Source of the DNA: Maridesulfovibrio sp.
GTDB lineage: Bacteria > Desulfobacterota > Desulfovibrionia > Desulfovibrionales > Desulfovibrionaceae
NCBI RefSeq assembly: GCF_963676065.1
Contig: NZ_OY780933.1
Location: forward strand, 1,476,001-1,540,000
Length of the DNA stretch: 64,000 bases
Reading direction: 5' to 3'
The notes under the pieces are model-generated. The model was not told the origin of the DNA, did no database searches, and saw only the letters and a list, made by a program, of their open reading frames with translations. Made by a program: the position numbers and the translations under genes. Each line of letters opens with the position of its first letter. The first letter of the stretch is position 1. Shown in pieces: positions 1 to 64,000 of the stretch.

Positions 1-131
1 CATTTCGTTACCGGGGGGAAACAGCCGGAGCTAATCGTTTGTTTATATTGTGGGCTTTTTCCATAACAGCGTCATCAGACGCACTTCATTGGAAGAATTG
101 CAGGCTGTGAAAGCTGTCCAGAACGGCAAGC

Positions 132-416
132 ATGGAGTTTAAACTGAACGGACATTTCGGCCATTAGAAAGACGGACTGTCAGATCAAGTATGAACCACT
201 ACATGTCAACATTGCGGTGCCGATCTTCGATATTTACCTGATTCTATAAAATGTCGATGTCTTCAAATTTATAGGAGATTGGTGAGGAAAAAAGGTATTT
301 CTGACACAATATTCTTCTCAAACAAATTGGGTAAGATAAGAGCAACAAATCGGAGGTTTAAGAATATAGCCTCCGCAACCTTAAAGAAGGGGGCGCTGAA
401 ATTTACCAGCGTTTAA
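132..416 (+). pseudogene. possible decayed reading frame, unknown function
   Basis: Positions 1-464 hold no intact gene. One frame starting at an ATG at 132 runs to a TAA at 414-416 and is interrupted by a TAG (165-167) and a TGA (192-194). The part after the second stop is open for 73 codons, is rich in Lys/Arg and contains a CQHCG zinc-finger-like motif followed by a second KCRC pair. No ribosome-binding site is evident at 132. I do not recognise the family. Its place beside tRNA genes would suit a remnant of an integrated element, but that is inference, and a chance open frame is possible. Confidence 0.2.
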
Positions 417-421
417 AACAG

Positions 422-450
422 AAAAAGCCACCAATCTTACGATTGATGGC
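422..450 (-). terminator. intrinsic terminator of the tRNA transcript
   Basis: A 10-bp stem (427-436 with 441-450, one mismatch) with a 4-base loop is followed on the minus strand by a run of five U. It lies 15 bases beyond the 3' end of tRNA-Asp, so it should end the tRNA-Val/tRNA-Asp transcript. Confidence 0.8.
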
Positions 451-464
451 TTCTCCGCGAAAAG

Positions 465-541
<77 letters not shown>

Positions 542-581
542 GCATATATTTAAAAGCGCGGTATATTGCGCTTGTTGACGG

Positions 582-657
582 TGGTAGGCGGAACAGGGCT
601 CGAACCTGTGACCCTCGGCTTGTAAGGCCGATGCTCTCCCAACTGAGCTATCCGCCC
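582..657 (-). tRNA. tRNA-Val (anticodon TAC)
   Basis: The reverse strand folds as a 76-nt tRNA. The acceptor stem is GGGCGGA with TCCGCCT, the D arm is AGCTCAGTTGGGAGAGC, the anticodon loop is CTTACAA with anticodon TAC, the T arm carries GGTTCGAGCC, and CCA is encoded (complement of 582-584). It is first in the transcript with tRNA-Asp. Confidence 0.96.
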
Positions 658-731
658 ACTGTCTTTGTGGTTTATCGTAAGCCCCTTGAATGTCTGTCAC
701 CATTCGGTGTTGCTCACTGCCACGAGGAGGG

Positions 732-760
732 ATACTGCCGATGTAACCCTGTTTTGTCAA
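732..760 (-). promoter_or_regulatory. sigma-70 promoter of the tRNA-Val/tRNA-Asp unit
   Basis: On the minus strand a perfect -35 TTGACA (755-760) lies 17 bases from a weak -10 CAGTAT (732-737). It is about 75 bases upstream of tRNA-Val. The spacing is ideal, and strong -35 with imperfect -10 is common for stable RNA promoters. Predicted only from sequence. Confidence 0.5.
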
Positions 761-790
761 ATGAAAATTTGAATATTTTTAAAATAAATT

Positions 791-1567
791 CTAATCTTCT
801 GAAATAACAGGTTTTTTGTGTGCTATTTGTGCGAATTTTTCAAGGCTTTCAATGGGGTTTTCAGTTTGGAAGATGTTGCGGCCTATGCAGCAGCCCTTGC
901 AGCCGGACTCAAGCCCCTGTTTGGTGTTGTTCATGGCACCTTCTACATTCTGTCCCAGCGGTCCGCCTGTCACGAGGACCGGAATCGGGCTGGCAGCCAC
1001 AGCTTTCACAAAAGTATCTCCGTTGTTGGGGTATGAGACGGCTACGATATCCGGTCCCAGTTCAGCACCGATGCGGATACAGTGGGCTACTAGGCTGGAA
1101 TCGTGCTCATTTACTATCTGGCTTCCGCGGGCGAGGACTGTTGCCAGTACCGGGAGTCCGAACTGGTGCGCTTCATCAGTTATTTCGCCGAGGTCCACAA
1201 GCATGCGGTCTTCAAGCTCATTGCCTATGTTTACATGCATGGAAACCGCGTCGGCTCCAAGGCGCAGGGCTTCGGTGATGGAGCAGACTATGTTCTTATT
1301 GTATGCTGGTGAGCCGTGCCTTGTGCCTGCATTAAGCTGGATGATGAGATTTACATCCAGCGGTACCAGATGGCCGTAATGGCGGGCCAAGCCTTTGTTG
1401 AGAATTACTCCCTGAACGCCTGAAGCGGGGAGTGACTCAAGGATGGATTGGATAGAGCCGAGCCCTTCGATCATCCCTTCATTCGCTCCGTGGTCGAGGG
1501 CCAGAATCAGTGAGTTTCCGCTTTTCTGGTCAAATAGCCTTTTGAAGCGGCGGTTAGTTCCATTCAT
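791..1567 (-). CDS. DeoC/LacD/FbaB-family class I aldolase-like protein lacking the Schiff-base lysine
   Basis: This 258-residue protein aligns over its whole length with archaeal-type fructose-bisphosphate aldolase / 2-amino-3,7-dideoxyheptulosonate (ADH) synthase. It has the LDHG motif (Asp25), MHVNIG near 110, VTGGP near 200 and GRNIF near 229, the last two forming the phosphate site of the (beta/alpha)8 barrel. The residue that should be the Schiff-base lysine in DIVKxSY is alanine (DIVAVSY, Ala176), and the catalytic tyrosine of the YPRG motif is leucine (LARG, Leu145). Normal aldolase chemistry therefore looks unlikely. It may have a different reaction or a regulatory or binding role. 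It is preceded on the same strand by the methyltransferase gene, 19 bases away, and is probably cotranscribed with it. Confidence 0.8.
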   Translation of the reverse strand: MNGTNRRFKRLFDQKSGNSLILALDHGANEGMIEGLGSIQSILESLPASGVQGVILNKGLARHYGHLVPLDVNLIIQLNAGTRHGSPAYNKNIVCSITEALRLGADAVSMHVNIGNELEDRMLVDLGEITDEAHQFGLPVLATVLARGSQIVNEHDSSLVAHCIRIGAELGPDIVAVSYPNNGDTFVKAVAASPIPVLVTGGPLGQNVEGAMNNTKQGLESGCKGCCIGRNIFQTENPIESLEKFAQIAHKKPVISED

Positions 1568-1586
1568 TGTTTGTTAAATCCTTATG

Positions 1587-2843
1587 TTACTTATCTGTCC
1601 AGATGAACCGGGTTCCTTTTTTTCCGGTAAATCCTAACAGCATGTCTTTATAGTATAACCCCACCGGACCTTTTCCTTTGGGTGGGGCGGGCAGGCTTTG
1701 TCCTGCAAGCAGGTTGGTAATGTCCTGCGGTTTATCAATTACAAGCGCTGAGCTGTTCGGTTTTTCCGGGAGCAGGCAGCGGGCAAATGGATCGGGCCTG
1801 AATTTGTCCCGATTGACTTTGCCGATGTGAAAGCCTTGCCAGCGCAATTTTTCGGGAAGGATTTCAAGGGCGTGCTTGTTCAGGAACATTGCTTTGCCTT
1901 TGAATTCATATATTTCACCGTCCGGAAGCGAAGAAAGATCTACGCTGCCGGGTATTTCGGTCTTTTTCAAATTTATTTTTTTACCCGGAGGGTTGCAGCT
2001 ATCCGGGATTTGCGCTTCTTCGTTACCGGGTTTGCGCAGTCCGCATAGGTAGAATCCCTGTCCGCCTCCTGATCCGTCCACTCTCAGCACTCCTTCTGTC
2101 TCAGGCAGGAGCGGGTCGGCAATGGTGAAACCCTCGGGGCGGGGAAGGCTGTATAATTCAAAACCCAGCTCCTCAACGGCAAATCTGGTCTGCTCTTCAT
2201 TTTCCTGTACGTTTGTGGTGCAGGTGGAATAAACCAGTCGTCCTCCGGGAGCGAGCAGTTCATATGCCTTGGAGAGCAGTTTGCGTTGCAGGTTTACCAG
2301 CGGGACGGTTTTTTCCCCTTTCCATACTTCCATCGCTTTGGGGTTTTTATTCAATGTTCCCCAGCCGCTGCAGGGTGGGTCGAGCTGGATTGTTTTCCAG
2401 CTTGATGGGGGCAGTGGAAGCTTTTGAGATTCGTAATGAACAGTTGCAGTATTTACAGCTTGGACTTTTCGCAGATTCTGTCGCAGCAGGGCCAGCCGAT
2501 CACTTGACGGCTCACTTGCCAGTACGAAACCGCTGCGGCCTACAAGCCTTGCCAGCAGTCCTGTTTTGCTGCCGGGAGCGGCGCACATGTCCAGTACCCT
2601 GTCGCCTTCATCGGGGGCGAGCATAAGCGGGGGCAGCATGGAGGAACGGTCTTGAATGTAAATCCTTCCGAATCTTGCAGCAACCGACTCACCCAGCGGA
2701 AAAGGTTCTTTCTCTAGAATGCGGGCCATGGAATAAAATGGTTCCGGCCTGAATTCAAAGCCCTGCGCCCGGAGCAGCTCTTCAACTGCGGGTACATCTT
2801 TCGGGGAACAGACCAGCCTGAAAGTTCTCAAATCTGTGTTCAT
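1587..2843 (-). CDS. RsmB/RsmF-family RNA (cytosine-5) methyltransferase
   Basis: A 418-residue SAM-dependent m5C RNA methyltransferase of the NOL1/NOP2/Sun family. Visible motifs are the SAM loop CAAPGSKT (87-94), DPPCSG (155-160) and the STC motif (206-208), so both family cysteines are present. The C-terminal third (GFHIGKVN near 340, PDPFARCLL) matches the PUA-like RNA-binding domain of RsmF/YebU-type enzymes, so 16S rRNA is the likely substrate. The exact target cytosine cannot be read from sequence. It heads a two-gene unit with the aldolase-like gene downstream. Confidence 0.85.
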   Translation of the reverse strand: MNTDLRTFRLVCSPKDVPAVEELLRAQGFEFRPEPFYSMARILEKEPFPLGESVAARFGRIYIQDRSSMLPPLMLAPDEGDRVLDMCAAPGSKTGLLARLVGRSGFVLASEPSSDRLALLRQNLRKVQAVNTATVHYESQKLPLPPSSWKTIQLDPPCSGWGTLNKNPKAMEVWKGEKTVPLVNLQRKLLSKAYELLAPGGRLVYSTCTTNVQENEEQTRFAVEELGFELYSLPRPEGFTIADPLLPETEGVLRVDGSGGGQGFYLCGLRKPGNEEAQIPDSCNPPGKKINLKKTEIPGSVDLSSLPDGEIYEFKGKAMFLNKHALEILPEKLRWQGFHIGKVNRDKFRPDPFARCLLPEKPNSSALVIDKPQDITNLLAGQSLPAPPKGKGPVGLYYKDMLLGFTGKKGTRFIWTDK

Positions 2844-3214
2844 AAATATTAGTACCGGCCTTGGAAATAGGAGTAGAGTAAAAACAGGGAGCCGTAAAAA
2901 ATGTAAAACAATGTAAAATTATGGCCTGATAGAAATTAAAGTGTACAGACCGGACTGTAGAAAGTCGCAAAACCCTTGTAAACAGAAGCAAGACAGATAA
3001 ATCAGCAACGCGTGTTTGACAAGGGGCGGCGGGGCTTGTTTCCATCTTTAACTTTGCGTCTCAAAGCATTAACTGCTACAAGCATTTAACCCGCTTACAC
3101 GAATATAAGTGTTTCCGTCATGGCGGGATGACATGTCTTGTTTTAAGTTTTTTGCATGTAATTGTTTATAATTAAAGTATATGTTTGCGTTAAAATTAAT
3201 CCGGAGGATTATCC
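2844..3214. other. intergenic region between divergent genes, no gene found
   Basis: This 371-base stretch separates the methyltransferase (minus) from the FG-GAP protein (plus). It is AT-rich near 3140-3195 and contains a TATAAT at 3168-3173, but no well-spaced -35. A short direct repeat of ATGTAAAA occurs near 2910-2930. Open frames here lack ribosome-binding sites and recognisable products. Confidence 0.5.
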
Positions 3215-4861
3215 ATGGCGTTTCGTCGTGTAATGATTTTTTTAATTGTCGCACTTTCCATGCTTGCGACCACAGCGGCTTTCGCGCAGGAAGCCCGCTC
3301 TTATGCAGTTTACCCTTTTGAGATTAATGGTCCGGCACAGTATAAATATCTGAGTCGCGGCGTTCAGACCATGCTCATCTCCCGTCTTAACTGGACCGGG
3401 CATTTTGAGCCCATGGCCGGTTCTTCCAGCTTGAAAGAATCTGACGTGCCTAAGGGTGAAATTGAAGAAGTAAAAAAGATTAAAACTCTTGGTGTTGATT
3501 ATCTCGCTATCGGGTCAGTCGTCATCGCCGGTAAGCAGGCTTCTGTTGATGTCCGCATGATTGATGGTGACGGCAAGTCCTGGACCAAAACAGCTGAGAC
3601 TACCATTTCCGGTCTGATTCCCGCTATTGACGGCCTTGCAAAAGAAATCAAAGGTCAGCTTTTCCAGAAGCCGGGTAGTAAAAAAGCCAGTGAGGAAGAG
3701 CAGAAGCGTGAAGAAGCTCGTCCTGACAGTCCTGTGAATCCTGAATTTGTTACTGCTGCCGGCGCCGGAAAAGTACTTGAAAGTACAATTAACCCTCAGT
3801 TCAGATATCAGGGCGGAGCCCAGACTCCGGGCCGTTGGCGCAGTCAGAGCATGAAGTTCGTTAACCGTGGCGGATTTGTGCAGGATGTGACCGGTGACGG
3901 TAAGAAGGATCTGGTTGCCCTTACTGAGCACGAAGTAAAAATACTCAGCATTGAAGGGCAGCGCCTGAAAGAAATTGCTTCCTACGATTTCGGAAAACGT
4001 GCTTCGGGATTGCGTATCAGCGGTATTGATCTGGATCGTGACGGAGTTTACGAGGTTGTGCTGTGTACTGAAGTAGATAGAAAACCGCTTTCTTATATTA
4101 TTTCTTTTAAAGGCAAAACAGCGAAGGTTCTGCTTGACCGTGACCGGAATTTCCTTTCCGTGGTCAGAACTCCTCCGAACTTCACCGAAGCACTCGTAGG
4201 CCAGCGTTTTGACCCCAATAGAACATTTTACTCCAAGCATCTTGTTGAATACACTTTCGCCAATGGTAAGCTGATACCTATCCGCAAGATGAATGTTCCC
4301 GAATATGCCAATGTTTTTAACCTGACTTATCTGCCGCTGAAAGGTGATGACTATAAAATCATTGTCTTGAATAAATATGGTCGAATTAATCTTTACGATA
4401 AAAAGCTGGAGCCTCTTTACGAAAGTAACGACAGCTACAACTCTTCAGCCGTTTCTATTGAGCTTGTTTCAAAGTTGATAGGTATGAATGAGGTGAGCGA
4501 AAAAAGCAAGTTGGAGCATAATTATTTTATACCCATGCCTGTAACTGTTGCGTCGATCTCCGATCCAACTAAAAAAGAAGTTCTTTTGAATAAGGACCTT
4601 TCTGTCGCCGGGCAGGTGTTCTCCAACTATAAGAATTTTTCGCAGGGAGAAATCCATGCTGAATTCTGGGACGGAGTCGGTTTGAATCTGGCATGGAAGA
4701 CACGCCGGATTAAAGGAACCGTTACCTCATACGGCGTTGCCGATATTGATAATGATGGAGAGGATGAACTCTTTTGCCTCATGAATACTTATCCGGGATC
4801 ATTGGGGATTAAATACCGCAAGACACTGGTTATGGCCTACGAACTCAATATGGGCCAGTAA
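3215..4861 (+). CDS. exported FG-GAP/VCBS-type repeat protein
   Basis: A 548-residue secreted protein. The start at 3215 is supported by a CGGAGG ribosome-binding site 8 bases upstream and by a clear signal peptide (residues 1-24, cleavage after AFA). Residues 25-150 look like a TolB-N/FlgO-type domain (YAVYPFEINGP, LGVDYLAIGSV). The rest has Asp-rich calcium-loop-like repeats typical of FG-GAP/VCBS beta-propellers: DVTGDGKKD, DLDRDGVYE and DIDNDGEDE. It is monocistronic, with its own terminator just after the stop. It probably acts in the periplasm or outer membrane as a structural or binding protein. No enzymatic function is visible. Confidence 0.7.
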   Translation: MAFRRVMIFLIVALSMLATTAAFAQEARSYAVYPFEINGPAQYKYLSRGVQTMLISRLNWTGHFEPMAGSSSLKESDVPKGEIEEVKKIKTLGVDYLAIGSVVIAGKQASVDVRMIDGDGKSWTKTAETTISGLIPAIDGLAKEIKGQLFQKPGSKKASEEEQKREEARPDSPVNPEFVTAAGAGKVLESTINPQFRYQGGAQTPGRWRSQSMKFVNRGGFVQDVTGDGKKDLVALTEHEVKILSIEGQRLKEIASYDFGKRASGLRISGIDLDRDGVYEVVLCTEVDRKPLSYIISFKGKTAKVLLDRDRNFLSVVRTPPNFTEALVGQRFDPNRTFYSKHLVEYTFANGKLIPIRKMNVPEYANVFNLTYLPLKGDDYKIIVLNKYGRINLYDKKLEPLYESNDSYNSSAVSIELVSKLIGMNEVSEKSKLEHNYFIPMPVTVASISDPTKKEVLLNKDLSVAGQVFSNYKNFSQGEIHAEFWDGVGLNLAWKTRRIKGTVTSYGVADIDNDGEDELFCLMNTYPGSLGIKYRKTLVMAYELNMGQ

Positions 4862-4873
4862 GTTGTTTGATAG

Positions 4874-4903
4874 GGCCTCCCGTTTATTACGGGGGGCCTT
4901 TTT
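4874..4903 (+). terminator. intrinsic terminator after the FG-GAP protein gene
   Basis: A GGCCTCCCGT / ACGGGGGGCC stem with a short TTATT loop is followed by TTTTTAT, beginning 12 bases after the stop codon. Confidence 0.85.
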
Positions 4904-4996
4904 ATATGTAATTGTTACCCCCGTCTTTTTATTGTGAAGTTGCCTTGCCCTACTTCGCTGGTAAATCAATAAGTACTTACAATGGAGGAAGTGATG

Positions 4997-6016
4997 ATGA
5001 GAACCGGAAAAGTGACCGGAATTCTGACTGTTCTTATGTTTTGTGTGTCTTTGCTTGGGTCTTTTGCTGTTGCATCTGCTGCGGAGATAAGCCTGAGTTA
5101 CGCAAACTTTCCGCCTGCAAAGACCTTTCCCTGCATCCAGATGGAGCGTTGGAAGCAGGAAGTTGAAAAAAGAACCGGTGGCAAGGTTCAGGTGCAGACT
5201 TATCCCGGTTCAACCCTGCTTGGCGCCAAGAATACCTTGCGCGGAGTAATGCAGGGACAGGCCGATATCGGTTGTATCAGCCTCGCTTATCATCCGGGTG
5301 TGTTTCCTCTTTGTTCCGTGTTTGAACTGCCTCTGGGATTTACCTCTTCCTATTCCGCCAGTCTCGCACTCTGGGATCTCTATAATAAATTTCAGCCCAA
5401 GGAATTCCGTAAGTTCAAGGTTCTGACCATGTTTGCCTCTGCTCCTTCCAATCTCATGACCAAACAGCCTGTACGCTCTCTTGCCGATCTCAATGGCCTT
5501 GAATTGCGGGCATCAGGAATTCTGTCCAAGATTCTTGAATCACTCGGTGCCACACCGGTATCAATGCCCATGTCGGCAACTCCTGAAGCATTACAGAAAG
5601 GTGTGGTAAAAGGTCTCTTCTCTTCTTTTGAAGTCCTTAAGGACCTTAACTTTGCCGAGATCTGCCGTTATGAGACAGAAACCAACACAGCTGTTTATCC
5701 TTTTGCTATTATCATGAATAGAAATTCATGGAATGCCCTGCCCGATGATGTAAAAAAAGTACTTAATGATCTGGGCCGCGAACAGGCAGAATGGACCGGT
5801 AAATATATGGATCAGCACGTCAAGGATTCTCTTGCATGGGCCAAGGATAAATATTCAATTGAAATGATCAAGATGTCTGAAGCCGATATGAAAACCATTA
5901 AGGAAAAAACTCTGCCGCTGATCGAAGATTGGAAGAAAAAAGCAGCAGCGAAAGGTGTTGACGCAGACGCCGTGCTTTCAGAAGTGGAAGCTTCCCGCGT
6001 TAAATATGAAAAATAA
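4997..6016 (+). CDS. dctP: TRAP transporter substrate-binding protein DctP
   Basis: The periplasmic solute-binding subunit of a TRAP transporter, about 339 residues. The start is placed at 4997 because a GGAGG (4984-4988) lies 8 bases upstream. An ATG at 4994 is almost as good, and the ATG at 4982 overlaps the ribosome-binding site. A signal peptide ending ASAA precedes the mature protein. The DctP fold is shown by ISLSYANFPPAKTFP, the GGKVQVQTYPGSTLL segment and LNGLELRASG, whose Arg usually binds the ligand carboxylate. The ligand is thus likely an organic acid, not identifiable further. DctQ and DctM follow in order. Confidence 0.9.
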   Translation: MRTGKVTGILTVLMFCVSLLGSFAVASAAEISLSYANFPPAKTFPCIQMERWKQEVEKRTGGKVQVQTYPGSTLLGAKNTLRGVMQGQADIGCISLAYHPGVFPLCSVFELPLGFTSSYSASLALWDLYNKFQPKEFRKFKVLTMFASAPSNLMTKQPVRSLADLNGLELRASGILSKILESLGATPVSMPMSATPEALQKGVVKGLFSSFEVLKDLNFAEICRYETETNTAVYPFAIIMNRNSWNALPDDVKKVLNDLGREQAEWTGKYMDQHVKDSLAWAKDKYSIEMIKMSEADMKTIKEKTLPLIEDWKKKAAAKGVDADAVLSEVEASRVKYEK

Positions 6017-6031
6017 TTTGTGATGATTGTG

Positions 6032-6073
6032 CGGCCGGTGAATGAAACTGCTAAAATTTTCATTTACCGGCCG
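6032..6073 (+). other. intercistronic hairpin between dctP and dctQ
   Basis: A 16-bp stem (6032-6047 with 6058-6073, one mismatch) without a U-run sits 16 bases after dctP. Such hairpins usually protect the mRNA of the abundant binding protein from 3' decay and lower expression of the membrane subunits. The structure is seen directly and its role is inferred. Confidence 0.6.
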
Positions 6074-6146
6074 TATTCCTTAAATCTACAGCCTGCTTCG
6101 CATATAGCGTATTGGAGCTGTTTCGAAATAAAGCGTTTCAAATATC

Positions 6147-6644
6147 ATGATTGATTACTTGGAAAAAATAGCGATTTGGATCTGTCGGATTCTGGCTGTT
6201 ATTGCCGGAGCGGCGTTAACCCTGATGATCGTACTGGCCTGCGCAAATATGGTTTCGCGTGCTGTATGGCTTCCGGTTAAGGGCACCTTTGAGCTGATGG
6301 GGTTCCTCGGAGCGGTTACTGCCGGATTTTCTTTAGGATTTTCGCAGCTTCACCGTAGTCATATTGCCGTAGGATTATTTTTCAGGCTTTTTCCGCGTCC
6401 GGTCCAGATACTGCTTGATGTTTTGGCCGGGGCAGTTTCCTGTGTCTTTTTTATCTTTTGTGCCAATGAGACCTATAAATGGGGAATGTTCCTGCGTGAG
6501 ATAGGAGAAGTGTCCGAGACTCTGGGAATTCTTTTTCATCCTTTCGTCTTTGCCGTCGCTGTCGGCTGTCTGTCCATGGCTTTTGTGATTATGCTTGATA
6601 TCTTTCGTATTCTGCGCGGCAAAGAGCCGCTTAAACCCGTTTAA
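6147..6644 (+). CDS. dctQ: TRAP transporter small membrane subunit DctQ
   Basis: A 165-residue protein with four predicted membrane helices (roughly 15-40, 50-70, 90-108, 130-152), the standard DctQ topology. The segment GTFELMGFLGAVTAGFSLGF is typical of the family. It lies between dctP (130-base gap holding a hairpin) and dctM (14-base gap). It should form the inner-membrane complex with DctM and help dock DctP in a Na+-dependent uptake system. Confidence 0.88.
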   Translation: MIDYLEKIAIWICRILAVIAGAALTLMIVLACANMVSRAVWLPVKGTFELMGFLGAVTAGFSLGFSQLHRSHIAVGLFFRLFPRPVQILLDVLAGAVSCVFFIFCANETYKWGMFLREIGEVSETLGILFHPFVFAVAVGCLSMAFVIMLDIFRILRGKEPLKPV

Positions 6645-6658
6645 TCCCGCTTAAAATT

Positions 6659-7960
6659 ATGGAACCGATTACTGTTGGAATTCTGGGCATCCTCTGCCTG
6701 TTACTGGTTATTCTCGTGTTGCGTTTACCTGTTGGCTTTGCCATGGGAATTATCGGGTTTGTCGGCTTTGCGAAAGTGCTGAACCTGAAAGCCGCTTACG
6801 GGATGCTGGGTACCGAAATATGGAATGTTTTTTCCTCTTACGGATTGACTGTCATTCCTTTGTTCATCCTCATGGGCCAGATATGTTTCTATTCCGGGGT
6901 TAATGAGCGATTGTACAAGTCCGCATACGCATGGATGGGCCATATACGCGGTGGTATTGCCATGGCAACGGTTTTGGCCTGCGCTGGCTTTGCTGCAATT
7001 TGCGGCTCCAATACAGCCACGGCTGCGACCATGTCCACAGTGGCCCTGCCGGAGATGAAAAAATTCAACTACAATCCTGTTCTCTCCACCGGTTCTGTCG
7101 CCGCTGGAGCAACACTCGGTGTGGTTATTCCACCCAGTGTGGTACTGATCATTATCGGTCTGCAGACCGGGGAATCCATCAGTCGGCTGTTTATGGGCAG
7201 CGTCATTCCCGGAATCCTGCTCTGCCTGCTTTTTCTGCTTACGGTCTATTTGATGTGTGTTGCCCATCCTGATTGGGGTCCGGCCGGTCCGAAAGCTACA
7301 TTCAAGGAAAAACTGGCTTCTCTGCCCGGTTCCATTGAGATGATCATTCTTTTTATATTGGTTATGGGCGGACTTTTTGTCGGCTGGTTCACTCCTACAG
7401 AGGCCGGTGCCGCCGGTTCTGCCTTTGCGCTTTTGATTAGTATGGTTTCCCGGGAGATGACCTTTAAGCGATTTGCCGCTGCCGTAAGCGATACCTTGAA
7501 GGTCTCCTGCATGATCATGGTTGTCATGCTCGGTGCGGTTATTTTCGGGCGTTTCCTCGCCGTGACCCGTATTCCGTTCGAGGCGGCTAGTTTTGTGGCC
7601 GGACTGCCTATCCCCCCCACAGTGATTATCCTGCTTATCTGCATAATCTATGCGATCGGCGGAATGGTCATGGACGCTCTGGCTCTGCTGCTTATTACCA
7701 TCCCGATCTTTTTCCCCATTGTCAGCGCCATGGGTTACGATCCGGTCTGGTTTGGCGTTCTGATCACTATTGTAACGACTCTGGGGGCTATCACACCTCC
7801 GGTAGGCGTGACGACATTCATCGTTGCTTCCATGGCCGAGGATGTCTCAATCGACCGTGTTTTTCTGGGCGTCAGCTATTTCATGATTGCCTATGTGGTT
7901 TTGGTTGGGATCATGCTCGCTTTTCCTGCAACAGTGACTTTTATGCCCGGTTTATTATAA
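6659..7960 (+). CDS. dctM: TRAP transporter large permease subunit DctM
   Basis: A 433-residue, highly hydrophobic permease with about 12 membrane segments. Family hallmarks include GFAAICGSNTATAATMSTVALPEM near 120, GATLGVVIPPSVVLIIIG near 150, GWFTPTEAGAAG near 243 and the near-C-terminal GAITPPVGVTTFIVAS. Length and motifs are normal for DctM. It is the last gene of the dctPQM operon. An inverted repeat follows at 8009-8035, but it is not a classic terminator. Confidence 0.92.
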   Translation: MEPITVGILGILCLLLVILVLRLPVGFAMGIIGFVGFAKVLNLKAAYGMLGTEIWNVFSSYGLTVIPLFILMGQICFYSGVNERLYKSAYAWMGHIRGGIAMATVLACAGFAAICGSNTATAATMSTVALPEMKKFNYNPVLSTGSVAAGATLGVVIPPSVVLIIIGLQTGESISRLFMGSVIPGILLCLLFLLTVYLMCVAHPDWGPAGPKATFKEKLASLPGSIEMIILFILVMGGLFVGWFTPTEAGAAGSAFALLISMVSREMTFKRFAAAVSDTLKVSCMIMVVMLGAVIFGRFLAVTRIPFEAASFVAGLPIPPTVIILLICIIYAIGGMVMDALALLLITIPIFFPIVSAMGYDPVWFGVLITIVTTLGAITPPVGVTTFIVASMAEDVSIDRVFLGVSYFMIAYVVLVGIMLAFPATVTFMPGLL

Positions 7961-8000
7961 TTTAGGATTACACATCGGTGAAGCCGGATTTAAAAGGTTT

Positions 8001-8046
8001 TGGGATTCTTAACCCTTTTTTTTAAAAGGGGTTAAGCCGTCGGAGG
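8001..8046 (+). repeat. intergenic inverted-repeat element, copy A
   Basis: TTAACCC plus T-run pairs with an A-run plus GGGTTAA (8009-8035), followed by GCCGTCGG. A related element sits at 31075-31115 with the same order: GATTnTTAA, CCCTTTT, AAGGG, TTAA, GCC, TCGG. The two copies suggest a dispersed intergenic hairpin family in this genome. Confidence 0.4.
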
Positions 8047-8053
8047 CAAAAAA

Positions 8054-8920
8054 ATGGCTGCTGAATTTGTAGAAGTAACCAAAGCCGAAGCAGGGCAGAA
8101 GCTGGTCCGCTTTCTGGAGCGAAGGGTGGACAGTGCTGTTCCTCGTTCGGCCATTATGCGCTGGATTCGCAAAGGTAATGTGCGGGTCGATAAAGGGCGT
8201 TGCAAGCCTTTCGATCTGGTAAAAGAAGGTCAGACGGTGCGTATCCCGCCGTATCAGGCGGAGGAAACGAAGGGGAAGAAGCTGCCCGCATTACCGATAA
8301 TTTATGAGGACGATGATTATCTGGCTGTCTGCAAGCCTGCCGGGTTGCCTACACAAGGTGGAACAGGGCATGAGGATTCCGTCGCGGACCGTCTTCTTTC
8401 CATGTTTGCTGATGCTCCCTACAAACCCGCTCCGGCGCATAGATTGGATCGCGATACGTCCGGAGTAATCCTTGCGGGTAAATCTCATAAGGGGCAGAAA
8501 AATCTGTCTGTCTTTTTTGCTGAACACGGCGAAGGTGGAAAATATTATCTTGCGGAGGTTGATGGATGCTGGCCTCATGATGACTGGACCGAGTTGCGGG
8601 ATATGATGGAAAAGCGCGGTCCCAAGGGACGCGAAAAGGTTGTGGTTGGTTCAGGTAAAGAGGCCGTAAGCTCTGTTTGTACTGTAAAAAAAGGCGAAAA
8701 GGCATCGCTGCTTATCGTAAAGCTTCATACCGGACGTACCCACCAGATAAGGGTACAGCTTTCCTCGCGCGGATTTCCCATTATCGGAGATTCCAAATAT
8801 GGCGGTAAAAATGGATCAATGAAATTACACTGCCTGCGTATAGAAACCCCTTGGTTTACTGCCTTCTGTTCACCTGATTGGGATAGTCTGCCTGAAATTT
8901 CCGAATGTTATTTTCTTTAA
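8054..8920 (+). CDS. RluA-family pseudouridine synthase with S4 domain
   Basis: A 288-residue RNA pseudouridine synthase. Residues 1-75 form an S4 RNA-binding domain (VDSAVPRSAIMRWIRKGNVRVD). The catalytic domain carries the family motif HRLDRDTSGV with the nucleophilic Asp, plus VCKPAGLPTQGG and LHTGRTHQIRVQLS. RluC/RluD-type length and domain order suggest a 23S rRNA uridine substrate, but the exact positions cannot be assigned. The start has GGAGG 7 bases upstream. Confidence 0.88.
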   Translation: MAAEFVEVTKAEAGQKLVRFLERRVDSAVPRSAIMRWIRKGNVRVDKGRCKPFDLVKEGQTVRIPPYQAEETKGKKLPALPIIYEDDDYLAVCKPAGLPTQGGTGHEDSVADRLLSMFADAPYKPAPAHRLDRDTSGVILAGKSHKGQKNLSVFFAEHGEGGKYYLAEVDGCWPHDDWTELRDMMEKRGPKGREKVVVGSGKEAVSSVCTVKKGEKASLLIVKLHTGRTHQIRVQLSSRGFPIIGDSKYGGKNGSMKLHCLRIETPWFTAFCSPDWDSLPEISECYFL

Positions 8921-8958
8921 ACTCAATTTAATTTTCTGGATACCAGAGTTCTAAAAAT

Positions 8959-8993
8959 AAGACAGTTGTACTTGTTTCAGCTGTCTTTTTTTT
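8959..8993 (+). terminator. intrinsic terminator after the pseudouridine synthase gene
   Basis: A nine-bp stem AGACAGTTG / CAGCTGTCT (one wobble) is followed by eight T, 39 bases after the stop codon. Confidence 0.8.
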
Positions 8994-9037
8994 GGCGTTT
9001 TGATAAAAGGAAGTTTATGTTTCACGGTATCAAGTTA

Positions 9038-9065
9038 TTGACAAACGATAACTACTTTATGTAAT
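9038..9065 (+). promoter_or_regulatory. sigma-70 promoter of the DUF2975/HTH pair
   Basis: A perfect TTGACA (9038-9043) is spaced 16 bases from TGTAAT (9060-9065, 5 of 6 consensus). It lies about 45 bases upstream of the start codon at 9109. Confidence 0.6.
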
Positions 9066-9108
9066 ACGGTAAGTGGGTGAGGGGAAAACTACTAAAAAGG
9101 AGGCACTG

Positions 9109-9648
9109 ATGGAAAACATTAAGAAGATGAGTATTTTTTTAAAGTATGCATTTTTACTGACATTAATAGTCATCCCCATTCTTGAGTTTGCCGGATGGTT
9201 TTTATTTGATGGTAACCCGCAATCGTTTTTTATTTCAGAATTTTTGGTCGTAATAGACCCTGATTACTTGTCGGGGTTGACTGGCGAGCAAAAAGTATTT
9301 GGAGCATTAGTCTCTGTCCCGTACGCCGCTCTGAAAATGTATTGCTGCTGGCAGATGGTCAAATTGTTCGAGCTTTATTCACATGGCCGAATTTTCACTG
9401 CCGACAACTCTATGTGTTACAGAAAAGCAGCATGGGCGTTGCTCATAGGAGAGATTGTCTATCCCTTTATCCAGTCCGCGGCTTCGTATATTGCAACTAT
9501 GAATAATGCGGTAGGTGAGAGGCTTATTTGCGTTTCTTTTGACGATACCAATATGGGTAACATCGTTGTCGCTTGTGTCGTTCTGGCCATATCATGGGTT
9601 ATGGATGAAGGGCGCAAGCTTCAGGATGAAGCTGAATTAACCATTTAA
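9109..9648 (+). CDS. DUF2975-family integral membrane protein
   Basis: A 179-residue membrane protein. The start at 9109 is chosen because AAAGGAGG lies 6 bases upstream; an in-frame ATG at 9073 lacks a site. It has four predicted membrane helices (about 10-30, 65-85, 105-125, 150-170) and the conserved segment KLFELYSHGRIFTADN typical of DUF2975. The family is very often encoded just before a small Xre regulator, as here (9-base gap). This suggests a membrane sensor or regulator pair, by analogy only. Its ligand is unknown. Confidence 0.75.
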   Translation: MENIKKMSIFLKYAFLLTLIVIPILEFAGWFLFDGNPQSFFISEFLVVIDPDYLSGLTGEQKVFGALVSVPYAALKMYCCWQMVKLFELYSHGRIFTADNSMCYRKAAWALLIGEIVYPFIQSAASYIATMNNAVGERLICVSFDDTNMGNIVVACVVLAISWVMDEGRKLQDEAELTI

Positions 9649-9657
9649 GGGATTGAT

Positions 9658-9879
9658 ATGCCGATACTTGTCAACCTCGATGTAATGCTGGCTAAGCGTA
9701 AAGTTTCTTCCAAGGAATTAGCGAAATCGGTTGGAATTACTCCGCAGAATTTGTCTGTGCTTAAGACCGGAAAGGCCAAAGCTATAAGATTCAGCACTCT
9801 TGATGCAATCTGTACGGTTTTGGAATGTCAGCCCGGTGATATTCTGGAATTTAAGGCTGAAAAAGACGATGATTTTTAA
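9658..9879 (+). CDS. YozG-type Xre/HTH_26 small transcriptional regulator
   Basis: A 73-residue protein that is almost entirely one helix-turn-helix domain. It begins PILVNLDVMLAKRKVSSKELA and continues with GITPQNLSVLKTGKAKAIRFSTL and VLECQPGDIL, the near-invariant pattern of YozG-like regulators partnered with DUF2975 proteins. It follows the membrane protein gene by 9 bases and is presumably cotranscribed. The DNA target is not known; autoregulation from the promoter at 9038 is likely but not shown. Confidence 0.85.
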   Translation: MPILVNLDVMLAKRKVSSKELAKSVGITPQNLSVLKTGKAKAIRFSTLDAICTVLECQPGDILEFKAEKDDDF

Positions 9880-9964
9880 TTTTCTTGACGGCAGGGGCAG
9901 GATGTGACCGGTTTCATATAGAACTGGAATCGGCGCGATTTATTTGCAGGATGGCGATTATAGC

Positions 9965-10000
9965 AAAACCCCCGCAATCTTATGATTGCGGGGGTTTTTT
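9965..10000. terminator. bidirectional intrinsic terminator between HTH gene and echF
   Basis: A perfect 11-bp stem CCCCCGCAATC / GATTGCGGGGG is flanked by A4 on the left and T6 on the right, serving the converging HTH gene (plus) and ech operon (minus). Confidence 0.9.
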
Positions 10001-10022
10001 ATAGTTCGAACTAAGCTTTGAA

Positions 10023-10397
10023 TTACTTCTTGGCTTTTTTCTTCGGCGGTTTGACTTTGCCGGTCTGTTCCATCATCTGACGTTCTGCGGACGGTGCGCG
10101 GTGTACAGGTTTCATGTACAGGCTGTTTGTCGGGCAGTGGTCAACGCAAATGGAGCAGTAGACACATGCGAAAGGATCACAAGTCCATGTGCCGGTTCCG
10201 CTGTCTTTGTCTTTAGTGACGGTAATGCACTGAGAAGGGCATTTCATCTGGCATTTCTTACAGAAAATGCAGTCGTCAATGTTATTGAACAGTTCACCTC
10301 TGTATCGGTCAAAGGGCTCACGCTTTTCCACTGGATACATACGCGTGGAGCTCTTTGAAAGGAGGTTCTTCAGTACAGTGGGAGTCATGTTAAGCAT
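10023..10397 (-). CDS. echF: Ech hydrogenase subunit EchF, 2x[4Fe-4S] ferredoxin
   Basis: A 124-residue polyferredoxin-like subunit that passes electrons between soluble ferredoxin and the hydrogenase core. Two four-cysteine motifs are visible, CIFCKKCQMKCP and CVYCSICVDHCP, enough for two [4Fe-4S] clusters. I place the start at 10397 because AGGAGG lies 7 bases upstream, 11 bases after the echE stop. An in-frame ATG at 10433 would overlap echE. The C-terminal tail is Lys-rich. It is the last gene of echABCDEF and is followed by a bidirectional terminator. Confidence 0.9.
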   Translation of the reverse strand: MLNMTPTVLKNLLSKSSTRMYPVEKREPFDRYRGELFNNIDDCIFCKKCQMKCPSQCITVTKDKDSGTGTWTCDPFACVYCSICVDHCPTNSLYMKPVHRAPSAERQMMEQTGKVKPPKKKAKK

Positions 10398-10408
10398 GTC
10401 TCGGCCTC

Positions 10409-11485
10409 CTAGCGTTCCGTGCAGCTGATGCACGGGTCGATTGACAGAATAATAACCGGAACATCAGCCAGTTCGCAGTTGGGAAGCATCGCCAGGAGAG
10501 GCGGTATGTTTGCGAACGTGGGGGTTCTGATGCGGACCCTGTCAAGGAACTTTTTGCCGCTACCTTTTATGTAGTAGAGGCATTCTCCGCGGGGCTGTTC
10601 CACGCGGGTTATGATTTCGCCTTCGGGATTGCCTTTGCATGGAGCAGCGATGTCACCCTGAGGCATGCCAGCAAGGGCCTGTCTCACGAGATCTACGGAC
10701 TGCAGAGTCTCACGGAAACGAACTGTGGAACGTGCCCAGCAGTCGCCGTCGTTTTCTACAATAGGTTCGAAGTCGATTTTATCAAATGCTGCGTACTTGA
10801 GCAGACGCATATCAGAAGCAACACCGCTACCGCGCAGGGTCGGTCCCGCTGCGCCGAGGTCGTATGCCTGATCTTTAGTCAGAACGCCGACACCTTTAGT
10901 ACGGGTGCATACTGTGTAGTCGTTGAGAATGGTATTCTGGATTTCCTTGATTTCTTTTTCGGCTGCATCGAGCTCGGAAAGAATCCAGGAACACATTTCA
11001 GGAGTAAGGTCCTGACGGACACCGCCGACGATGTTCACGGAAGTGATTACACGTGAACCGGTGGTGGCTTCGTTGATATCCATGATGCGTTCGCGAATAC
11101 GCCAGAACTGCATGAACAGGGCTTCAAAGCCGAATGCATCGGCAAAGAGACCAAGCCAAAGCAGGTGACTGTGCATGCGGTGGAGTTCAGACCACGCGGT
11201 GCGCAGGAATTTAGCCCGTTCAGGAATTTCAATTCCCATTATTTCTTCAATGCCCTGACAGTAGCACATTGAGTGGATGTTGGAGCAGATTCCGCAAACA
11301 CGTTCTACAACCTGAATCATCTGGTGGTAATCGCGAATTTCAGCGAGTTTTTCCAGACCTCTGTGAACGTATCCGAGCGCGGGAATGGCCTCCTGTACAA
11401 TCTCGTCTTCCACGACAAGCTTCACATGCAGCGGCTCCGGGAGAACCGGATGCTGCGGACCGAAAGGTATGATGGTACGTGCCAT
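10409..11485 (-). CDS. echE: Ech hydrogenase large (catalytic NiFe) subunit EchE
   Basis: A 358-residue group 4 [NiFe] hydrogenase large subunit, homologous to NuoD. Nickel ligands are in the N-terminal RVCGIC (Cys64, Cys67) and C-terminal DPCISC (Cys352, Cys355) motifs. The protein ends three residues after the last cysteine (TER) with no C-terminal extension, so no maturation-protease cleavage is predicted, a known feature of some Ech/Coo and sensory hydrogenases. The motif GPQHPVLPEP near residue 9 matches the NuoD-like N terminus. It catalyses H2 evolution or uptake at the membrane, coupled to ion translocation. Confidence 0.95.
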   Translation of the reverse strand: MARTIIPFGPQHPVLPEPLHVKLVVEDEIVQEAIPALGYVHRGLEKLAEIRDYHQMIQVVERVCGICSNIHSMCYCQGIEEIMGIEIPERAKFLRTAWSELHRMHSHLLWLGLFADAFGFEALFMQFWRIRERIMDINEATTGSRVITSVNIVGGVRQDLTPEMCSWILSELDAAEKEIKEIQNTILNDYTVCTRTKGVGVLTKDQAYDLGAAGPTLRGSGVASDMRLLKYAAFDKIDFEPIVENDGDCWARSTVRFRETLQSVDLVRQALAGMPQGDIAAPCKGNPEGEIITRVEQPRGECLYYIKGSGKKFLDRVRIRTPTFANIPPLLAMLPNCELADVPVIILSIDPCISCTER

Positions 11486-11533
11486 AATTTACCCTATAGT
11501 TGTTTTCGTCTTGGGTTCATCCGGGAAGACGAG

Positions 11534-11905
11534 TTATTTATTTACCTTCATCGCCTTTGTGTTGTTACACATGGGGACGATTGTTATTTCATCGTCAAGA
11601 TACAGCTTGCGGCCGAAATCGAGCACAAGGCCTTCGAATTTAATATCGAATTGGTCCTGTATTTCGTTTTCGATAAGCAGTGCTGCAAAGTATACGCTGC
11701 TGATAGAGGGCACGGGGTTGTCCATGTCCACGGTCAGGCGCAGGTTGGTGAGTACTTCGTTTTTATCAAAATGGTAGATGATATCCGCTTTACCGCCACC
11801 GATGTTGGTGCAGGAGAGAGTGACCATACGCTGGCCGGTACTCTTCATTTTGGATACTTCGCCTACCAGGCTTTCCAGAGTTACATCTATCTGATTTTCA
11901 ATCAC
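11534..11905 (-). CDS. echD: Ech hydrogenase subunit EchD (NuoC-like)
   Basis: A 123-residue hydrophilic subunit at the position of the NuoC/30-kDa homologue in Ech operons. The sequence is weakly conserved, as is usual. The segments ADIIYHFDKNEVLTNLRLTVD and VPSISSVYFAALLIENEIQD match the complex I 30-kDa pattern, where the last segment has the form S-x-F-x-x-A-x-x-x-E-x-E-x-x-D. It uses a GTG start preceded by GAGGGG. It probably has a structural role joining EchE to EchC. Confidence 0.88.
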   Translation of the reverse strand: MIENQIDVTLESLVGEVSKMKSTGQRMVTLSCTNIGGGKADIIYHFDKNEVLTNLRLTVDMDNPVPSISSVYFAALLIENEIQDQFDIKFEGLVLDFGRKLYLDDEITIVPMCNNTKAMKVNK

Positions 11906-11925
11906 GATCTTACCCCTCGTAATGT

Positions 11926-12360
11926 TTAACCTTTGAGGCCTTCAAACTTGGCAAGGGCTGCGACCACGCCGTCGATGATGGCTTCGGGTTTCGCCGGGCA
12001 ACCGGGGACGTAAACATCAACCGGGATAACCTTGTCTACACCGCCTATGACGTTGTAGCACTCGCGGAAAATACCGCCGGACAGTCCGCAGGCTCCGATG
12101 GCTATAACCCCTTTAGGGTCAGGCATCTGATCATAGATGTTGCGTAACACCTTTGCGTTTCTGTGGTTGACGGTTCCAGTTACCAGAAGGACATCGGCGT
12201 GCTTGGGGTTACCCACGTTGACAATGCCGAAACGTTCAATGTCGTACAGCGGTGTCAGGCATGCCAGAACTTCGATATCGCAGCCGTTACAGCTTCCGCA
12301 GTCAAAATGCATGACCCACGGAGACTTGGCGCGTGAACTTCCAATGAATTTCTTGAACAT
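11926..12360 (-). CDS. echC: Ech hydrogenase small subunit EchC
   Basis: A 144-residue small subunit, homologous to NuoB, holding the proximal [4Fe-4S] cluster. The cluster motif CGSCNGC (Cys21, Cys24) plus later IGACGLSGG and VPGCPAKPE cysteines fit the NuoB-like pattern. It lacks a Tat signal, as expected for a cytoplasm-facing group 4 enzyme. It lies 4 bases after echB and 20 bases before echD. Confidence 0.94.
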   Translation of the reverse strand: MFKKFIGSSRAKSPWVMHFDCGSCNGCDIEVLACLTPLYDIERFGIVNVGNPKHADVLLVTGTVNHRNAKVLRNIYDQMPDPKGVIAIGACGLSGGIFRECYNVIGGVDKVIPVDVYVPGCPAKPEAIIDGVVAALAKFEGLKG

Positions 12361-12364
12361 AAGC

Positions 12365-13213
12365 TTAACCTGCGTACAGCCAGATGAGGTTTACGAAAGA
12401 CATGGCCAGACCGATGCTCCATACGTATTTCAGCATCCAGCGCCATGTCATGCGCGCCATAGTGTTATCTATGACCAACTCCGCAAAGTAGGTGGAGACG
12501 ATCAGAAGTACGCAACCAACAAGGCTGGTGTGCCAGAAGAGAGCGCAGATTCCGAGAATGAAGATAGTCTCGTACCAGTGGCCGATTTCAATAATGCCGA
12601 GATAAGGACCGGAGAATTCGGTCAGGAGCCCTTTGACCAGTTCCTGATGCCCGTGATGGGAAGTGGAAAAGTCAAAAGGTGATTTTCTCAGCTTAATGGT
12701 CAGCGCGTATCCAAGAACAACGAACATTAGCGGCAGCTGAACAAGCAGAGGCTGGTCAAAAGCCATGATCGCGTCAACCCTGAAGCTTCCGGTCACCATG
12801 AAAATGGATGCGAAAACGAGGATGAGGAGCGGTTCGTAAGTAAGTACCTGGATCAGTTCACGCTGTGCACCGACCTGACTGTAAGGTGACGGGGTTGAAA
12901 GACCGCCCATAACCAGGAAAACAGCACCGATAGCCTGAACAAAGAAGATCAGGACCAGGTCAGTTCCTGCGAAGAGCAGGCCTACGGACAGGGCTGCTGC
13001 AGCAAGGTATATCCATGAGCAGAAAACCTGCCAGAAGTTACTGACAACCTTGTCTTTGCCAAACAGTTTGGCAACATCATAAAAAGGCTGCAGAATCGGC
13101 GGGCCGAAGCGGGATTGCAGGCGCGCGGTAATGCGTCTGTCAATACCGGAAATCAGGCCGCCTAATATAGGAGCAATGACAATGCCGAGTATAAGTAGAA
13201 TGATTGTTTTCAT
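12365..13213 (-). CDS. echB: Ech hydrogenase membrane subunit EchB (NuoH-like)
   Basis: A 282-residue membrane protein with about eight helices, homologous to NuoH/HycD. Conserved signatures are GIDRRITARLQSRFGPPILQPFYDVAKLF near residue 25 and FDFSTSHHGHQELVKGLLTEFSGPYLGIIE near 180, the loop that contacts the hydrophilic arm. Its start overlaps the echA stop by one base, implying translational coupling. It anchors the catalytic module and links it to ion translocation. Confidence 0.95.
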   Translation of the reverse strand: MKTIILLILGIVIAPILGGLISGIDRRITARLQSRFGPPILQPFYDVAKLFGKDKVVSNFWQVFCSWIYLAAAALSVGLLFAGTDLVLIFFVQAIGAVFLVMGGLSTPSPYSQVGAQRELIQVLTYEPLLILVFASIFMVTGSFRVDAIMAFDQPLLVQLPLMFVVLGYALTIKLRKSPFDFSTSHHGHQELVKGLLTEFSGPYLGIIEIGHWYETIFILGICALFWHTSLVGCVLLIVSTYFAELVIDNTMARMTWRWMLKYVWSIGLAMSFVNLIWLYAG

Positions 13214-15117
13214 TACAGTGCTCCTCCCAGCATAAGAACTATGAGAGCAAGAGCAACGAAGTTTACCCAGAGGGTGAGTTTTTCTTCACCGAAGAACTCC
13301 TTCATGTAGTAGTTGCTTGCCTTAAGTTCTACAGGAGTATTCATGGGGCCGATGAAGGACTGAACTCCTATTTCAGGAACGTTGGCACCACACATGTATG
13401 TCTGGGAAGTCTTATCGCTTGCAGACTTCTTGGTCTCAATCCATGAGTAGATGAACACGGCGGCAAGCACGAGGAATATGGGGTAGACCGCAAAAACACC
13501 TATTGGTGATGCGAATACGCCCGCAGTGATTTCGAAGGTTTTGCCGACCATGGGTTCAATGAGCTTGGTGTAGATTACGGGTGAGAAGAAAGACATAGCC
13601 ACCGCGAGACATGCAAGGGTAGTCAGAGTCAGTCTTGTCAGTATACTTTGTGATTCCGCGGGAACCTTGTCGCGCAGGGGTGCAGTAAGCAGGATACCTG
13701 CCCATCTGGCCCAGAAGACCAGCGAAACAGCACTGCCGAGAGCGAGCATGGTGATGACGAACATGTCGCCGGATGCGGATTCGATTGCCATCCACTTACC
13801 GAGCAGGACGCCGAAGGGAGGCAGCAGCATAGTAAGTACGCCCACTATGGTGATTACCGTAGTACGGGGCATCTTGAGGTATAAGCCGTGCATGTCTTCG
13901 ATGTCGCGGCTGCCGATGCCGTGCTCAATTGTGCCGACGCACAGGAAGAGCAGAGCTTTGGAAGCAGCGTGGAAGATAATCAGAATGATTGCCGCAGTGA
14001 TAGCCCAGCTTGAATTCAAGCCGGCACAACAGATGATCAGACCGAGGTTACTGATAGTCGAGTAGGCAAGAATTTTCTTACCATTGCTCTGGCTGATCGC
14101 AATAGCAGCACATGCCAGAAAGGTGAACGCACCGCAAAGAGCCACGCCCTGACTGAGAAATGTTCCTGCGTAAGCGGGAGCGAGTCTCAGAACGATGTAT
14201 ACACCGGCTTTAACCATGGTGGAGGAGTGGAGCAGCGCGGAGACCGGAGTCGGCGCAACCATCGCTCCAAGCAGCCAGCTCTGGAAAGGAACCTGAGCGG
14301 CTTTTGTGAATCCGGCGAGGCAGAGCAGGCCCAGAGGAGCAAGCATAAGGCCGCCCATAGGACCGGCATGAATGATGACCTGAAGGTCAAGGGAGCCGGT
14401 TTCAGCGTAGGCCCAGATCATACCGAAGACGAAAGCGACACCGCCGAGTGCGTTAAGCATCAAGGCGCGGGTTGCGTTCTTAACCGCGATCTGGTTCTGA
14501 TCATGCCCAATGAGCATGAAAGAGCAGAAGGTGGTCACTTCAAAGAAGAAGTAGAGCCAGAGAATGTTGTTGGAAAGTACCAATCCGTTCATAGCTCCGA
14601 GGAACAGAACGAGGTAGAAAAAGAATTGCGGTTGACGTGATTTTACAAGGTGCAGATGTTCTTCATGCTCTTTCATGTAAGGAATCGCGAAAATACAGAT
14701 AAGCGATCCAATAATTGAGATGATTGCAACCATGATAAGAGAAAGGCTATCCGCAAAGATAGCGGGAGTCTCTACCGCATGGTCGACAACGAACAGCTCA
14801 AACGCAGCAAGCGGGATGATCTGCAGGATTACGAAAACCTTGATCATCTGATTTTTGAGTTTGAACGCGTAATAAAGCATTACGAAAAGCAGGGCAAAAT
14901 CCGCCAGGGTTACGAGGGAATCCCAGTGGACTCCTACAATTGTACCTGGAGAATAGGTAAATGACCCTTGACCGAGCAGGGCAAGGGAGACCGCGGCAAG
15001 AACTACACCTGTGCAGAGTACGATCAGAGTCCTGATCGCGCTTACGCGCAGGAAATAGCAGCCGACAGCAGCCACCAAGGGCAACAAGATGGCCAGAACT
15101 AACATCATGGGCAACAT
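13213..15117 (-). CDS. echA: Ech hydrogenase antiporter-like membrane subunit EchA (NuoL-like)
   Basis: A 634-residue protein with about 16 membrane helices, of the NuoL/MrpA antiporter-like family. The conserved core FTKAAQVPFQSWLLGAMVAP then TPVSALLHSSTMVKAG (about residues 255-300) includes the channel lysines, and HAASKALLFLCVGTIEH carries the His/Lys pair of the second half. It is the ion-pumping subunit and the first gene of the operon. The start has GTGAGG upstream. A promoter and palindrome lie about 100 bases upstream. Confidence 0.95.
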   Translation of the reverse strand: MLPMMLVLAILLPLVAAVGCYFLRVSAIRTLIVLCTGVVLAAVSLALLGQGSFTYSPGTIVGVHWDSLVTLADFALLFVMLYYAFKLKNQMIKVFVILQIIPLAAFELFVVDHAVETPAIFADSLSLIMVAIISIIGSLICIFAIPYMKEHEEHLHLVKSRQPQFFFYLVLFLGAMNGLVLSNNILWLYFFFEVTTFCSFMLIGHDQNQIAVKNATRALMLNALGGVAFVFGMIWAYAETGSLDLQVIIHAGPMGGLMLAPLGLLCLAGFTKAAQVPFQSWLLGAMVAPTPVSALLHSSTMVKAGVYIVLRLAPAYAGTFLSQGVALCGAFTFLACAAIAISQSNGKKILAYSTISNLGLIICCAGLNSSWAITAAIILIIFHAASKALLFLCVGTIEHGIGSRDIEDMHGLYLKMPRTTVITIVGVLTMLLPPFGVLLGKWMAIESASGDMFVITMLALGSAVSLVFWARWAGILLTAPLRDKVPAESQSILTRLTLTTLACLAVAMSFFSPVIYTKLIEPMVGKTFEITAGVFASPIGVFAVYPIFLVLAAVFIYSWIETKKSASDKTSQTYMCGANVPEIGVQSFIGPMNTPVELKASNYYMKEFFGEEKLTLWVNFVALALIVLMLGGAL

Positions 15118-15217
15118 ACGGACCTCACTGTAACGCGATGTTGTACCAGATTTTGGAAAAAATACCTCAGCCGTGTTAACTTTTTAGGTTTCGTGTAACT
15201 CTTGAGAATGTTTCACT

Positions 15218-15247
15218 ATTATCACCTAAACAGTAGAAATTTGTCTT
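15218..15247 (-). promoter_or_regulatory. candidate promoter of the ech operon
   Basis: On the minus strand AAGACA (15242-15247) is 18 bases from GATAAT (15218-15223), about 100 bases upstream of echA. Match to consensus is partial. An 8-bp-arm palindrome overlaps the -35 element, which is where a repressor or activator site would be expected. Confidence 0.4.
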
Positions 15248-15260
15248 CAAAATTTGAAGA
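15244..15260. promoter_or_regulatory. palindromic operator candidate upstream of echA
   Basis: TCTTCAAA and TTTGAAGA form a perfect inverted repeat around a single central A. It overlaps the predicted -35 of echA and lies in the 313-base gap between divergent ech and NlpC/P60 genes. The binding protein is unknown. Confidence 0.4.
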
Positions 15261-15430
15261 AAAGTCAACTGCTAATTGAGCTGGAATGGGTTTAACTACC
15301 TATAGAAAAAGCTGATAATTGGAAAAAATATTGTGAAAAATTTAACCTTCTCTTTTGATGGTAGTGGTTAAATCTATTGTTAATGCCGATTATTCGAGGT
15401 AGAAACTATGCTATGAGTAGGGGGAGATAA

Positions 15431-15928
15431 GTGAAAAAAAAGATTTTGAGGCTGATATCTTTTTGCGTAATAGCTTTTTTTCTCTTTGGGTGCGGAAAAA
15501 GAGTCATCGGACCTGTCCCCGGAGTAAATCTCTCTTCCGGTTCAGCTGCTTTGAGGCATTCGGTTGTGAAGACTGCCCGTGCCCAGATAGGGAAGCCTTA
15601 TAGATGGGGCGGAGCTTCTCCCGGTAGGGGGTTTGATTGTTCCGGTCTGGTCTGGTGGGTTTACAGGCGGCACGGGATAGATGTCCCAAGAGTTTCATGG
15701 CAGCAGAAATATGCGGGAAGGGCGGTGCCGGAAAGTAGTATTAAGGCGGGTGATATCGTTTTATTTAAAGTTCCGGGACAGGGGAAGAGTCTCCATACAG
15801 GGGTCTATTCAGGGAATGGTTATTCCTTTATCCACAGTCCTAAGAGCGGTTCTGTCGTGCGAGAGGAGTCCATGAAAAATAATTACTGGCGCAAGTATTA
15901 CATTGGTGCAAGAAGGATTATCCAATAA
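15431..15928 (+). CDS. NlpC/P60 cell-wall hydrolase lipoprotein
   Basis: A 165-residue lipoprotein with a GTG start preceded by GGGGGAG. The signal peptide ends in a lipobox (LFGC, Cys21). The rest is one NlpC/P60 domain with the catalytic Cys70 in RGFDCSGLV, His122 in LHTGVY and a third polar residue His135 in FIHSP. Such enzymes cut gamma-D-Glu-diaminopimelate or D-Ala-diaminopimelate links in peptidoglycan. The compact Spr/MepS-like architecture suggests an outer-membrane-anchored endopeptidase. It is monocistronic. Confidence 0.88.
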   Translation: MKKKILRLISFCVIAFFLFGCGKRVIGPVPGVNLSSGSAALRHSVVKTARAQIGKPYRWGGASPGRGFDCSGLVWWVYRRHGIDVPRVSWQQKYAGRAVPESSIKAGDIVLFKVPGQGKSLHTGVYSGNGYSFIHSPKSGSVVREESMKNNYWRKYYIGARRIIQ

Positions 15929-15964
15929 AAAAAGGGAGCCACGTAGCGTGAGTCCCTTTTTTTT
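15926..15964. terminator. bidirectional terminator after NlpC/P60 gene
   Basis: An A7GGGA...TCCCT8 hairpin with CACG/CGTG inner pairs lies between the converging NlpC/P60 gene and the hypothetical gene at 15985. Confidence 0.75.
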
Positions 15965-15984
15965 ATTGCATATGAAATGATTCT

Positions 15985-16503
15985 TTATTGTACTGTGGAG
16001 CAGGTCGGAGGCTGAATGTGCGCTCCGCTTCCGGCATTTCCCAGTCTTTCAACATAGTTTTTAACCTCGTCCTGCTCGCGCCATCCTGCGTAGAGATCTT
16101 TCCAGTCTGCAAAAGACATTACTTCCGATTCGAGATAGGATTCATGACCTTTGATCCAGAGATTGAACAGGTACATTTCCATTTTGAAAGCTTTGGAATC
16201 GAAAACTTTAGGTACGATTTTATCACTGTATTTTGAACCGTCAAACCGGGAACCGATATAAGAACAGACGATTTTCATTGATCTCTGCTGATCGATTTCG
16301 TCATTATTCATCAGATCAAGCAGGCCTTTTAATCCGGGGAATTCTTTATCCACCTGATTACAGACTTCTTCAGGAACTTTGACCATCAGTTTTTTATCTT
16401 CTTCAAAGATAAAATAAAATCTTGTCCAATGGTCGAACATGAAAACTTCAGTTATATCTTCAACAGCTTTATCAAATGCTTTGTTGGTCTTGGCTTTCTT
16501 CAT
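15985..16503 (-). CDS. hypothetical protein, cytoplasmic, unknown
   Basis: A 172-residue soluble, charged protein I do not recognise. It has no signal peptide or membrane helix. The N terminus is basic (MKKAKTNKAFDKAVEDITEV), the middle is acidic and the tail is Gly/Pro-rich with a single terminal Cys. The start has GAGGAGAATACC just upstream, a good ribosome-binding site. It is a single gene with a terminator shared with the converging NlpC/P60 gene. Confidence 0.6.
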   Translation of the reverse strand: MKKAKTNKAFDKAVEDITEVFMFDHWTRFYFIFEEDKKLMVKVPEEVCNQVDKEFPGLKGLLDLMNNDEIDQQRSMKIVCSYIGSRFDGSKYSDKIVPKVFDSKAFKMEMYLFNLWIKGHESYLESEVMSFADWKDLYAGWREQDEVKNYVERLGNAGSGAHIQPPTCSTVQ

Positions 16504-16808
16504 GGTATTCTCCTCACAGGCTTTTAGCCGGAAATATTAGTGTTTCTACAATGCTTCATTCCGGCAGGAAGTTTTATATGTTCATGATGAGGGCTCTAGT
16601 CAAGTCCTAAAAAACAGCTTAGATTCTTTTGTTTAGATATTTCAACGTTTTGATTTGTGAAAAAAATATTTAAGTCCCGGACGGCATAAGCCTGACGGAT
16701 TGCGTTAACTTAAGTTCTTTACAATAGTGCTTCTTTTGGGGTAATGACACTTTCTTTGCAGCATTCAATCGTGCAGCAAGTACGAAAAAATATTTAGGAG
16801 GTCTCCAG
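16504..16808. other. intergenic region between divergent small genes
   Basis: 305 bases upstream of both the hypothetical gene (minus) and the 37-residue gene (plus). It contains a TACAAT -10-like hexamer at 16719-16724 without a convincing -35. No further gene, RNA or repeat was recognised. Confidence 0.4.
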
Positions 16809-16922
16809 ATGGGTAGGCACAAAAAGATCGAAAGAAAGAAAGAACTTCAGCGTAAACGTCACCGCAAAGCAAAAAGAATTAAAGCTCGTATCGCAGAAGC
16901 AAAAGCCGCAGCAGCAAGCTAG
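16809..16922 (+). CDS. 37-residue highly basic protein
   Basis: A short gene with an excellent ribosome-binding site (AGGAGG, 7 bases before ATG). The product starts MGRHKKIERKKELQRKRHRK, then KRIKARIAEAK and an Ala-rich end; about half the residues are Lys or Arg. It should be one amphipathic helix. It resembles small DUF6800-type proteins, which is an uncertain recollection, and could bind RNA, DNA or the ribosome. It has a terminator-like structure downstream and its own upstream region, so it seems a real independently expressed gene. Confidence 0.65.
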   Translation: MGRHKKIERKKELQRKRHRKAKRIKARIAEAKAAAAS

Positions 16923-17016
16923 GTTATTTTTACTGAATTGTTTCAGTTCTCGCACTGGCTTTTGTCCTTTGCGGGACTGATCCGGTTCAGAGCCCCTCAT
17001 ATGCAGGGACAGGTTC

Positions 17017-17052
17017 GCCGGCCTCGACGTTGAGGTGTGGCGCGCCTTTTTT
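17017..17052 (+). terminator. probable terminator after the 37-residue gene
   Basis: A GC-rich region able to pair GCCGGCCTC with GAGGTGTGGC is followed by GCGCC and six T. It ends 13 bases before the next start codon, so it could also act as an attenuator for the FmdB gene. Confidence 0.4.
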
Positions 17053-17065
17053 ATTGGAGGATATT

Positions 17066-17353
17066 ATGCCGATTTATGAATATCAATGTCATGAGTGTCA
17101 GCAGATATTTGAAGAGTGGCAGACAAGCTTTGAAGATAAAGAACTGGAATGTCCGGTATGCGGTGGAGTTGCCACCAAGGTGCTGTCTCATTCCTCATTT
17201 GTTCTGAAAGGCGGAGGCTGGTATTCTTCAGGGTACTGTAAAACCGACTCAGCTGCCGGGAAAACCGGTAACTCGAGTCCGGCGGGAAGCAGTACCAGTG
17301 CATCAACTTCCTCGGATTCTTCCACAAAGAGTTCCGACAGCGCATCAAGTTAG
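17066..17353 (+). CDS. FmdB-family zinc ribbon protein
   Basis: A 95-residue protein starting MPIYEYQCHECQQIFE, the FmdB signature, with a second Cys pair (CPVC) that completes a four-Cys zinc ribbon. It continues with SHSSFVLKGGGWYSSGY as in most FmdB homologues. The C-terminal 35 residues are low-complexity Ser/Thr/Ala and probably disordered. The start at 17066 is fixed by TTGGAGG. The cellular role of the family is poorly known; regulation of amide metabolism was the founding suggestion. Confidence 0.85.
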   Translation: MPIYEYQCHECQQIFEEWQTSFEDKELECPVCGGVATKVLSHSSFVLKGGGWYSSGYCKTDSAAGKTGNSSPAGSSTSASTSSDSSTKSSDSASS

Positions 17354-17363
17354 CTGATATTAG

Positions 17364-17403
17364 GCCAGACGGCCCGGTGTTTTCCGGGCCGTCTGGCTTT
17401 TTT
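17364..17403 (+). terminator. strong intrinsic terminator
   Basis: A 14-bp stem GCCAGACGGCCCGG / CCGGGCCGTCTGGC with a TGTTTT loop and T6 tail, 11 bases after the FmdB stop. Confidence 0.93.
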
Positions 17404-17523
17404 AGATATTGCTGCTTCGCGAAAACAACCTGCATCTTGTCTCGGCCTGCTGTTTATAATATAGTAGGCGGGATCGTCCCGAACATATTCTCACATTTTC
17501 AACAACTAACCGGAATAGGGAAA

Positions 17524-18819
17524 ATGATTGAAAGATATACCCGTCCCGCAATGGGTGAACTGTGGACTCTGGAAAACCGTTTCAGGGTTTGGCTTGAAGT
17601 TGAAATCGCTGTCTGCGAAGCATGGCATAAACTTGGCCGAATTCCCGCAGAGGACATGGAAATTATCCGTGAAAAGGCTGATTTCGAGCTGGATCGTATC
17701 CTTGAAATTGAAAAGAAGACCAAACACGATGTTATCGCCTTCCTGACCGCAGTGGAGGAGAAGGTAGGTCCTTCCTCTCGTTTTATCCACCTTGGCTGCA
17801 CTTCTTCCGACATTGTGGATACTGCCAACGGGGTTATGCTCAGTCGCGCAGGTAAGATGATTCTGGACGACCTCGACGAATTTCTGGTCACACTCAAGGA
17901 AATGGCTCACGCCAATAAAGGTCGTATGTGTATGGGCCGTACCCACGGCATTCATGCCGAGCCCACCAGTTTCGGCTTGAAAATGGCAGGGTTCTACGCC
18001 GAGTTTTCCCGTCACCGTGAGCGTATCGCCGATGCTTTGAAGAGTGTCAGCGTAGGCAAAATTTCCGGAGCGGTAGGAACTTATGCTTTGCTTGACCCTG
18101 AAGTGGAACGCATTACCTGCGAACTGCTCGGTCTCGGAGTTGATCCCATCTCCACCCAGATTGTTCAGCGTGACCGCCATGCTGATTTCTTTACCGCGCT
18201 TGGAATGCTCGGCGGCGGTATTGAGCGTCTCGGCGTGGAATTAAGGCATCTGCAACGCACCGAGGTTCTGGAAGTTGAGGAAGGTTTCACCAAGGGCCAG
18301 AAGGGCTCCTCGGCCATGCCTCACAAAAAGAACCCCATCTCCGCTGAAAACCTTTGCGGTCTTTCCCGTCTGCTGCGTACCAACGGACTTGTGTCCATGG
18401 AAAACATGCCGCTCTGGCATGAACGCGACATCAGTCATTCTTCAGTGGAAAGAGTCATTATGCCTGATTCCACCATTCTCGCTGACTACATTCTTGGCCG
18501 GATGACCGGAGTTATCAAGCGTTTGAAGATCAACGGTGACAACATGGACCGTAATCTCATGGCTTCTTACGGACTGTTTTACTCTCAGCGGGTACTGATC
18601 GCGCTGGTCGAAACTGGTCTTGAGCGTCAGAAAGCATATGAAATGGTACAGAAAGTAGCCATGCATTGCTGGGAAAACAAGGTCTTCTTCCCTGATGAAG
18701 TCCGCAAGGATGAAACCATCAATTCCCACCTTGATTCCGGTGCTCTCGATGAAGCTTTTGATATGGGCTACTACACCCGTTATGAAGATATGATCTTCAA
18801 AAGAGTATTCGGTGAATAG
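17524..18819 (+). CDS. purB: adenylosuccinate lyase
   Basis: A 431-residue enzyme of the fumarase/aspartase superfamily that splits SAICAR to AICAR and adenylosuccinate to AMP in purine synthesis. It begins MIERYTRPAMGELW, the usual PurB start; the open frame extends upstream but has no support. Landmarks are LGCTSSDIVDTA, GRTHGIHAEPTSFG with the catalytic His, and the superfamily signature KGSSAMPHKKNP with the catalytic Ser. The length is normal. It is monocistronic with its own terminator. Confidence 0.96.
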   Translation: MIERYTRPAMGELWTLENRFRVWLEVEIAVCEAWHKLGRIPAEDMEIIREKADFELDRILEIEKKTKHDVIAFLTAVEEKVGPSSRFIHLGCTSSDIVDTANGVMLSRAGKMILDDLDEFLVTLKEMAHANKGRMCMGRTHGIHAEPTSFGLKMAGFYAEFSRHRERIADALKSVSVGKISGAVGTYALLDPEVERITCELLGLGVDPISTQIVQRDRHADFFTALGMLGGGIERLGVELRHLQRTEVLEVEEGFTKGQKGSSAMPHKKNPISAENLCGLSRLLRTNGLVSMENMPLWHERDISHSSVERVIMPDSTILADYILGRMTGVIKRLKINGDNMDRNLMASYGLFYSQRVLIALVETGLERQKAYEMVQKVAMHCWENKVFFPDEVRKDETINSHLDSGALDEAFDMGYYTRYEDMIFKRVFGE

Positions 18820-18849
18820 TTTGAAAATTCTCATTTTAAACTGATTATC

Positions 18850-18892
18850 ACCCCCGGTGCAGTCGTTTAAGCTGCTCCGGGGGTTCTTTTTT
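18850..18892 (+). terminator. intrinsic terminator after purB
   Basis: CCCCCGGTGCAG pairs with CTGCTCCGGGGG around a TCGTTTAAG loop, followed by TTCTTTTTT. Confidence 0.85.
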
Positions 18893-19115
18893 GCAGGACT
18901 ACTGTGTTTGTGCTAGAGTGATAAAAAGCAGCTTTTTAATCATTGGGAATTGTTGTAGTGATGGTGATAGAAACCGAAATTTCGCATAGTTGTCACAGCG
19001 TTGAATTTTAATTTTCTGATCACCTGTATAAGTGCATCTCTGGTTTTGGGAAGTTTTGTTAATGTTTTTTAATTTCGTCTTTTGTGCTTACGGGCGATGG
19101 AGTGACGGGCTCGGT

Positions 19116-20384
19116 ATGATATATTTTTTGAGAGTTTTTACAGCAGTATGTATTCTGCTGACAGGACTTACCTCTACGGGATATACTCAAGGATGGAAGC
19201 CTGTAATCGAATCGACCCCGCTGATTCCTGATTATGTTCTGGCGGTGGATAAGGAATCCCAGAAACTGCATCTGCTGGTCCACAAGAGCCCTTTGCATGC
19301 TGAAGTCAGCTTTACCTGCGCTACCGGGCAGATTGCCGGAGATAAGGAAATTGAAGGGGACCTGAAGACTCCGGAAGGTGTTTATTTCATCACCGGGAAA
19401 AGAACCGGACTTAAGGATTTTGAACTTTACGGAGATATGGCTTTCCCGCTTGATTTTCCGAATCCGGTTGACCGTATAAAAGGTAAAACCGGTTACGGTA
19501 TATGGATTCACGGGCGTGGCAAGAAACTTGTTCCCATGGATACCAAAGGCTGCGTGGCTCTGGTCAATTCGGACATTGATTACCTCGATCACAATATCAA
19601 GCCCGGTGCGCCTGTTGTCATCGGTGAAAATGTCGGCTGGAGTAACGGCGAAGAAGTGCAGTCCACAGAATCCGCTCAGCTGGAGAAAAAGGTCCGGAAA
19701 TGGATTGCCGACTGGGAAGCACGTGATAGTGATTTCTTTGCTGCCTATGCTCCGAAACTTTTTGCCAAGTCGGAAGGGCGTCCTTTCAGAGCCTTTGAAA
19801 ACAGGAAAAAAAGGATTTTTTCTCATGCCGGTTGGATTGATATCGAAATTTATAACCTGCACGCCCTGCGTGGCCCTGATTACTGGGTTACATGGTTCGA
19901 CCAGTATTATCGTTCGGGCAGACTCTCCTCTTCCTCTGCAAAGCGACTGTACTGGCAGAAAGTGAACGGCGTATGGAAAATTGTCGGCCGAGAATACGGT
20001 CCGGCTATCCGATCTCTAAGGAATAGGTATCTGGAAACAAAGCTGGCGGGTGTGAAAGATTTTCTTGCTGAATGGAAGAAGTGCTGGCTTTCCGCTGATA
20101 TTGATAAGTACCTCTCTCTGTATGCTTCCCAAGCGAGACAGGGACGCATAAAAGGAGTCTCTTCCATCAGGGAGAATAAACAATCCATTTGGAAAGAGCG
20201 CAGCCCTTCTACCCTTGATCTTGGTAAACCGACCCTGCATGAGAACCCACAGGGGCTGGAGGTCGTTTTCAGACAGAAATACTCCGATTCCTCTGGGTAC
20301 AGTGATAAGGGATTGAAGACACTTATTCTCCGCCCTGAGCAGGATGGTTGGCTGATTGTAGATGAACAATGGAGAAAGCTTTAA
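19116..20384 (+). CDS. YkuD-domain L,D-carboxypeptidase/transpeptidase with two NTF2-like domains (Csd6/Pgp2-like)
   Basis: An exported cell-wall enzyme of about 422 residues. The start at 19116 gives a clean signal peptide ending STGYTQG, but in-frame ATGs at 19032 and 19062 are possible and no site has a strong ribosome-binding sequence. The YkuD domain follows (VLAVDKESQKLHLL, GDLKTPEGVYFI, then IHGRG with His and TKGCVAL with the catalytic Cys). Two NTF2-like segments follow, each starting with a Trp-rich helix (KWIADWEARDSDFFAAY and FLAEWKKCWLSADIDKY). YkuD plus NTF2-like is the architecture of Helicobacter Csd6 and Campylobacter Pgp2, which trim peptidoglycan tetrapeptides and set cell curvature. 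It overlaps the next gene by one base. Confidence 0.8.
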   Translation: MIYFLRVFTAVCILLTGLTSTGYTQGWKPVIESTPLIPDYVLAVDKESQKLHLLVHKSPLHAEVSFTCATGQIAGDKEIEGDLKTPEGVYFITGKRTGLKDFELYGDMAFPLDFPNPVDRIKGKTGYGIWIHGRGKKLVPMDTKGCVALVNSDIDYLDHNIKPGAPVVIGENVGWSNGEEVQSTESAQLEKKVRKWIADWEARDSDFFAAYAPKLFAKSEGRPFRAFENRKKRIFSHAGWIDIEIYNLHALRGPDYWVTWFDQYYRSGRLSSSSAKRLYWQKVNGVWKIVGREYGPAIRSLRNRYLETKLAGVKDFLAEWKKCWLSADIDKYLSLYASQARQGRIKGVSSIRENKQSIWKERSPSTLDLGKPTLHENPQGLEVVFRQKYSDSSGYSDKGLKTLILRPEQDGWLIVDEQWRKL

Positions 20385-21088
20385 TGGGTAATACCAAGTA
20401 TAATGTTCTATTTATGCGCGATGACGACAGCGTCAAGCGCTACCGCCTCAGTCCCTTTTGGCTGCGGGTCCTTCTGTGGATTGTCATCCTGCTGGCGATT
20501 TGTGCCGGTGCTGGGGCTTGGGCCGGATACACGTTCTGGACTGAGAACATGCATCTTAAACAGGATAAAATTGAGCTTCAGAAAAATTTGAGTGACGCTT
20601 CTGTACAGTTGGAGCGGCTTGAAAATGTTAATAAGATTCTAGATTCATACGACCCTAATGAACTGCAGTCTCTTCTGGCCGCGGTACCTGTAGAAGAAAA
20701 AAAGGTTGAATCCACTCCTGCGGTGAATCTGGATAAACTTCTCTTCTATAAAAATCTGATGCGGGCCGGGGTTGAAAATGTGAAGCTGCGTAAGTCCGGC
20801 GGCAGACTGGCTCTGAGTTTCGACCTGAATAATCTGCAGACAGCTTCTGCCTTGAGCGGGTTGGCTAAAATCGCGCTTATTAAGAACGATGGCAAAAGTG
20901 TTGAGATCAAGGCAAATCACAATGATATGTCTTTCCATATCCAGAGGTTTAAAGTGGTCAGGACCCGTTTCAGCGTGCCTTCAGGCTCGGAGCTTGATGA
21001 TCTGTACGGAGTAAGGTTGATGATCACTACAAACAAGGGTGAGTTGATTTTCAGTGAAGTATATCCTTTATCGCGCTTTCTTAATTAG
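20384..21088 (+). CDS. single-pass membrane protein with coiled coil, unknown
   Basis: A 234-residue protein starting MGNTKYNVLFMRDD, coupled to the upstream gene through a TAATG overlap; GGAG lies 9 bases before the ATG. A cytoplasmic N terminus of about 25 residues, one membrane helix (VLLWIVILLAICAGAGAWAG) and a heptad-rich segment (LKQDKIELQKNLSDASVQLE) precede a periplasmic C-terminal domain of mixed structure. It resembles the N-terminal membrane/coiled-coil part of M23 peptidase proteins but lacks a peptidase. Its place between Csd6-like and Csd4-like genes suggests a scaffold for the peptidoglycan-trimming enzymes (inference). Confidence 0.65.
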   Translation: MGNTKYNVLFMRDDDSVKRYRLSPFWLRVLLWIVILLAICAGAGAWAGYTFWTENMHLKQDKIELQKNLSDASVQLERLENVNKILDSYDPNELQSLLAAVPVEEKKVESTPAVNLDKLLFYKNLMRAGVENVKLRKSGGRLALSFDLNNLQTASALSGLAKIALIKNDGKSVEIKANHNDMSFHIQRFKVVRTRFSVPSGSELDDLYGVRLMITTNKGELIFSEVYPLSRFLN

Positions 21089-22790
21089 TTTCTTTGTCCT
21101 TTGTCTTGCCCTTCCTGCGAAGGCGCAACAGGTGAGGAATTATACCTTTTTTGAAGGTACACAATACCCCCTTCGGGTTACCTGGGTGTTCGGCGATGAG
21201 CCCGGCCCGGTGATCATGGTGCAGGGAGGTATACAGGGTGATGAGCTTTCCGGTTTTTTTACTGCCCAGCTTCTGACCCGCTGCAAAGTGCGTAAAGGAA
21301 GTCTGATCATAGTTCCACGGGCCAACGAGCCTTCTATTTTAAGACGCGCCCGCCAGATCAATGTTGATCTTAATCGCCGTTTCGACAAGGAATACAACAG
21401 CTTTTACGAAGATCGCCTCGCCAGAGCTATTCGTTTTTTAATTTCCGGTGCCGAGGGCTTTATCCACCTTCATGAAGGCAGCGGTTTTTACAATCCCAAG
21501 TATGTGAGCAATCTGCGCAATCCTAAGCGCTATGGGCAGTCTTTGATTATTGATGCCGCAGTGTACAAAGATATCCGGCTTGCGGATATGTGTGAGCGTG
21601 CAATCAAAAAACTCAACAGCAAAATAAGCAATAAATCATATTGGTTTACTCTTTTTAATACCAAAACTTTCGCTAAAGCCACCAAGTATCCCGAGATGCT
21701 TAAATCCCTGACCTGCTACGCCCTGCATGAGCGGGGAATTCCGGCTATGGCCGTTGAAGTCAGCAAGGATATTTTGGATCTTGGCTGGAAGGTTCGTCAG
21801 CAATTGCAGGCCACGGTTTACCTATTGCGGGAATTCGGAATCGAGCTGGATGTCCCTGAATTTTCATTTCCCAAAAATCAAAAAGGGCAGGATTTTGAGA
21901 TTCTGGTCAACGGCAAACCGTTGCGGGGAAACAGTATTGAGCTGGTTCGCGGAGCACCTGTTTCCACCTCCGGTAAGGCAGTGGTTGATTCAGGTCTTGA
22001 ACCGGCAGTGGCTGTTTTCGCGAGCGACCGGCCCAACCTTAATCTGCTCACCGCGCCGCGCATGGCTTTGTCGCAGTTCCCGGCCCTTGAGGTTCGCATT
22101 GACGGCAGCAGGCAGGCTAAGGCCCGTGTCCGCTGGAAAGGCAGCCGGTCTGACTTATCGGAAGTGAACGGACCTGTCTTTCTCTGCTGGCTGAATGGCC
22201 AGCCCCGGTTTATCAGAGCAGGGGGAACCCTGCCGGCAGTTGAAGGTGACCAGATTATTCTCGAAGGAATCCTCGGCAGCAGCAGTGAAGAAATATTGAA
22301 TCTTAAAGGATTCGTAGCTTCAGTGACAGTTAATAGCGGTCAGGATGTGGGTTACGAGATAATAGCCGATCCTTCCAATTTTATGGAGAAATATAAGCTT
22401 GATTCTCAGGACGGTCTTGCCCGGTACAGAGTTGTTCGTGAAACACCCGGTAAAAAACGTTCAGAATTTTATTTGTCCATTGTGCCCCGCAGTATTAAGG
22501 CTCTTGAGTTGCAGGACGAAGCCGGCAACCCTGATCTGGTTAACTGGAAGAATGGAGAAAGAGTACCGCTCCGGCCTGATACTTACGTGTTGGAAGATGT
22601 TTGGAGTAACGGGAACCGTTGCAAAATTCAGCCTTTTGTTGATAATATCCCGGTAGCATGGGGCGAAACATTTGATGTGCAGTCCGGCAGAAAAACGGTT
22701 TTGACCATGCGTCACTCTACTACTTTTGTCCCAGTGGGGCAGATGGTTCTAGAGGGAACTGATTATCTTAAGAACCGGCAGGATCAGTAG
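21054..22790 (+). CDS. M99-family zinc carboxypeptidase (Csd4/Pgp1-like)
   Basis: A 578-residue exported protein overlapping the previous gene by 35 bases. The signal peptide ends LPAKAQQ. The M14/M99 carboxypeptidase fold shows as GGIQGDELSG (Gln61 and Glu64), NVDLNRRF (103-110) and GFIHLHEGSG (His138/His140). A Gln-Glu-His zinc site, in place of the usual His-Glu-His, is the hallmark of Helicobacter Csd4, a D,L-carboxypeptidase that trims tripeptide to dipeptide. The C-terminal 300 residues are beta-rich, as in Csd4-type accessory domains. It is the last gene of the three-gene cell-wall operon. Confidence 0.8.
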   Translation: MKYILYRAFLISFFVLCLALPAKAQQVRNYTFFEGTQYPLRVTWVFGDEPGPVIMVQGGIQGDELSGFFTAQLLTRCKVRKGSLIIVPRANEPSILRRARQINVDLNRRFDKEYNSFYEDRLARAIRFLISGAEGFIHLHEGSGFYNPKYVSNLRNPKRYGQSLIIDAAVYKDIRLADMCERAIKKLNSKISNKSYWFTLFNTKTFAKATKYPEMLKSLTCYALHERGIPAMAVEVSKDILDLGWKVRQQLQATVYLLREFGIELDVPEFSFPKNQKGQDFEILVNGKPLRGNSIELVRGAPVSTSGKAVVDSGLEPAVAVFASDRPNLNLLTAPRMALSQFPALEVRIDGSRQAKARVRWKGSRSDLSEVNGPVFLCWLNGQPRFIRAGGTLPAVEGDQIILEGILGSSSEEILNLKGFVASVTVNSGQDVGYEIIADPSNFMEKYKLDSQDGLARYRVVRETPGKKRSEFYLSIVPRSIKALELQDEAGNPDLVNWKNGERVPLRPDTYVLEDVWSNGNRCKIQPFVDNIPVAWGETFDVQSGRKTVLTMRHSTTFVPVGQMVLEGTDYLKNRQDQ

Positions 22791-22818
22791 AAAGTTCAGG
22801 CCGGAAGGGAGTCCGCGA

Positions 22819-23628
22819 ATGAGGCCTGAGTTTGAAACGTGTTTTGTAAATCTGCCTTTGCGCTATATTTATAATTCCCCGCATTATCTTGACTTTTTCA
22901 TAGAAAATGCAATCCAGCCCGAGCTTGGACTGGATTGCCTCGGGGATGAGTGTTTGAGCATGGACTGGTTGATCTCAGTCAGGGACCGTATCCGCGAAGC
23001 CGGGTTGGGGTGTACTGTGCATCTGCCTTTTCTCGATCTCAAGCCGAGTAGTTTGAATCCGGCCATCCGCACCGCATCTATTGATACACTTCTTTCCGCT
23101 TTTGAACTCGCAAATTTTTTTGGCCCGAAGCGCATGGTCATGCATCCTTCCTTCACTTCATGGCTTGAACCGCCACTCTTTGAACGCTCCTATGCCAATT
23201 GTGTGGAAGGTATTTTGCGGCTGAGCAACTCATGGCCGGATCATCCACCGCTTTGCATAGAGAATACCTATGAATTTACTCCCGATGTAATTGCCCGGCT
23301 GGTTGCCGATCTTAATCGTGAGAACATAGGTATCTGCTTTGATCTTGGGCATTGGTTTTCTTTTTCCAAAGGCGCGGAGAATGACGACTTTGATGTCTGG
23401 TTTGATGCTTTTGCTCCCCACATCAAGCACATGCACCTGCATGATAATCACGGCAGCAAAGATGAGCATCTCGCCCTTGGGCAGGGAAGTATGAACTGGG
23501 AGCACATTGTTTCCCGCATCGCTGAACTGGACCCGCTGCCGACCTTCACCCTTGAGCCTCACAATGTGGATGACTTCACTTTGACCTATGCCTATTTCAG
23601 AGAGCACGTGGCTGCAAAATTATTCTAG
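22819..23628 (+). CDS. xylose isomerase-like TIM-barrel protein
   Basis: A 269-residue protein of the AP-endonuclease-2/sugar phosphate isomerase-epimerase barrel family. Candidate metal ligands appear in order: MHPS, CIENTYEF, FDLGHW, HMHLHDNHG and TLEPHN. It contains the HxHDN-type motif of this family. The substrate is unknown. It begins 28 bases after the M99 carboxypeptidase gene and could be cotranscribed, but a role in cell-wall metabolism is only suggested by position. No signal peptide is present, so it is cytoplasmic. Confidence 0.75.
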   Translation: MRPEFETCFVNLPLRYIYNSPHYLDFFIENAIQPELGLDCLGDECLSMDWLISVRDRIREAGLGCTVHLPFLDLKPSSLNPAIRTASIDTLLSAFELANFFGPKRMVMHPSFTSWLEPPLFERSYANCVEGILRLSNSWPDHPPLCIENTYEFTPDVIARLVADLNRENIGICFDLGHWFSFSKGAENDDFDVWFDAFAPHIKHMHLHDNHGSKDEHLALGQGSMNWEHIVSRIAELDPLPTFTLEPHNVDDFTLTYAYFREHVAAKLF

Positions 23629-23649
23629 ACCGATTCTTCCGGCTCAGTT

Positions 23650-24204
23650 TTAATCAAGACCTACTTCCGGAGCGATACTAGTTACGGCCTCAATAGAAAG
23701 GGTGAAAAAATCTCCCAGTTCAAGTCCGACTTTGTCACATTCTTTGATAATTTCGCGGTCCACGCTGGCGGCGAAGGCCTTGGCTTTCATCTTTTTCTTA
23801 AGGCTTTTGGGCTTCATGCCGTTCATTTTTTCCGGGCGCATGAGCGCGTTGGCGTGGATAAGTCCGGTTACGGTCTCTCCGCAACGCAGGGCGAAATCGA
23901 AATCTGACTGCGGGGGTACACCGGTCATTTCACCGTTATGGGCGCGAATGGCCTGAATTGCTTCTTTCGGCAGTTTTCCTTCAAGCATTTCAGCGGCGAT
24001 CAGGCCGTGCTTTTCAGGAGTTTCAGCGGTCTGGCTGTAATCAAGATCGTGCAGCAGACCGGTCATGGACCAGAGCTGTACATCCTGTCCCAGTTTTTCT
24101 GCCAGTGCTCCAAGTACGGCTTCGGATTCGAGGGAGTGCTGGATCAGGTTTTCTTCCGTTACATTTTCTTTGAGCAGTTCAAGTGCTTCATCTCTTGAGA
24201 TCAT
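23650..24204 (-). CDS. HD-domain (HDIG) protein
   Basis: A 184-residue single-domain HD hydrolase. It has the HD pair in LLHDLDY and a second conserved segment KHGLIAAEML, then IRAHNGEM, the order of metal-dependent HDIG phosphohydrolases. The substrate cannot be predicted. It converges on the TIM-barrel gene and has AAGGA upstream of its ATG. The gene lies 23 bases downstream of azlD and may be read from the azlCD transcript. Confidence 0.75.
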   Translation of the reverse strand: MISRDEALELLKENVTEENLIQHSLESEAVLGALAEKLGQDVQLWSMTGLLHDLDYSQTAETPEKHGLIAAEMLEGKLPKEAIQAIRAHNGEMTGVPPQSDFDFALRCGETVTGLIHANALMRPEKMNGMKPKSLKKKMKAKAFAASVDREIIKECDKVGLELGDFFTLSIEAVTSIAPEVGLD

Positions 24205-24227
24205 TTTGAAATCCTTTTTTTAGGGAA

Positions 24228-24551
24228 TTATAAAAAATAGCGTGCTGCGGCAACCAAACCCATGCCGATAGCCACTGTGCCGAAGAAATTGCGGGTGAAC
24301 ATAGCTACGGCAAAGGTCGGCAGTGCCACCCATAAATAAATGTTGCTGAAGCTAAGATCAATAGTTCCTTCTGGAGCGAGCAATGAGGGGGCCAGCAGGG
24401 CGGAAAGGACCGCCGTGGGCACGTAGGAAAGCCATTTAACCACGATGGGTGGCAGGTCGCGTGAACTAAGGGCCATTGCCGGAAGCATGCGCGGGATATA
24501 AGTAACCGCCATCATACCGAAAAGTGTATAAAGTATTGTCTGCTGGTCCAT
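24228..24551 (-). CDS. azlD: branched-chain amino acid exporter subunit AzlD
   Basis: A 107-residue membrane protein with four helices and the family pattern YIPRMLPAMALSSRDLPPIVVKWLSYVPTAVLSALL. AzlD forms an exporter with AzlC, as in the BrnFE and AzlCD systems for leucine, isoleucine, valine or methionine. Its ATG shares one base with the azlC stop (TAATG), so translation is coupled. Confidence 0.9.
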   Translation of the reverse strand: MDQQTILYTLFGMMAVTYIPRMLPAMALSSRDLPPIVVKWLSYVPTAVLSALLAPSLLAPEGTIDLSFSNIYLWVALPTFAVAMFTRNFFGTVAIGMGLVAAARYFL

Positions 24552-25261
24552 TATTTATTCCCCCATTTTAATGCCGCGCCAAGGGTCGCCCCGATCAGGG
24601 TGGCGATGATTACATTCCACTGCCCGGCCCCGGTCAAAGTCAATGCGGTTGACAAAAGCCCGGTAATTATTCCGACAACGACGTGGCTCTTATCCTTGAT
24701 CTGAAAGATCAGCAGGGCAATGAACATTGCCGGCAGTGCGTAATCGAGACCCATTGGCTTTACGTCGCTTATGAGCGTGCTTGAGAAAATGCCCAGAACG
24801 GTTCCGCCAACCCAAGCAAGTTGCGCGATTGAATTGATCAGAAAAGTCTCGCCCTTGTGCATGTCGCCGTTGGCAAATCTGGTGGAATGTACGGCAAAAC
24901 TTTCGTCCGTAAGCTGGAAAGTGAATCCGGCCAGTTCCATTTTGCTCCATTTTTTAAGATACGGGGAAAGAGCCGCGGACATGAGCATATGTCGCAGGTT
25001 GACGATGAAGGTGGTGAGAATCACCGTAAGGGAAGATGCGCCGGACGCGATAAGGCTAACCGCGATAAATTGAGCTGACCCCGCAAAGACTATCAGCGAC
25101 ATGAGCACGGTGTTATCTATGGAAAGACCAGATTTACGGGCCAGCACCCCGTAGGCGAAGCCCACAGGCAGATAGCCCAGTACGATGGGCAGAGCCTGTT
25201 TGAATGCCGCTGCCAGCGAATCTTTTGGTTTTATTTTTTGGGAATTCATGACCGATTCCAC
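24551..25261 (-). CDS. azlC: branched-chain amino acid exporter subunit AzlC
   Basis: A 236-residue membrane protein with the AzlC core: GYLPVGFAYGVLARKSGLS, FAGSAQFIAVSL, NLRHMLMSAALSPYL and FQLTDESFAV. The GTG start has GGAGG 5 bases upstream; an ATG four codons later is less well placed. It is divergently transcribed from the MocR-type regulator, a common arrangement in which the regulator controls the exporter. The transported amino acid is not decided by sequence. Confidence 0.9.
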   Translation of the reverse strand: MESVMNSQKIKPKDSLAAAFKQALPIVLGYLPVGFAYGVLARKSGLSIDNTVLMSLIVFAGSAQFIAVSLIASGASSLTVILTTFIVNLRHMLMSAALSPYLKKWSKMELAGFTFQLTDESFAVHSTRFANGDMHKGETFLINSIAQLAWVGGTVLGIFSSTLISDVKPMGLDYALPAMFIALLIFQIKDKSHVVVGIITGLLSTALTLTGAGQWNVIIATLIGATLGAALKWGNK

Positions 25262-25310
25262 GGTTACCTCCGGCGTAATTAAATTTCAACAACAGATTTT
25301 TGATTTACTT

Positions 25311-25434
25311 GTCAGTCTACATAAAATCTGACATCAGTACAGATACAGATTTTATAAATATAGACCATAACAGATGGCGAGAATGAGGGTAGAGTATATG
25401 AATCTGGACAGTTCAGACAGTCAGTACAGATACA
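25311..25434. promoter_or_regulatory. azlC / MocR-regulator control region with direct repeats
   Basis: The 14-mer TCAGTACAGATACA occurs twice in the same orientation, at 25334-25347 and 25421-25434. The first copy lies exactly between a CTGACA -35 (25328-25333) and a TTTATA -10-like hexamer (25351-25356) for the regulator, and the second is inside the regulator's 5' coding end. A GTCAG/CTGAC inverted repeat spans 25311-25332. MocR regulators typically bind direct repeats, so these are good operator candidates. Confidence 0.5.
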
Positions 25435-26828
25435 AAAAAGTGGAGCAGGAACTTTCAAAACATATTGAAGCCGGGGATCTTGTGCCCGGTGATAAGCTAC
25501 CGTCCCTGCGTCAGATGAGCAAAACCCTCAAAGTCTCCATTTCAACTGTTTCCCACGCTTACGAAGAGCTTGAAAAACGCGGTCTGATCGAGTCTCGGCC
25601 CCGCTCCGGATACTACGTGCGCAGTGAATTTAGAACTATTCCCACCCCGCAGATTACGACCATCCAGAAGCTTGAACCACATCTGGTTACCAAGAACAAG
25701 CTGATTCGGACCGCCCTTGAAACAGTGGGGAATAAAAACCTGCTTCCGTTGGGTGTGGTTTGTCCAAATGCAGAGCTGCTGCCGACCCGGCAACTGAGCA
25801 AGATCATGACCAGTGTTATCCGGGATAATCCCTATGATACCGCCAGCTATGAAATGATACCCGGCAACCTCGACCTGCGCAGGCAGATAGCATTCCGTTC
25901 AGTGGATTGCGGGTCGAACGTTACCGCCGGTGAATTGGTCATTACTACCGGAGCCATGGAGGCCTTGTATATTTCCCTTCGCACTCTGACCCGCCCCGGT
26001 GATCTGGTACTTATCCAGTCGCCGTCCTATTACTGCTTTCTACAATTGGTGGAAAATCTGGGACTGCGGGCAATTGAAATCCCTTCCTGCCCGGACAAGG
26101 GCATAAACCCGGACCGGGTTGCTGAAATTGTCCGTACTTTTGACATCAAGGCTTGTATCTTCTCTCCTAATTTCAATAATCCAGACGGTAGCCTGACTTC
26201 TAATGACCGCAAACGCAAGATTGTTAAAATCCTAGCGGACCACAAGGTGCCGCTGGTAGAGGATGATGTCTACGGGGAGATCTATTTCGGTGATTCCCGG
26301 CCCCGCACCTTCAAATCTTATGACCGATCCGGCGGGGTGCTGCTTTGTTCATCTTTCTCAAAGACCATTGCCCCCGGATACCGGGTCGGCTGGTTGGCAC
26401 CGGGCCGATATCTGGAAAAGGCCCTCGAGATCAAAGCCACGACCAATGTTTCCTGTGTAGCCGTCACTCAGATGGCCATCGCCCGTTACCTGCGCGAAAC
26501 TCTTTATGACCGTCATCTTAAGAAGCTGCGTGCGGCCATGAAGGACCAGATGCAGAAGATGCGTGCAGAGATTGGGCTCGCTTTCCCTGAAGGCTCCAAG
26601 GTAACCAGTCCTAAGGGCGGCTCGGTTCTTTGGGTGGAGCTGCCTGAAGGAAAAGACGGGGTTGAACTTTTTTTCAAGGCCCGTGAAGAAGGTATCGGAA
26701 TAGTGCCCGGAACAGTTTTTTCTCCGCAGGATGTTTTTTCAAACTACATCCGCCTTTCCAGCGGAGCACTCTGGAGTGCTGAGATTCAGGCCGGAGTACG
26801 CCGTTTAGGAGAGCTGGCAGCGCAATGA
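25398..26828 (+). CDS. MocR-family transcriptional regulator (GntR wHTH plus aminotransferase domain)
   Basis: A PLP-dependent regulator of 476 residues from the ATG at 25398, preceded by GAGGG 8 bases upstream; an ATG at 25374 is less likely. Residues 1-75 are a GntR winged helix (AGDLVPGDKLPSLRQMSKTL, SISTVSHAYEELEKRGL). The rest is a fold-type I aminotransferase domain with NFNNPDGS and the PLP lysine in CSSFSKTIAPGYRVGW. Divergence from azlCD suggests it controls amino acid export in response to a PLP-bound amino acid. Autoregulation through the TCAGTACAGATACA repeats is likely. Confidence 0.88.
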   Translation: MNLDSSDSQYRYKKVEQELSKHIEAGDLVPGDKLPSLRQMSKTLKVSISTVSHAYEELEKRGLIESRPRSGYYVRSEFRTIPTPQITTIQKLEPHLVTKNKLIRTALETVGNKNLLPLGVVCPNAELLPTRQLSKIMTSVIRDNPYDTASYEMIPGNLDLRRQIAFRSVDCGSNVTAGELVITTGAMEALYISLRTLTRPGDLVLIQSPSYYCFLQLVENLGLRAIEIPSCPDKGINPDRVAEIVRTFDIKACIFSPNFNNPDGSLTSNDRKRKIVKILADHKVPLVEDDVYGEIYFGDSRPRTFKSYDRSGGVLLCSSFSKTIAPGYRVGWLAPGRYLEKALEIKATTNVSCVAVTQMAIARYLRETLYDRHLKKLRAAMKDQMQKMRAEIGLAFPEGSKVTSPKGGSVLWVELPEGKDGVELFFKAREEGIGIVPGTVFSPQDVFSNYIRLSSGALWSAEIQAGVRRLGELAAQ

Positions 26829-26891
26829 TTATTGCCGGGATCAGCGGTACTCCAGCTTAATCTTGTCGTGAAAACGGTCAGTCGTTTCTCA

Positions 26892-27437
26892 TTAAGCTGT
26901 CGCCGATGTTTCTTCGATGATTTTTTCTACCATATCGGCGGCGTCATCTATTGATGCTTCGGGGTCTGCTTCTATCAGGGCTATTTGAAGGTTGATTTCA
27001 CGTTGCAGGGTGATGTTTTCAGGGTCGAAATATAGTTTCCAGACCGGCACAGCCTTTTTCCCCGCACCGGCGCGGCATAACACCAGCCCAAGGTAAAGAT
27101 AGGAGAAATTATCCTTGCCGAGTATACGGATAGCCCTTTCAAATTCCACTTTGGCCTGAATGTATTTCTCGATCTTGTACAGGCAGTGACCGTATCTCTT
27201 GCGGGCATCAGCGTTTTGCGGTTCTGTTTTTATGAATTCACAGTACTTGGCTGCGGCTTCTTCATAACGGCCGTTTTCGTATGCCACATTGGCTTCGGCG
27301 AGAGTATCGAGATTCAGCTCTTTGGCGGCAATGGGCTTGGCCGCACTTTGCGGCTGCTCCCGATCTTCTTTTTTCCTGAATCCGCCGAACAGGAATCCTC
27401 TTCTGGAAAGTTTTTGGGCCTTCTTTTTACCGGACAT
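26892..27437 (-). CDS. tetratricopeptide repeat protein
   Basis: A 181-residue cytoplasmic protein. The start at 27437 is chosen because GCGGAGG lies 6 bases upstream. The N-terminal 45 residues are basic and low-complexity and include SRRGFLFGGFRKK, and are followed by at least two TPR units (ANVAYENGRYEEAAAKYCEF and GHCLYKIEKYIQAKVEFERA) and a helical tail. It is a protein-interaction module with no known partner and is probably monocistronic. Confidence 0.7.
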   Translation of the reverse strand: MSGKKKAQKLSRRGFLFGGFRKKEDREQPQSAAKPIAAKELNLDTLAEANVAYENGRYEEAAAKYCEFIKTEPQNADARKRYGHCLYKIEKYIQAKVEFERAIRILGKDNFSYLYLGLVLCRAGAGKKAVPVWKLYFDPENITLQREINLQIALIEADPEASIDDAADMVEKIIEETSATA

Positions 27438-27568
27438 TTTTTCCTCCGCATTGAAAAATTGCTGGAGTGTAACGATAAACGCTGTGAACGCCAAGCTTAT
27501 TCAGGTCCTATGGACATATGCCCCCAGCCGGGATAAAATAGGGCAATTCTATAAAATATGAGGTAGTC

Positions 27569-28150
27569 ATGAAAAAATTATTGATGCTTCTGGTTTTTTG
27601 CCTCCTCTGTGTTTCCTGTACCCGTGCTTATAGCTACACAACTCCATTTGATACCGGAGGTAAGGTTTATAAACTGGCATTGTTGCCTTGGCATACAACG
27701 ACCATGAATTTTGATTTTAAGTACCGCTGGCGCATGACCCAGTCTTTGCTGAACGCCTGTAAAGAGGCCGGAGCCTTTGAATTGAAATGGTCTACGTATG
27801 CAGTGAACGGCGGTGATGTTGAGATTTTGAATAATATTCGCAAATCCGGCTTGTGGGAACGTCGCAAGTATGGAAATTATTATCCGGTTGTTTCCGAAGT
27901 CCGGTCCGCTCTCACGGGAGTGGATGCTGATCTGGCCTTGCTCTACGATATATCTGCGGATAATGCCATGAGGGACGATGCTTCCATGGCTGATTCCCGC
28001 AGTGATTTTATTCGGCTTTTCCTTGTGGATGTGAAGACCGGGAAGGTAATTGTCGAGTTCGTACGTACCGACTTCATGCACAACGGGGCCACCGTAGATA
28101 TAAAATTGGTCAACCTGCGTGCTTTCAGCAAATGGCTTTTGAATAAGTAG
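27569..28150 (+). CDS. hypothetical lipoprotein
   Basis: A 193-residue lipoprotein: signal peptide MKKLLMLLVFCLLC then lipobox VSC (Cys17). The mature part starts YSYTTPFDTGGKVYKLALLPW and contains VDADLALLYDIS and FIRLFLVDVKTGKVI, resembling the alpha/beta fold of periplasmic TolB-N/CsgG-like proteins. I cannot assign it to a named family. The next gene, also exported, follows by 23 bases and is probably cotranscribed. Confidence 0.6.
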   Translation: MKKLLMLLVFCLLCVSCTRAYSYTTPFDTGGKVYKLALLPWHTTTMNFDFKYRWRMTQSLLNACKEAGAFELKWSTYAVNGGDVEILNNIRKSGLWERRKYGNYYPVVSEVRSALTGVDADLALLYDISADNAMRDDASMADSRSDFIRLFLVDVKTGKVIVEFVRTDFMHNGATVDIKLVNLRAFSKWLLNK

Positions 28151-28173
28151 TCTGATCTCAAAGGAGTTTTATT

Positions 28174-28653
28174 GTGTTTAAAAGATTATTTTTTCCGGTG
28201 GTTCTTTGTCTTACGCTTCTTTCCGCTTCATTGGCTTTTGCCGGTGAGATGAACATCAAAGGCTGGGAAAAAGGCAGTGAATATGACAATCTTTACGATA
28301 ACACCGACCGTGATGTTTTTAAGGGAACACTGGTTGATATTGAAAATATCACGCCTATGGACGGTATGGCTGAAGGAATCGCAGTTCTTGTGAAAGACAA
28401 GGAAGACGGCGAGGAAGTGCTGGTGCATCTCGGCCCCAAGGACTTTGTTGAACCGCGTATCAAGGATTTACGTCCCGGCGTGCGGGTAAAAGTCTACGGC
28501 GTGCTGATTGAACTCAATGGCGAGTATGAATATATGGCTGCCAAGCTCAAGGCAGGTGAGGAGCGTAAATACAAGTTTCGCCTGACCAAGGACGGTACCC
28601 CTTTCTGGTCCCTTTCTCCTGAAGCATTGAAAAAAGAAGAATCCGGTATGTAA
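28174..28653 (+). CDS. exported OB-fold-like protein, unknown
   Basis: A 159-residue protein with a GTG start (AAAGGAG upstream) and a signal peptide ending SLAFAG. The mature domain has beta-strand character with VFKGTLVDIENITP, EEVLVHLGPKDFVE and GVRVKVYGVLIELNGEYEYMAAKL, similar in layout to exported OB-fold proteins of the MamS/YgiW type. The similarity is weak and the function unknown. It follows the lipoprotein gene and may work with it in the envelope. Confidence 0.55.
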   Translation: MFKRLFFPVVLCLTLLSASLAFAGEMNIKGWEKGSEYDNLYDNTDRDVFKGTLVDIENITPMDGMAEGIAVLVKDKEDGEEVLVHLGPKDFVEPRIKDLRPGVRVKVYGVLIELNGEYEYMAAKLKAGEERKYKFRLTKDGTPFWSLSPEALKKEESGM

Positions 28654-28772
28654 TATATGTGCCTCCGTCAGCAGGGAATAGATTCTTTTTGGTAAGTTTC
28701 TCAGATTCTTGCAGATTTGTCGGGGGCATTCTTTTTTAAAAAAGCGCTAAGCGCATCAAAGTAAATCCTTTT

Positions 28773-30923
28773 ATGAATTCCAAAAATATATCCCGTATCT
28801 CGTCTGAACTGAGTATTCCCGATAAAAGCGTAAAGGCGGTGGCCGCTCTTCTTGATGAAGGAGCTACCATTCCTTTTATTTCACGTTACCGTAAAGAGGC
28901 GACCGGCAGCCTTGATGAGGTGGCGGTAGCTGCTATCAGTGATCTTTTTGAAAAACTTAAAGAGCTGGATAAACGCCGCGAGACAGTACTGAAATCCATT
29001 GATGAGCAAGGCAAGCTTGATGACGACCTGCGTAGAAAGATAGAATCAGCAGAAAATATGCGTCAGCTTGAGGATTTGTATCTGCCATACAAGCCTAAAC
29101 GTAAAACAAAAGGACAGGCTGCGGTCCAGAAAGGATTGGAGCCGCTGGCTTATAAAATTTTTGCCCAGAAATGTGATCCCGAGCAGGAAGCACAGGCTTT
29201 TGTTGTGCCGGCAAAAGGCGTGGAGTCCGTGGACGAAGCTTTAGCCGGGGCACGGGATATTATCGCTGAAAAGATTGCTGAGAACACAGTCACCCGCAGT
29301 GCGATACGTTCTTTGTTTGAACGCAGGGCGGTGATTGAATCCAAACCGACCAAAGCCGCGCTGGCCGAAGAGAACGAGGACAAAGCATCCAAGTTCAGGG
29401 ATTGGTTTGATTGGCGTGAATCTGCGAAAAAAGCGGCCGGGCATCGCATTCTGGCCTTGTTTCGCGGGGAGCGGGATAAGTTTTTGAAAGTTACCATCCG
29501 TCCAGAAGAGTCAGAAGGACTGGATATTCTGCACCGTAAGCTGGTCCGCTCCCGCTCGGCAGTTTCCAAGCAGGTGGAAATGGCGGCAACGGACAGTTAC
29601 AAGAGGCTGCTGGCTCCGCAGATGGAGACAGAGTTGCGCGGGGTGCTGCTGGAAAAGGCCGAGACTGAGGCGATCAATATATTCGCCGCCAACCTGCGTG
29701 AAATTCTGCTTTCACCTCCTCTTGGTGGTAAGCGGGTACTGGCCCTTGATCCGGGATTCCGCACCGGCGCCAAACTGGTCTGCCTTGATGCGCAGGGAAC
29801 CCTGCTGCATAACGAAACCATCTATCCCGTGACATCAGAGGGTAAAAAGAAAGAAGCCGCGCGGATAGTTACCTCGCTGGTCAAAAAATATGACATTGAA
29901 GCCGTCGCAATCGGTAACGGTACCGCCGGACGGGAAACCGAGCAGTTTGTAAAAGAACTGGGCCTTCCTCAATCCATTCAGGTGATCATGGTTAATGAAT
30001 CCGGGGCCTCGGTTTATTCCGCGTCTGAAATAGCGCGTGAGGAATTTCCGGACTATGACATTACCGTTCGCGGGGCTGTTTCCATCGGACGCAGGCTCAT
30101 GGACCCACTGGCTGAACTGGTCAAGATTGATCCCAAGTCCATCGGCGTGGGGCAGTATCAGCATGATGTGGACCAGAAAGGGCTGGCGGAAAGTCTGGGC
30201 CGGGTTGTGGAATCCTGCGTTAATCTGGTCGGCGTTGAGTTGAACACGGCCAGTGCAAGGTTATTGCAGTCTGTTTCAGGACTGGGACCGGTGCTGGCAT
30301 CCAATGTAATTAAATTTCGTGACGAGAACGGACCTTTCGGCTCGCGTCGGGATTTGCTCAAAGTCCCCCGGCTTGGTCCTAAGGCTTTTGAGCAGTGTGC
30401 TGGGTTTCTGCGAATTCGCGGGGCTAAAAATCCACTGGACGGAACAGCCGTACACCCGGAGCGTTACAAGGCCGTGGCCGGAATAGCCAAAGATCTCGGG
30501 GCGGACGTGAGTGAACTGATCAAGTCCGCTGAGCTGCGGTCCAGGGTGAGGCTGGAAGATTATGTTTCAGATGATCTGGGGCTGCCCACTCTTAAAGATA
30601 TCATGAAGGAACTGGAAAAGCCGGGTCGAGATCCGCGTAAACAGTTCGAGGCCGTGCAGTTCGATGATTCCGTAAAGGAAGTTTCAGACTTACAGGAAGG
30701 CATGATCCTGAACGGCATCGTGACCAATGTCACCGCTTTCGGGGCTTTTGTTGATATCGGAGTGCATCAGGACGGTCTGGTTCATATCAGCCGCATGGCA
30801 GATGAATTTGTGCGTGATCCGGCGACGGTAGTTCATCCGGGGCAGGCCCTGAAAGTAAAAGTGCTGGAGGTCGATATTCAGCGCAAAAGAATATCGCTCA
30901 GCATGCGCGGGTCTGACATGTAG
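28773..30923 (+). CDS. tex: Tex-family RNA-binding transcription accessory protein
   Basis: A 716-residue Tex protein of normal size. The N-terminal helical region holds IPFISRYRKEATGSLDE. The YqgF/RNase H-like domain appears near 330 (VLALDPGFRTGAKLVCLD), followed by helix-hairpin-helix segments (SGLGPVLASNVIKFRDENGP). A C-terminal S1 domain (LQEGMILNGIVTNVTAFGAF then VDIGVHQDGLVHIS) completes it. Tex binds nucleic acid and affects transcription and stress survival in several bacteria. It is a single gene with a perfect-stem terminator about 70 bases downstream. Confidence 0.95.
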   Translation: MNSKNISRISSELSIPDKSVKAVAALLDEGATIPFISRYRKEATGSLDEVAVAAISDLFEKLKELDKRRETVLKSIDEQGKLDDDLRRKIESAENMRQLEDLYLPYKPKRKTKGQAAVQKGLEPLAYKIFAQKCDPEQEAQAFVVPAKGVESVDEALAGARDIIAEKIAENTVTRSAIRSLFERRAVIESKPTKAALAEENEDKASKFRDWFDWRESAKKAAGHRILALFRGERDKFLKVTIRPEESEGLDILHRKLVRSRSAVSKQVEMAATDSYKRLLAPQMETELRGVLLEKAETEAINIFAANLREILLSPPLGGKRVLALDPGFRTGAKLVCLDAQGTLLHNETIYPVTSEGKKKEAARIVTSLVKKYDIEAVAIGNGTAGRETEQFVKELGLPQSIQVIMVNESGASVYSASEIAREEFPDYDITVRGAVSIGRRLMDPLAELVKIDPKSIGVGQYQHDVDQKGLAESLGRVVESCVNLVGVELNTASARLLQSVSGLGPVLASNVIKFRDENGPFGSRRDLLKVPRLGPKAFEQCAGFLRIRGAKNPLDGTAVHPERYKAVAGIAKDLGADVSELIKSAELRSRVRLEDYVSDDLGLPTLKDIMKELEKPGRDPRKQFEAVQFDDSVKEVSDLQEGMILNGIVTNVTAFGAFVDIGVHQDGLVHISRMADEFVRDPATVVHPGQALKVKVLEVDIQRKRISLSMRGSDM

Positions 30924-30990
30924 GAATCTCTCCTGCGGTCAGCGCAGGTTTTATTCAGGGCGTTTTATTTAAAAAAGTGTAAACCAATTA

Positions 30991-31025
30991 ACCCGCAATA
31001 TCTCAAGAGATATTGCGGGTTTTGA
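30991..31025 (+). terminator. intrinsic terminator after tex
   Basis: A perfect 13-bp stem ACCCGCAATATCT / AGATATTGCGGGT with a CAAG loop and a short T tail. Confidence 0.85.
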
Positions 31026-31074
31026 TTGAAAGCTGTTTTTTAAGTCCAAATGCGAAGCTGATTAAAAAAGTTTG

Positions 31075-31115
31075 AGATTTTTAAACCCTTTTCAAAGGGT
31101 TTAAAGCCCTCGGCA
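31075..31115 (-). repeat. intergenic inverted-repeat element, copy B
   Basis: TTAAACCCTTT (31081-31091) and AAAGGGTTTAA (31094-31104) form an 11-bp perfect inverted repeat followed by AGCCCTCGG. It resembles the element at 8001-8046 and lies just 3' of the Cys-rich protein gene. Confidence 0.4.
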
Positions 31116-31128
31116 GAGCTGCCAGTGG

Positions 31129-31533
31129 CTAAAGTCCCGGCAGAGTGAGGTAACTCTTTTCGATCTGACGTCTCTTTCGCTTTTGGATGGTTTTGGGATG
31201 AACTCCGAAGCGGAAGCGGCGCAGTACGCATTCCTTTTCTTTGCATTCGCGTATGGCCTGACGGTCGCCGACAGTACAGGCAAGACAATGCCTGCGTATG
31301 GCTCTGATACAGGTACGCTGTGATTCTTCGGTTTTGGGTCCGCGCAATTCATAAAGAGAGCAGTCGCTGTCCTCACATTCCCTTACAAGCTGCGGGCTGC
31401 CGCCCATGCACCACAGGCAGTATGCCCGTATGGACTGATGAGGATTTCTTTTCCGTTCGCTCAATTGATTCTCCATTTTTCGCGGCTTGAATTTAATGGG
31501 GCGCAATTGTTGCCGTGGGCCGCGAAAGCCCAT
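31129..31533 (-). CDS. small Cys-rich protein with duplicated zinc-finger-like motif
   Basis: A basic protein of up to 134 residues (an in-frame ATG at 31476 is also possible; neither has a good ribosome-binding site). Two copies of a motif are visible: SIRAYCLWCMGGSPQLVREC then CSLYELR, and CIRAIRRHCLACTVGDRQAI then RECKEKECVLRRFRFG. Each has a Cys-x2-Cys pair and a second Cys pair about 10 residues later, suiting one zinc site per copy. Single-copy relatives occur in mobile elements and phages, as far as I recall. The function is unknown; nucleic-acid binding is plausible from the charge. Confidence 0.6.
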   Translation of the reverse strand: MGFRGPRQQLRPIKFKPRKMENQLSERKRNPHQSIRAYCLWCMGGSPQLVRECEDSDCSLYELRGPKTEESQRTCIRAIRRHCLACTVGDRQAIRECKEKECVLRRFRFGVHPKTIQKRKRRQIEKSYLTLPGL

Positions 31534-31612
31534 CTTTACGTAAATTGGGCTTAAAAATAAAGAGCCGATCTACTTTGGGATTAAGTTTTTTGCAACTCTT
31601 TTAAAGATTAAA

Positions 31613-31647
31613 AAAAAGGCGCATCCTGCTTTTGTGGATACGCCTTT
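31613..31647 (-). terminator. terminator of the cbiQ-cbiO-lipoprotein transcript
   Basis: AAGGCGTATCC / GGATGCGCCTT stem (one wobble) followed on the minus strand by eight or more T, 24 bases past the stop of the 3D lipoprotein gene. Confidence 0.8.
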
Positions 31648-31670
31648 TGCTTTTGTTGCATCTGTATTAA

Positions 31671-32066
31671 TTACTTATCTTTTTTCTCAAAAATTATAGT
31701 GACTTCGCGTTTGCCCCAATCTTTTGCCGCCTTGGTATCGAGTCCCATATAGATGTCTATTTTATTGGTCCAGCGTTTATTCATTTTGTCTTTGATCAGA
31801 TATTCACCGGAAAGACCTTCAATTTTGACCTTTGTGTCATGGGTCAGCCCCTTTGCGATCAGGTCTCGGGATACGGCGATGCATTTCATGCCCGGCTTAA
31901 GCTCATCGCCCCATGCGCCGAGAAAAGGATGGGCGGAAGTCTGATCCACATGTGAAGTGTAGGCCGTGGATGTTACTTTCATGGTTACCGCGTTATCGTC
32001 GCCAATGCAGCCTGAAAAGAGAAAGAGAGCGGCTATGATCAGTACCAGATTACATAATTTGTTCAT
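31671..32066 (-). CDS. 3D-domain lipoprotein
   Basis: A 131-residue lipoprotein. The start at 32066 is supported by AGGAAT 5 bases upstream. The signal peptide ends at lipobox LFSGC (Cys20). The domain has the double-psi beta-barrel 3D pattern: VTSTAYTSHVDQT, LKPGMKCIAVSRDLI, TKVKIEGLSGEYLIKDKMN and NKIDIYMGLDTKAAKDWG. The final Asp-containing segment is typical of MltA/Rpf-like 3D folds that bind or cut glycan strands. It lies 17 bases after cbiO, an unusual neighbour for a cell-wall lipoprotein. Confidence 0.75.
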   Translation of the reverse strand: MNKLCNLVLIIAALFLFSGCIGDDNAVTMKVTSTAYTSHVDQTSAHPFLGAWGDELKPGMKCIAVSRDLIAKGLTHDTKVKIEGLSGEYLIKDKMNKRWTNKIDIYMGLDTKAAKDWGKREVTIIFEKKDK

Positions 32067-32083
32067 TGTGATTCCTGTCTGTT

Positions 32084-32788
32084 TTACGGCTGGAATTCGC
32101 ACCGTCCGTAATCGTTATTATCTTTGAAATTTGAAGCCTCGCGTAAAATTGTTCCCCTGTTGCACGAGTATTCCATATCCGTAACCTGTACCAGAAAATC
32201 AAGATCATGTGAAACGACCAGCATGGCTATATCAAGCGAATTAAGGATCTCGATCAGCCTCTTGCGCATGGTCGGGTCCAGATCATTGGTGGGTTCGTCA
32301 AGCACCAGCGCCTGCGGTTCCATGGCTAGAACCGTGGCCAGAGATACCAGCTTTTTTTCTCCACCGGAAAGACGGTAGGAAAGCCGGTCTTCGTATCCTG
32401 AAAGTCCCAGTGTGCAAAGGGTGTATGAGGCTATTTTGCGGGCTTCTTCCGGGGATTTACCCAGATTTAGCGGACCGAAAGCCACGTCTTCCAGCACGGT
32501 GGGGCAGAACAGCTGATCATCGGCCTGCTGGAAAAGCAGCCCCACGCCCTTGCGCAGTTCACGAAAATCTTCTTCGGTTTTTATTTCCCGGTTCATATAA
32601 CGGATCTGCCCGGACTGCGGCTTAAGTAAACCCATTATGATATGCAGCAAGGTTGTTTTGCCGGAACCGTTGTGCCCGGTCAGTCCTATTTTTCGGCCCG
32701 GTTCAAGGGCAAAATCTACGTTTTTGAGGACTTCATTTCCGGGATAGGAAAAATTAATCCCGTGCAGGGAAAATATGGTCGAACTCAT
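32084..32788 (-). CDS. cbiO: energy-coupling-factor ABC ATPase (CbiO-type)
   Basis: A 234-residue ABC ATPase with Walker A GHNGSGKTTLL, Q loop LLFQQADDQLF, signature LSGGEKKL, Walker B ALVLDEPTNDLDP and the switch His in VVSHDLDF. The QQADDQLF form is characteristic of cobalt/nickel ECF transporters. Its ATG overlaps the cbiQ stop by four bases. No substrate-specific component (CbiM/NikM) or CbiN is encoded next to it. Confidence 0.9.
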   Translation of the reverse strand: MSSTIFSLHGINFSYPGNEVLKNVDFALEPGRKIGLTGHNGSGKTTLLHIIMGLLKPQSGQIRYMNREIKTEEDFRELRKGVGLLFQQADDQLFCPTVLEDVAFGPLNLGKSPEEARKIASYTLCTLGLSGYEDRLSYRLSGGEKKLVSLATVLAMEPQALVLDEPTNDLDPTMRKRLIEILNSLDIAMLVVSHDLDFLVQVTDMEYSCNRGTILREASNFKDNNDYGRCEFQP

Positions 32789-33558
32789 AGCAGAACCTCG
32801 ATTTTATTAAACTCAAGAAAAATAAAAAGAATGATGCAGCATGTGGTGGCGGTCAGCAACAGCAGGTCTTTTCTGCCCGTGCGGTAGCTGTTCAGGGTAT
32901 AAAATGTGCCTCTGAATCCTCGGCAGAGCATGGCCTGCCAGACTCTGTGCGCACGGTCCAGACTGCGTACCAGAAGCATGCCCATGAGCCATGCATAAGT
33001 GCGGTAGGTGCGTATATTTGTACCGGGGCAGAACCCGCGCATGGCGGCGGCCCTGCGCATACGGGTATACTCTGTTAGCATCACATGCACATAGCGCCAG
33101 CTGAAAAGGAGCAGGCGGCACAATTTATCCGGTAATTTCAGGGATTGCATACCCGCGCCGAGAGTCTGCACCGGCATGGTGGAGATCAGGGCGGTCATGG
33201 TGAGAACTATCCCGTTTGATTTCAAGGTTATGATCGCAGTATAGATGATTCCTTCCAGTGTGGCGGTAAAGGGGCCGATGTTGAAAACAGGTTCCCCTGG
33301 CCTGGAAAAGGGCAGGAACAGCCATAGAAAAAGAATGAAAAAATTTATGAGCAGCAATCGTTTAAGCAGGATTTTAAAATTCAGCCGGGCGAAAATTGCG
33401 AAAATCAATCCCGTCGCTAAGACGCTGCCTGCCGCCGCAAGATTTGTTACCAAGGCTCCGGTAAGTGAAAAGAAGAATGCACAGGCCAGCCTTAATCCGG
33501 GATGCATGGTGTGGATGATCGAGGTGCCGTAGGCAAACTGTTCAGTAATCTGTTCCAA
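32785..33558 (-). CDS. cbiQ: energy-coupling-factor transmembrane protein (CbiQ-type)
   Basis: A 257-residue membrane T component from a TTG at 33558, which has AGGAG 6 bases upstream; upstream in-frame ATGs extend it without support. It starts with the usual HPGLRLACAFFFSL, has about five membrane helices and carries the two coupling motifs with Arg-Gly, AAAMRGF and AMLCRGF, which contact the ATPase. It is the first gene of the cbiQ-cbiO-3D lipoprotein unit. The expected S component for cobalt or nickel must be elsewhere. Confidence 0.85.
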   Translation of the reverse strand: MEQITEQFAYGTSIIHTMHPGLRLACAFFFSLTGALVTNLAAAGSVLATGLIFAIFARLNFKILLKRLLLINFFILFLWLFLPFSRPGEPVFNIGPFTATLEGIIYTAIITLKSNGIVLTMTALISTMPVQTLGAGMQSLKLPDKLCRLLLFSWRYVHVMLTEYTRMRRAAAMRGFCPGTNIRTYRTYAWLMGMLLVRSLDRAHRVWQAMLCRGFRGTFYTLNSYRTGRKDLLLLTATTCCIILFIFLEFNKIEVLL

Positions 33559-33696
33559 AATAATCTCCTGATTTCGGCTTATCCGAGTAGCACGCATCCA
33601 CATTTCATGCAATTTTAAACAACTCTTGAGCTGAGTGCGTTATGCGGATATATCCCTTTTGTCTTTAGAAAATTAACAATTCTCCGGAAGGTCCGC

Positions 33697-34377
33697 ATGA
33701 GCAGAAATGATGAATTAAAAAAAATTGTCGCCGAGGTGGGGAAAGACCTGATCTGGCGGCCCCTTCACGACTTTGAACAAACCCGTCTTGCCGATGGCGT
33801 CGGTGAAGATATCGATGGAATAGATCCTGAATTCAAGGACCTTGATTTTTCCGGCAAGAGCGTCTGTGATCTTGGTTGTAATCTGGGCCATTTCTCATTT
33901 TATGCCAGTGAACACGGGGCAAGGGAAGTCGTCGGCTATGACATTGAACCCAAGGTTGTAAGCGGAGCTGAAAAGCTGGCTGCGCTTTATTCCGTAGACA
34001 ATGTCGAGTTCAGGCTTTGCAACTTCGCTTATGACGCGCCGGAGAGGACTTTTGATCTGGGCATGCTCATAGATATCCTCGGTAAGGTGAATATTGCCAA
34101 AGGGCATATGGTCGCCATCCTTCAGGGGCTGGAAAAACGCAGTGAATCTGAAATGCTGCTTACTTTCCGTCCTGAATATTATGTGGAAAAGCATTTCGGA
34201 GTTACAATTGAAAGCTTTCTGGAATTGTACCCGCAGGCGGTTATTAAAGATGGTCTGTTCAGTCTGTTGGATTTCGCGGTGAATCTTTTCTCCGCAAAAT
34301 GGGAGCTGGCTTATCTTTCCAAACCGCATCCCGAGGATGAACAGTATAAACGCACTGTTTATTTTAAGCGCAGGTAG
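33697..34377 (+). CDS. class I SAM-dependent methyltransferase
   Basis: A 226-residue methyltransferase with SAM motif I VCDLGCNLGHFSFYASEHGA, followed by VVGYDIEP. The N terminus (LIWRPLHDFEQTRLADGV) and the overall layout are vaguely like CmoB-type enzymes, but the substrate is unassigned. The start is preceded by GGAAGG. The next gene is 72 bases downstream on the same strand. Confidence 0.75.
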   Translation: MSRNDELKKIVAEVGKDLIWRPLHDFEQTRLADGVGEDIDGIDPEFKDLDFSGKSVCDLGCNLGHFSFYASEHGAREVVGYDIEPKVVSGAEKLAALYSVDNVEFRLCNFAYDAPERTFDLGMLIDILGKVNIAKGHMVAILQGLEKRSESEMLLTFRPEYYVEKHFGVTIESFLELYPQAVIKDGLFSLLDFAVNLFSAKWELAYLSKPHPEDEQYKRTVYFKRR

Positions 34378-34449
34378 GCTTGCCCCTTTCGCGCAAATGA
34401 TTAGTTAATAATCTGCTCGGATTCTGGATTGATAATACAAGGAATTGAA

Positions 34450-34974
34450 ATGGATAAAGAATATATAGAAATGGTTGATGTCGAATATCAGGTGGAAGAA
34501 AAAGATAAGAAAAATGTTTACGTGCCGGGCATGGCCAAAGACATGATCATAGGCGGACGTGATTCCGGAAATGTTTTTCTATTTTGTCTTAATGATGAAT
34601 TGCGCAAATCCATCGCAGCACAGGTGGCCGAAAAGCTGGAACGGGAATTTGTTGTTGTCAGCCGCAGCGACGGTAACCCGGTTCTGGAGAAGCTTGCCGC
34701 CGGTGACAATCAGATAATCAGCCTGCCGCGGGGAGCCGCAAAATCAGCAAAAATCCGCGAACTGCTCAAAAGCAACGGCAAAGTCATATTCATAATGTGC
34801 GACTTTACGGCTCTGTTGGCCGCTTCCGACGGTTCCGAAGATGCGCGTGAGCAGATTTCACTCATGCTTAACCGTTTTGAACCCAGCTTCATGGAAGCGG
34901 CTCACCACATTGTGCGGTCCGATCAGAGTGAAGAAGAAATCCTGCAGGATGTTCTGGATAAAATAGCCATATAA
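34450..34974 (+). CDS. degenerate shikimate-kinase-like protein (no P-loop)
   Basis: A 174-residue cytoplasmic protein; the start at 34450 has AAGGAATTGAA upstream. From residue 41 the order of elements follows a shikimate kinase: NVFLFCLNDELRKSIAAQVA, then EKLEREFVVV, SLPRGAAKS where the kinase has the GGG motif, LLKSNGKVIFIMCDFTALL, and a final helix with FMEAAHHIV. The Walker A GxxGxGK(S/T) is replaced by CLNDELRKS, so ATP binding is not expected. I suggest a pseudokinase. The N-terminal 40 residues are extra. Confidence 0.55.
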   Translation: MDKEYIEMVDVEYQVEEKDKKNVYVPGMAKDMIIGGRDSGNVFLFCLNDELRKSIAAQVAEKLEREFVVVSRSDGNPVLEKLAAGDNQIISLPRGAAKSAKIRELLKSNGKVIFIMCDFTALLAASDGSEDAREQISLMLNRFEPSFMEAAHHIVRSDQSEEEILQDVLDKIAI

Positions 34975-34975
34975 G

Positions 34976-35007
34976 CGGGGCAACTCCCGATAGGGAGAAG
35001 CCCCTTT
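34976..35007. terminator. hairpin between converging genes
   Basis: GGGGC..CTCCC pairs with GGGAG..GCCCC around GATA, between the pseudokinase gene (plus) and the DDAH-type gene (minus). The U-run is short, so terminator function is only moderately supported. Confidence 0.4.
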
Positions 35008-35014
35008 GAAATTG

Positions 35015-35791
35015 CTACCAGCGTAAAGATAAGCAGGTTAACCCGCCATCCATTTTGCGGAATTCAGACATATTGATAAAATCCGGTGTAAAACCGTTTT
35101 TATCAAGCAGCTCCGCTGTACGGGGGAACCCTTCGGGGGCGAGCAGGCTGTTGCCGAGATAGAGGCAGTTGGCGCTGTATTCTTCACCTTCGGGAACGAT
35201 GAGCTTTTTGAATCCTGAGAATTCTTCACGCTTGGCAAAACGGGCGCTCATGAGCAGCGTTTCCTGATCAAGAGCGGAGACTTCTGTCTTCAGGTGCGGC
35301 ATGCCGTTAGTAAATGGCACTGGTACTGTTTTGTAGCCGAATTCTGCTGCTGCCGCGGTAAACTGTTCACATCCTTCAGCATTGGTGCGGCTGTCGATGC
35401 CTACATAAAATGTTTTACCCATGAGCAGAACATCGCCGCCCTCCATTAAACCATTACCTTCCATACGGATTATCCGGTCGGTTTCGGCTGCGAGGGCAGC
35501 TTCTATCTCGTCCACTTCACCACGCCGGGACTTTGCTCCGGGGCAGGTCAGGAAGGCTGCTGTGCCGTTTTCGTGCGGGATCATGACTGCGGTATCTTCC
35601 ACGAATACTGAATCCGGGAATTTCTCTACCGGAGGCAGCACAGTCACTTTGATCCCGGCCTGAGTGAAATATTCAATGTAATTTTTGTGCTGAGCAGCAG
35701 TAAGTTCCATATCCGGACAGCCCAGACCGGCTTCGGTCAACCCTTGCCCAAGGGATTGCGCCGGTGTTCTGACTATTATTTTACTGAACAT
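35015..35791 (-). CDS. dimethylargininase-type amidinohydrolase (DDAH family)
   Basis: A 258-residue guanidine-modifying hydrolase of the pentein fold. Catalytic elements are visible in order: SVFVEDTAV (Glu65-Asp66), EGGDVL (117-122), MPHLKTEVS with His166, and GGLTCLS with nucleophile Cys253. The length fits DDAH, which turns dimethylarginine into citrulline and dimethylamine; arginine or another guanidine is possible. It follows the upstream hypothetical gene by 12 bases, with AAGGA before the ATG. Confidence 0.85.
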   Translation of the reverse strand: MFSKIIVRTPAQSLGQGLTEAGLGCPDMELTAAQHKNYIEYFTQAGIKVTVLPPVEKFPDSVFVEDTAVMIPHENGTAAFLTCPGAKSRRGEVDEIEAALAAETDRIIRMEGNGLMEGGDVLLMGKTFYVGIDSRTNAEGCEQFTAAAAEFGYKTVPVPFTNGMPHLKTEVSALDQETLLMSARFAKREEFSGFKKLIVPEGEEYSANCLYLGNSLLAPEGFPRTAELLDKNGFTPDFINMSEFRKMDGGLTCLSLRW

Positions 35792-35803
35792 TTTTTTAGT
35801 CCT

Positions 35804-36262
35804 TTACTGAATTATGGAGTCTTTCTTTTTCTGCTCTTCGGCAATGAGTGTCAGTTTAGAGCGGATATAAGCGCTGGCAATGTTGCCTGCTTCATCGTTC
35901 TGGGTGGGCGCAAAGGCGGAGATGTCTTCGGCGACTTGCTTTTCCATGCGTTCCGATTCCATGAACATGATATAGACCAGCACAAGCGCGGAATCGTTGT
36001 CGGGAGTACCGCTGCATAGTTCCTCGATCTGGTCGCGGGGAACGGTTTCCATCAGCCGGTCAACAAACATGCCTGCCCATTTATCATACAGATCGGTGAT
36101 GGGCGGGATCATGGATTTGATGTTGCGGACCGCGCCTTCGTCGATATTGGGCATGGTCATGGCTATAAATTCGCCTAATGCATCCTGCCTTGCTTCTTCG
36201 TCGGCAGTGCATTTATCCATTATGATTTTATAGATATATTTTTTGATTTCCGCTTCTTGCAT
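35804..36262 (-). CDS. hypothetical protein, mostly helical
   Basis: A 152-residue soluble protein, predominantly alpha-helical and acidic, with segments EAEIKKYIYKIIMDKCTADE, IPPITDLYDKWAGMFVDRLM and LVLVYIMFMESERMEKQVA. No recognised domain. The start has GGGGAT upstream. It precedes the DDAH-type gene by 12 bases and the two look like an operon, so it may be a partner of that enzyme. Confidence 0.6.
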   Translation of the reverse strand: MQEAEIKKYIYKIIMDKCTADEEARQDALGEFIAMTMPNIDEGAVRNIKSMIPPITDLYDKWAGMFVDRLMETVPRDQIEELCSGTPDNDSALVLVYIMFMESERMEKQVAEDISAFAPTQNDEAGNIASAYIRSKLTLIAEEQKKKDSIIQ

Positions 36263-36455
36263 TTAAAATCCCCTATGCTGAAAATTTCTGTAGAAAAGTT
36301 GCTGCTTGATTACTAGAAAGAGGGGACGCAGGCAACATCTGCGGTTTCCTAAACTTGATTAGGCTCGGGCTTTGGTGGTACTCAATTGCCTTTGTCGATA
36401 AATTCCTATGCGAAATATAAATAACAGGCAGTTAATTTCAGGAGAGAACCGGTAA

Positions 36456-37220
36456 ATGGTTAGTGATAAGAAAGTTGTGATGGTTATGCCCGCTTATAAT
36501 GCGGCAACCACTTTGAAGAAGACTCTGGATGAATTGCCTGCAGGAGTGGTGGACGAAATTCTGCTGGTCGACGACTGCAGCCGTGATGATACTGTTTCGC
36601 AAGCAGAGCAGTTGGGCCTCAAAACCATTGTTCACGGCTGTAATACCGGGTACGGCGGAAATCAGAAAACCTGCTACCGGACCGCTCTTGAAATGGGCGC
36701 GGATGTGGTGGTTATGGTTCATCCTGATTATCAGTACACACCGTTGATTATCTCAGCTATGGTTTCGCCCATCGCCAACGGGGTGTTTGACTGCATGCTC
36801 GGCTCAAGGATTCTGGGAACCGGTGCGCGTAAAGGCGGCATGCCGCTCTACAAATATATTTCCAACCGGGTGCTGACATGGTTCCAAAATTTGATGGTTG
36901 GCTATCATCTTTCTGAATACCACACCGGATACCGGGCTTTTTCCCGTGAATTGCTGGAAGTAATTCCTTTTGATGATAACAGCGATGATTTTGTTTTTGA
37001 TAACCAGATGCTCTGTCAGATTATATATTCCGGGTATGATATCGGGGAAGTGACCTGCCCCACCCGCTATATGGATGACTCTTCTTCCATCAGCTTTGCC
37101 CGTTCGGTTAAATATGGACTGGGAGTACTGCGCTGTTCCAGCGAGACATTGGGACATCGACTGGGCTGGATTAAAAGTGATTTTCTGAAAAACGTACCCA
37201 AAAGAAAACAGGCTGTTTGA
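36456..37220 (+). CDS. family 2 glycosyltransferase (dolichyl-phosphate mannosyltransferase-like)
   Basis: A 254-residue GT2 enzyme: VVMVMPAYNAATTLKKTL at the nucleotide-sugar site, EILLVDDCSRDDT with the first Asp pair, and VVMVHPDYQYTP in place of the usual DxD motif. The later GYRAFSRELL and EVTCPTRYMDDSSSISF are typical of polyprenol-phosphate glycosyltransferases. No membrane helix is obvious. The start is preceded by AGGAGAG. It directly precedes a large polytopic TPR protein that could use the lipid-linked sugar it makes. Confidence 0.85.
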   Translation: MVSDKKVVMVMPAYNAATTLKKTLDELPAGVVDEILLVDDCSRDDTVSQAEQLGLKTIVHGCNTGYGGNQKTCYRTALEMGADVVVMVHPDYQYTPLIISAMVSPIANGVFDCMLGSRILGTGARKGGMPLYKYISNRVLTWFQNLMVGYHLSEYHTGYRAFSRELLEVIPFDDNSDDFVFDNQMLCQIIYSGYDIGEVTCPTRYMDDSSSISFARSVKYGLGVLRCSSETLGHRLGWIKSDFLKNVPKRKQAV

Positions 37221-37222
37221 TC

Positions 37223-38938
37223 ATGAGTGCTGCGAAGGCTGGTAATGAAATGAAGAAAGCGTTGATCGCGGCGGCGATACTGTCCGTGCTGGTGCTTATA
37301 ATTTATGGACAGTGCGGAGGTTTCGAGCTGGTTACTTACGATGACACCAGCTATGTAACCAACAACCAGCGTGTCATGCAGGGGATTTCAGCAGAGAATA
37401 TCGGCTGGGCTTTCAGCTCGTTCCAGCTTTCAAACTACCATCCGCTGACAGTTGTTTCCCATATGCTCGATACCACCCTGTTCGGTGATTCCGCTGGGGC
37501 GCGCCATCTGGTTAATGTTTTTCTGCATATCTGCAATGTGCTGCTGCTTTTCTTTTTTCTGCTCAAAGCGACAGCAAAACAGGATAAAGACGGATTAATC
37601 CCATCTTTTTTTGTGGCCGCACTTTTTGCCGTGCATCCGGTTCATGTGGAGTCTGTCGCATGGGTTGCAGAGCGCAAGGACGTGCTTTCCACCTTTTTCT
37701 GGCTCAGTGCCATGCACAGCTGGCTTGGCTTTGCTAAAGAAAAAAAAGCGGCATCCTACGGGCTTACTTTTTTCTTTACCGGTCTCGGAATTTTGGTCAA
37801 ACCCATGGTGGTTACTCTGCCTGCCGCTCTGGTACTGCTGGATATCTGGCCGTTGAACCGAGTTGATTTTTCCAAAAAATTACTGGCGCAACTGGGTAAA
37901 CTTATTGCTGAGAAGCTGCCCTTATTTGCCCTTTCCGTGTTGTCCTGTGTTTTGACTGTAATGGCGCAGCAGGGCGGGGGAGCCATGCAAAGCGTGCAAT
38001 CCTTCCCCTTGAGCCTACGTATCTCCAATGCTCTTGTTTCATGGGTGGCCTATCTTGGGGAGCTTGTCGCACCGATCAATCTCGCTGTCTTTTATCCTTA
38101 TCCGCATGATATCCCGCTCTGGAAGCCGCTGCTTGCCGCTTTGTTACTGCTTGCCGTTTCAATTGCTGTAGTCCGGTTTTTCAAGAAATTTCCCCTCGGT
38201 GCGGTGGGCTGGTTCTGGTATCTGGGAACCCTCGTGCCGGTGATAGGACTGGTGCAGGTGGGTGATCAGTCCATGGCGGACCGGTATGCCTATATCCCCT
38301 TTATGGGGATTTATATGGTCCTGGCTTTCGGAGCAGCCCGTCTGGTACGTGAGGGGCGTGTGCCCGGAAAGGCCGTCACCGTATTGGGCTCAATTCTGGT
38401 AGCGGTGCTGCTGACTGTGGCCTACACCCAAGCCGGGTATTGGAAAGATAGTAAAGCCCTCTACACCCGCGCGCTGGCAGTTACCGAAAACAATCATCAT
38501 ATGCATTACAATTACGGCAACCTGCTGGAACGGGAAAAGGATCTCACCGAGGCTGCAAAGCAGTTCAAGGCCGCGATCGAGGCAGATCCTTCCCACTATA
38601 AAGCCATGAGCAGCCTTGCCGCCATTCTCAGCCGCAAGGGCGATCTCTACTCCGCCCTAGACCTCTATCGGCGTTCTTTACAGATAAAACCTGATTACGC
38701 CACAGCTTTGGGTAACCGGGGAATTGTTTATATGAAGCAGGGTAAATTTGAAGCGGCACTTGCCGATATTAAAAGAGCACAGCAGCTGGAGCCGAAGCAG
38801 GTTAACCACATGATTAACATGGGACTGCTTTATTACATGCGTGGTGATAACCGACAGGCCAAAGAATGGTTGCGCAGAGCTCTACAGATTGATCCTGATA
38901 ACAAAATCGCACGCAAAAATCTGGTTTTGATTCCCTAA
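37223..38938 (+). CDS. polytopic membrane protein with C-terminal TPRs (TMTC/GT-C-like)
   Basis: About 571 residues; start uncertain (ATG at 37223 or 37250, TTG at 37217). The N-terminal 400 residues have about ten membrane helices, with luminal-loop motifs LVTYDDTSYVTNNQ and FAVHPVHVESVAWVAERKDV that recur in O-mannosyltransferase-like TMTC/DUF1736 proteins. The C-terminal 150 residues hold at least four TPRs (HMHYNYGNLLEREKDLTEAA and onward). It is likely a membrane glycosyltransferase that takes sugar from a polyprenol carrier, matching the adjacent GT2 gene. The acceptor is unknown. Confidence 0.78.
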   Translation: MSAAKAGNEMKKALIAAAILSVLVLIIYGQCGGFELVTYDDTSYVTNNQRVMQGISAENIGWAFSSFQLSNYHPLTVVSHMLDTTLFGDSAGARHLVNVFLHICNVLLLFFFLLKATAKQDKDGLIPSFFVAALFAVHPVHVESVAWVAERKDVLSTFFWLSAMHSWLGFAKEKKAASYGLTFFFTGLGILVKPMVVTLPAALVLLDIWPLNRVDFSKKLLAQLGKLIAEKLPLFALSVLSCVLTVMAQQGGGAMQSVQSFPLSLRISNALVSWVAYLGELVAPINLAVFYPYPHDIPLWKPLLAALLLLAVSIAVVRFFKKFPLGAVGWFWYLGTLVPVIGLVQVGDQSMADRYAYIPFMGIYMVLAFGAARLVREGRVPGKAVTVLGSILVAVLLTVAYTQAGYWKDSKALYTRALAVTENNHHMHYNYGNLLEREKDLTEAAKQFKAAIEADPSHYKAMSSLAAILSRKGDLYSALDLYRRSLQIKPDYATALGNRGIVYMKQGKFEAALADIKRAQQLEPKQVNHMINMGLLYYMRGDNRQAKEWLRRALQIDPDNKIARKNLVLIP

Positions 38939-38965
38939 TCTGTTTATTGGTATTCGGGGTAAAAA

Positions 38966-40252
38966 ATGGAAATTTTTCATAACTTTCTTCCTCTTTTTAA
39001 AGTTCTATTCGTATTTATCTGCATGCTGGCCGGTATCAGGCTCAAACTCGGAGTGGGACCGTCTATTCTGCTCGGGGGAGGAGTTCTGGCTCTTCTAACT
39101 TCCATGGGCGTCCCGGAGGTTATCGAAGTCGGAATTCAGGCTCTGCTGGATGAGCAGACAATTTTTCTGGCTTTGATAGTGGCTTTGATCATGATTCTGT
39201 CCGGCCTGCTGGAGCGAACAGGGCAGGCAGGAAGAATAATGGAGTCACTGTCCGGATATCTCAGAAGCCCCCGCTTACGGCTTGTGTTCTTTCCGGCACT
39301 TATCGGTCTGCTGCCCATGCCCGGCGGGGCCATCTTTTCCGCGCCAATGATTCAGGAAGCCGCAGAAGGACTCGATGTGAGCGGTCGTGACAAGGTGGTC
39401 ATAAATTACTGGTTTCGGCATGTATGGGAGCTTTCATGGCCTCTTTACCCGGGCATGATACTCGCTGCCTCTTTGTGCGGAATGGGTATCTTTAAGTATC
39501 TCAGCTATACTTTTCCGGGCACGCTTGCCTGTATAGGACTCGGATATTTTTTCTATCTGCGGCCTTCGGTGCTGCCTTTGCGCGAAACCGTTGGTGAGTC
39601 CGGTTTTTCCGCGAATAAGCGTGATTTCAAAAAAGTGATTAAGGAAGGACTGCCGCTTATTGTAGCCATTGTAGGCGCATTCTTTTTTGAAACACTGCTT
39701 AGTTTAATTTTCACGGGAGTTCCTTTTGAGATCGGGATTGTTCTGGCTTTGCTGGGAGCTATTTTTTGCTCCATGTTCGCTAATGTCGGTTCAATGCAGA
39801 TTATCCGGAATGTGCTTTTTGAAAAACGGTTCCTGAACATGATTTTCATGATTCTTTGTGTTTTTGTGTTCAAGGATATTCTTGGCTCAAGTGGTGTGGT
39901 GAGCGAACTGTCCCGTGTGGCAGGAGGCGAGGCCGCACTTATTGCCGCGGCCATGTTTATACCCTTTCTGGTCGGTTTTATCGCCGGGATTACCATGGCC
40001 TTTGTCGGTGCTGCTATGCCGCTGGTGGTTGGACTTGTACAGGCTGCCGGACTGCAGGATCAACTTCCGGCATGGGCTGTGCTCTGTATGTTCTGCGGCT
40101 TTTCCGGAATAATGGCCTCACCTCTTCATATCTGTTTTTTACTGACCTGCGAGTATTTCAAGGTGGATATGGTGGTGGCGTGGAAAAAGGTTGTCATTCC
40201 CAGTTTGATGCTTATGTTGCTCGGAGTGGCGTACTTTCTTGTTTTATTGTAG
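38966..40252 (+). CDS. DUF401-family integral membrane permease
   Basis: A 428-residue membrane protein with about 11 helices, of the DUF401/ArsB-NhaD-related group. Conserved Gly/Pro-rich segments include PALIGLLPMPGGAIFSAPMI, NYWFRHVWELSWPLYPG and GFIAGITMAFVGAAMPLV. The substrate is unknown, though an organic anion or ion-coupled transport role is usual for the superfamily. It has a separate ribosome-binding site and no signal for cotranscription with the cyclophilin gene 47 bases downstream other than spacing. Confidence 0.8.
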   Translation: MEIFHNFLPLFKVLFVFICMLAGIRLKLGVGPSILLGGGVLALLTSMGVPEVIEVGIQALLDEQTIFLALIVALIMILSGLLERTGQAGRIMESLSGYLRSPRLRLVFFPALIGLLPMPGGAIFSAPMIQEAAEGLDVSGRDKVVINYWFRHVWELSWPLYPGMILAASLCGMGIFKYLSYTFPGTLACIGLGYFFYLRPSVLPLRETVGESGFSANKRDFKKVIKEGLPLIVAIVGAFFFETLLSLIFTGVPFEIGIVLALLGAIFCSMFANVGSMQIIRNVLFEKRFLNMIFMILCVFVFKDILGSSGVVSELSRVAGGEAALIAAAMFIPFLVGFIAGITMAFVGAAMPLVVGLVQAAGLQDQLPAWAVLCMFCGFSGIMASPLHICFLLTCEYFKVDMVVAWKKVVIPSLMLMLLGVAYFLVLL

Positions 40253-40299
40253 ATGAAAATCCCCGTTGAGGGTAAGATAAAAAATCGGAGGAATTAAAT

Positions 40300-40809
40300 A
40301 TGTCCAATCCCATGGTACTGATGGAAACACCTGAAGGTGAAGTCCTGATTGAACTTTTTGAAAAAGAAGCCCCCAAAACAGTAGAAAATTTTCTGCGCTA
40401 CGTTGATGAAGGTTTTTATGAAGGAACTCTTTTTCACCGTGTTATCAATAACTTCATGATTCAGGGCGGCGGTTTCGACTTCTCCATGAAAGAGAAAGAT
40501 ACTTTTGAGCCGGTTGAGAATGAAGCTGACAACGGCCTTAAGAATGAAGTAGGAACTCTGGCCATGGCCCGTACTATGGACCCACACTCCGCAACTTCAC
40601 AGTTTTTTATTAATGTGAAGGATAACGGTTTTCTTAATCACAGCGGCAAAAATCCTCAGGGTTGGGGCTACTGCGTATTCGGTAAAGTCATCGACGGCAT
40701 GGAAGCTGTTGAAAAAATTAAGAAAGTAAAGACCGGTTCTTACGGACCCATGGATGATGTTCCGGTTGATCCTATCAGCATTATTTCCATGAAGCGTTTT
40801 GAAGATTAA
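40300..40809 (+). CDS. ppiB: cyclophilin-type peptidyl-prolyl cis-trans isomerase
   Basis: A 169-residue cytoplasmic cyclophilin, no signal peptide. It contains the canonical TPEGEVLIELFEKEAPKTVENF, the active-site LFHRVINNFMIQGGGF with the catalytic Arg, then LAMARTMDPHSATSQFFINV. The length and all core motifs are normal for PpiB. The start has CGGAGG 8 bases upstream, and an intrinsic terminator follows. Confidence 0.93.
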   Translation: MSNPMVLMETPEGEVLIELFEKEAPKTVENFLRYVDEGFYEGTLFHRVINNFMIQGGGFDFSMKEKDTFEPVENEADNGLKNEVGTLAMARTMDPHSATSQFFINVKDNGFLNHSGKNPQGWGYCVFGKVIDGMEAVEKIKKVKTGSYGPMDDVPVDPISIISMKRFED

Positions 40810-40839
40810 AGATTTTTTGCTGTTATTATGTCTTTTAAG

Positions 40840-40874
40840 GTGCCGGAAAGTTTAACTTTTCGGCACTTTTTTTT
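40840..40874 (+). terminator. intrinsic terminator after ppiB
   Basis: GTGCCGGAAAGT pairs with ACTTTTCGGCAC (one wobble/mismatch), followed by eight T, 31 bases after the stop. Confidence 0.88.
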
Positions 40875-40994
40875 GGGTCATGGCTCAGGATGCAACTTTT
40901 AGAATAACAGTTTTAAATATATTGTTTTTTTGCTATGTCTTTATGCAAGTGGTCGAATTAGTAATTGCAGGGTAAAAATGATCAGGGGTAACCA

Positions 40995-42101
40995 TTGGAT
41001 AATTCTGAATTAACCATCCTCGTTATTGATGATGAAGATTTTGTAAGGGAAACAATCAGCGACTATCTCAGCGATTCCGGGTTTAATACCATTGATGCCC
41101 GTGACGGAGAGGAAGGGATTGAGATTTTTAAGCGGGAAAATCCCGATGCGATTTTGGTAGATCTTAATATGCCCAAGGTTGACGGGTTCGGGGTTATTGA
41201 GCAGGTAACCAGCGACAGTCCCGATACCCCTATAATTGTTGTTTCCGGTGCCGGGCTCATTCAGGACGCCATCAAAGCGGTCCGTCTTGGTGCTTGGGAC
41301 TTCGTTACCAAGCCCATTGTTGATCTTAGCATTCTGGAGCATGTCCTCGGCCAGGGGCTTGAGCGGGCCGGCTTGATTAAAGAAAACCGCCGCTACAAGG
41401 AACATCTTGAAGCCGAGGTGGAAAAAAGGACCAGAGCTCTGCGCCATGAGGTTAAAGTCAGGCGCGAGGCTCAGGATGCTCTGATGGCTATACAGGACGA
41501 GGTGATTGAAACTCAGAAGGAAGTCATCCTCACTCTTGGCGAAGTGGTCGAAACACGTTCCAATGAAACTGCAAACCATGTGCGCAGAGTGGCCGAATTC
41601 TCTTACATACTGGCCCGCCGTTACGGATTGTCCGAAGAGGAATCAGAGCTGTTGCGTCTCGCATCACCCATGCATGATGTCGGCAAGATAGGTATCCCGG
41701 ACACCGTTTTAAACAAGCCCGGCAAGCTGACTCCTGAAGAATTTGATCTGATCAAGACCCACACAACAATCGGGCATGATATTTTAAAGCATTCCGAGCG
41801 CCCTATTTTCAAGGCCGCGGCAATAGTTGCTTATGAGCACCATGAATGGTGGAATGGAAAAGGCTACCCCCGCGGTCTTTCCGGTGAAGAAATAAATGTT
41901 TACGGGCGGATAATAGGTATTGTTGACGTCTTTGACGCTCTGTGCAGTGACCGGATTTATAAGAAGGCATGGCCCCTTGAAAAAATTAGGGATTATTTTG
42001 CAGAGAGTAAGGGTAAACAGTTCGATCCGCATCTGACCGATTTGTTTTTTGCTAATATGGATGAAATTCTTGAATTACGGCGAACTTTTCCCGACGGTTA
42101 G
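40995..42101 (+). CDS. response regulator with HD-GYP c-di-GMP phosphodiesterase output
   Basis: A 368-residue protein with a TTG start, preceded by AGGGG 7 bases upstream. Residues 5-120 are a receiver domain with the acidic pair DDED (12-15), phospho-acceptor Asp56 in LVDLNMP and Lys in FVTKP. A coiled coil (about 130-170) links it to an HD-GYP domain with MHDVGKIGIPD, HHEWWNGKGYPRGL and FDALCSDRIYK, all catalytic residues intact. It probably degrades c-di-GMP when phosphorylated. No kinase is adjacent; the orphan histidine kinase at 48437 is a possible but unproven partner. Confidence 0.92.
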   Translation: MDNSELTILVIDDEDFVRETISDYLSDSGFNTIDARDGEEGIEIFKRENPDAILVDLNMPKVDGFGVIEQVTSDSPDTPIIVVSGAGLIQDAIKAVRLGAWDFVTKPIVDLSILEHVLGQGLERAGLIKENRRYKEHLEAEVEKRTRALRHEVKVRREAQDALMAIQDEVIETQKEVILTLGEVVETRSNETANHVRRVAEFSYILARRYGLSEEESELLRLASPMHDVGKIGIPDTVLNKPGKLTPEEFDLIKTHTTIGHDILKHSERPIFKAAAIVAYEHHEWWNGKGYPRGLSGEEINVYGRIIGIVDVFDALCSDRIYKKAWPLEKIRDYFAESKGKQFDPHLTDLFFANMDEILELRRTFPDG

Positions 42102-42109
42102 CCCTACGG

Positions 42110-42793
42110 TCATTTATTCTTAAGTTTATCCACCAGCAAAGGGGCAGGATGTTTTTTATTGCGGGCAAGGCGCAACGCTTCCTTGCGGCATTTGTTGGTG
42201 CACACACCGCAGCCCATGCATTTTCTGGGATTGATGCGCATACGCTTGTCGCGTAGATTCATGGCTCCAAACGGGCAATATTCCATACACTGACCGCAAC
42301 CGATACATTTATTCGGGTCCACCACGGCAATGTAGCCGGCCGGAATCAGTTTAGGACCTTTGCCATGTTCGCTTCCCACAGTGGCGCAGCAGTCCTGACA
42401 GCAGTTGCAGATGGCGTAGAACTTTCCGGATTCGCATTCCTTGAAATAAATATAATGCACATGACCTTTCGCATTTTTTGTTTCCAAAATTCTTATAGCT
42501 TCTTCTTCATTTATGCGTCTGGATTTGCCCAGATTGTCATTGATTGCGCGGGAAGCATAAGGTTCGCCTGCGCAGATGCATACTTCCGCCATGGAAGAGG
42601 ACGTCTTTTCCGATGTCGGGCAGAGAGATTCAAAAAGCACAATGCAGTTTCTATCGCCGCACACCGGATTTCCCGGCGCGGGTTCATCGCTGATCACCAT
42701 TGCTTTAAGCAGTTTGATCGCTTCTTTTGTAGGTATGAGTTTGCCGTGTAACTTTTCGGCAACATCATCTTCAAAATTCAGCCTTTTTTTCAT
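42110..42793 (-). CDS. 4Fe-4S polyferredoxin-like protein with Cys-rich N-terminal half
   Basis: A 227-residue iron-sulfur protein. The start at 42793 is fixed by GAGGGAG 5 bases upstream. The C-terminal third has two ferredoxin motifs, CIGCGQCMEYCP and CMGCGVCTNKC, for two [4Fe-4S] clusters. Upstream lies an extra group of Cys (ICNCCQDCC), and still further CGDRNC and VCICAG, suggesting another metal site. Relatives are annotated only as 4Fe-4S binding proteins. It may be a redox carrier or sensor. It converges on the HD-GYP gene with a 8-base gap. Confidence 0.75.
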   Translation of the reverse strand: MKKRLNFEDDVAEKLHGKLIPTKEAIKLLKAMVISDEPAPGNPVCGDRNCIVLFESLCPTSEKTSSSMAEVCICAGEPYASRAINDNLGKSRRINEEEAIRILETKNAKGHVHYIYFKECESGKFYAICNCCQDCCATVGSEHGKGPKLIPAGYIAVVDPNKCIGCGQCMEYCPFGAMNLRDKRMRINPRKCMGCGVCTNKCRKEALRLARNKKHPAPLLVDKLKNK

Positions 42794-42939
42794 GATACTC
42801 CCTCTTATAGACATAATTACCAGAGCCGTAAAAAATAGTACAGTTTTTCCAGAAGCAACTTCACAATTCACTATGCTTATGTCTATGCTGGTCCCGAACC
42901 TGATAACATATTTATTGAGGGATTGAACAGGAGTTGCGA

Positions 42940-44415
42940 GTGGAAATAAGAGTGCGCAGACACGGGGATACTGTAGTTGTCAGTATGGGCGGAAGAGTGG
43001 ATGCCTATGGCGCCGGGGAACTGGACAGGGCCTTGAAAAATGTCCTCGACGATGAAAAACTGGCTTGTATGGCTTTTGATATGGCTGATGTCCGTTATCT
43101 GAGCAGTGCCGGGATCCGATCCATTGTGCGGACTATGAAAATCCTGCGCAGCCGTAACGGGGCACTGGCTATCTGCGCTCTCTGCTTATATTGCCGCAAC
43201 GTGCTTGATACAGCCGGAATGACTGGTTCACTGAATATTTTTCCCACCCGCAGTGAAGCCATGGGCTTTTTGCAGTCCGTGCACTGGGAGCGGCAGGCTC
43301 TTGAAAACTGGGATAGTATGGAAACAGCTGATTCACCCATCGGACGGTTCCGTTTTGTTCCCGGCGAAAACTCACCGGCAGACCTGAAAGTGATCGGATC
43401 TGTTGCCGATATATATCATTCCCGAATTGATGAATCCCGCATCTTTTCGCGTGGTTTTTCACAGACTGAGTATTCAATAGGTGTGGGAGGACTCGGCGAA
43501 GTTCCTGAAGATTATATGAAAGTGCTCGGCTCCATGATCACAATCGGAGGAACCATGGGGTGGCTGCCTACAGACGGGCATGACCTTGCTGATTTTTTGG
43601 TTCCGCGAAACGATACCGGGTCGGTGCTGATCCGTACTCCTTTTAATCTGACGCTTTCCGGTGCTTTCAATGAATACATAATGTTTGATTCCAGTGAGAA
43701 GGACGGCACTACGCTGGACCGCCTTTACCGTGGATTATTTTTGCTTTCCAGACGTCGCCGCCGGGATTTTAAAGGCGTGCTTGGTGTTGCCGCATGGATG
43801 CAGACAAGCGAGCTGCTGGCCGGAACCATGATGCGCTCTCCGGTACGCGAGTTTGCCCCGGAAAACAAAAGGGTGATCACCGATCCCTCCAACAGCGGGG
43901 AATGGTTCAAGCGCGATGTCTTACCCCGGCACCGGGATGTGAGCTGCCTGACCTGCGGGGTCGGGGTGGATCTTTCCTGTGATCTTTCGGTTTATGACCA
44001 GTCCGGTCTTTATGCCGCTTTTTATATTGATCCGGCTACGGCCGGGGATAGGGGCCATATCCTGAACAATCACGGGGCAGTTTTTGAGCAGGTACATATG
44101 CCGGAAAAAATGGTCTGCCTTGATAAAATGATTCAGGAAGTATCGTCTAAAGCTGAATTTAAGGATATGCGTAAATTGCGCGACAACACCCGCGTTACCC
44201 GTGCTTTTCTGGGAGTAAGCTATATTCAGAAATTGGTCCGGGACAGTGCGGGGTGGCGGGGAACGGAAATGCCGGTCAACCGGAACATAGCGGAAAAACG
44301 ATATCGCGAAGAAGCTGAGTTTCCGCTTGTGCCTGAAAAACGTGAAGCTGAGTTGAGCAAATTTCAGAGATTTCTTGAAGCCCAGCAGGCCAAACTGGGA
44401 AAACAGCACAATTAA
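42940..44415 (+). CDS. STAS-domain protein fused to a long uncharacterised domain
   Basis: A 491-residue protein from a GTG at 42940 (AGGAG 7 bases upstream). Residues 1-110 form a STAS/anti-sigma factor antagonist domain, VVVSMGGRVDAYGAGELDRA and the phospho-Ser loop VRYLSSAGIRSI. The remaining 380 residues match nothing I recognise. They include GVGGLGEVPEDYMKVLGSM, a Trp- and Asp-containing WLPTDGHDLADFLVP, a Cys pair SCLTCGVG and a charged helical C terminus. A partner-switch regulator fused to a sensor or effector is plausible. Confidence 0.6.
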   Translation: MEIRVRRHGDTVVVSMGGRVDAYGAGELDRALKNVLDDEKLACMAFDMADVRYLSSAGIRSIVRTMKILRSRNGALAICALCLYCRNVLDTAGMTGSLNIFPTRSEAMGFLQSVHWERQALENWDSMETADSPIGRFRFVPGENSPADLKVIGSVADIYHSRIDESRIFSRGFSQTEYSIGVGGLGEVPEDYMKVLGSMITIGGTMGWLPTDGHDLADFLVPRNDTGSVLIRTPFNLTLSGAFNEYIMFDSSEKDGTTLDRLYRGLFLLSRRRRRDFKGVLGVAAWMQTSELLAGTMMRSPVREFAPENKRVITDPSNSGEWFKRDVLPRHRDVSCLTCGVGVDLSCDLSVYDQSGLYAAFYIDPATAGDRGHILNNHGAVFEQVHMPEKMVCLDKMIQEVSSKAEFKDMRKLRDNTRVTRAFLGVSYIQKLVRDSAGWRGTEMPVNRNIAEKRYREEAEFPLVPEKREAELSKFQRFLEAQQAKLGKQHN

Positions 44416-44516
44416 GCCTCTGTTTCTATAGATTACGGTTGCCTGATGTTTTATGTTGCGGGTAAAGAGGGCCTTGAAGATTAAATGCATAATGTTATGA
44501 ATTTTTAGGAGGATAT

Positions 44517-45647
44517 ATGCGGTTGTATTTTGTGATTTGCCTGCTGGGCATGCTTCTCTTTCCGGCGCATGGTTTTGCCGGGGATAAGATAATCCGGGTA
44601 GGGGTGCTCTACAATCTGACCGGTAATATGGCCGCCATTGATCGGCCCGGACTTCTCGGTATGGAAATGGCCAAGGAGATTATCAATTCCGGCGGGGGGA
44701 TTCTGGGCCGCAAATTGAGTCTTGTTATTTCAGACTGCCGTTCCGATCTTGATTCCGCCGCAATGGCTTCCGAAGCGCTGGCCGGGCAGAAGAATATGGT
44801 GGCGGTGATCGGCCTGAACGATACTGATTACGTAATGGCCGCGGCCCCCGCTGTCACGGCAAAAGATATCATCTTTATCACAGCCGGAGCTACCATGCAG
44901 AACCTGCCTTACATGTATGGTAAATATTTTTTTATGACTGCCTTCGGGGATAACATGCAGGCCCGCGCCGTTGCAAAGTTTGCCAAGCGCAGGCTCAATA
45001 CTTCCAGCTGTTTTGTGGGTACGGATATCTCCAACGAGTTCACTAAGGTCCTTGCCAAGTATTTCAAGCGTCGTTACCGCAAATATGGAGGAACCATCGC
45101 AGATGAAGTCTGGTATAATTCCGGTGCTGCGAAATATCCCCTGCCGAAAGGTAGTGAAGATAAAACCGACTTGATTTTTATGTCTTCCGTTCCGCCCGAT
45201 GCCCCCAAGTATATAACCGAGGTTCGCAAAGCCGGCTTTGATCAGCCTATTGTTTCCGGAGACGGTTTTGACACACCGGGACTGCATGATATCCCTGCTG
45301 AATATGCGCATTCCATTTATTTTGCCACCCACGTGGCTTATGATAATCCGGCACCCATGGTGCAGGAATTTGTGGACAGCTATGAGCATATGTTTGGTAA
45401 CGGTCCGGAATCAGGATTCGCTGCTCTCGGGTATGATACGGTAATGCTGCTGGCTAACGCTATTGAAAAGGCTGGGGTGGATGATCCTGAAAAGGTGCGT
45501 GAATCCTTATCCAAAACGAAAGGATTCAAGGGCGTTACCGGAGATTTTTATTTCCCTGAGGGACTCAGGACTCCTATGAAAAGTGTGGATATTGTCAAAT
45601 ATGAGAACGGCACCTTTTCTTTTGTGGAACAGGTCAGCCCTAATTAA
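44517..45647 (+). CDS. periplasmic branched-chain-amino-acid-type binding protein
   Basis: A 376-residue exported binding protein of the LivK/type I periplasmic family. AGGAGG is placed 5 bases before the ATG, and the signal peptide ends HGFAG. The sequence KIIRVGVLYNLTGNMAAIDR with GMEMAKEIINSGGGILGRKLSL is the standard N-terminal lobe; AVIGLNDTDYVMAAAPAV and PDAPKYITEVRKAGFDQPIV mark later ligand loops. No permease or ATPase lies next to it, so it may feed a distant transporter or act as a sensor ligand protein. Confidence 0.82.
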   Translation: MRLYFVICLLGMLLFPAHGFAGDKIIRVGVLYNLTGNMAAIDRPGLLGMEMAKEIINSGGGILGRKLSLVISDCRSDLDSAAMASEALAGQKNMVAVIGLNDTDYVMAAAPAVTAKDIIFITAGATMQNLPYMYGKYFFMTAFGDNMQARAVAKFAKRRLNTSSCFVGTDISNEFTKVLAKYFKRRYRKYGGTIADEVWYNSGAAKYPLPKGSEDKTDLIFMSSVPPDAPKYITEVRKAGFDQPIVSGDGFDTPGLHDIPAEYAHSIYFATHVAYDNPAPMVQEFVDSYEHMFGNGPESGFAALGYDTVMLLANAIEKAGVDDPEKVRESLSKTKGFKGVTGDFYFPEGLRTPMKSVDIVKYENGTFSFVEQVSPN

Positions 45648-45679
45648 ATATCATTTCAGCAAACGATATGGAGCAGTAA

Positions 45680-47185
45680 ATGGAATTCAGCATAGTTAGA
45701 GAACAGGCCTCCGCATGGTCTGCGGATGCGGTTATTTTTTTTGCTTTCAAAGATGCGGACGAACATCTTTCCGGTTTTTCTTCATGGATGGCTACGGAAG
45801 CGGATTGGGTTGCCGGATCTCCTGCTCTAGGTGATTTCTCCGCTGAACTGGGCAGTTCTTCCGTCATTTACGGAAGTAGATCGTCCGTACAGCGGGTACT
45901 TGTTGTCGGGCTTGGTGAGGAAAAAGATTTCGGCGTGGAGCAATTTTTTCAGGCTGTAAGTTCAGCCCTGCGCAAATGTCGGGAGCTTAAATTTCGTACC
46001 GTAGGGGTGCCTTTAATTGCTTTTGAAGGCATCGCCCTTGAAGAGAAGCTGGTTCACTTCGTAGTCGCGGCTATTGAGGGACTGTATTCCTTTAATGAAT
46101 TTAAATCCAAAAAGGATGACCTGAAAGAACTGCCGGAGACAGTACGTTTTTTGACCGAAGAAGAACCTCCAGCTTATCTTGAAGAAATGATTCTCAGGGG
46201 ACAGGCAGTGGGACTGGGAATGGGGTACGCCCGCGATCTGGTCAATTTGCCGCCCAATGTTGCCACTCCTGTTTATCTTGCTGAAGAGGCCAAAAAACTT
46301 GCCAAGCAGTACGGGTTCAAATTCAAGGCCATGAAGCGCAAGGAGATCATCGATAAGGGCATGGGCGCTTATGCTTCTGTTTTTCGCGGCTCCAGTGATG
46401 AGCCCCGGATGATCACGCTTGAATATTGCCCTAAAGACCGTGAAGGGCAAAAACCGTTGGTTCTGGTAGGTAAGGGAGTTACCTTTGATACCGGGGGTAT
46501 TTCCCTTAAACCCACCGGATTCATCGAAGATATGAAGTGCGATATGGCCGGGGCTGCTGCCATTTTCGGTTTTTTCCGGGCCATCGGTGAAATCAAACCT
46601 GATCTGCCTGTTGTGGGCATTCTGCCTTGTGCCGATAATATGCCGGATGCCTCTTCCACCCGTCCGGGAGAGGTGGTCACTTCATTTTCCGGCAAGACAA
46701 TTGAGATTTTAAATACTGATGCCGAGGGACGTCTGCTGCTCTGCGATGCGCTTGCCTATTCCGCGCAGTTTGAACCGGCGGCGATTATCGACCTAGCCAC
46801 CCTTACCGGGGGATGCATTGTTGCTTTCGGATGGGATGTGGCCGCGGTGATGGATAATTCCGCCTTTATGCAGAATCTGGTTGTTGAATCGGGTATGAGC
46901 GTAGGCGAAAGGTTCTGGCCTATGCCGCTCTGGGATATTTATAAGGAGGAGCTAAAGAGTGAAGTTGCCGATCTTAAAAATATCGGCTCCCGTGAAGGCA
47001 TGACCATCCATGCCGGTATGTTCCTCAAAGAGTTTGTGCCCGAGAACACTCCATGGGCGCATCTGGATATCGCCGGACCGGCATGGCGTAAGAAAAAGAC
47101 TCCGGCAGGATCAGCCGGGGGAACCGGGTTCGGAGTGCGTACGCTGGTGGAAATAGCGGAGCGCATCGATCTGGAAGATATGTAA
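45680..47185 (+). CDS. pepA: leucyl aminopeptidase (M17)
   Basis: A 501-residue cytosol aminopeptidase with two-metal active site. Signatures are VGKGVTFDTGGISLKP (Lys and Asp ligands), CDMAGAAA, and NTDAEGRLLLCDAL, the M17 pattern NTDAEGRL. The N-terminal macro-like domain (about 1-170) is present, so the protein is complete. It removes N-terminal residues from peptides. It begins 32 bases after the binding-protein gene and ends at a bidirectional terminator. Confidence 0.95.
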   Translation: MEFSIVREQASAWSADAVIFFAFKDADEHLSGFSSWMATEADWVAGSPALGDFSAELGSSSVIYGSRSSVQRVLVVGLGEEKDFGVEQFFQAVSSALRKCRELKFRTVGVPLIAFEGIALEEKLVHFVVAAIEGLYSFNEFKSKKDDLKELPETVRFLTEEEPPAYLEEMILRGQAVGLGMGYARDLVNLPPNVATPVYLAEEAKKLAKQYGFKFKAMKRKEIIDKGMGAYASVFRGSSDEPRMITLEYCPKDREGQKPLVLVGKGVTFDTGGISLKPTGFIEDMKCDMAGAAAIFGFFRAIGEIKPDLPVVGILPCADNMPDASSTRPGEVVTSFSGKTIEILNTDAEGRLLLCDALAYSAQFEPAAIIDLATLTGGCIVAFGWDVAAVMDNSAFMQNLVVESGMSVGERFWPMPLWDIYKEELKSEVADLKNIGSREGMTIHAGMFLKEFVPENTPWAHLDIAGPAWRKKKTPAGSAGGTGFGVRTLVEIAERIDLEDM

Positions 47186-47193
47186 GTTAAAAC

Positions 47194-47219
47194 AAAAGGC
47201 CCGGTAAACCGGGCCTTTT
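47194..47219. terminator. bidirectional terminator between pepA and the asparaginase gene
   Basis: A perfect AAAAGGCCCGGT / ACCGGGCCTTTT palindromic hairpin with an AA loop, flanked by converging genes. Confidence 0.92.
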
Positions 47220-47223
47220 CCAT

Positions 47224-48234
47224 TTATACGCTTTCTTCTGTAAATATTTTTTTAATCTCATCGCGGGAGCATCCCGATCCCAGCAGCAGCTGCAGGAGCA
47301 GGGTCGCTTTCAATGCTGAGAGGGCGCCGGCGATGATGACCCCTTTCTGTTTAAGATTGGCGGCTCCTCCGGGGTAGGCGTAGATGGGCCAGACCCCGCC
47401 TTCAACACAGCGGGTACAGAGCACTACAGGGATTCCGGATTCTATGCATTTTTCAATTCCGGGGACAATTCCGGGAGGGGTATTTCCGGCTCCGAAACCT
47501 TCCAGCACGATTCCTTTCGCACCATTCTCAAGTAGACTTTCCAATATGGATGAATTCATGCCTGGATGGCAGCCCACCAGATGAACTTTATCTTCCATGG
47601 CTGTGACAGGAAAAGACAGGCGCGGTCTGCGGCCTGATTTTGCACGGGTCAGGATTACCGATTCACCGGCGATAAAACCGAGGCGTCCTGTATTCTGACC
47701 GATGAAGGGGTCAACATTCAGGGAGCTGGATTTGATGGCATTCTTGGCCGTGAAAAGTTTGTCGGCCATCTGAATGATGACATCGGTTCCCTGCGGCGGA
47801 GGCAGGAGGCAGGTGCGGACGGCGTCCACAAGGTTGCGTATGCCGTCATACCCGGCTTCATTGAAATAGCGCATCGATCCGGTAAGGATGACCGGTTTGG
47901 GTGAGCGCACGGTCAGGTCCAGCACGTATGCTGTTTCGGCCATGAGGTCTGTTCCGTGCAGGATTACCGTACCCAATACCTCTTCTTCGCTGAGAAAAGT
48001 TTCCACATCATTAGCCAGCTTTAGCATCCTTTCCGGGCACATGTGCGGGCTGGGAATATCCGACCAGAGGACGGGCCTGATTTTTATATCATGTCCGTCG
48101 GGGGTTACTTCATTAAGAAGTTTGGTGAAATTGTCATCCGGGACCACTCCTCCGGCTTCAGCATTTTCGCTCATGCCGATGGTTCCGCCTGTGAAGATGA
48201 GGACGATTTCGCCTGAAATATTATTTGAAGCCAT
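47224..48234 (-). CDS. L-asparaginase, type I (AnsA-like)
   Basis: A 336-residue asparaginase/glutaminase family enzyme. The first catalytic Thr is in IFTGGTIGM, and the second motif LHGTDLMAETAY contains the Thr-Asp pair. No signal peptide, so it is the cytoplasmic low-affinity type. It hydrolyses L-asparagine to aspartate and ammonia. The very end of its coding region overlaps the foot of the bidirectional terminator region. Start codon ATG; a weak ribosome-binding site (ACGGAGTACAAG) precedes it. Confidence 0.9.
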   Translation of the reverse strand: MASNNISGEIVLIFTGGTIGMSENAEAGGVVPDDNFTKLLNEVTPDGHDIKIRPVLWSDIPSPHMCPERMLKLANDVETFLSEEEVLGTVILHGTDLMAETAYVLDLTVRSPKPVILTGSMRYFNEAGYDGIRNLVDAVRTCLLPPPQGTDVIIQMADKLFTAKNAIKSSSLNVDPFIGQNTGRLGFIAGESVILTRAKSGRRPRLSFPVTAMEDKVHLVGCHPGMNSSILESLLENGAKGIVLEGFGAGNTPPGIVPGIEKCIESGIPVVLCTRCVEGGVWPIYAYPGGAANLKQKGVIIAGALSALKATLLLQLLLGSGCSRDEIKKIFTEESV

Positions 48235-48360
48235 CTTGTACTCCGTAAAAAAAGTATTGATGCATCAGGTAACGCAGGAAGCCTTGAATGGCAATATTTA
48301 CGTGCTGGGAGTTGAGCGTCTTAATTCATAAAAAAATTCTATGTTCATATATGCAGTCTA

Positions 48361-48369
48361 TGGTATAAT
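48361..48369 (+). promoter_or_regulatory. extended -10 promoter of the histidine kinase gene
   Basis: TGGTATAAT, an extended -10 (TGn plus perfect TATAAT), lies about 68 bases upstream of the kinase ATG. No good -35 is present at 16-18 bases, which fits an extended -10 promoter. Confidence 0.5.
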
Positions 48370-48436
48370 AAGAAATGTTCTCGGTCTTATTGCGTTTGAG
48401 GTGCTTCAAGAGTGTTGCTTTTTTGAAGGATGAATC

Positions 48437-50371
48437 ATGGAGAGTCTTCAGTTTATTGCTCAGGGTTACCCCGGTATAGTCGTTGGCGTTGATAAAAACA
48501 GGCAAGTTGTTTTTGTGGGCGGTGAAAAGGCTTCGGCTCTTACCGGGCAACTGACTGTCGGGGAATATCTGGACACTTCCACTTCCGGTTCTCTGCTGAA
48601 GGGGCTGGACGGATATGTGAAGAAGATAATGGAAACGTCCCCCAGTCCCGTGGAAAACCTTGAGTTGGAATCACCTGTTGAGGTTATTATCTGGCGAGGG
48701 GTATATGATGACGGTTTCGGGCTGATTGTTCTAAAGGGGGATATCCATTCACGGAGCTCCTATTCTCCAGTGACGGAAATGGAGTGTGAAAAAGAAAAAA
48801 TTCTATCAACGTTGCTCGGAAATATTCCGGGAATGGCTTACCGCTGCCGTAATGATGTGAATTGGACCATGTATTTTGCCAGTGAAGGCTGCTTTGAGCT
48901 GACCGGATACCATCCTGAATCGCTGATTGAAAACCGTGATATCTCCTATGCCGATCTTATTTTGCCCCAATATCAGGCGCATGTCTGGGAGTGTGTTCAG
49001 GAGGCGGTGCAGGATCGTGAACCATTTGAAATCATTTATAAGATCAGGACCGCTTCGGGAGAGGAAAAGTGGGTCTGGGAAAAGGGCGTGGATACCCGCA
49101 GCGAAGACGGAGTAATTCTAGAAGGATTTGTCACTGATGTGACCCCACTCATGGAAGCTGAGCAGGCCTTGCATCAAAGTGAGGAGCGTTACCGGCTGAT
49201 GGCGGAAAAGACCGGCCAAATGGTATATGATTTGTCTATCGATAGCGGTAAAATAGTATGGTCCGGGGCCGTTCATGAAATTACCGGTTATGAGGATCAT
49301 GAATTTCAATCCGTGGACCTCAAAGGATGGGAAGCCAAAATTCATCTTGATGACAGGGATGAAGTGCTCGGTGAATTGAATGACTGTATTCGTGAAGGAC
49401 GCCCCTTTGTCTCTGTATACAGATTCAAGCGTAAAAACGGCAGTTATCTTTACGTTGAGGATGAGGGAAGCTTTTTAAAAAACAGCAGTGGAGTTCCGAT
49501 CCGTATGGTTGGGGTTCTGCGTGACTATTCCCATAAGATGAAGATTCAGGAATTGATGATACAGACTGAGAAAATGACCACTGTAGCCAGCATTTCCGCG
49601 GGAATGGCGCATGAAATAAATAATCCTCTTGGAATAATAACTCAGTCGGCCCAGAATATTGAACGCAGGCTTTCACTTGATCTTCCCGGAAACATTGAGG
49701 TTGCCTGTAAAGTCGGAGTCCCCCTTGAAGCGGTGCGCAGCTATCTTGGTGAACGTAAAATTCTGAGCATGGTGGAGGATATCAAAGAGGCCGGTGCCCG
49801 TGCCGCAAAAGTGATTCTGAATATGTTAAATTTCACAAGCAAATCAGGAGGTAAAAAAAGTTACTGTTCTGTACCTGATATTGTCGAACGGATCATTGAA
49901 ATTGCGGACAAGGATTTTTGCCACGAAGAAGGATGTGATTTCCGCAAGATCAATTTTGTGAAGGAATTTGAAGAGGGGTTGCCCCATGTGTTTTGCTTTC
50001 CGAGTGAGTTGGAGCAGGTGCTGCTGAATCTTGTGCGCAATTCAACACAGTCCGTGATTGATGCCGGAGTGGAGGGAAGCTCTCCGGAAATAGTGATCCG
50101 GTCTTTCAGTGACAATGCCTACCTGACCATAGAAGTGGAGGATAACGGACCGGGAATGGACAGATATACCCGCAAAAAGGCCTTTGAACCTTTTTTCAGT
50201 ACTAGACCGGAAGGTGGCGGGGGATTAGGATTGTCCGTGGCTTACTTTATAATTACCCGCAATCACGGTGGCATGATAAGGATTGATTCCGAGCCGGGGA
50301 AAGGTACTAAATTTACAATTCAGCTGCCTCGCGGGGCTGTTTCGGAGATATTCTCCCAAGGGTTGGTTTAG
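48437..50371 (+). CDS. orphan PAS-PAS sensor histidine kinase
   Basis: A 644-residue cytoplasmic histidine kinase, no membrane helix. Residues 1-110 are a poorly conserved sensor segment, two PAS/PAC units follow (about 125-245 and 250-370; WVWEKGVDTRSEDG and YLYVEDEGSFLKNSSGVPIR are PAC-like). The HisKA helix has MAHEINNPLGI with phospho-acceptor His392. The HATPase_c domain has VLLNLVRNSTQSVID (N box), EVEDNGPGMD (G1) and GGGGLGLSVAYFI. An unusually long HisKA linker (SLDLPGNIEVACKVGVPLEA) separates the H box from the dimer helix. No response regulator is adjacent. Confidence 0.9.
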   Translation: MESLQFIAQGYPGIVVGVDKNRQVVFVGGEKASALTGQLTVGEYLDTSTSGSLLKGLDGYVKKIMETSPSPVENLELESPVEVIIWRGVYDDGFGLIVLKGDIHSRSSYSPVTEMECEKEKILSTLLGNIPGMAYRCRNDVNWTMYFASEGCFELTGYHPESLIENRDISYADLILPQYQAHVWECVQEAVQDREPFEIIYKIRTASGEEKWVWEKGVDTRSEDGVILEGFVTDVTPLMEAEQALHQSEERYRLMAEKTGQMVYDLSIDSGKIVWSGAVHEITGYEDHEFQSVDLKGWEAKIHLDDRDEVLGELNDCIREGRPFVSVYRFKRKNGSYLYVEDEGSFLKNSSGVPIRMVGVLRDYSHKMKIQELMIQTEKMTTVASISAGMAHEINNPLGIITQSAQNIERRLSLDLPGNIEVACKVGVPLEAVRSYLGERKILSMVEDIKEAGARAAKVILNMLNFTSKSGGKKSYCSVPDIVERIIEIADKDFCHEEGCDFRKINFVKEFEEGLPHVFCFPSELEQVLLNLVRNSTQSVIDAGVEGSSPEIVIRSFSDNAYLTIEVEDNGPGMDRYTRKKAFEPFFSTRPEGGGGLGLSVAYFIITRNHGGMIRIDSEPGKGTKFTIQLPRGAVSEIFSQGLV

Positions 50372-50415
50372 CTGCCCGGGAACTGTAGCCAAAGGGAAGT
50401 TGGCAGAAAAGGGAA

Positions 50416-50460
50416 AAGCCGGGGAGAGTCAATGCAGTGACTTTCCCCGGCTGATTTATT
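50416..50460. terminator. terminator hairpin between kinase and typA
   Basis: AGCCGGGGAGAGTCA pairs with TGACTTTCCCCGGCT around ATGCAG, between the converging kinase and typA genes. Confidence 0.75.
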
Positions 50461-50477
50461 GCAGTAAGTGGTCCGAT

Positions 50478-52325
50478 TTATTTCTGACCTTTGGCCTTGA
50501 GCTGCTTGCCGCGACTCATGTGGCGCTTGGCTGCGGAAAGCTCAGCTTTACGCAGACGGATGGATTCAGGAGTGACTTCAATTAATTCATCGTCCCTGAT
50601 GAAGTGCATGGCCCGTTCCAGAGTCATGGGGCGGATGGGAGTCAGGATAACCGCTTCATCCTTACCGGATGCACGCATGTTACTGAGCTTCTTTTCTTTG
50701 GAGGGGTTGATATTAATATCATTGTCCCTGTTGTGCTCACCGACGATCATTCCTTCATAGATGGGATCGCCCGGTTCGATGAAGAGTTCACCACGCGGTT
50801 CGAGGTTGAAAATTGCGTATGCAACGCCTTTACCTGCGCGGTCGGCAACAAGAGAGCCGGTGTAACGGGAGGGGAAATCTCCACGGTATGTTTCGTAACC
50901 TGCGAAAAGTGAGTTCATGATACCGGTACCTTTGGTGTCGGTAAGGAATTCATCGCGGTAACCGATGAGAGCGCGGGAAGGTGCGGAAAATTCAATACGC
51001 ACGCGGCCCTTGCCGTTGTTGACAAGGTTGGTCATTTTACCTTTGCGGGTGGAGAGCTTTTCAGTCACCACGCCGAGGAAAGCTTCTTCGCAGTCAATAA
51101 AAACCTGTTCCATAGGTTCAAGCTTCTGACCATCTTCATGCTTGAAGATAACTTCAGGACGGCCGACAGAAAGCTCGAATCCTTCGCGACGCATGGTTTC
51201 GATGAGGATCGCAAGCTGAAATTCGCCGCGTCCTTTAACGATGAAGCTGTCTTTCTCATCGCTTTCTTCGACTTTTACCGCCACGTTGAGCAGAGTTTCC
51301 TTGTGCAGTCTTTCGCGTATCTTGGAAGACTGTACCAGCTTACCTTCAAGACCGGCCATGGGCGAGGTGTTGATGGTAAAACGCATGGATACTGTCGGTT
51401 CGTCAACGGTGATACGAGGAAGAGCCTTAGGAGCTTCTTTAGTACAGATAGTGTCACCGATAGTGATATCTTCAATTCCGGAAACAACAACAATATCGCC
51501 GGGATTTGCTATATCGGTTTCCACAAATGAAAGACCGTCATAGGTCTGAATTTTGGTCAGGCGCAGGGATACGTGCTCTCCTGCTTCATTGATACAGACC
51601 AGAGGTTCATTTTGTTTTGCGGAACCGTGGATTACCTTACCGATGGCGAGGCGTCCGAGGTAATCGGAGTAACCGAGGTCGGATACCAGCATCTGGAAAG
51701 GTTCTGTTGCATTATATGAAGGACCGGGAACCTTTTCGACAACCAGATCCATAAGGGGGTGCAGGTTTTCACCTTTTTCTTCAAGTGTTTTTTGTGCAAT
51801 ACCGTCGCGTCCGATGGCGTAGAGCAGAGGAAATTCGAGTTGTTCTTCTGTGGCGTCAAGGTCGATGAAGAGGTCGTATACTTCATCAAGTACCTCGTCG
51901 GGACGGGCATCGGCGCGGTCGATTTTGTTGACTACAACGATAATTTTGAGACCGGCTTCAAGTGCTTTTTTGAGTACGAACCGGGTCTGGGGAAGGGGGC
52001 CTTCAGAAGCGTCTACAAGCAGGATTGCACCATCTGCCATGGACAGGGAGCGTTCCACTTCACCGCCGAAGTCGGCGTGACCGGGAGTATCAATGATATT
52101 AATCTTGATTCCTTTCCAGTCCACAGCGCAGTTTTTAGCGGCAATGGTGATGCCGCGTTCGCGTTCAAGGTCCATGCTGTCCATGAGGCGGTCATCGACT
52201 TCCTGGCCTTCACGGAATAAACCGCTTTGCTTGAACATACCATCAACCAATGTGGTTTTACCATGGTCAACGTGTGCTATGATAGCTATATTTCTGATTT
52301 TTTCGTTTTGGGTGAGTGTTGTCAC
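50478..52325 (-). CDS. typA: ribosome-associated GTPase TypA/BipA
   Basis: A 615-residue translational GTPase. The start is a GTG at 52325 with GGAGG 5 bases upstream; the longer frame to 52403 has no support. G motifs are AHVDHGKTTLVDGM (P loop), RGITIAAKN, DTPGHADFGGEVER and NKIDR. The effector region and C-terminal domains of BipA (SPMAGLEGKLVQSSKIRERL, GRGEFQLAILIETMRREGFE) follow at normal length. It acts in 50S assembly and stress/cold adaptation. Confidence 0.95.
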   Translation of the reverse strand: MTTLTQNEKIRNIAIIAHVDHGKTTLVDGMFKQSGLFREGQEVDDRLMDSMDLERERGITIAAKNCAVDWKGIKINIIDTPGHADFGGEVERSLSMADGAILLVDASEGPLPQTRFVLKKALEAGLKIIVVVNKIDRADARPDEVLDEVYDLFIDLDATEEQLEFPLLYAIGRDGIAQKTLEEKGENLHPLMDLVVEKVPGPSYNATEPFQMLVSDLGYSDYLGRLAIGKVIHGSAKQNEPLVCINEAGEHVSLRLTKIQTYDGLSFVETDIANPGDIVVVSGIEDITIGDTICTKEAPKALPRITVDEPTVSMRFTINTSPMAGLEGKLVQSSKIRERLHKETLLNVAVKVEESDEKDSFIVKGRGEFQLAILIETMRREGFELSVGRPEVIFKHEDGQKLEPMEQVFIDCEEAFLGVVTEKLSTRKGKMTNLVNNGKGRVRIEFSAPSRALIGYRDEFLTDTKGTGIMNSLFAGYETYRGDFPSRYTGSLVADRAGKGVAYAIFNLEPRGELFIEPGDPIYEGMIVGEHNRDNDININPSKEKKLSNMRASGKDEAVILTPIRPMTLERAMHFIRDDELIEVTPESIRLRKAELSAAKRHMSRGKQLKAKGQK

Positions 52326-52605
52326 GGATTCCTCCGGTGCCGGATATTTGCCAAAGAAAATCCCCTGCATGGGGGACGCAGTATAAAAAGGCAAAATTCT
52401 CAACGGCTGGTTAAAGTAGAGATAAGGAGACGTTAGTTAGGGTATATTACTGCGACTGGCAAGGGAAAAGATAGGGTAAAAGGTGACATTCCGGAGAATA
52501 TTTTTCTGTTGCGTCCCTAAGGATCTTTTTTTAAAGGGCTTCCCCAACCAGTTGCAGCCCGATATGAATTACTTTATGTAGGGTGCATAAATTTAAGGAG
52601 CGCTT

Positions 52606-53349
52606 ATGCCTGAGAAAGATTTAAGAGTGGAACTTTTGTCCATGACCCCTAATGCCCTTGAGCTGCTTTATGCCTCATTTCGTCAGTGTTACCATGCCGG
52701 CTTTGTTGCCGATATGTGGCCCCGGCTCCTTAGTGGAGAAATTGAAAAGGATAAACAGGCAGCATTTGTTTCCAAGATTATGGAGTCTGGTCACAACAGT
52801 CCCATCGAGCATGTCAGCTTCACCTTTGCCATTGAGGGGATTTCCCGGGCCTGTTCCCATCAGGTTGTGCGCCACCGGGTAGCTTCCTATTCTCAGCAGA
52901 GCCAGCGCTATGTTACGGAGAACGATATGGACTATATCATTCCTCCCGCTATAGCTAAGATTCCTGAAGCCCGTAAACGCTTTGAAGAGTTTATGGATGA
53001 GGTTGGCAGTGCTTATAAAGATCTGCGTGAAATTCTGGTAAATGCCGGGCGAGAAGCCAAAGCCAATGAGGATGCACGCTTTGTACTTCCTCAGGCTGCA
53101 GAGACCAAAATTGTAATCACGATGAATTGCCGCTCATTAATGCATTTTTTCAATCTTCGCTGCTGCCAGCGGGCTCAGTGGGAAGTTCGTAAGATGGCTG
53201 ATAAAATGCTTAAAATCTGTAAGGAAGAATTTCCGGCTATTTTCAGCAATGGCGGTGCAAGTTGTGAGCAGCTCGGATATTGTCCTGAGGTTGAGCGATT
53301 CGCTTGCGGTCGTTACCCCACGCTCAGCCAGTTGGCTGCGAAAGAGTGA
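52606..53349 (+). CDS. thyX: flavin-dependent thymidylate synthase ThyX
   Basis: A 247-residue FAD-dependent thymidylate synthase that methylates dUMP. It contains the ThyX motif RHRVASYSQQS (Arg89-His90-Arg91 then Ser99) and QVVRHR context, plus TKIVITMNCRSLMHFFNLR for dUMP binding. The start has AAGGAG about 6 bases upstream. The length is normal for ThyX. It is monocistronic and lies just upstream of the large dnaA-linked intergenic region. Confidence 0.95.
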   Translation: MPEKDLRVELLSMTPNALELLYASFRQCYHAGFVADMWPRLLSGEIEKDKQAAFVSKIMESGHNSPIEHVSFTFAIEGISRACSHQVVRHRVASYSQQSQRYVTENDMDYIIPPAIAKIPEARKRFEEFMDEVGSAYKDLREILVNAGREAKANEDARFVLPQAAETKIVITMNCRSLMHFFNLRCCQRAQWEVRKMADKMLKICKEEFPAIFSNGGASCEQLGYCPEVERFACGRYPTLSQLAAKE

Positions 53350-53432
53350 AGCCCTACATTATATAAGGAAACTACGCAGAACTAATTTTTAAGTGATATT
53401 TTTTTTAGTTTTCTTTAATGGTATTAGATTTA

Positions 53433-53470
53433 AGCTCGTCCTTTTTAAGGTCGGGCTTTTTTTTTGACTA
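53433..53470 (+). terminator. intrinsic terminator after thyX
   Basis: AGCTCGTCC pairs with GGTCGGGCT (one mismatch, one wobble) around a TTTTTAA loop, followed by nine T. Confidence 0.7.
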
Positions 53471-53477
53471 GTATTAG

Positions 53478-53507
53478 CCTGAAATAGGCTGAAATAGGCT
53501 GAAACAG
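53478..53507 (+). repeat. three 10-bp tandem repeats (iteron-like)
   Basis: CCTGAAATAG, GCTGAAATAG and GCTGAAACAG follow each other without gaps. A 10-bp period places the repeated face on the same side of the helix, as expected for cooperative protein binding. Confidence 0.6.
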
Positions 53508-53735
53508 AAAATTAGCCCTCAATTAGGGCCTGTTGTATGAATCCTGACATATATATGAAGCTATATCGATGCTTTTTCGGTTTTACGGGGTGCCCAGCGG
53601 CTAGTTTCAGTTTCCATAAAAGGTGTTTTTTTCTTTTTACGGTATTGTTGTTTTGATGTTATATATAGTTATATTAGTTGTAATTTTACTTTTTGATGCT
53701 CAGAATGAAACTATTGATTGATTATTCGATCAACA

Positions 53736-53765
53736 ACAGCAGGTAATGGGCATTACCCTGTTGGT
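53736..53765. repeat. imperfect palindrome in the dnaA upstream region
   Basis: AACAG-CA-GGTAAT and ATTACCCTGTT pair around GGGC. Stem of about 11 bp with a two-base bulge; it could form a hairpin or bind a dimeric protein. Confidence 0.45.
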
Positions 53766-54102
53766 AATTGCGATAGCTGTGAACCCTTTGTTTCTGGGTG
53801 ATGAAGAGTGTCAAGAATTAATATATACAATTAAAACAAGTGCTTAAATATTGTTCTAAAGTTGAGTGTGGCTCAGCCCTTTGTATTACTGGTTTTTCAG
53901 AGTATGTTGCCAAAAAAATGATTTGATAAAAAAAAGATGTTTTTTGAGTTATTTCTAAAAAAATATAATAAAACAATATGTTGTGCGCAAAATTTTGTAA
54001 AAATTAATGAAAGTAACTAATAAAAATAATGATCAGGATAAAAACTACAAATGAGAGAAATAGAGTAATTTTATGAAAAACGAAGATTATATAAAAATTG
54101 CC

Positions 54103-54122
54103 TGTGGAAAAAGTTTTCCACA
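54103..54122. promoter_or_regulatory. inverted pair of DnaA-box-like sites
   Basis: TTTTCCACA occurs on the minus strand (54103-54111) and again on the plus strand (54114-54122), separated by AG. It fits the relaxed DnaA box TTWTNCACA. It lies about 210 bases upstream of dnaA, beside the AT-rich segment. Confidence 0.55.
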
Positions 54123-54332
54123 CCTGTTTATAAAAAATTATTAAAAACTGCTTAAGCTTGATTTTACGGTGTCCAGCTCGGTTTTTGCCTTCTGAACCAT
54201 GTTTGCACGCATAACATGAAAGTGCTTAATAAACAGTATGTTAGGCTGTAGAAAACAAATGGGGAAACATTGCGTGCCCGTAGCTTTATCAAGAGTTGAT
54301 CGACTTACTTAATCTGACTTAGTTAACTCCAC

Positions 54333-55694
54333 ATGATGAGAGACAGCTGGAATAAAATTTTAAAATTTCTTGAGAAGGGTCTGAACCCCGGTCTGTACAA
54401 AGTATGGATCAAACCCCTCAAAGCCGAGGTCAGCGCAAATACAATTAAATTGTATGCGCCAAATGACTTTGTGGCAGCCTGGGTCAGGGATCGTCTCATG
54501 GACAACATTAAAGAAGCAGGCGAGCAGGTTCTCGGTACCAGCCCCAAGGTGGAGATTGGGGTTAGAAAAACCGTGAGAAAGCCCGCTGCAACGGCTACCA
54601 TAGCCAAGCCTGCTGTAGCACGTCCGGTTCAGACAAGCATGGGACTGCCCATGATGTCTTCAGCCGTGGTTAATACTCGTATTCCCCGTTGGCGCTTTTC
54701 TTTTGATGATTTCGTAATCGGTGAGTCCAACAGACTCGCTTGTGCTGCGTCCAGAAGTCTCTGTGACAACTCCCTGCCCGGTGATCAGCTTTTCCTTAGC
54801 TCCTCACCCGGTCTCGGAAAAACCCATCTGCTGCATTCGATAGGCAAAAATCTTTGTGCTTCAAGCAACAAGAAGCATATATCCATTGCCTGTCTTACAG
54901 CGGAAGAGTTTGCCAACAGAATGGTTCTGGCGCTGAAAGCGGGAGAGATTTCCCGTTTTAAATCCGAGTTCAGGGACAATGTGGATTGTCTGCTGCTTGA
55001 AGATATTCACTTCTTTCAGGGTAAGCAGAAAATGCAGGATGAAATTCTGGAAACACTGAAGAGTCTGCAACTGCGTGGCTCCAAGGTTGTTATGACCAGC
55101 TCTTTCCTGCCCCGCGAGTTGGAAAAAATTGATCAGCAGTTGGTTTCCCGTTTTAGTTCGGGACTGCTGGCCCTTATTTCCACCCCGGATTTCGAGACCA
55201 GAAAACGAATCGTTGAAAGCAAGGCCATACGCTTGGGAACTCAGGTTCCGGATTCCATATCAGAGCTTCTTGCGGATCGTATTACCACTGATGTCAGACA
55301 GCTGGAAAGCTGCCTGCAGAACCTAGTGCTCAAGGCAAGACTTTTAAACCGTGACGTTTCACAGGAACTGGCATGGCAGGTGTTGGAGAATTATTCCATC
55401 GCCAAAGCCGCGCCCAACTATGATTCCATTGTGGATCATATTTGCCGTTCCTACGAACTCACACCTGAACAGTTGCGTTCAAAAAGCCGTAAAAGGCAGA
55501 TCGTGCTGGCCAGAAATACCGCTTTCTTCCTCGCCCGCAAACATACCGAACTGTCCCTCAAGGATATCGGTACCAGACTGGGCCGCAGACATTCCACAGT
55601 AATCAAAGGCATTACCAATATAGAACGTGAAATTTCCCTGCAGACACCTCTCGGGAGGCAGTTACAGGATACAATTGAACGCCTTACACCTTAA
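54333..55694 (+). CDS. dnaA: chromosomal replication initiator DnaA with divergent DNA-binding signature
   Basis: A 453-residue DnaA. Domain I (1-75) begins DSWNKILKFLEKGLNPGLYKVWI; domain II (about 80-120) is short and Ala/Pro-rich. The AAA+ domain has FDDFVIGESN, Walker A SPGLGKTHLL (about 158-166), Walker B LLLEDIHFFQGK (Glu replaces the first Asp) and LVSRFSSGL with the Arg finger. Domain IV ends in IGTRLGRRHSTVIKGI (417-423); the usual GGRDHSTV is one residue shorter and lacks the Asp that reads the DnaA box. There is no clear ribosome-binding site. It is not followed by dnaN, so it may be a second dnaA copy. Confidence 0.88.
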   Translation: MMRDSWNKILKFLEKGLNPGLYKVWIKPLKAEVSANTIKLYAPNDFVAAWVRDRLMDNIKEAGEQVLGTSPKVEIGVRKTVRKPAATATIAKPAVARPVQTSMGLPMMSSAVVNTRIPRWRFSFDDFVIGESNRLACAASRSLCDNSLPGDQLFLSSSPGLGKTHLLHSIGKNLCASSNKKHISIACLTAEEFANRMVLALKAGEISRFKSEFRDNVDCLLLEDIHFFQGKQKMQDEILETLKSLQLRGSKVVMTSSFLPRELEKIDQQLVSRFSSGLLALISTPDFETRKRIVESKAIRLGTQVPDSISELLADRITTDVRQLESCLQNLVLKARLLNRDVSQELAWQVLENYSIAKAAPNYDSIVDHICRSYELTPEQLRSKSRKRQIVLARNTAFFLARKHTELSLKDIGTRLGRRHSTVIKGITNIEREISLQTPLGRQLQDTIERLTP

Positions 55695-55724
55695 ACGGTT
55701 TTTTCGGGCAACTGGATTAATTTA

Positions 55725-55747
55725 TACCCCTTAGAGGGTGTTTTTTC
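55725..55747 (+). terminator. probable terminator after dnaA
   Basis: ACCC-CTTAGA-GGGT hairpin followed by GTTTTTT, 31 bases after the dnaA stop. The stem is short. Confidence 0.5.
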
Positions 55748-55903
55748 TGTTGTTCGTCATGGTTTTGTTTTTTCTCCCGAGAAGAGTGACAGCCTTTGGC
55801 TGTTTGCTCTTTTTCGGGTTTGGGGATACTCATAGCAACCGGTTTGTATCTGTCTTTGAGCGGCCCGTTGGCCAATCAAGGGCTTAATCACAGAGGTTAG
55901 GAA

Positions 55904-56596
55904 ATGAACTCCAATGTTTGGAACTCCATAAAGAAGAAGCTTCTTGTACGCATTAATCCCGTGCTGGTCAGGGTTTGGGTGGAACCTCTGTCAGCACGTT
56001 ACGAAGATGGTATTGTACAGCTTACCGCTCCTAACGAGTTCGTTATGAAGTGGGTGCAGGATCATCTGCTTGATCGCATAAAAGATGCGGCTCAGGAAGT
56101 TCTGGAAGCAAAGGTCGGGGTTACCATTGATTTGGAAAGCGGCAAAGCGGACAGTCCTCGGGAATTTATCTCCGATGTGACTGCTTATTACGCCGTGGAT
56201 GAAATCCTTGACAGCATTAACAGGCTTACATCCATAGTACGCAGTTCCTATCCTGTTGATTGCGGAGCTGAGGACTCTCCGTCCGAAGCTGAAGAATTCG
56301 CCGCTGAACTTGAAGTTCAGACCTTTGATTCTATTCTTGATGCTGTGCTGGAATCTTTTGGCGTAGCCTTTCGTGAGCTGATGATGCAGGAAAATGAGCA
56401 TGCTGTGCTGGCCCGTAGGGCCCTGTATTATCTTTGTTTCCGTTATGGTATTCCCGCAGAGGAAGTGGCTTTGAACATTGACTGCACAGTTTCCGAAGTC
56501 CGTGAAGGCGCAAAAGTGCTGGAGAACGAAATTTCGGAAGCTATTGATAATGGCGAAGATCTCGATGAACTCCTCCTGAGGATCTTCCAAAAATAA
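55904..56596 (+). CDS. DnaA-related protein lacking the AAA+ domain
   Basis: A 230-residue protein with AGGTTAGGAA before its ATG. Residues 1-80 closely match DnaA domain I and the upstream DnaA (NVWNSIKKKLLVRINPVLVRVW; LTAPNEFVMKWVQDHLLDRI). Residues 145-220 follow the DnaA domain IV layout: FDSILDAVLESFGVAFREL, then HAVLARRALYYLCFRYGIPA and IDCTVSEVREGAKVLENEIS, but the DnaA-box signature is lost. The whole ATPase core between is missing and replaced by a short acidic linker. It sits 209 bases downstream of dnaA. It cannot bind or hydrolyse ATP like DnaA; it may modulate initiation through domain I contacts. No described family fits that I know. Confidence 0.7.
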   Translation: MNSNVWNSIKKKLLVRINPVLVRVWVEPLSARYEDGIVQLTAPNEFVMKWVQDHLLDRIKDAAQEVLEAKVGVTIDLESGKADSPREFISDVTAYYAVDEILDSINRLTSIVRSSYPVDCGAEDSPSEAEEFAAELEVQTFDSILDAVLESFGVAFRELMMQENEHAVLARRALYYLCFRYGIPAEEVALNIDCTVSEVREGAKVLENEISEAIDNGEDLDELLLRIFQK

Positions 56597-56618
56597 TAAA
56601 ATTTTATAAGTAAAGTTG

Positions 56619-56650
56619 AAACGGCAGCCGCAAGGACTGCCGTTTTTTTT
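56619..56650. terminator. intrinsic terminator between the DnaA-like gene and phoH
   Basis: AACGGCAG / CTGCCGTT stem with a CCGCAAGGA loop and a T10 tail, following the DnaA-like gene; the minus side has A-rich flank only 3 bases away. Confidence 0.85.
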
Positions 56651-56656
56651 TGCTTT

Positions 56657-57847
56657 TTATAGTCCAGTCTTCAATACCACATCGGTAATTGGTCCGCGTG
56701 AACGTTCTCCTTTGAGTACCATATGCGCGTATTCTTTATTGTTACGCAGCTTCTTTACCACCCAGTTGAGCCCGTTGTTGCTTTCATTCAGGTAAGGATT
56801 ATCCACCTGCCGTGTATCACCAAGGCAGATGCATTTTACGCCTTCTCCCATGCGCGTGAGCAGAGAACGCACTTCAGAGCGTGACATGTTCTGCATCTCA
56901 TCAATTATGACAATACAATTTTCGAGATTCATGCCCCGGATGTACGCAATCGGCAGGATTTCGAATTTTTTCTGGTTGAACCGGAATTTATCGGAATCGG
57001 TTTCCATGAATATGCGGTTGGCCGGACGCTGTTCATGCAGTTTCACGGTCAGATCGCGAACATAGCGTACGTAGGGCTGCATTTTTTCTTCAACTGTTCC
57101 GGGCAAAAATCCCATTTTGGGCCCGATTTCCCATATGGGTTTGACCAGATAGACTTTTTCATAGGAATTATCCTTTTTCTCCAGCGCCAGATATAGAGCG
57201 GAGGCAAGCGCCAGAAATGTTTTACCATACCCGGCTTCTGACTGGATGGAGACGATATTTATATCCTGATTGAGCATCAGTTCAAGGGCAAGGTTCTGGT
57301 AAATATTGCGCGGCTTCACGCCCCAGACTTCGTGGGTATACGAAATGGGCTTGTTCTCCTTGTCTCCGTAGAAAATCGCAGTTCCTTTTTCCCAGCGGAA
57401 GCTGTTTACGTAAGGTTCCTGCTCATCATCCACAAATCCGGTATACATCTGAGAATCGGAACGGAAGGGGTCGGAATCCTTGTATTCTTCGCTTTTAAGG
57501 CTGTATATCCCGGCCTTGATCTGCAAAATGCGGTCATTGGTGACCAGAATGGGGGCCTCGATATCTGCATTCATGATTTCTTTGAGAATACGGTCATCGG
57601 GGTTTAAGTCGCGAAGCTTTTCAGCAAAAGCGGGGGGAAGGATCGTGAGTTTGTCGTCTTTTAAAATCGAATGGACGGCCTGAGCCACAATATGGCCTAT
57701 GCGCGGGTCTCTCTTCAGCTTATCCAGCTCAGTAATTACGGTGTAGGGAAGGTATACATTGTTTTCCTCTCCGTTGCGCAGGGCGGTGATACATTTGGGA
57801 TTTTCAATAAGTACGTTAGTGTCTAAAATGAAGTTCTTCTGGCCCAT
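56657..57847 (-). CDS. PIN-PhoH fusion protein (YlaK/PhoH2-type)
   Basis: A 396-residue protein. The start at 57847 has AGAGGAG 6 bases upstream. A PIN RNase domain occupies residues 1-130 (FILDTNVLIENP with the first catalytic Asp; LVTNDRILQIKA with the last). The PhoH ATPase domain follows: SEAGYGKTFLALASALYLAL with Walker A, and IVIIDEMQNMSRSEVR with Walker B. PIN plus PhoH proteins act as ATP-dependent RNA helicase/nucleases. A hairpin with a U-run sits about 35 bases upstream of the start. Monocistronic. Confidence 0.9.
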   Translation of the reverse strand: MGQKNFILDTNVLIENPKCITALRNGEENNVYLPYTVITELDKLKRDPRIGHIVAQAVHSILKDDKLTILPPAFAEKLRDLNPDDRILKEIMNADIEAPILVTNDRILQIKAGIYSLKSEEYKDSDPFRSDSQMYTGFVDDEQEPYVNSFRWEKGTAIFYGDKENKPISYTHEVWGVKPRNIYQNLALELMLNQDINIVSIQSEAGYGKTFLALASALYLALEKKDNSYEKVYLVKPIWEIGPKMGFLPGTVEEKMQPYVRYVRDLTVKLHEQRPANRIFMETDSDKFRFNQKKFEILPIAYIRGMNLENCIVIIDEMQNMSRSEVRSLLTRMGEGVKCICLGDTRQVDNPYLNESNNGLNWVVKKLRNNKEYAHMVLKGERSRGPITDVVLKTGL

Positions 57848-57870
57848 AAATACTCCTCTTTTACGGTTAT

Positions 57871-57907
57871 ACAAAAGAGAAAAGGCAACCCGGATTCAGG
57901 TTGCCTT
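57871..57907 (-). terminator. terminator-like hairpin in the phoH leader
   Basis: On the minus strand AAGGCAACC / GGTTGCCTT (perfect 9-bp stem, 8-base loop) is followed by TTTCTCTTTTG, beginning 24 bases before the phoH start codon. It could end transcripts from upstream or attenuate phoH. Confidence 0.55.
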
Positions 57908-58124
57908 GAAATGATAATGCATCGGTAATGCCATGGTGTATGTGCGGGAATTTCCCGCTGAATTACCTCTCATGGTTTTAATGTACACAGGATGCGTGTT
58001 TTGGGAAACTTAAATTTGTCCCGGTTGGGTTAAGGTTTAGTCACATACGTTTAGAGCGCAGTTGGTGTCGGTTTATTCTTTTTACCCCTGTCCGGTACAC
58101 TTTTGAGAAAACTGCTGAGGGTTT

Positions 58125-60008
58125 TTAGAATCTGATTACCCGGACAATGCTTTGCGGAGGCATCTCCCCGCAACCGGCGGGCAGGATGATGATGCCGTTG
58201 CTTAGGTTCATGACTTTGCGTGGCGAAAGGGATTTATCGAGCAGCGGGTCCGCTAAAATCTTTCCATTTTTTTCCGTTATTGTGCAGGGGCGAAGCTTTT
58301 CCCGGTCCTGTCCGCCTTTTAAGGCTTCGGTAAGAACTGCCGGGATGGTGGCTGAGGTAACTGCTTTGGCCTGCAACATGTTGATGACCGGATGCACGAT
58401 GGTGTGGAAGGCAAGATTCACAGCTACCGGCGGGCCGGGTAGCCCGATGACAATGGAATTGTGAAGTTTGCATGCAAAGACGGATTTAGCCGGATGCATG
58501 GCCAGCCCCTTGAAAATGGGCTTTCCTTCGGCCTGCTGGATGGAATTGAACACGAAGTCGCGATTGCCGGGGCCGGTGCCTCCGGTTGTGACAATGAGTC
58601 TGCAATCGCTGTTGGTGAGTACTGCCTCGGAAATAGCTTCCGGTGAATTGGCGCAGGGCGCTATGTGGATATCGCTGATTCCATAACGGCTGCAAAGGGA
58701 TTTCATGAGAATGAGGTTATCCGCCGGGATCAATCCGCATTCTGTTTGTTTTGTCGGGTCGCAGAGCTCGTTGCCTACAGCGAGTATGGCTACTTTCGGC
58801 TGCGGATTGACCGGGATTAAGCATTTGCCCGCATATGCCAGCAGGGCTGCCTCACAGGGCGTAATCACACAGCCCTTGCTGACGATGGTTTCACCTTTAA
58901 AAATATCAGAACCGGCTTTGCGGATGAATTCTCCCTCGCGGACCGGTCGGCTTATGCTGATGGTGTTCTCGTTTGCAGTTACCTGCTCGTAGGGAATGAC
59001 GGCGTCCGTCCCTGCCGGGATAATTCCCCCGGTGAGAACCCGCCTGGTCTGCTCAGAACAGCTCACGTCCTGGGCCGGACATGAGGGGCGTATTTCCCCG
59101 TAAAAAGCTAATACGGTGTTGTTTTCAGGCGTGGCTCCGGCTGTGCATCTGCTGGAAACCGCGTAACCGTCCATAGCCGAGCGATCATGCTCAGGCAGTG
59201 ATATTTCCGAACATATGGTTTCGGATGCCACAAGTCCTGCACAATCGGTTACTGGCACGTAAATTCCCTGTGCCTGACGTATTTTTTTGCGGATAAGCTT
59301 AAGGGCCGCGCTACGGGGAATGGTTTGCGGGTAGTCCGGCTGGTCGTTATCTTCTCCGCTCAGGTTCATATTTATACGGCTTAATTGATCCGGTGTATTT
59401 ATATTGATGAAGGTTTCCAGTGCCTGATCTTTTTCTTTCAGTAGGTCTGTTTCCACTGTCCTGACCTTGACCTGCGGAAAAAAGCGAATGATCTGGAAAC
59501 GGTCATTTTCCAGATTCTGCTCAATAAAGGGCAGGCATCGTTTTGAGTAAACAGCGCAAAGCGGTTCGTAGAATCCGTCCGGGTGGATGGGGATGAGTAC
59601 ATCGTCATCGGGCTCAATGCGGCTTAGCAGTTCGATTATCAGTTCCCGGTTAAGGAATGGTGAGTCGCAGGCCGTGACGAATACGTGATCAGTTTTAGAG
59701 TGGTAGAGAGCGGAATGTATGCCGGTCAGCGAACTGCGCGCCTCAAAAACATCACCTTCCATTCTCAGCTTCAGGTCCGGATGGTTTTCCGGGGTGCGGG
59801 TGATGATAAAAGTTTCCGCGAAAATGTCATCAAGGGCCCGTATTATCCTGCTGACCAGTTTTTCACCGGAAATTTCAAGGCAGGATTTATCTGTTTTGCC
59901 CATGCGTCGTCCTTCACCACCGGCAAGGATGGCTGCACTTATCTGCTGGTATTTCGCGTTTGATCCGGTCATGAACTTTATATCGCACAAAAGATAATTC
60001 AGTTCCAT
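58125..60008 (-). CDS. MobA-MoeA fusion, molybdenum cofactor synthesis
   Basis: A fusion of about 627 residues. The start is uncertain: MELNYLL at 60008 has AAAGG close upstream, and MTGSNAKY at 59972 is also possible. The MobA half (guanylyltransferase) shows ISAAILAGGEGRRMGKTDKS and VFVTACDSPFL. The MoeA half (molybdate insertion) shows PEHDRSAMDGYAV, IIPAGTDAVIPYEQV, VTTGGTGPGNRDF and GLPGPPVAVNL. It would make bis-MGD-type cofactor for formate dehydrogenase and related enzymes. It is divergent from the EFR1 gene, with 151 bases between. Confidence 0.9.
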   Translation of the reverse strand: MELNYLLCDIKFMTGSNAKYQQISAAILAGGEGRRMGKTDKSCLEISGEKLVSRIIRALDDIFAETFIITRTPENHPDLKLRMEGDVFEARSSLTGIHSALYHSKTDHVFVTACDSPFLNRELIIELLSRIEPDDDVLIPIHPDGFYEPLCAVYSKRCLPFIEQNLENDRFQIIRFFPQVKVRTVETDLLKEKDQALETFININTPDQLSRINMNLSGEDNDQPDYPQTIPRSAALKLIRKKIRQAQGIYVPVTDCAGLVASETICSEISLPEHDRSAMDGYAVSSRCTAGATPENNTVLAFYGEIRPSCPAQDVSCSEQTRRVLTGGIIPAGTDAVIPYEQVTANENTISISRPVREGEFIRKAGSDIFKGETIVSKGCVITPCEAALLAYAGKCLIPVNPQPKVAILAVGNELCDPTKQTECGLIPADNLILMKSLCSRYGISDIHIAPCANSPEAISEAVLTNSDCRLIVTTGGTGPGNRDFVFNSIQQAEGKPIFKGLAMHPAKSVFACKLHNSIVIGLPGPPVAVNLAFHTIVHPVINMLQAKAVTSATIPAVLTEALKGGQDREKLRPCTITEKNGKILADPLLDKSLSPRKVMNLSNGIIILPAGCGEMPPQSIVRVIRF

Positions 60009-60159
60009 AACCTTTTTATTATGCGGAAAAAAGCTGGATATCCTGGTGGGCGTAAATTCAAAACTATTTACAACATACCCTTTGCGCCTGTACTTATTCT
60101 GTTTGAAAGCTAAGTCACTTGGCGGATGTCTTACTTGAATAATTCGATATGGAGATTTT

Positions 60160-60951
60160 ATGTCTTGTAATAAACTTAAGATGATCTGTTTTTCACCTAC
60201 CCGGACCACCCGCCGCATTCTGGATGCAATTGCCGAAGGGTTCGGTGTGGAAGATCCGGAAGTGGTTGACGTAACCCGTGAGGATAAGGTTCCCGAGACC
60301 TGCGAATGTAGTGATAATGAGCTGGTGATAATCGGCGCTCCGGTTTACGGCGGACGCATTCCCCTGACTGCGGTGGAGAGGTTTAAGGCTCTTAAATCAT
60401 CGGGTGTTCCGGTTGTTTCCGTTGTTGTTTATGGGAATCGCGCCTACGAAGACGCACTGATCGAGCTTGTTGATCTGGCCGGTGAAGCCGGGTTTAAGCC
60501 TGTTGCGGGAGCTGCATTCATCGGTGAGCATTCATTCTCCACCGAGAAAACCCCCGTCGCCGTTAGCAGGCCCGATGAAGATGATTTGAGTAAGGCCCGT
60601 GAATTCGGCAAGAGTCTTGCCGCAAAATTGAAGGAAGGCGCTCTTGCCGGAACAGAGGTTGAATTTCCGGGTAACCGTCCATATAAGGACCGCTCCCCGA
60701 AAGCTTCCGCTTCTCCCGTCTCCAATGATGACTGCCAGCTCTGCGGCGCCTGTGAGAGGGTCTGTCCTACAGCGGCAATCTCTGTCGGAGCCATGGTTGA
60801 GACTGACCCTGATAAGTGTATCTTCTGCTGCGCCTGCGTTAAAGTTTGTGATTTTGATGCCCGTAAGCTGGAAGTCCCCAAATTGCTTGAAGTCTCTAAG
60901 TGGCTGGCTGATAATTTCAGCTCCCGTCGCGAACCGGAAGTATTCATATAG
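60160..60951 (+). CDS. EFR1-family ferrodoxin (flavodoxin plus 2[4Fe-4S])
   Basis: A 263-residue redox protein. The N-terminal half is a flavodoxin-like fold with the FMN phosphate loop SPTRTTRRIL and VIIGAPVYGGRIPL; the C-terminal half has two [4Fe-4S] motifs, CQLCGACERVCPTAAI and CIFCCACVKVCD. The EFR1 combination is typical of anaerobes and suits intramolecular electron transfer. The start has GGAG 8 bases upstream. The partner is unknown, though the divergent molybdenum-cofactor gene is suggestive. Confidence 0.88.
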   Translation: MSCNKLKMICFSPTRTTRRILDAIAEGFGVEDPEVVDVTREDKVPETCECSDNELVIIGAPVYGGRIPLTAVERFKALKSSGVPVVSVVVYGNRAYEDALIELVDLAGEAGFKPVAGAAFIGEHSFSTEKTPVAVSRPDEDDLSKAREFGKSLAAKLKEGALAGTEVEFPGNRPYKDRSPKASASPVSNDDCQLCGACERVCPTAAISVGAMVETDPDKCIFCCACVKVCDFDARKLEVPKLLEVSKWLADNFSSRREPEVFI

Positions 60952-60970
60952 ATTCGGAGCAGTGCTGATT

Positions 60971-61363
60971 ATGATTAGATCAATGCGGATTTGTGTGATT
61001 ATTCTTTTACTGGCTTTTTGTGTGTCCGGCTGTGCGACTGGTAAGTGGAACCGTTACGAGCTTTACATGGGACAGACTTACCATGAAGGTAAGAAAAGAA
61101 TAAGTTCCAGAAGGTTTCAGAGCTTTCTTAATAAGGAAGTCACGCCTAAGTTCAGTGATGGTTACACTGTTTACGATGCTCAGGGGTTTTGGGGCGGCAA
61201 GAGCGGTTTTACCTATTCTGAAAGAAGTAAGGTGCTCATGGTTGTTTCCCCGGATAAAGATGCCGGGCAGCGCGTGGATGCTATCGCTAAAGCCTATAAG
61301 GAAGAATTTAATCAGGAGTCTGTATTGAAGATTGTCAGCCCTGTGGCCGTTGATTTCAAATAG
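60971..61363 (+). CDS. DUF3574-family lipoprotein
   Basis: A 130-residue lipoprotein beginning MIRSMRICVIILLLAFCVSGC, with lipobox Cys21. The mature domain matches DUF3574: ELYMGQTYHEGKKRISSRRF, FLNKEVTPKFSDGYTVYDAQ, GFWGGKSGFTYSERSKVLMV and the C-terminal YKEEFNQESVLKI. The function of the family is unknown. The ATG at 60971 lies 19 bases after EFR1. A longer open frame runs into EFR1 in another phase and is not used. A terminator follows. Confidence 0.75.
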   Translation: MIRSMRICVIILLLAFCVSGCATGKWNRYELYMGQTYHEGKKRISSRRFQSFLNKEVTPKFSDGYTVYDAQGFWGGKSGFTYSERSKVLMVVSPDKDAGQRVDAIAKAYKEEFNQESVLKIVSPVAVDFK

Positions 61364-61393
61364 ATTGAAGCTGTATTAAGTTATCGATAATGA

Positions 61394-61430
61394 AAAATCC
61401 CCCGGTGCATCGGCAGCGGGGGATTTTCTT
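61394..61430. terminator. bidirectional terminator
   Basis: AAAATCCCCC / GGGGGATTTT stem with a 14-base loop (GGTGCATCGGCAGC), between the DUF3574 gene and the kinase gene; the right side continues into TTCTTATTTTTTT. Confidence 0.8.
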
Positions 61431-61968
61431 ATTTTTTTGTGGCTCTATGGATCATAGCGTTAATCTCTGCATCGATTATCCGGCTGGATTTTATGAACCT
61501 GCGTTCAAGGGAACCGCTGATTATCTGGAGTGGGATGCCGCGCTTTTTGAATTCCTCTATGAATAGATTCTGCATGTATTCGCGTTCTTCAGGCATGTCA
61601 CGCTGGCCGTCGTCCTGCCAGGGGATGTCAATGTCGCAGAGTAGGTAAAGAGAGGGGGCAAGCGTTTTAAACTTATCGTCAAGCCACTGCGGATATTCAC
61701 CGAAATAATGGCTGGCGTATACAATTGACGAAATTATGTCCGTATCACAGATGAGCGGGCTTGAGCCCTTTGCAGCTGCTTCTGCCTCAAGGCGCAACTG
61801 TCCGCGGGCGATGGGGAGAACATCGTCTATGGTCAGGTTGCCGTTTTTGAGCGCAAAGTATTCGCGCAGATATTCAGGCACGGCTTCCGCTTTATAATGC
61901 TCGGCAAGCTTGGCGGCGAGGGTGGATTTCCCGGTGCATTCAGAGCCGGTCAGGACTACGCGGAGCAT
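61429..61968 (-). CDS. NadR-type ribosylnicotinamide kinase-like ATPase
   Basis: A 179-residue P-loop kinase corresponding to the C-terminal kinase domain of NadR. The start at 61968 falls inside the end of pnuC (13-base overlap), so they are coupled. Walker A SECTGKSTLAAKLAEHY and VPEYLREYF are typical; LICDTDIISSIVY and YLLCDIDIPWQDDGQR continue the family pattern. With PnuC it should phosphorylate nicotinamide riboside on entry. The adenylyltransferase part of NadR is absent. Confidence 0.85.
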   Translation of the reverse strand: MLRVVLTGSECTGKSTLAAKLAEHYKAEAVPEYLREYFALKNGNLTIDDVLPIARGQLRLEAEAAAKGSSPLICDTDIISSIVYASHYFGEYPQWLDDKFKTLAPSLYLLCDIDIPWQDDGQRDMPEEREYMQNLFIEEFKKRGIPLQIISGSLERRFIKSSRIIDAEINAMIHRATKK

Positions 61969-62576
61969 TGAGGCTCCCGGTCGATACGGTAGGATTTGAG
62001 CCAGCTGATGAAACCGAGCACAGCCATAGCGGTGTACACGATCATAAGTCCGCTGTAACCGGACCAGCCTTTTGCATAGTAGATACCGACATACATGGTG
62101 TCGGCGGTGATCCAGAGCAGCCAGTTTTCCATATACTTCCTGGCCAGCAGATATTGGGCTATGAGAGAAAGTACGGTAGTCAGGGCATCCCACCAGGGGA
62201 ATGACGCCTCAAGGTAATTCTCCATCAAATATCCGGTGGGGACAAAGGTAACCAGTCCTATCAGAATAAGTCGCAAAGCCAGTTTGCGGTCCACGCGCTG
62301 AATCTTCAGCGGGCTGTTGTCTTGGCCGCCTCGCAGCCATTGATACCAGCCGTAAAAGCCGAGAATGACATAGACAAGCTGTAGAAATGCGTCTGAATAT
62401 AGTTTGCCCTGAAATACAATGACCATCCAGATTCCCACGCTGACAATCCCGAAAGGCCAACAGAGCGGATTCTGACGCACGCTCAGAAAGATGTATACCA
62501 GCCCGGTGGCGATGGAAAGTTGCTCCCCGAGTCCCATTGAGCTTACGAAATTGATTATGAAGTTGATGATTTCCAT
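61956..62576 (-). CDS. pnuC: nicotinamide riboside transporter PnuC
   Basis: A 206-residue membrane protein with about seven helices and PnuC motifs: VRQNPLCWPFGIVSVGIWMV, LGFYGWYQWLRGG, and near the C terminus YLLARKYMENWLLWITADTM. It facilitates entry of nicotinamide riboside, which the overlapping kinase would trap. Start ATG; no strong ribosome-binding site. It is the first gene of the pair. Confidence 0.92.
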   Translation of the reverse strand: MEIINFIINFVSSMGLGEQLSIATGLVYIFLSVRQNPLCWPFGIVSVGIWMVIVFQGKLYSDAFLQLVYVILGFYGWYQWLRGGQDNSPLKIQRVDRKLALRLILIGLVTFVPTGYLMENYLEASFPWWDALTTVLSLIAQYLLARKYMENWLLWITADTMYVGIYYAKGWSGYSGLMIVYTAMAVLGFISWLKSYRIDREPQCSA

Positions 62577-62773
62577 ATATATCCTGTGACGATATGTTTT
62601 TTGCGTTGAATAAGTTTTGCAATATTATCGATTTCAGGGATAAAGTCCATTTACGGTCCAGTTTAAAGCCTTGGTTTGATCTGTACCGGTTTTGTTTTTT
62701 ATTGCTGTATATTACAGGGTACAGATTGATCTGCTATGTGGATATGAAAAAGATTGAGTCCAAGGAGGACACT

Positions 62774-63463
62774 ATGAAAACTCTCGGAATTCTCGGCGGT
62801 ATGAGCTGGGAATCAACTGTATCATATTACAAACTTCTCAATGAGGGAGTGCGCGATAAACTGGGCGGACTTCATTCCTGCCGCATGATCATGCACAGCG
62901 TTGATTTCGCACCTTTTGCGGAGCAGATGGGGCAAGACGACTGGGAAAGCGTAACCGCAGGATTGATTCAGGCCGCAAAGAGCGTTGAAGCAGGTGGATC
63001 AGATGCCCTTATCATTGCTACAAATACCATGCACAAGGCTGCGGATGAAATTCAGAGCGAGTTGAACATTCCCCTGCTGCATATGGCTGATGCCATCGCC
63101 GGGGGCGCGAAAAAGACCGGTGCTTCCAAACTTGGGCTGCTGGGTACCGCTTTTACCATGGAGCAGGACTTTCTGTCCCGCCCGCTGAAGGAAAAGTATG
63201 GTCTGGACGTGATAGTACCGGACTGCGAAGAAAGGGCGATGGTTCACCGGACAATATTTGATGAGCTTTGTTGCGGCAGAATGATGGATGCGACTAGGGC
63301 AGGATACGTAAAAATTATTGAAAAAATGGTCGAACAGGGCGCTGAAACAGTTGTACTCGGCTGTACTGAGATCGGGTTGCTTGTTAGGCCGGAAGATGTA
63401 TCTGTACCATTGATTGATACGGTCCGTGCTCATGTAGATCTTGCGCTTGATTATGTTTTATGA
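62774..63463 (+). CDS. aspartate/glutamate racemase family protein
   Basis: A 229-residue cofactor-independent racemase. The start at 62774 has AAGGAGG 6 bases upstream; the longer open frame from 62594 is not supported. The N terminus TLGILGGMSWESTVSYY matches YgeA-type aspartate racemases. The two catalytic cysteine positions appear as DALIIATNTMHKAAD, where the first Cys is replaced by Thr (NTMH instead of NTxHK with Cys), and ETVVLGCTEIGLL with the second Cys. NTMH is normal in broad-specificity YgeA-like enzymes. It probably supplies D-amino acids. Confidence 0.85.
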   Translation: MKTLGILGGMSWESTVSYYKLLNEGVRDKLGGLHSCRMIMHSVDFAPFAEQMGQDDWESVTAGLIQAAKSVEAGGSDALIIATNTMHKAADEIQSELNIPLLHMADAIAGGAKKTGASKLGLLGTAFTMEQDFLSRPLKEKYGLDVIVPDCEERAMVHRTIFDELCCGRMMDATRAGYVKIIEKMVEQGAETVVLGCTEIGLLVRPEDVSVPLIDTVRAHVDLALDYVL

Positions 63464-63497
63464 TTCCTGAAAATAATCAGTTACGGTAGGAGTTTAT

Positions 63498-63950
63498 ATG
63501 TCTGATATGGACATGAAGTTTATGGAAGAGGCCTACAAGCTCGCTAAAAAAAGTTTTGATGACGGTGGATTGCCCATCGGCGCTGTACTGGTTCGTGACG
63601 GTGAAATTATCGGGCGCGGTCATAACCAGCGGGTGCAAAAAGGTGATCCCATCGCGCATGGTGAAATGGATTGCATCCGCAACGCGGGGCGGCAGAAAAC
63701 CTACAAGGATACAACAATCTACACCACATTATCGCCATGTATGATGTGCTCAGGCACTATCGTACAGTTCGGCATTTCCCGTGTAGTTATCGGTGAGAAC
63801 AGGAATTTCGGCGGCAATGAAGAGTTCCTGATCTCGCGCGGTGTACAGGTGGATGTTCTGGATCATCCCAAGTGTATAGATTTGATGGAAAGGCTCAAAT
63901 CCGAAAAGCCCGCCCTTTGGGCGGAAGACATCGGAGCCGCAGGAAGCTAA
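63498..63950 (+). CDS. cytosine deaminase of the yeast FCY1 type
   Basis: A 150-residue zinc deaminase. Zinc ligands are in IAHGEMDC (His, catalytic Glu) and SPCMMCSG (two Cys). Beyond the general deaminase core, it matches yeast cytosine deaminase closely: GGLPIGAVLVRDGEIIGRGH, then HNQRVQKGD, YKDTTIYTTLSPC, VVIGENRNFGG and the C-terminal WAEDIG gate helix. It likely converts cytosine to uracil. The start has TAGGAG upstream. It follows the racemase by 34 bases. Confidence 0.88.
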   Translation: MSDMDMKFMEEAYKLAKKSFDDGGLPIGAVLVRDGEIIGRGHNQRVQKGDPIAHGEMDCIRNAGRQKTYKDTTIYTTLSPCMMCSGTIVQFGISRVVIGENRNFGGNEEFLISRGVQVDVLDHPKCIDLMERLKSEKPALWAEDIGAAGS

Positions 63951-64000
63951 GGAAGGCTGGACCAAAGCCGCAGAACTGGGTGAAGCAGTTGAGTACTGGA
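63951..64000 (+). other. end of window, no gene assigned
   Basis: Fifty bases after the deaminase stop. Too short to assign. The frame following TAAGG is open but has no start or recognisable product. Confidence 0.3.

Follow-up and report, generated by a model that had tools for sequence, protein, structure and literature searches.

Among described proteins, those closest to the one reported here are DnaA itself (TIGR00362) and Hda/HdaA (TIGR03420). Hda is a DnaA paralogue that keeps the AAA+ domain, lacks domains I and IV, and acts as a modulator. Proteins that bind domain I of DnaA include DiaA, HobA, SirA, and YfdR, which are not known to be DnaA-derived. According to PMC5448010, these four proteins bind domain I, in which, for E. 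coli DnaA, W6 marks the dimer face and W25, F46, and W50 form the face contacted by DiaA. The same source places DnaB (contacted through E21 and F46) on the face opposite to that used for W6 pairing, so that one domain I molecule can do both. Domain-losing DnaA paralogues and domain I binders are thus already known.

We analyzed a 64,000-nucleotide stretch of a Maridesulfovibrio sp. genome (the window), in which a short gene encodes the mirror image of Hda: a 230-residue protein with DnaA domains I and IV but without AAA+ domain, which we name mini-DnaA. A first-pass annotation had already proposed that domain I is combined with a degenerate domain IV in the absence of the ATPase core, in contrast to Hda. 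This architecture stands in the light of Pfam searches, profiles, and structure matches, and of the outcomes named there as refuting it (a predicted structure unlike domain IV with no DnaA domain I match, or a lack of syntenic orthologues in related genomes), neither occurred. Mini-DnaA is a cut-down copy of a DnaA, and since both ends are kept, the motor is lost, and the DNA-reading end has become acidic, its probable role is to regulate a DnaA and not to start replication. While DiaA, HobA, SirA, and YfdR bind domain I, mini-DnaA itself is a domain I, and it would involve the same surface (PMC5448010). Of a DnaA made of domains I and IV without domain III we saw no description in the open-licence PMC literature that we searched.

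The locus and its two DnaA paralogues

The features of the locus, in window coordinates, are as follows.

54103..54122, no strand: inverted DnaA box pair TTTTCCACA, ~220 bp 5' of dnaA2 (sequence scan)
54333..55694, + strand: dnaA2, an orphan paralogue of 453 aa whose Walker A motif is intact, located directly 5' of the short gene in 17/17 genus genomes (ORF, Pfam, synteny)
55724..55741, + strand: terminator-like hairpin and T run in the gap that separates dnaA2 from the short gene (consensus scan only)
55904..56596, + strand: mini-DnaA, ATG start, 230 aa; domain I, linker, pseudo-domain IV, no AAA+ (ORF, Pfam, 17/17 genus genomes, dN/dS)
55904..56131, + strand: domain I, residues 1-76 (DnaA_N match, alignment column counts, functional positions from PMC5448010)
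56132..56323, + strand: variable linker, residues 77-140, unlike any part of DnaA2 (hhalign, dN/dS)
56324..56593, + strand: putative pseudo-domain IV, residues 141-230, net charge -8 to -13 in 17 orthologues (profile search, shuffles, predicted fold, structure matches, charge)
56384..56404, + strand: basic-loop site of domain IV, where SKSRKRQI of DnaA2 becomes MQENE-HA, one residue fewer (alignment, column counts)
56480..56512, + strand: box-reading helix site, where GRRHSTVIKGI of DnaA2 (GGKDHSTV in DnaA1) becomes DCTVSEVREGA, with C194 invariant (alignment, column counts)
56621..56651, + strand: terminator-like hairpin and T run just 3' of the short gene (by eye; its 9-base loop exceeds the limit of the scan)

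The neighbor of the short gene had been taken for a DnaA, which is correct insofar as it is a DnaA paralogue, but it is not the DnaA at the skew origin. That place belongs to a second gene, dnaA1, at ~872-873 kb in the same genome (positions 7773-9077 of stretch L052), which is followed by frames that we read as dnaN, gyrB, and gyrA. GC skew sampled at 20 places changes sign twice, becoming positive within the interval 864-1055 kb and negative again within 2974-3165 kb. In 5-kb steps, the first flip falls at ~869-879 kb, at dnaA1. The window's dnaA2 lies ~0.66 Mb from this flip, in a positive-skew stretch. Since the neighbor is an orphan DnaA2 and not the skew-origin DnaA, the direct target of mini-DnaA may be a process of DnaA2.

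Two DnaA proteins are frequent in this order. Bac_DnaA at E <= 1e-15, a strict limit at which diverged copies may be missed, gave two matches in 70, one match in 29, and none in 2 of 101 genomes, and two matches in 37/41 genomes of the window's family. Of the two paralogues encoded in the window's genome, DnaA1 is the stronger in its domain IV match (3.7e-28 vs. 2.5e-22 for DnaA2), and DnaA2 in its matches for domain I (2.0e-14 vs. 4.3e-5 for DnaA1) and AAA+ (3.0e-40 vs. 2.5e-27). The box-reading motif differs as well, with GGKDHSTV kept in DnaA1 and RRHSTV, RKHSTV, or RTHSTV present in all 37 DnaA2 inspected (17 from the genus and 20 from sister genera). In an alignment that includes 26 of these, the DnaA2 motif is one residue shorter than that of DnaA1. 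Neither the presence of two DnaAs in Desulfovibrionales nor this division of features is described in the accessible open-licence PMC literature searched. The window's genome also encodes DciA. Its search with the Hda model gave nothing above the cut-off, which says little about the absence of an Hda-type protein because Caulobacter, used as a control, fails this cut-off too (passed by 1/14 control genomes) and because there is a third match of 40 bits, in a 438-aa frame at 3,012,880.

The AT-rich gap of ~980 bp before dnaA2 (53350-54332) holds the inverted TTTTCCACA pair, and TTTTCCACA starts 199-230 bp before the first dnaA2 start codon in 14 of the 17 genus genomes. A TTWTNCACA box is found within 250 bp of dnaA2 at 18/20 sister loci, the background for DnaA boxes being 42 in 400 kb. 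These boxes may represent an autoregulatory or origin-like element. Nine terminator-like sites were detected in the region scanned against 3.8 expected. The terminator-like hairpins suggest that the short gene may be expressed independently of dnaA2 in this genome, where the two genes possibly form separate transcripts; in four genomes the gap between them is only 109-117 bp. Upstream of the short gene, at ~55822-55842, we noticed a block resembling GGGGATAYTCATWGCAACCGG, similar in many of the 17 genomes, which occurs in the window's genome once without mismatch and once with three mismatches, with no shared regulon seen there. All Rfam matches in the locus were below gathering scores and were taken as chance.

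Domain make-up of mini-DnaA

The N terminus of mini-DnaA repeats domain I of the neighboring DnaA2, as had been claimed. Pfam DnaA_N matched residues 4-65 with E=1.3e-15 (57.3 bits, cut-off 24.6), and BLASTP aligned residues 1-75 to DnaA2 with 43% identity (E=2e-17). A domain I profile gave E values of 9e-20 to 7e-17 for 17 DnaA2 vs. 0.013 for DnaA1, so by sequence domain I of mini-DnaA is canonical and of the DnaA2 kind. Among the functional positions, column counts show W6, W25, F46, and W50 to be invariant in 17/17 orthologues and N44 to be present in 16/17. Position 10, Leu in E. coli DnaA, is Lys in all 17 mini-DnaA, while it is Leu in the six genus DnaA2 compared and in 11/20 sister DnaA2. 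K10 in place of a dimer-face Leu may weaken domain I pairing or, more speculatively, alter it in favor of a heteromer. Position 21, Glu in E. coli, is Leu both in mini-DnaA and DnaA2.

No trace of the ATPase core was found, in keeping with the first-pass annotation. Pfam and NCBIfam searches up to E=10 returned neither AAA+ nor Hda models, and no part of the linker matched DnaA2 (hhalign probability 0.1). The NCBIfam DnaA equivalog model TIGR00362 scored 34.2 bits, far below its cut-off of 343.9. Mini-DnaA therefore resembles DnaA_N-only proteins in having domain I without AAA+, and it has a domain IV-like part in addition. The DnaA_N-containing hypothetical protein PRK06672 (NF005206) has a DnaA_N-like stretch in a protein not called DnaA and matches 16/17 orthologues at E <= 0.001, but in the window's mini-DnaA this match is limited to residues 4-94, aligned with positions 193-284 of 341, and scores 25.6 bits for a cut-off of 416. 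When the family alignment was used for a PDB profile search, three DnaA entries were recovered via domain I (best E 7.7e-7), and the C-terminal part matched nothing. A full-length structure prediction made from two sequences had a pLDDT of 45 and was left out of the analysis.

Sequence evidence for domain IV from the single protein is weak. Pfam Bac_DnaA_C matched residues 142-181 with E=0.05 and 14.1 bits, under its cut-off of 31.5, and BLASTP aligned 100 C-terminal residues to DnaA2 with 22% identity (E=1e-4). The residue pairs on which the original claim was based (FDSILDAV/YDSIVDHI and VLARRALYYL/VLARNTAFFL) do align, and the likeness to domain IV holds, but it extends over ~90 residues (141-230) and not 75. 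The family as a whole is more informative. Searched against 1138 ORFs from 18 genome stretches, the C-terminal profile recovered 17 mini-DnaA followed by 17 DnaA2 (E 8.8e-7 to 1e-3), with nothing else better than E 0.7. Using hhalign, it aligned to DnaA2 domain IV over 90 columns with 23% identity and a probability of 79-92%. When scored against domain IV sequences, 25 of 26 DnaA2 exceeded the best shuffle (9.4 bits; 4943/5400 shuffles received a reported score), the two sequences below it being one DnaA2 (L069, 8.9 bits) and the sole DnaA1 tested, that of this genome (3.7 bits).

The predicted structure points in the same direction. Residues 136-230 predicted alone, from an alignment of only two similar sequences, had a mean pLDDT of 86.4. 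In Foldseek, DnaA domain IV came first (3pvp with E 6.7e-3 and TM 0.73, then 8btg, 1j1v, 2hcb, and 3r8f), with zero matches at E <= 0.001. Among the entries listed by VIA-align, the best six were all DnaA, with Z scores of 11.2 (3pvp), 11.1 (8btg), 11.1 (1j1v), 9.6 (3r8f), 9.3 (1l8q), and 8.9 (2hcb) over 84-88 residues, the first non-DnaA entry being ParB with Z 6.4; helical folds may attain such scores by chance, but the six best all belong to the expected family. The C-terminal part of mini-DnaA thus has, in its predicted model, the fold of DnaA domain IV.

What this putative domain has lost is the DNA-reading surface. The box signature is replaced in 17/17 orthologues, which bears out the loss noted in the first-pass annotation, and the replacements in the DNA-contact regions are conserved and non-basic. 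Compared with the net charge of -8 to -13 in pseudo-domain IV, domain IV carries +7 to +8 in six genus DnaA2, +3 to +10 in 20 sister DnaA2, and +7 in DnaA1; for the whole protein, the pI is 4.4 in mini-DnaA vs. 9.7 in DnaA2. Invariant acidic positions include D193, E209, and D221. Mini-DnaA is therefore like DnaA, and especially DnaA2, in its domain I, the predicted fold of its domain IV, and a one-residue gap in the helix-turn-helix, while it differs in lacking AAA+, in having lost the basic loop and recognition helix, and in a net negative domain IV. We also observed that C178 and C194 are invariant across the 17 orthologues. The C194 site is Arg in 26/26 DnaA2, while that of C178 is Cys also in DnaA1 and in 2/26 DnaA2 (both from sister genera). 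A redox or metal role may be considered for these two residues.

Distribution, selection, and descent

Mini-DnaA was found in 17/17 genomes examined of the genus, one carrier being Desulfovibrio sp. UBA2564, and in each of them the gene lies directly downstream of dnaA2 on the same strand, with a gap of 109-348 bp. Syntenic orthologues beside dnaA, which the first-pass annotation had proposed to look for in Desulfovibrionales, thus exist but are confined, among the genomes searched, to a single genus of sulphate-reducing bacteria. Among the matches listed for 297 genomes of the order, those spanning mini-DnaA came from 17 genomes, all of the window's genus, and the others matched the N-terminal part, mostly in frames as long as a DnaA. 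Searches with the C-terminal profile gave a similar picture. In the family (247 genomes), they recovered the 17 mini-DnaA and five weak matches, all five in DnaA-length frames (477-502 aa). In the phylum (297 genomes), they recovered the window's own protein and, weakly, two frames with lengths of 492 and 189 aa. No mini-DnaA gene was seen at 20 sister-genus dnaA2 loci (0/20) within the stretches examined. The sole short DnaA_N frame listed outside the genus in 120 genomes of the order has 62 aa, and three frames below 330 aa were among those listed outside the genus in 198 genomes of the phylum. Two of these were rejected, as they are dnaA genes that change reading frame internally beside a dnaN-like frame, and the third sits near a contig end. 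The two split genes (L108 584-1971 and L110 1142-2447, from two other genomes of the phylum) likely owe their resemblance to a domain I-only protein to a shift of frame introduced in sequencing or assembly. A phage or plasmid origin of mini-DnaA was rejected, since phage, plasmid, and viral contig collections contained no relative and PHROG families gave no match up to E=0.1.

The selection analysis, in which dN/dS was computed for 12 of 136 possible ortholog pairs, gave 0-0.09 for domain I (12 pairs) and 0-0.10 for the C-terminal domain (10 pairs, dS being saturated in the other two), compared with 0.12-1.14 for the linker (12 pairs), 0.06-0.16 for the whole protein, and 0-0.065 for DnaA2. 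This pattern, low in the domains and higher in the linker, indicates two constrained domains joined via a loose linker. Loss of the central domain and of the box signature is what a decaying pseudogene, or an assembly artefact, might look like, yet that reading, whose probability we consider negligible, is refuted by presence in 17/17 genomes of one clade and by dN/dS values of at most 0.10 in both domains for the pairs measured, with invariant residues in each. Synteny in 17/17 genomes together with purifying selection on both domains shows that mini-DnaA is a real gene.

Sequence comparisons indicate that mini-DnaA derives from the DnaA2 type, and the window's dnaA2 likely represents this source type. 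In the alignment, the helix-turn-helix of mini-DnaA has the same one-residue gap that DnaA2 shows relative to DnaA1. Descent from DnaA1 was rejected because it scores only 3.7 bits with the C-terminal profile, a value reached by 37 of 4943 scored shuffles, because it is absent from the best 45 of 46 matches of that profile, and because its domain I match is far weaker (E 0.013). In trees of 17 mini-DnaA, DnaA2 from 6 of the 17 genus genomes, and 20 sister DnaA2, the mini-DnaA family forms one side of a branch with support 100/100 and a length of 3.3 changes per column. Free trees place the family apart from the genus's own DnaA2, but the AU test does not reject a clade uniting the two (p 0.20 for domain I and 0.40 for domain IV); the branch is too long to tell a duplication of the genus's own DnaA2 from an earlier one. 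Domain I of mini-DnaA also gives higher scores with DnaA from other genera (up to 72.4 bits) than with the DnaA2 beside it (53.6 bits), which makes the source copy less than certain. Only three positions distinguish genus DnaA2 from the 20 sister DnaA2 by the filter used, so that DnaA2 bears no strong mark of adaptation to a new partner.

Possible roles of mini-DnaA

Our preferred reading, in which we place roughly even confidence, is that mini-DnaA is a DnaA2-type paralogue without motor and DNA-reading surface that was retained as a regulatory subunit acting via domain I, with a net effect that is likely negative. Its domain I would enter the contacts made by domain I of DnaA2, whether these involve DnaA, the DnaB helicase, or some other domain I partner, while the acidic pseudo-domain IV would be unable to hold DnaA boxes. 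A DnaA that has lost its motor and its grip on DNA but keeps the faces of domain I could act on complexes by capping or diluting them or could retain the helicase, and the negative effect would arise by diluting, capping, or competing with complexes of DnaA2 (perhaps also DnaA1) or by occupying a partner. Modulation of DnaA2-type complexes through domain I is the most likely role as judged from the protein's conserved features, from which we infer binding to DnaA2 or its partners, lack of box binding, and an inhibitory effect. The first-pass annotation had suggested an initiation modulator working through domain I or by partner occupation. That suggestion is partly supported, since the partner face of domain I is kept, the DNA-contact residues are replaced, and the charge is inverted. 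Points against our preferred reading are the uncertain expression link to dnaA2, K10, the small number (three) of genus-specific DnaA2 positions, and the domain I scores.

The charge inversion could have a more active meaning. Tentatively, and with clearly less confidence, we consider mini-DnaA as a DnaA-derived anti-initiator, an orphan-DnaA duplicate that lost its motor and whose domain IV would now offer an acidic surface that resembles DNA or binds DnaA, placing DnaA2 under the control of its own charge-inverted copy. Docking of the acidic pseudo-domain IV on the basic face of domain IV of DnaA2 (or DnaA1) in place of DNA, with domain I as an anchor, is in our estimate unlikely. A helix-turn-helix fold is not typical of DNA mimics and overall acidity alone is no proof of mimicry, even if the inversion affects 17/17 orthologues, with the fold apparently kept in the model and with acidic residues that never vary, among them D193, E209, and D221. 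Proteins that mimic DNA and target DNA-binding proteins have been described (PMC5722371). An effect of opposite sign, for which the analogy with DiaA and HobA speaks since both stimulate DnaA assembly through the same face (PMC5448010), is rather improbable: mini-DnaA would bridge domain I partners, e.g., bring DnaB or DciA to DnaA2, and aid loading or assembly. The partner face needed for this (W25, N44, F46, and W50) is kept and DciA is encoded in the genome, but the domain IV-like part provides no known adaptor function and no full-length mini-DnaA was found in the other genera searched. We give still less credence to a role away from initiation, such as a redox- or salt-responsive regulator reusing DnaA domains. 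It would account for the two invariant cysteines, C194 replacing a universal Arg of the 26 DnaA2, and for the long branch of 3.3 changes per column, but C178 is not new, being found in DnaA1 and two DnaA2, and the strict synteny with dnaA2 and the conserved partner face of domain I argue against it.

If the preferred reading of mini-DnaA as a regulatory subunit acting through domain I is true, it would be a replication regulator assembled from the two ends of DnaA itself, in a lineage with many genomes that encode two DnaAs with divided features. Were it an anti-initiator, it would mirror Hda, being a modulator composed of domains I and IV of DnaA. Mini-DnaA makes testable what the role of the second DnaA of Desulfovibrionales is and whether a free domain I suffices to control initiation.
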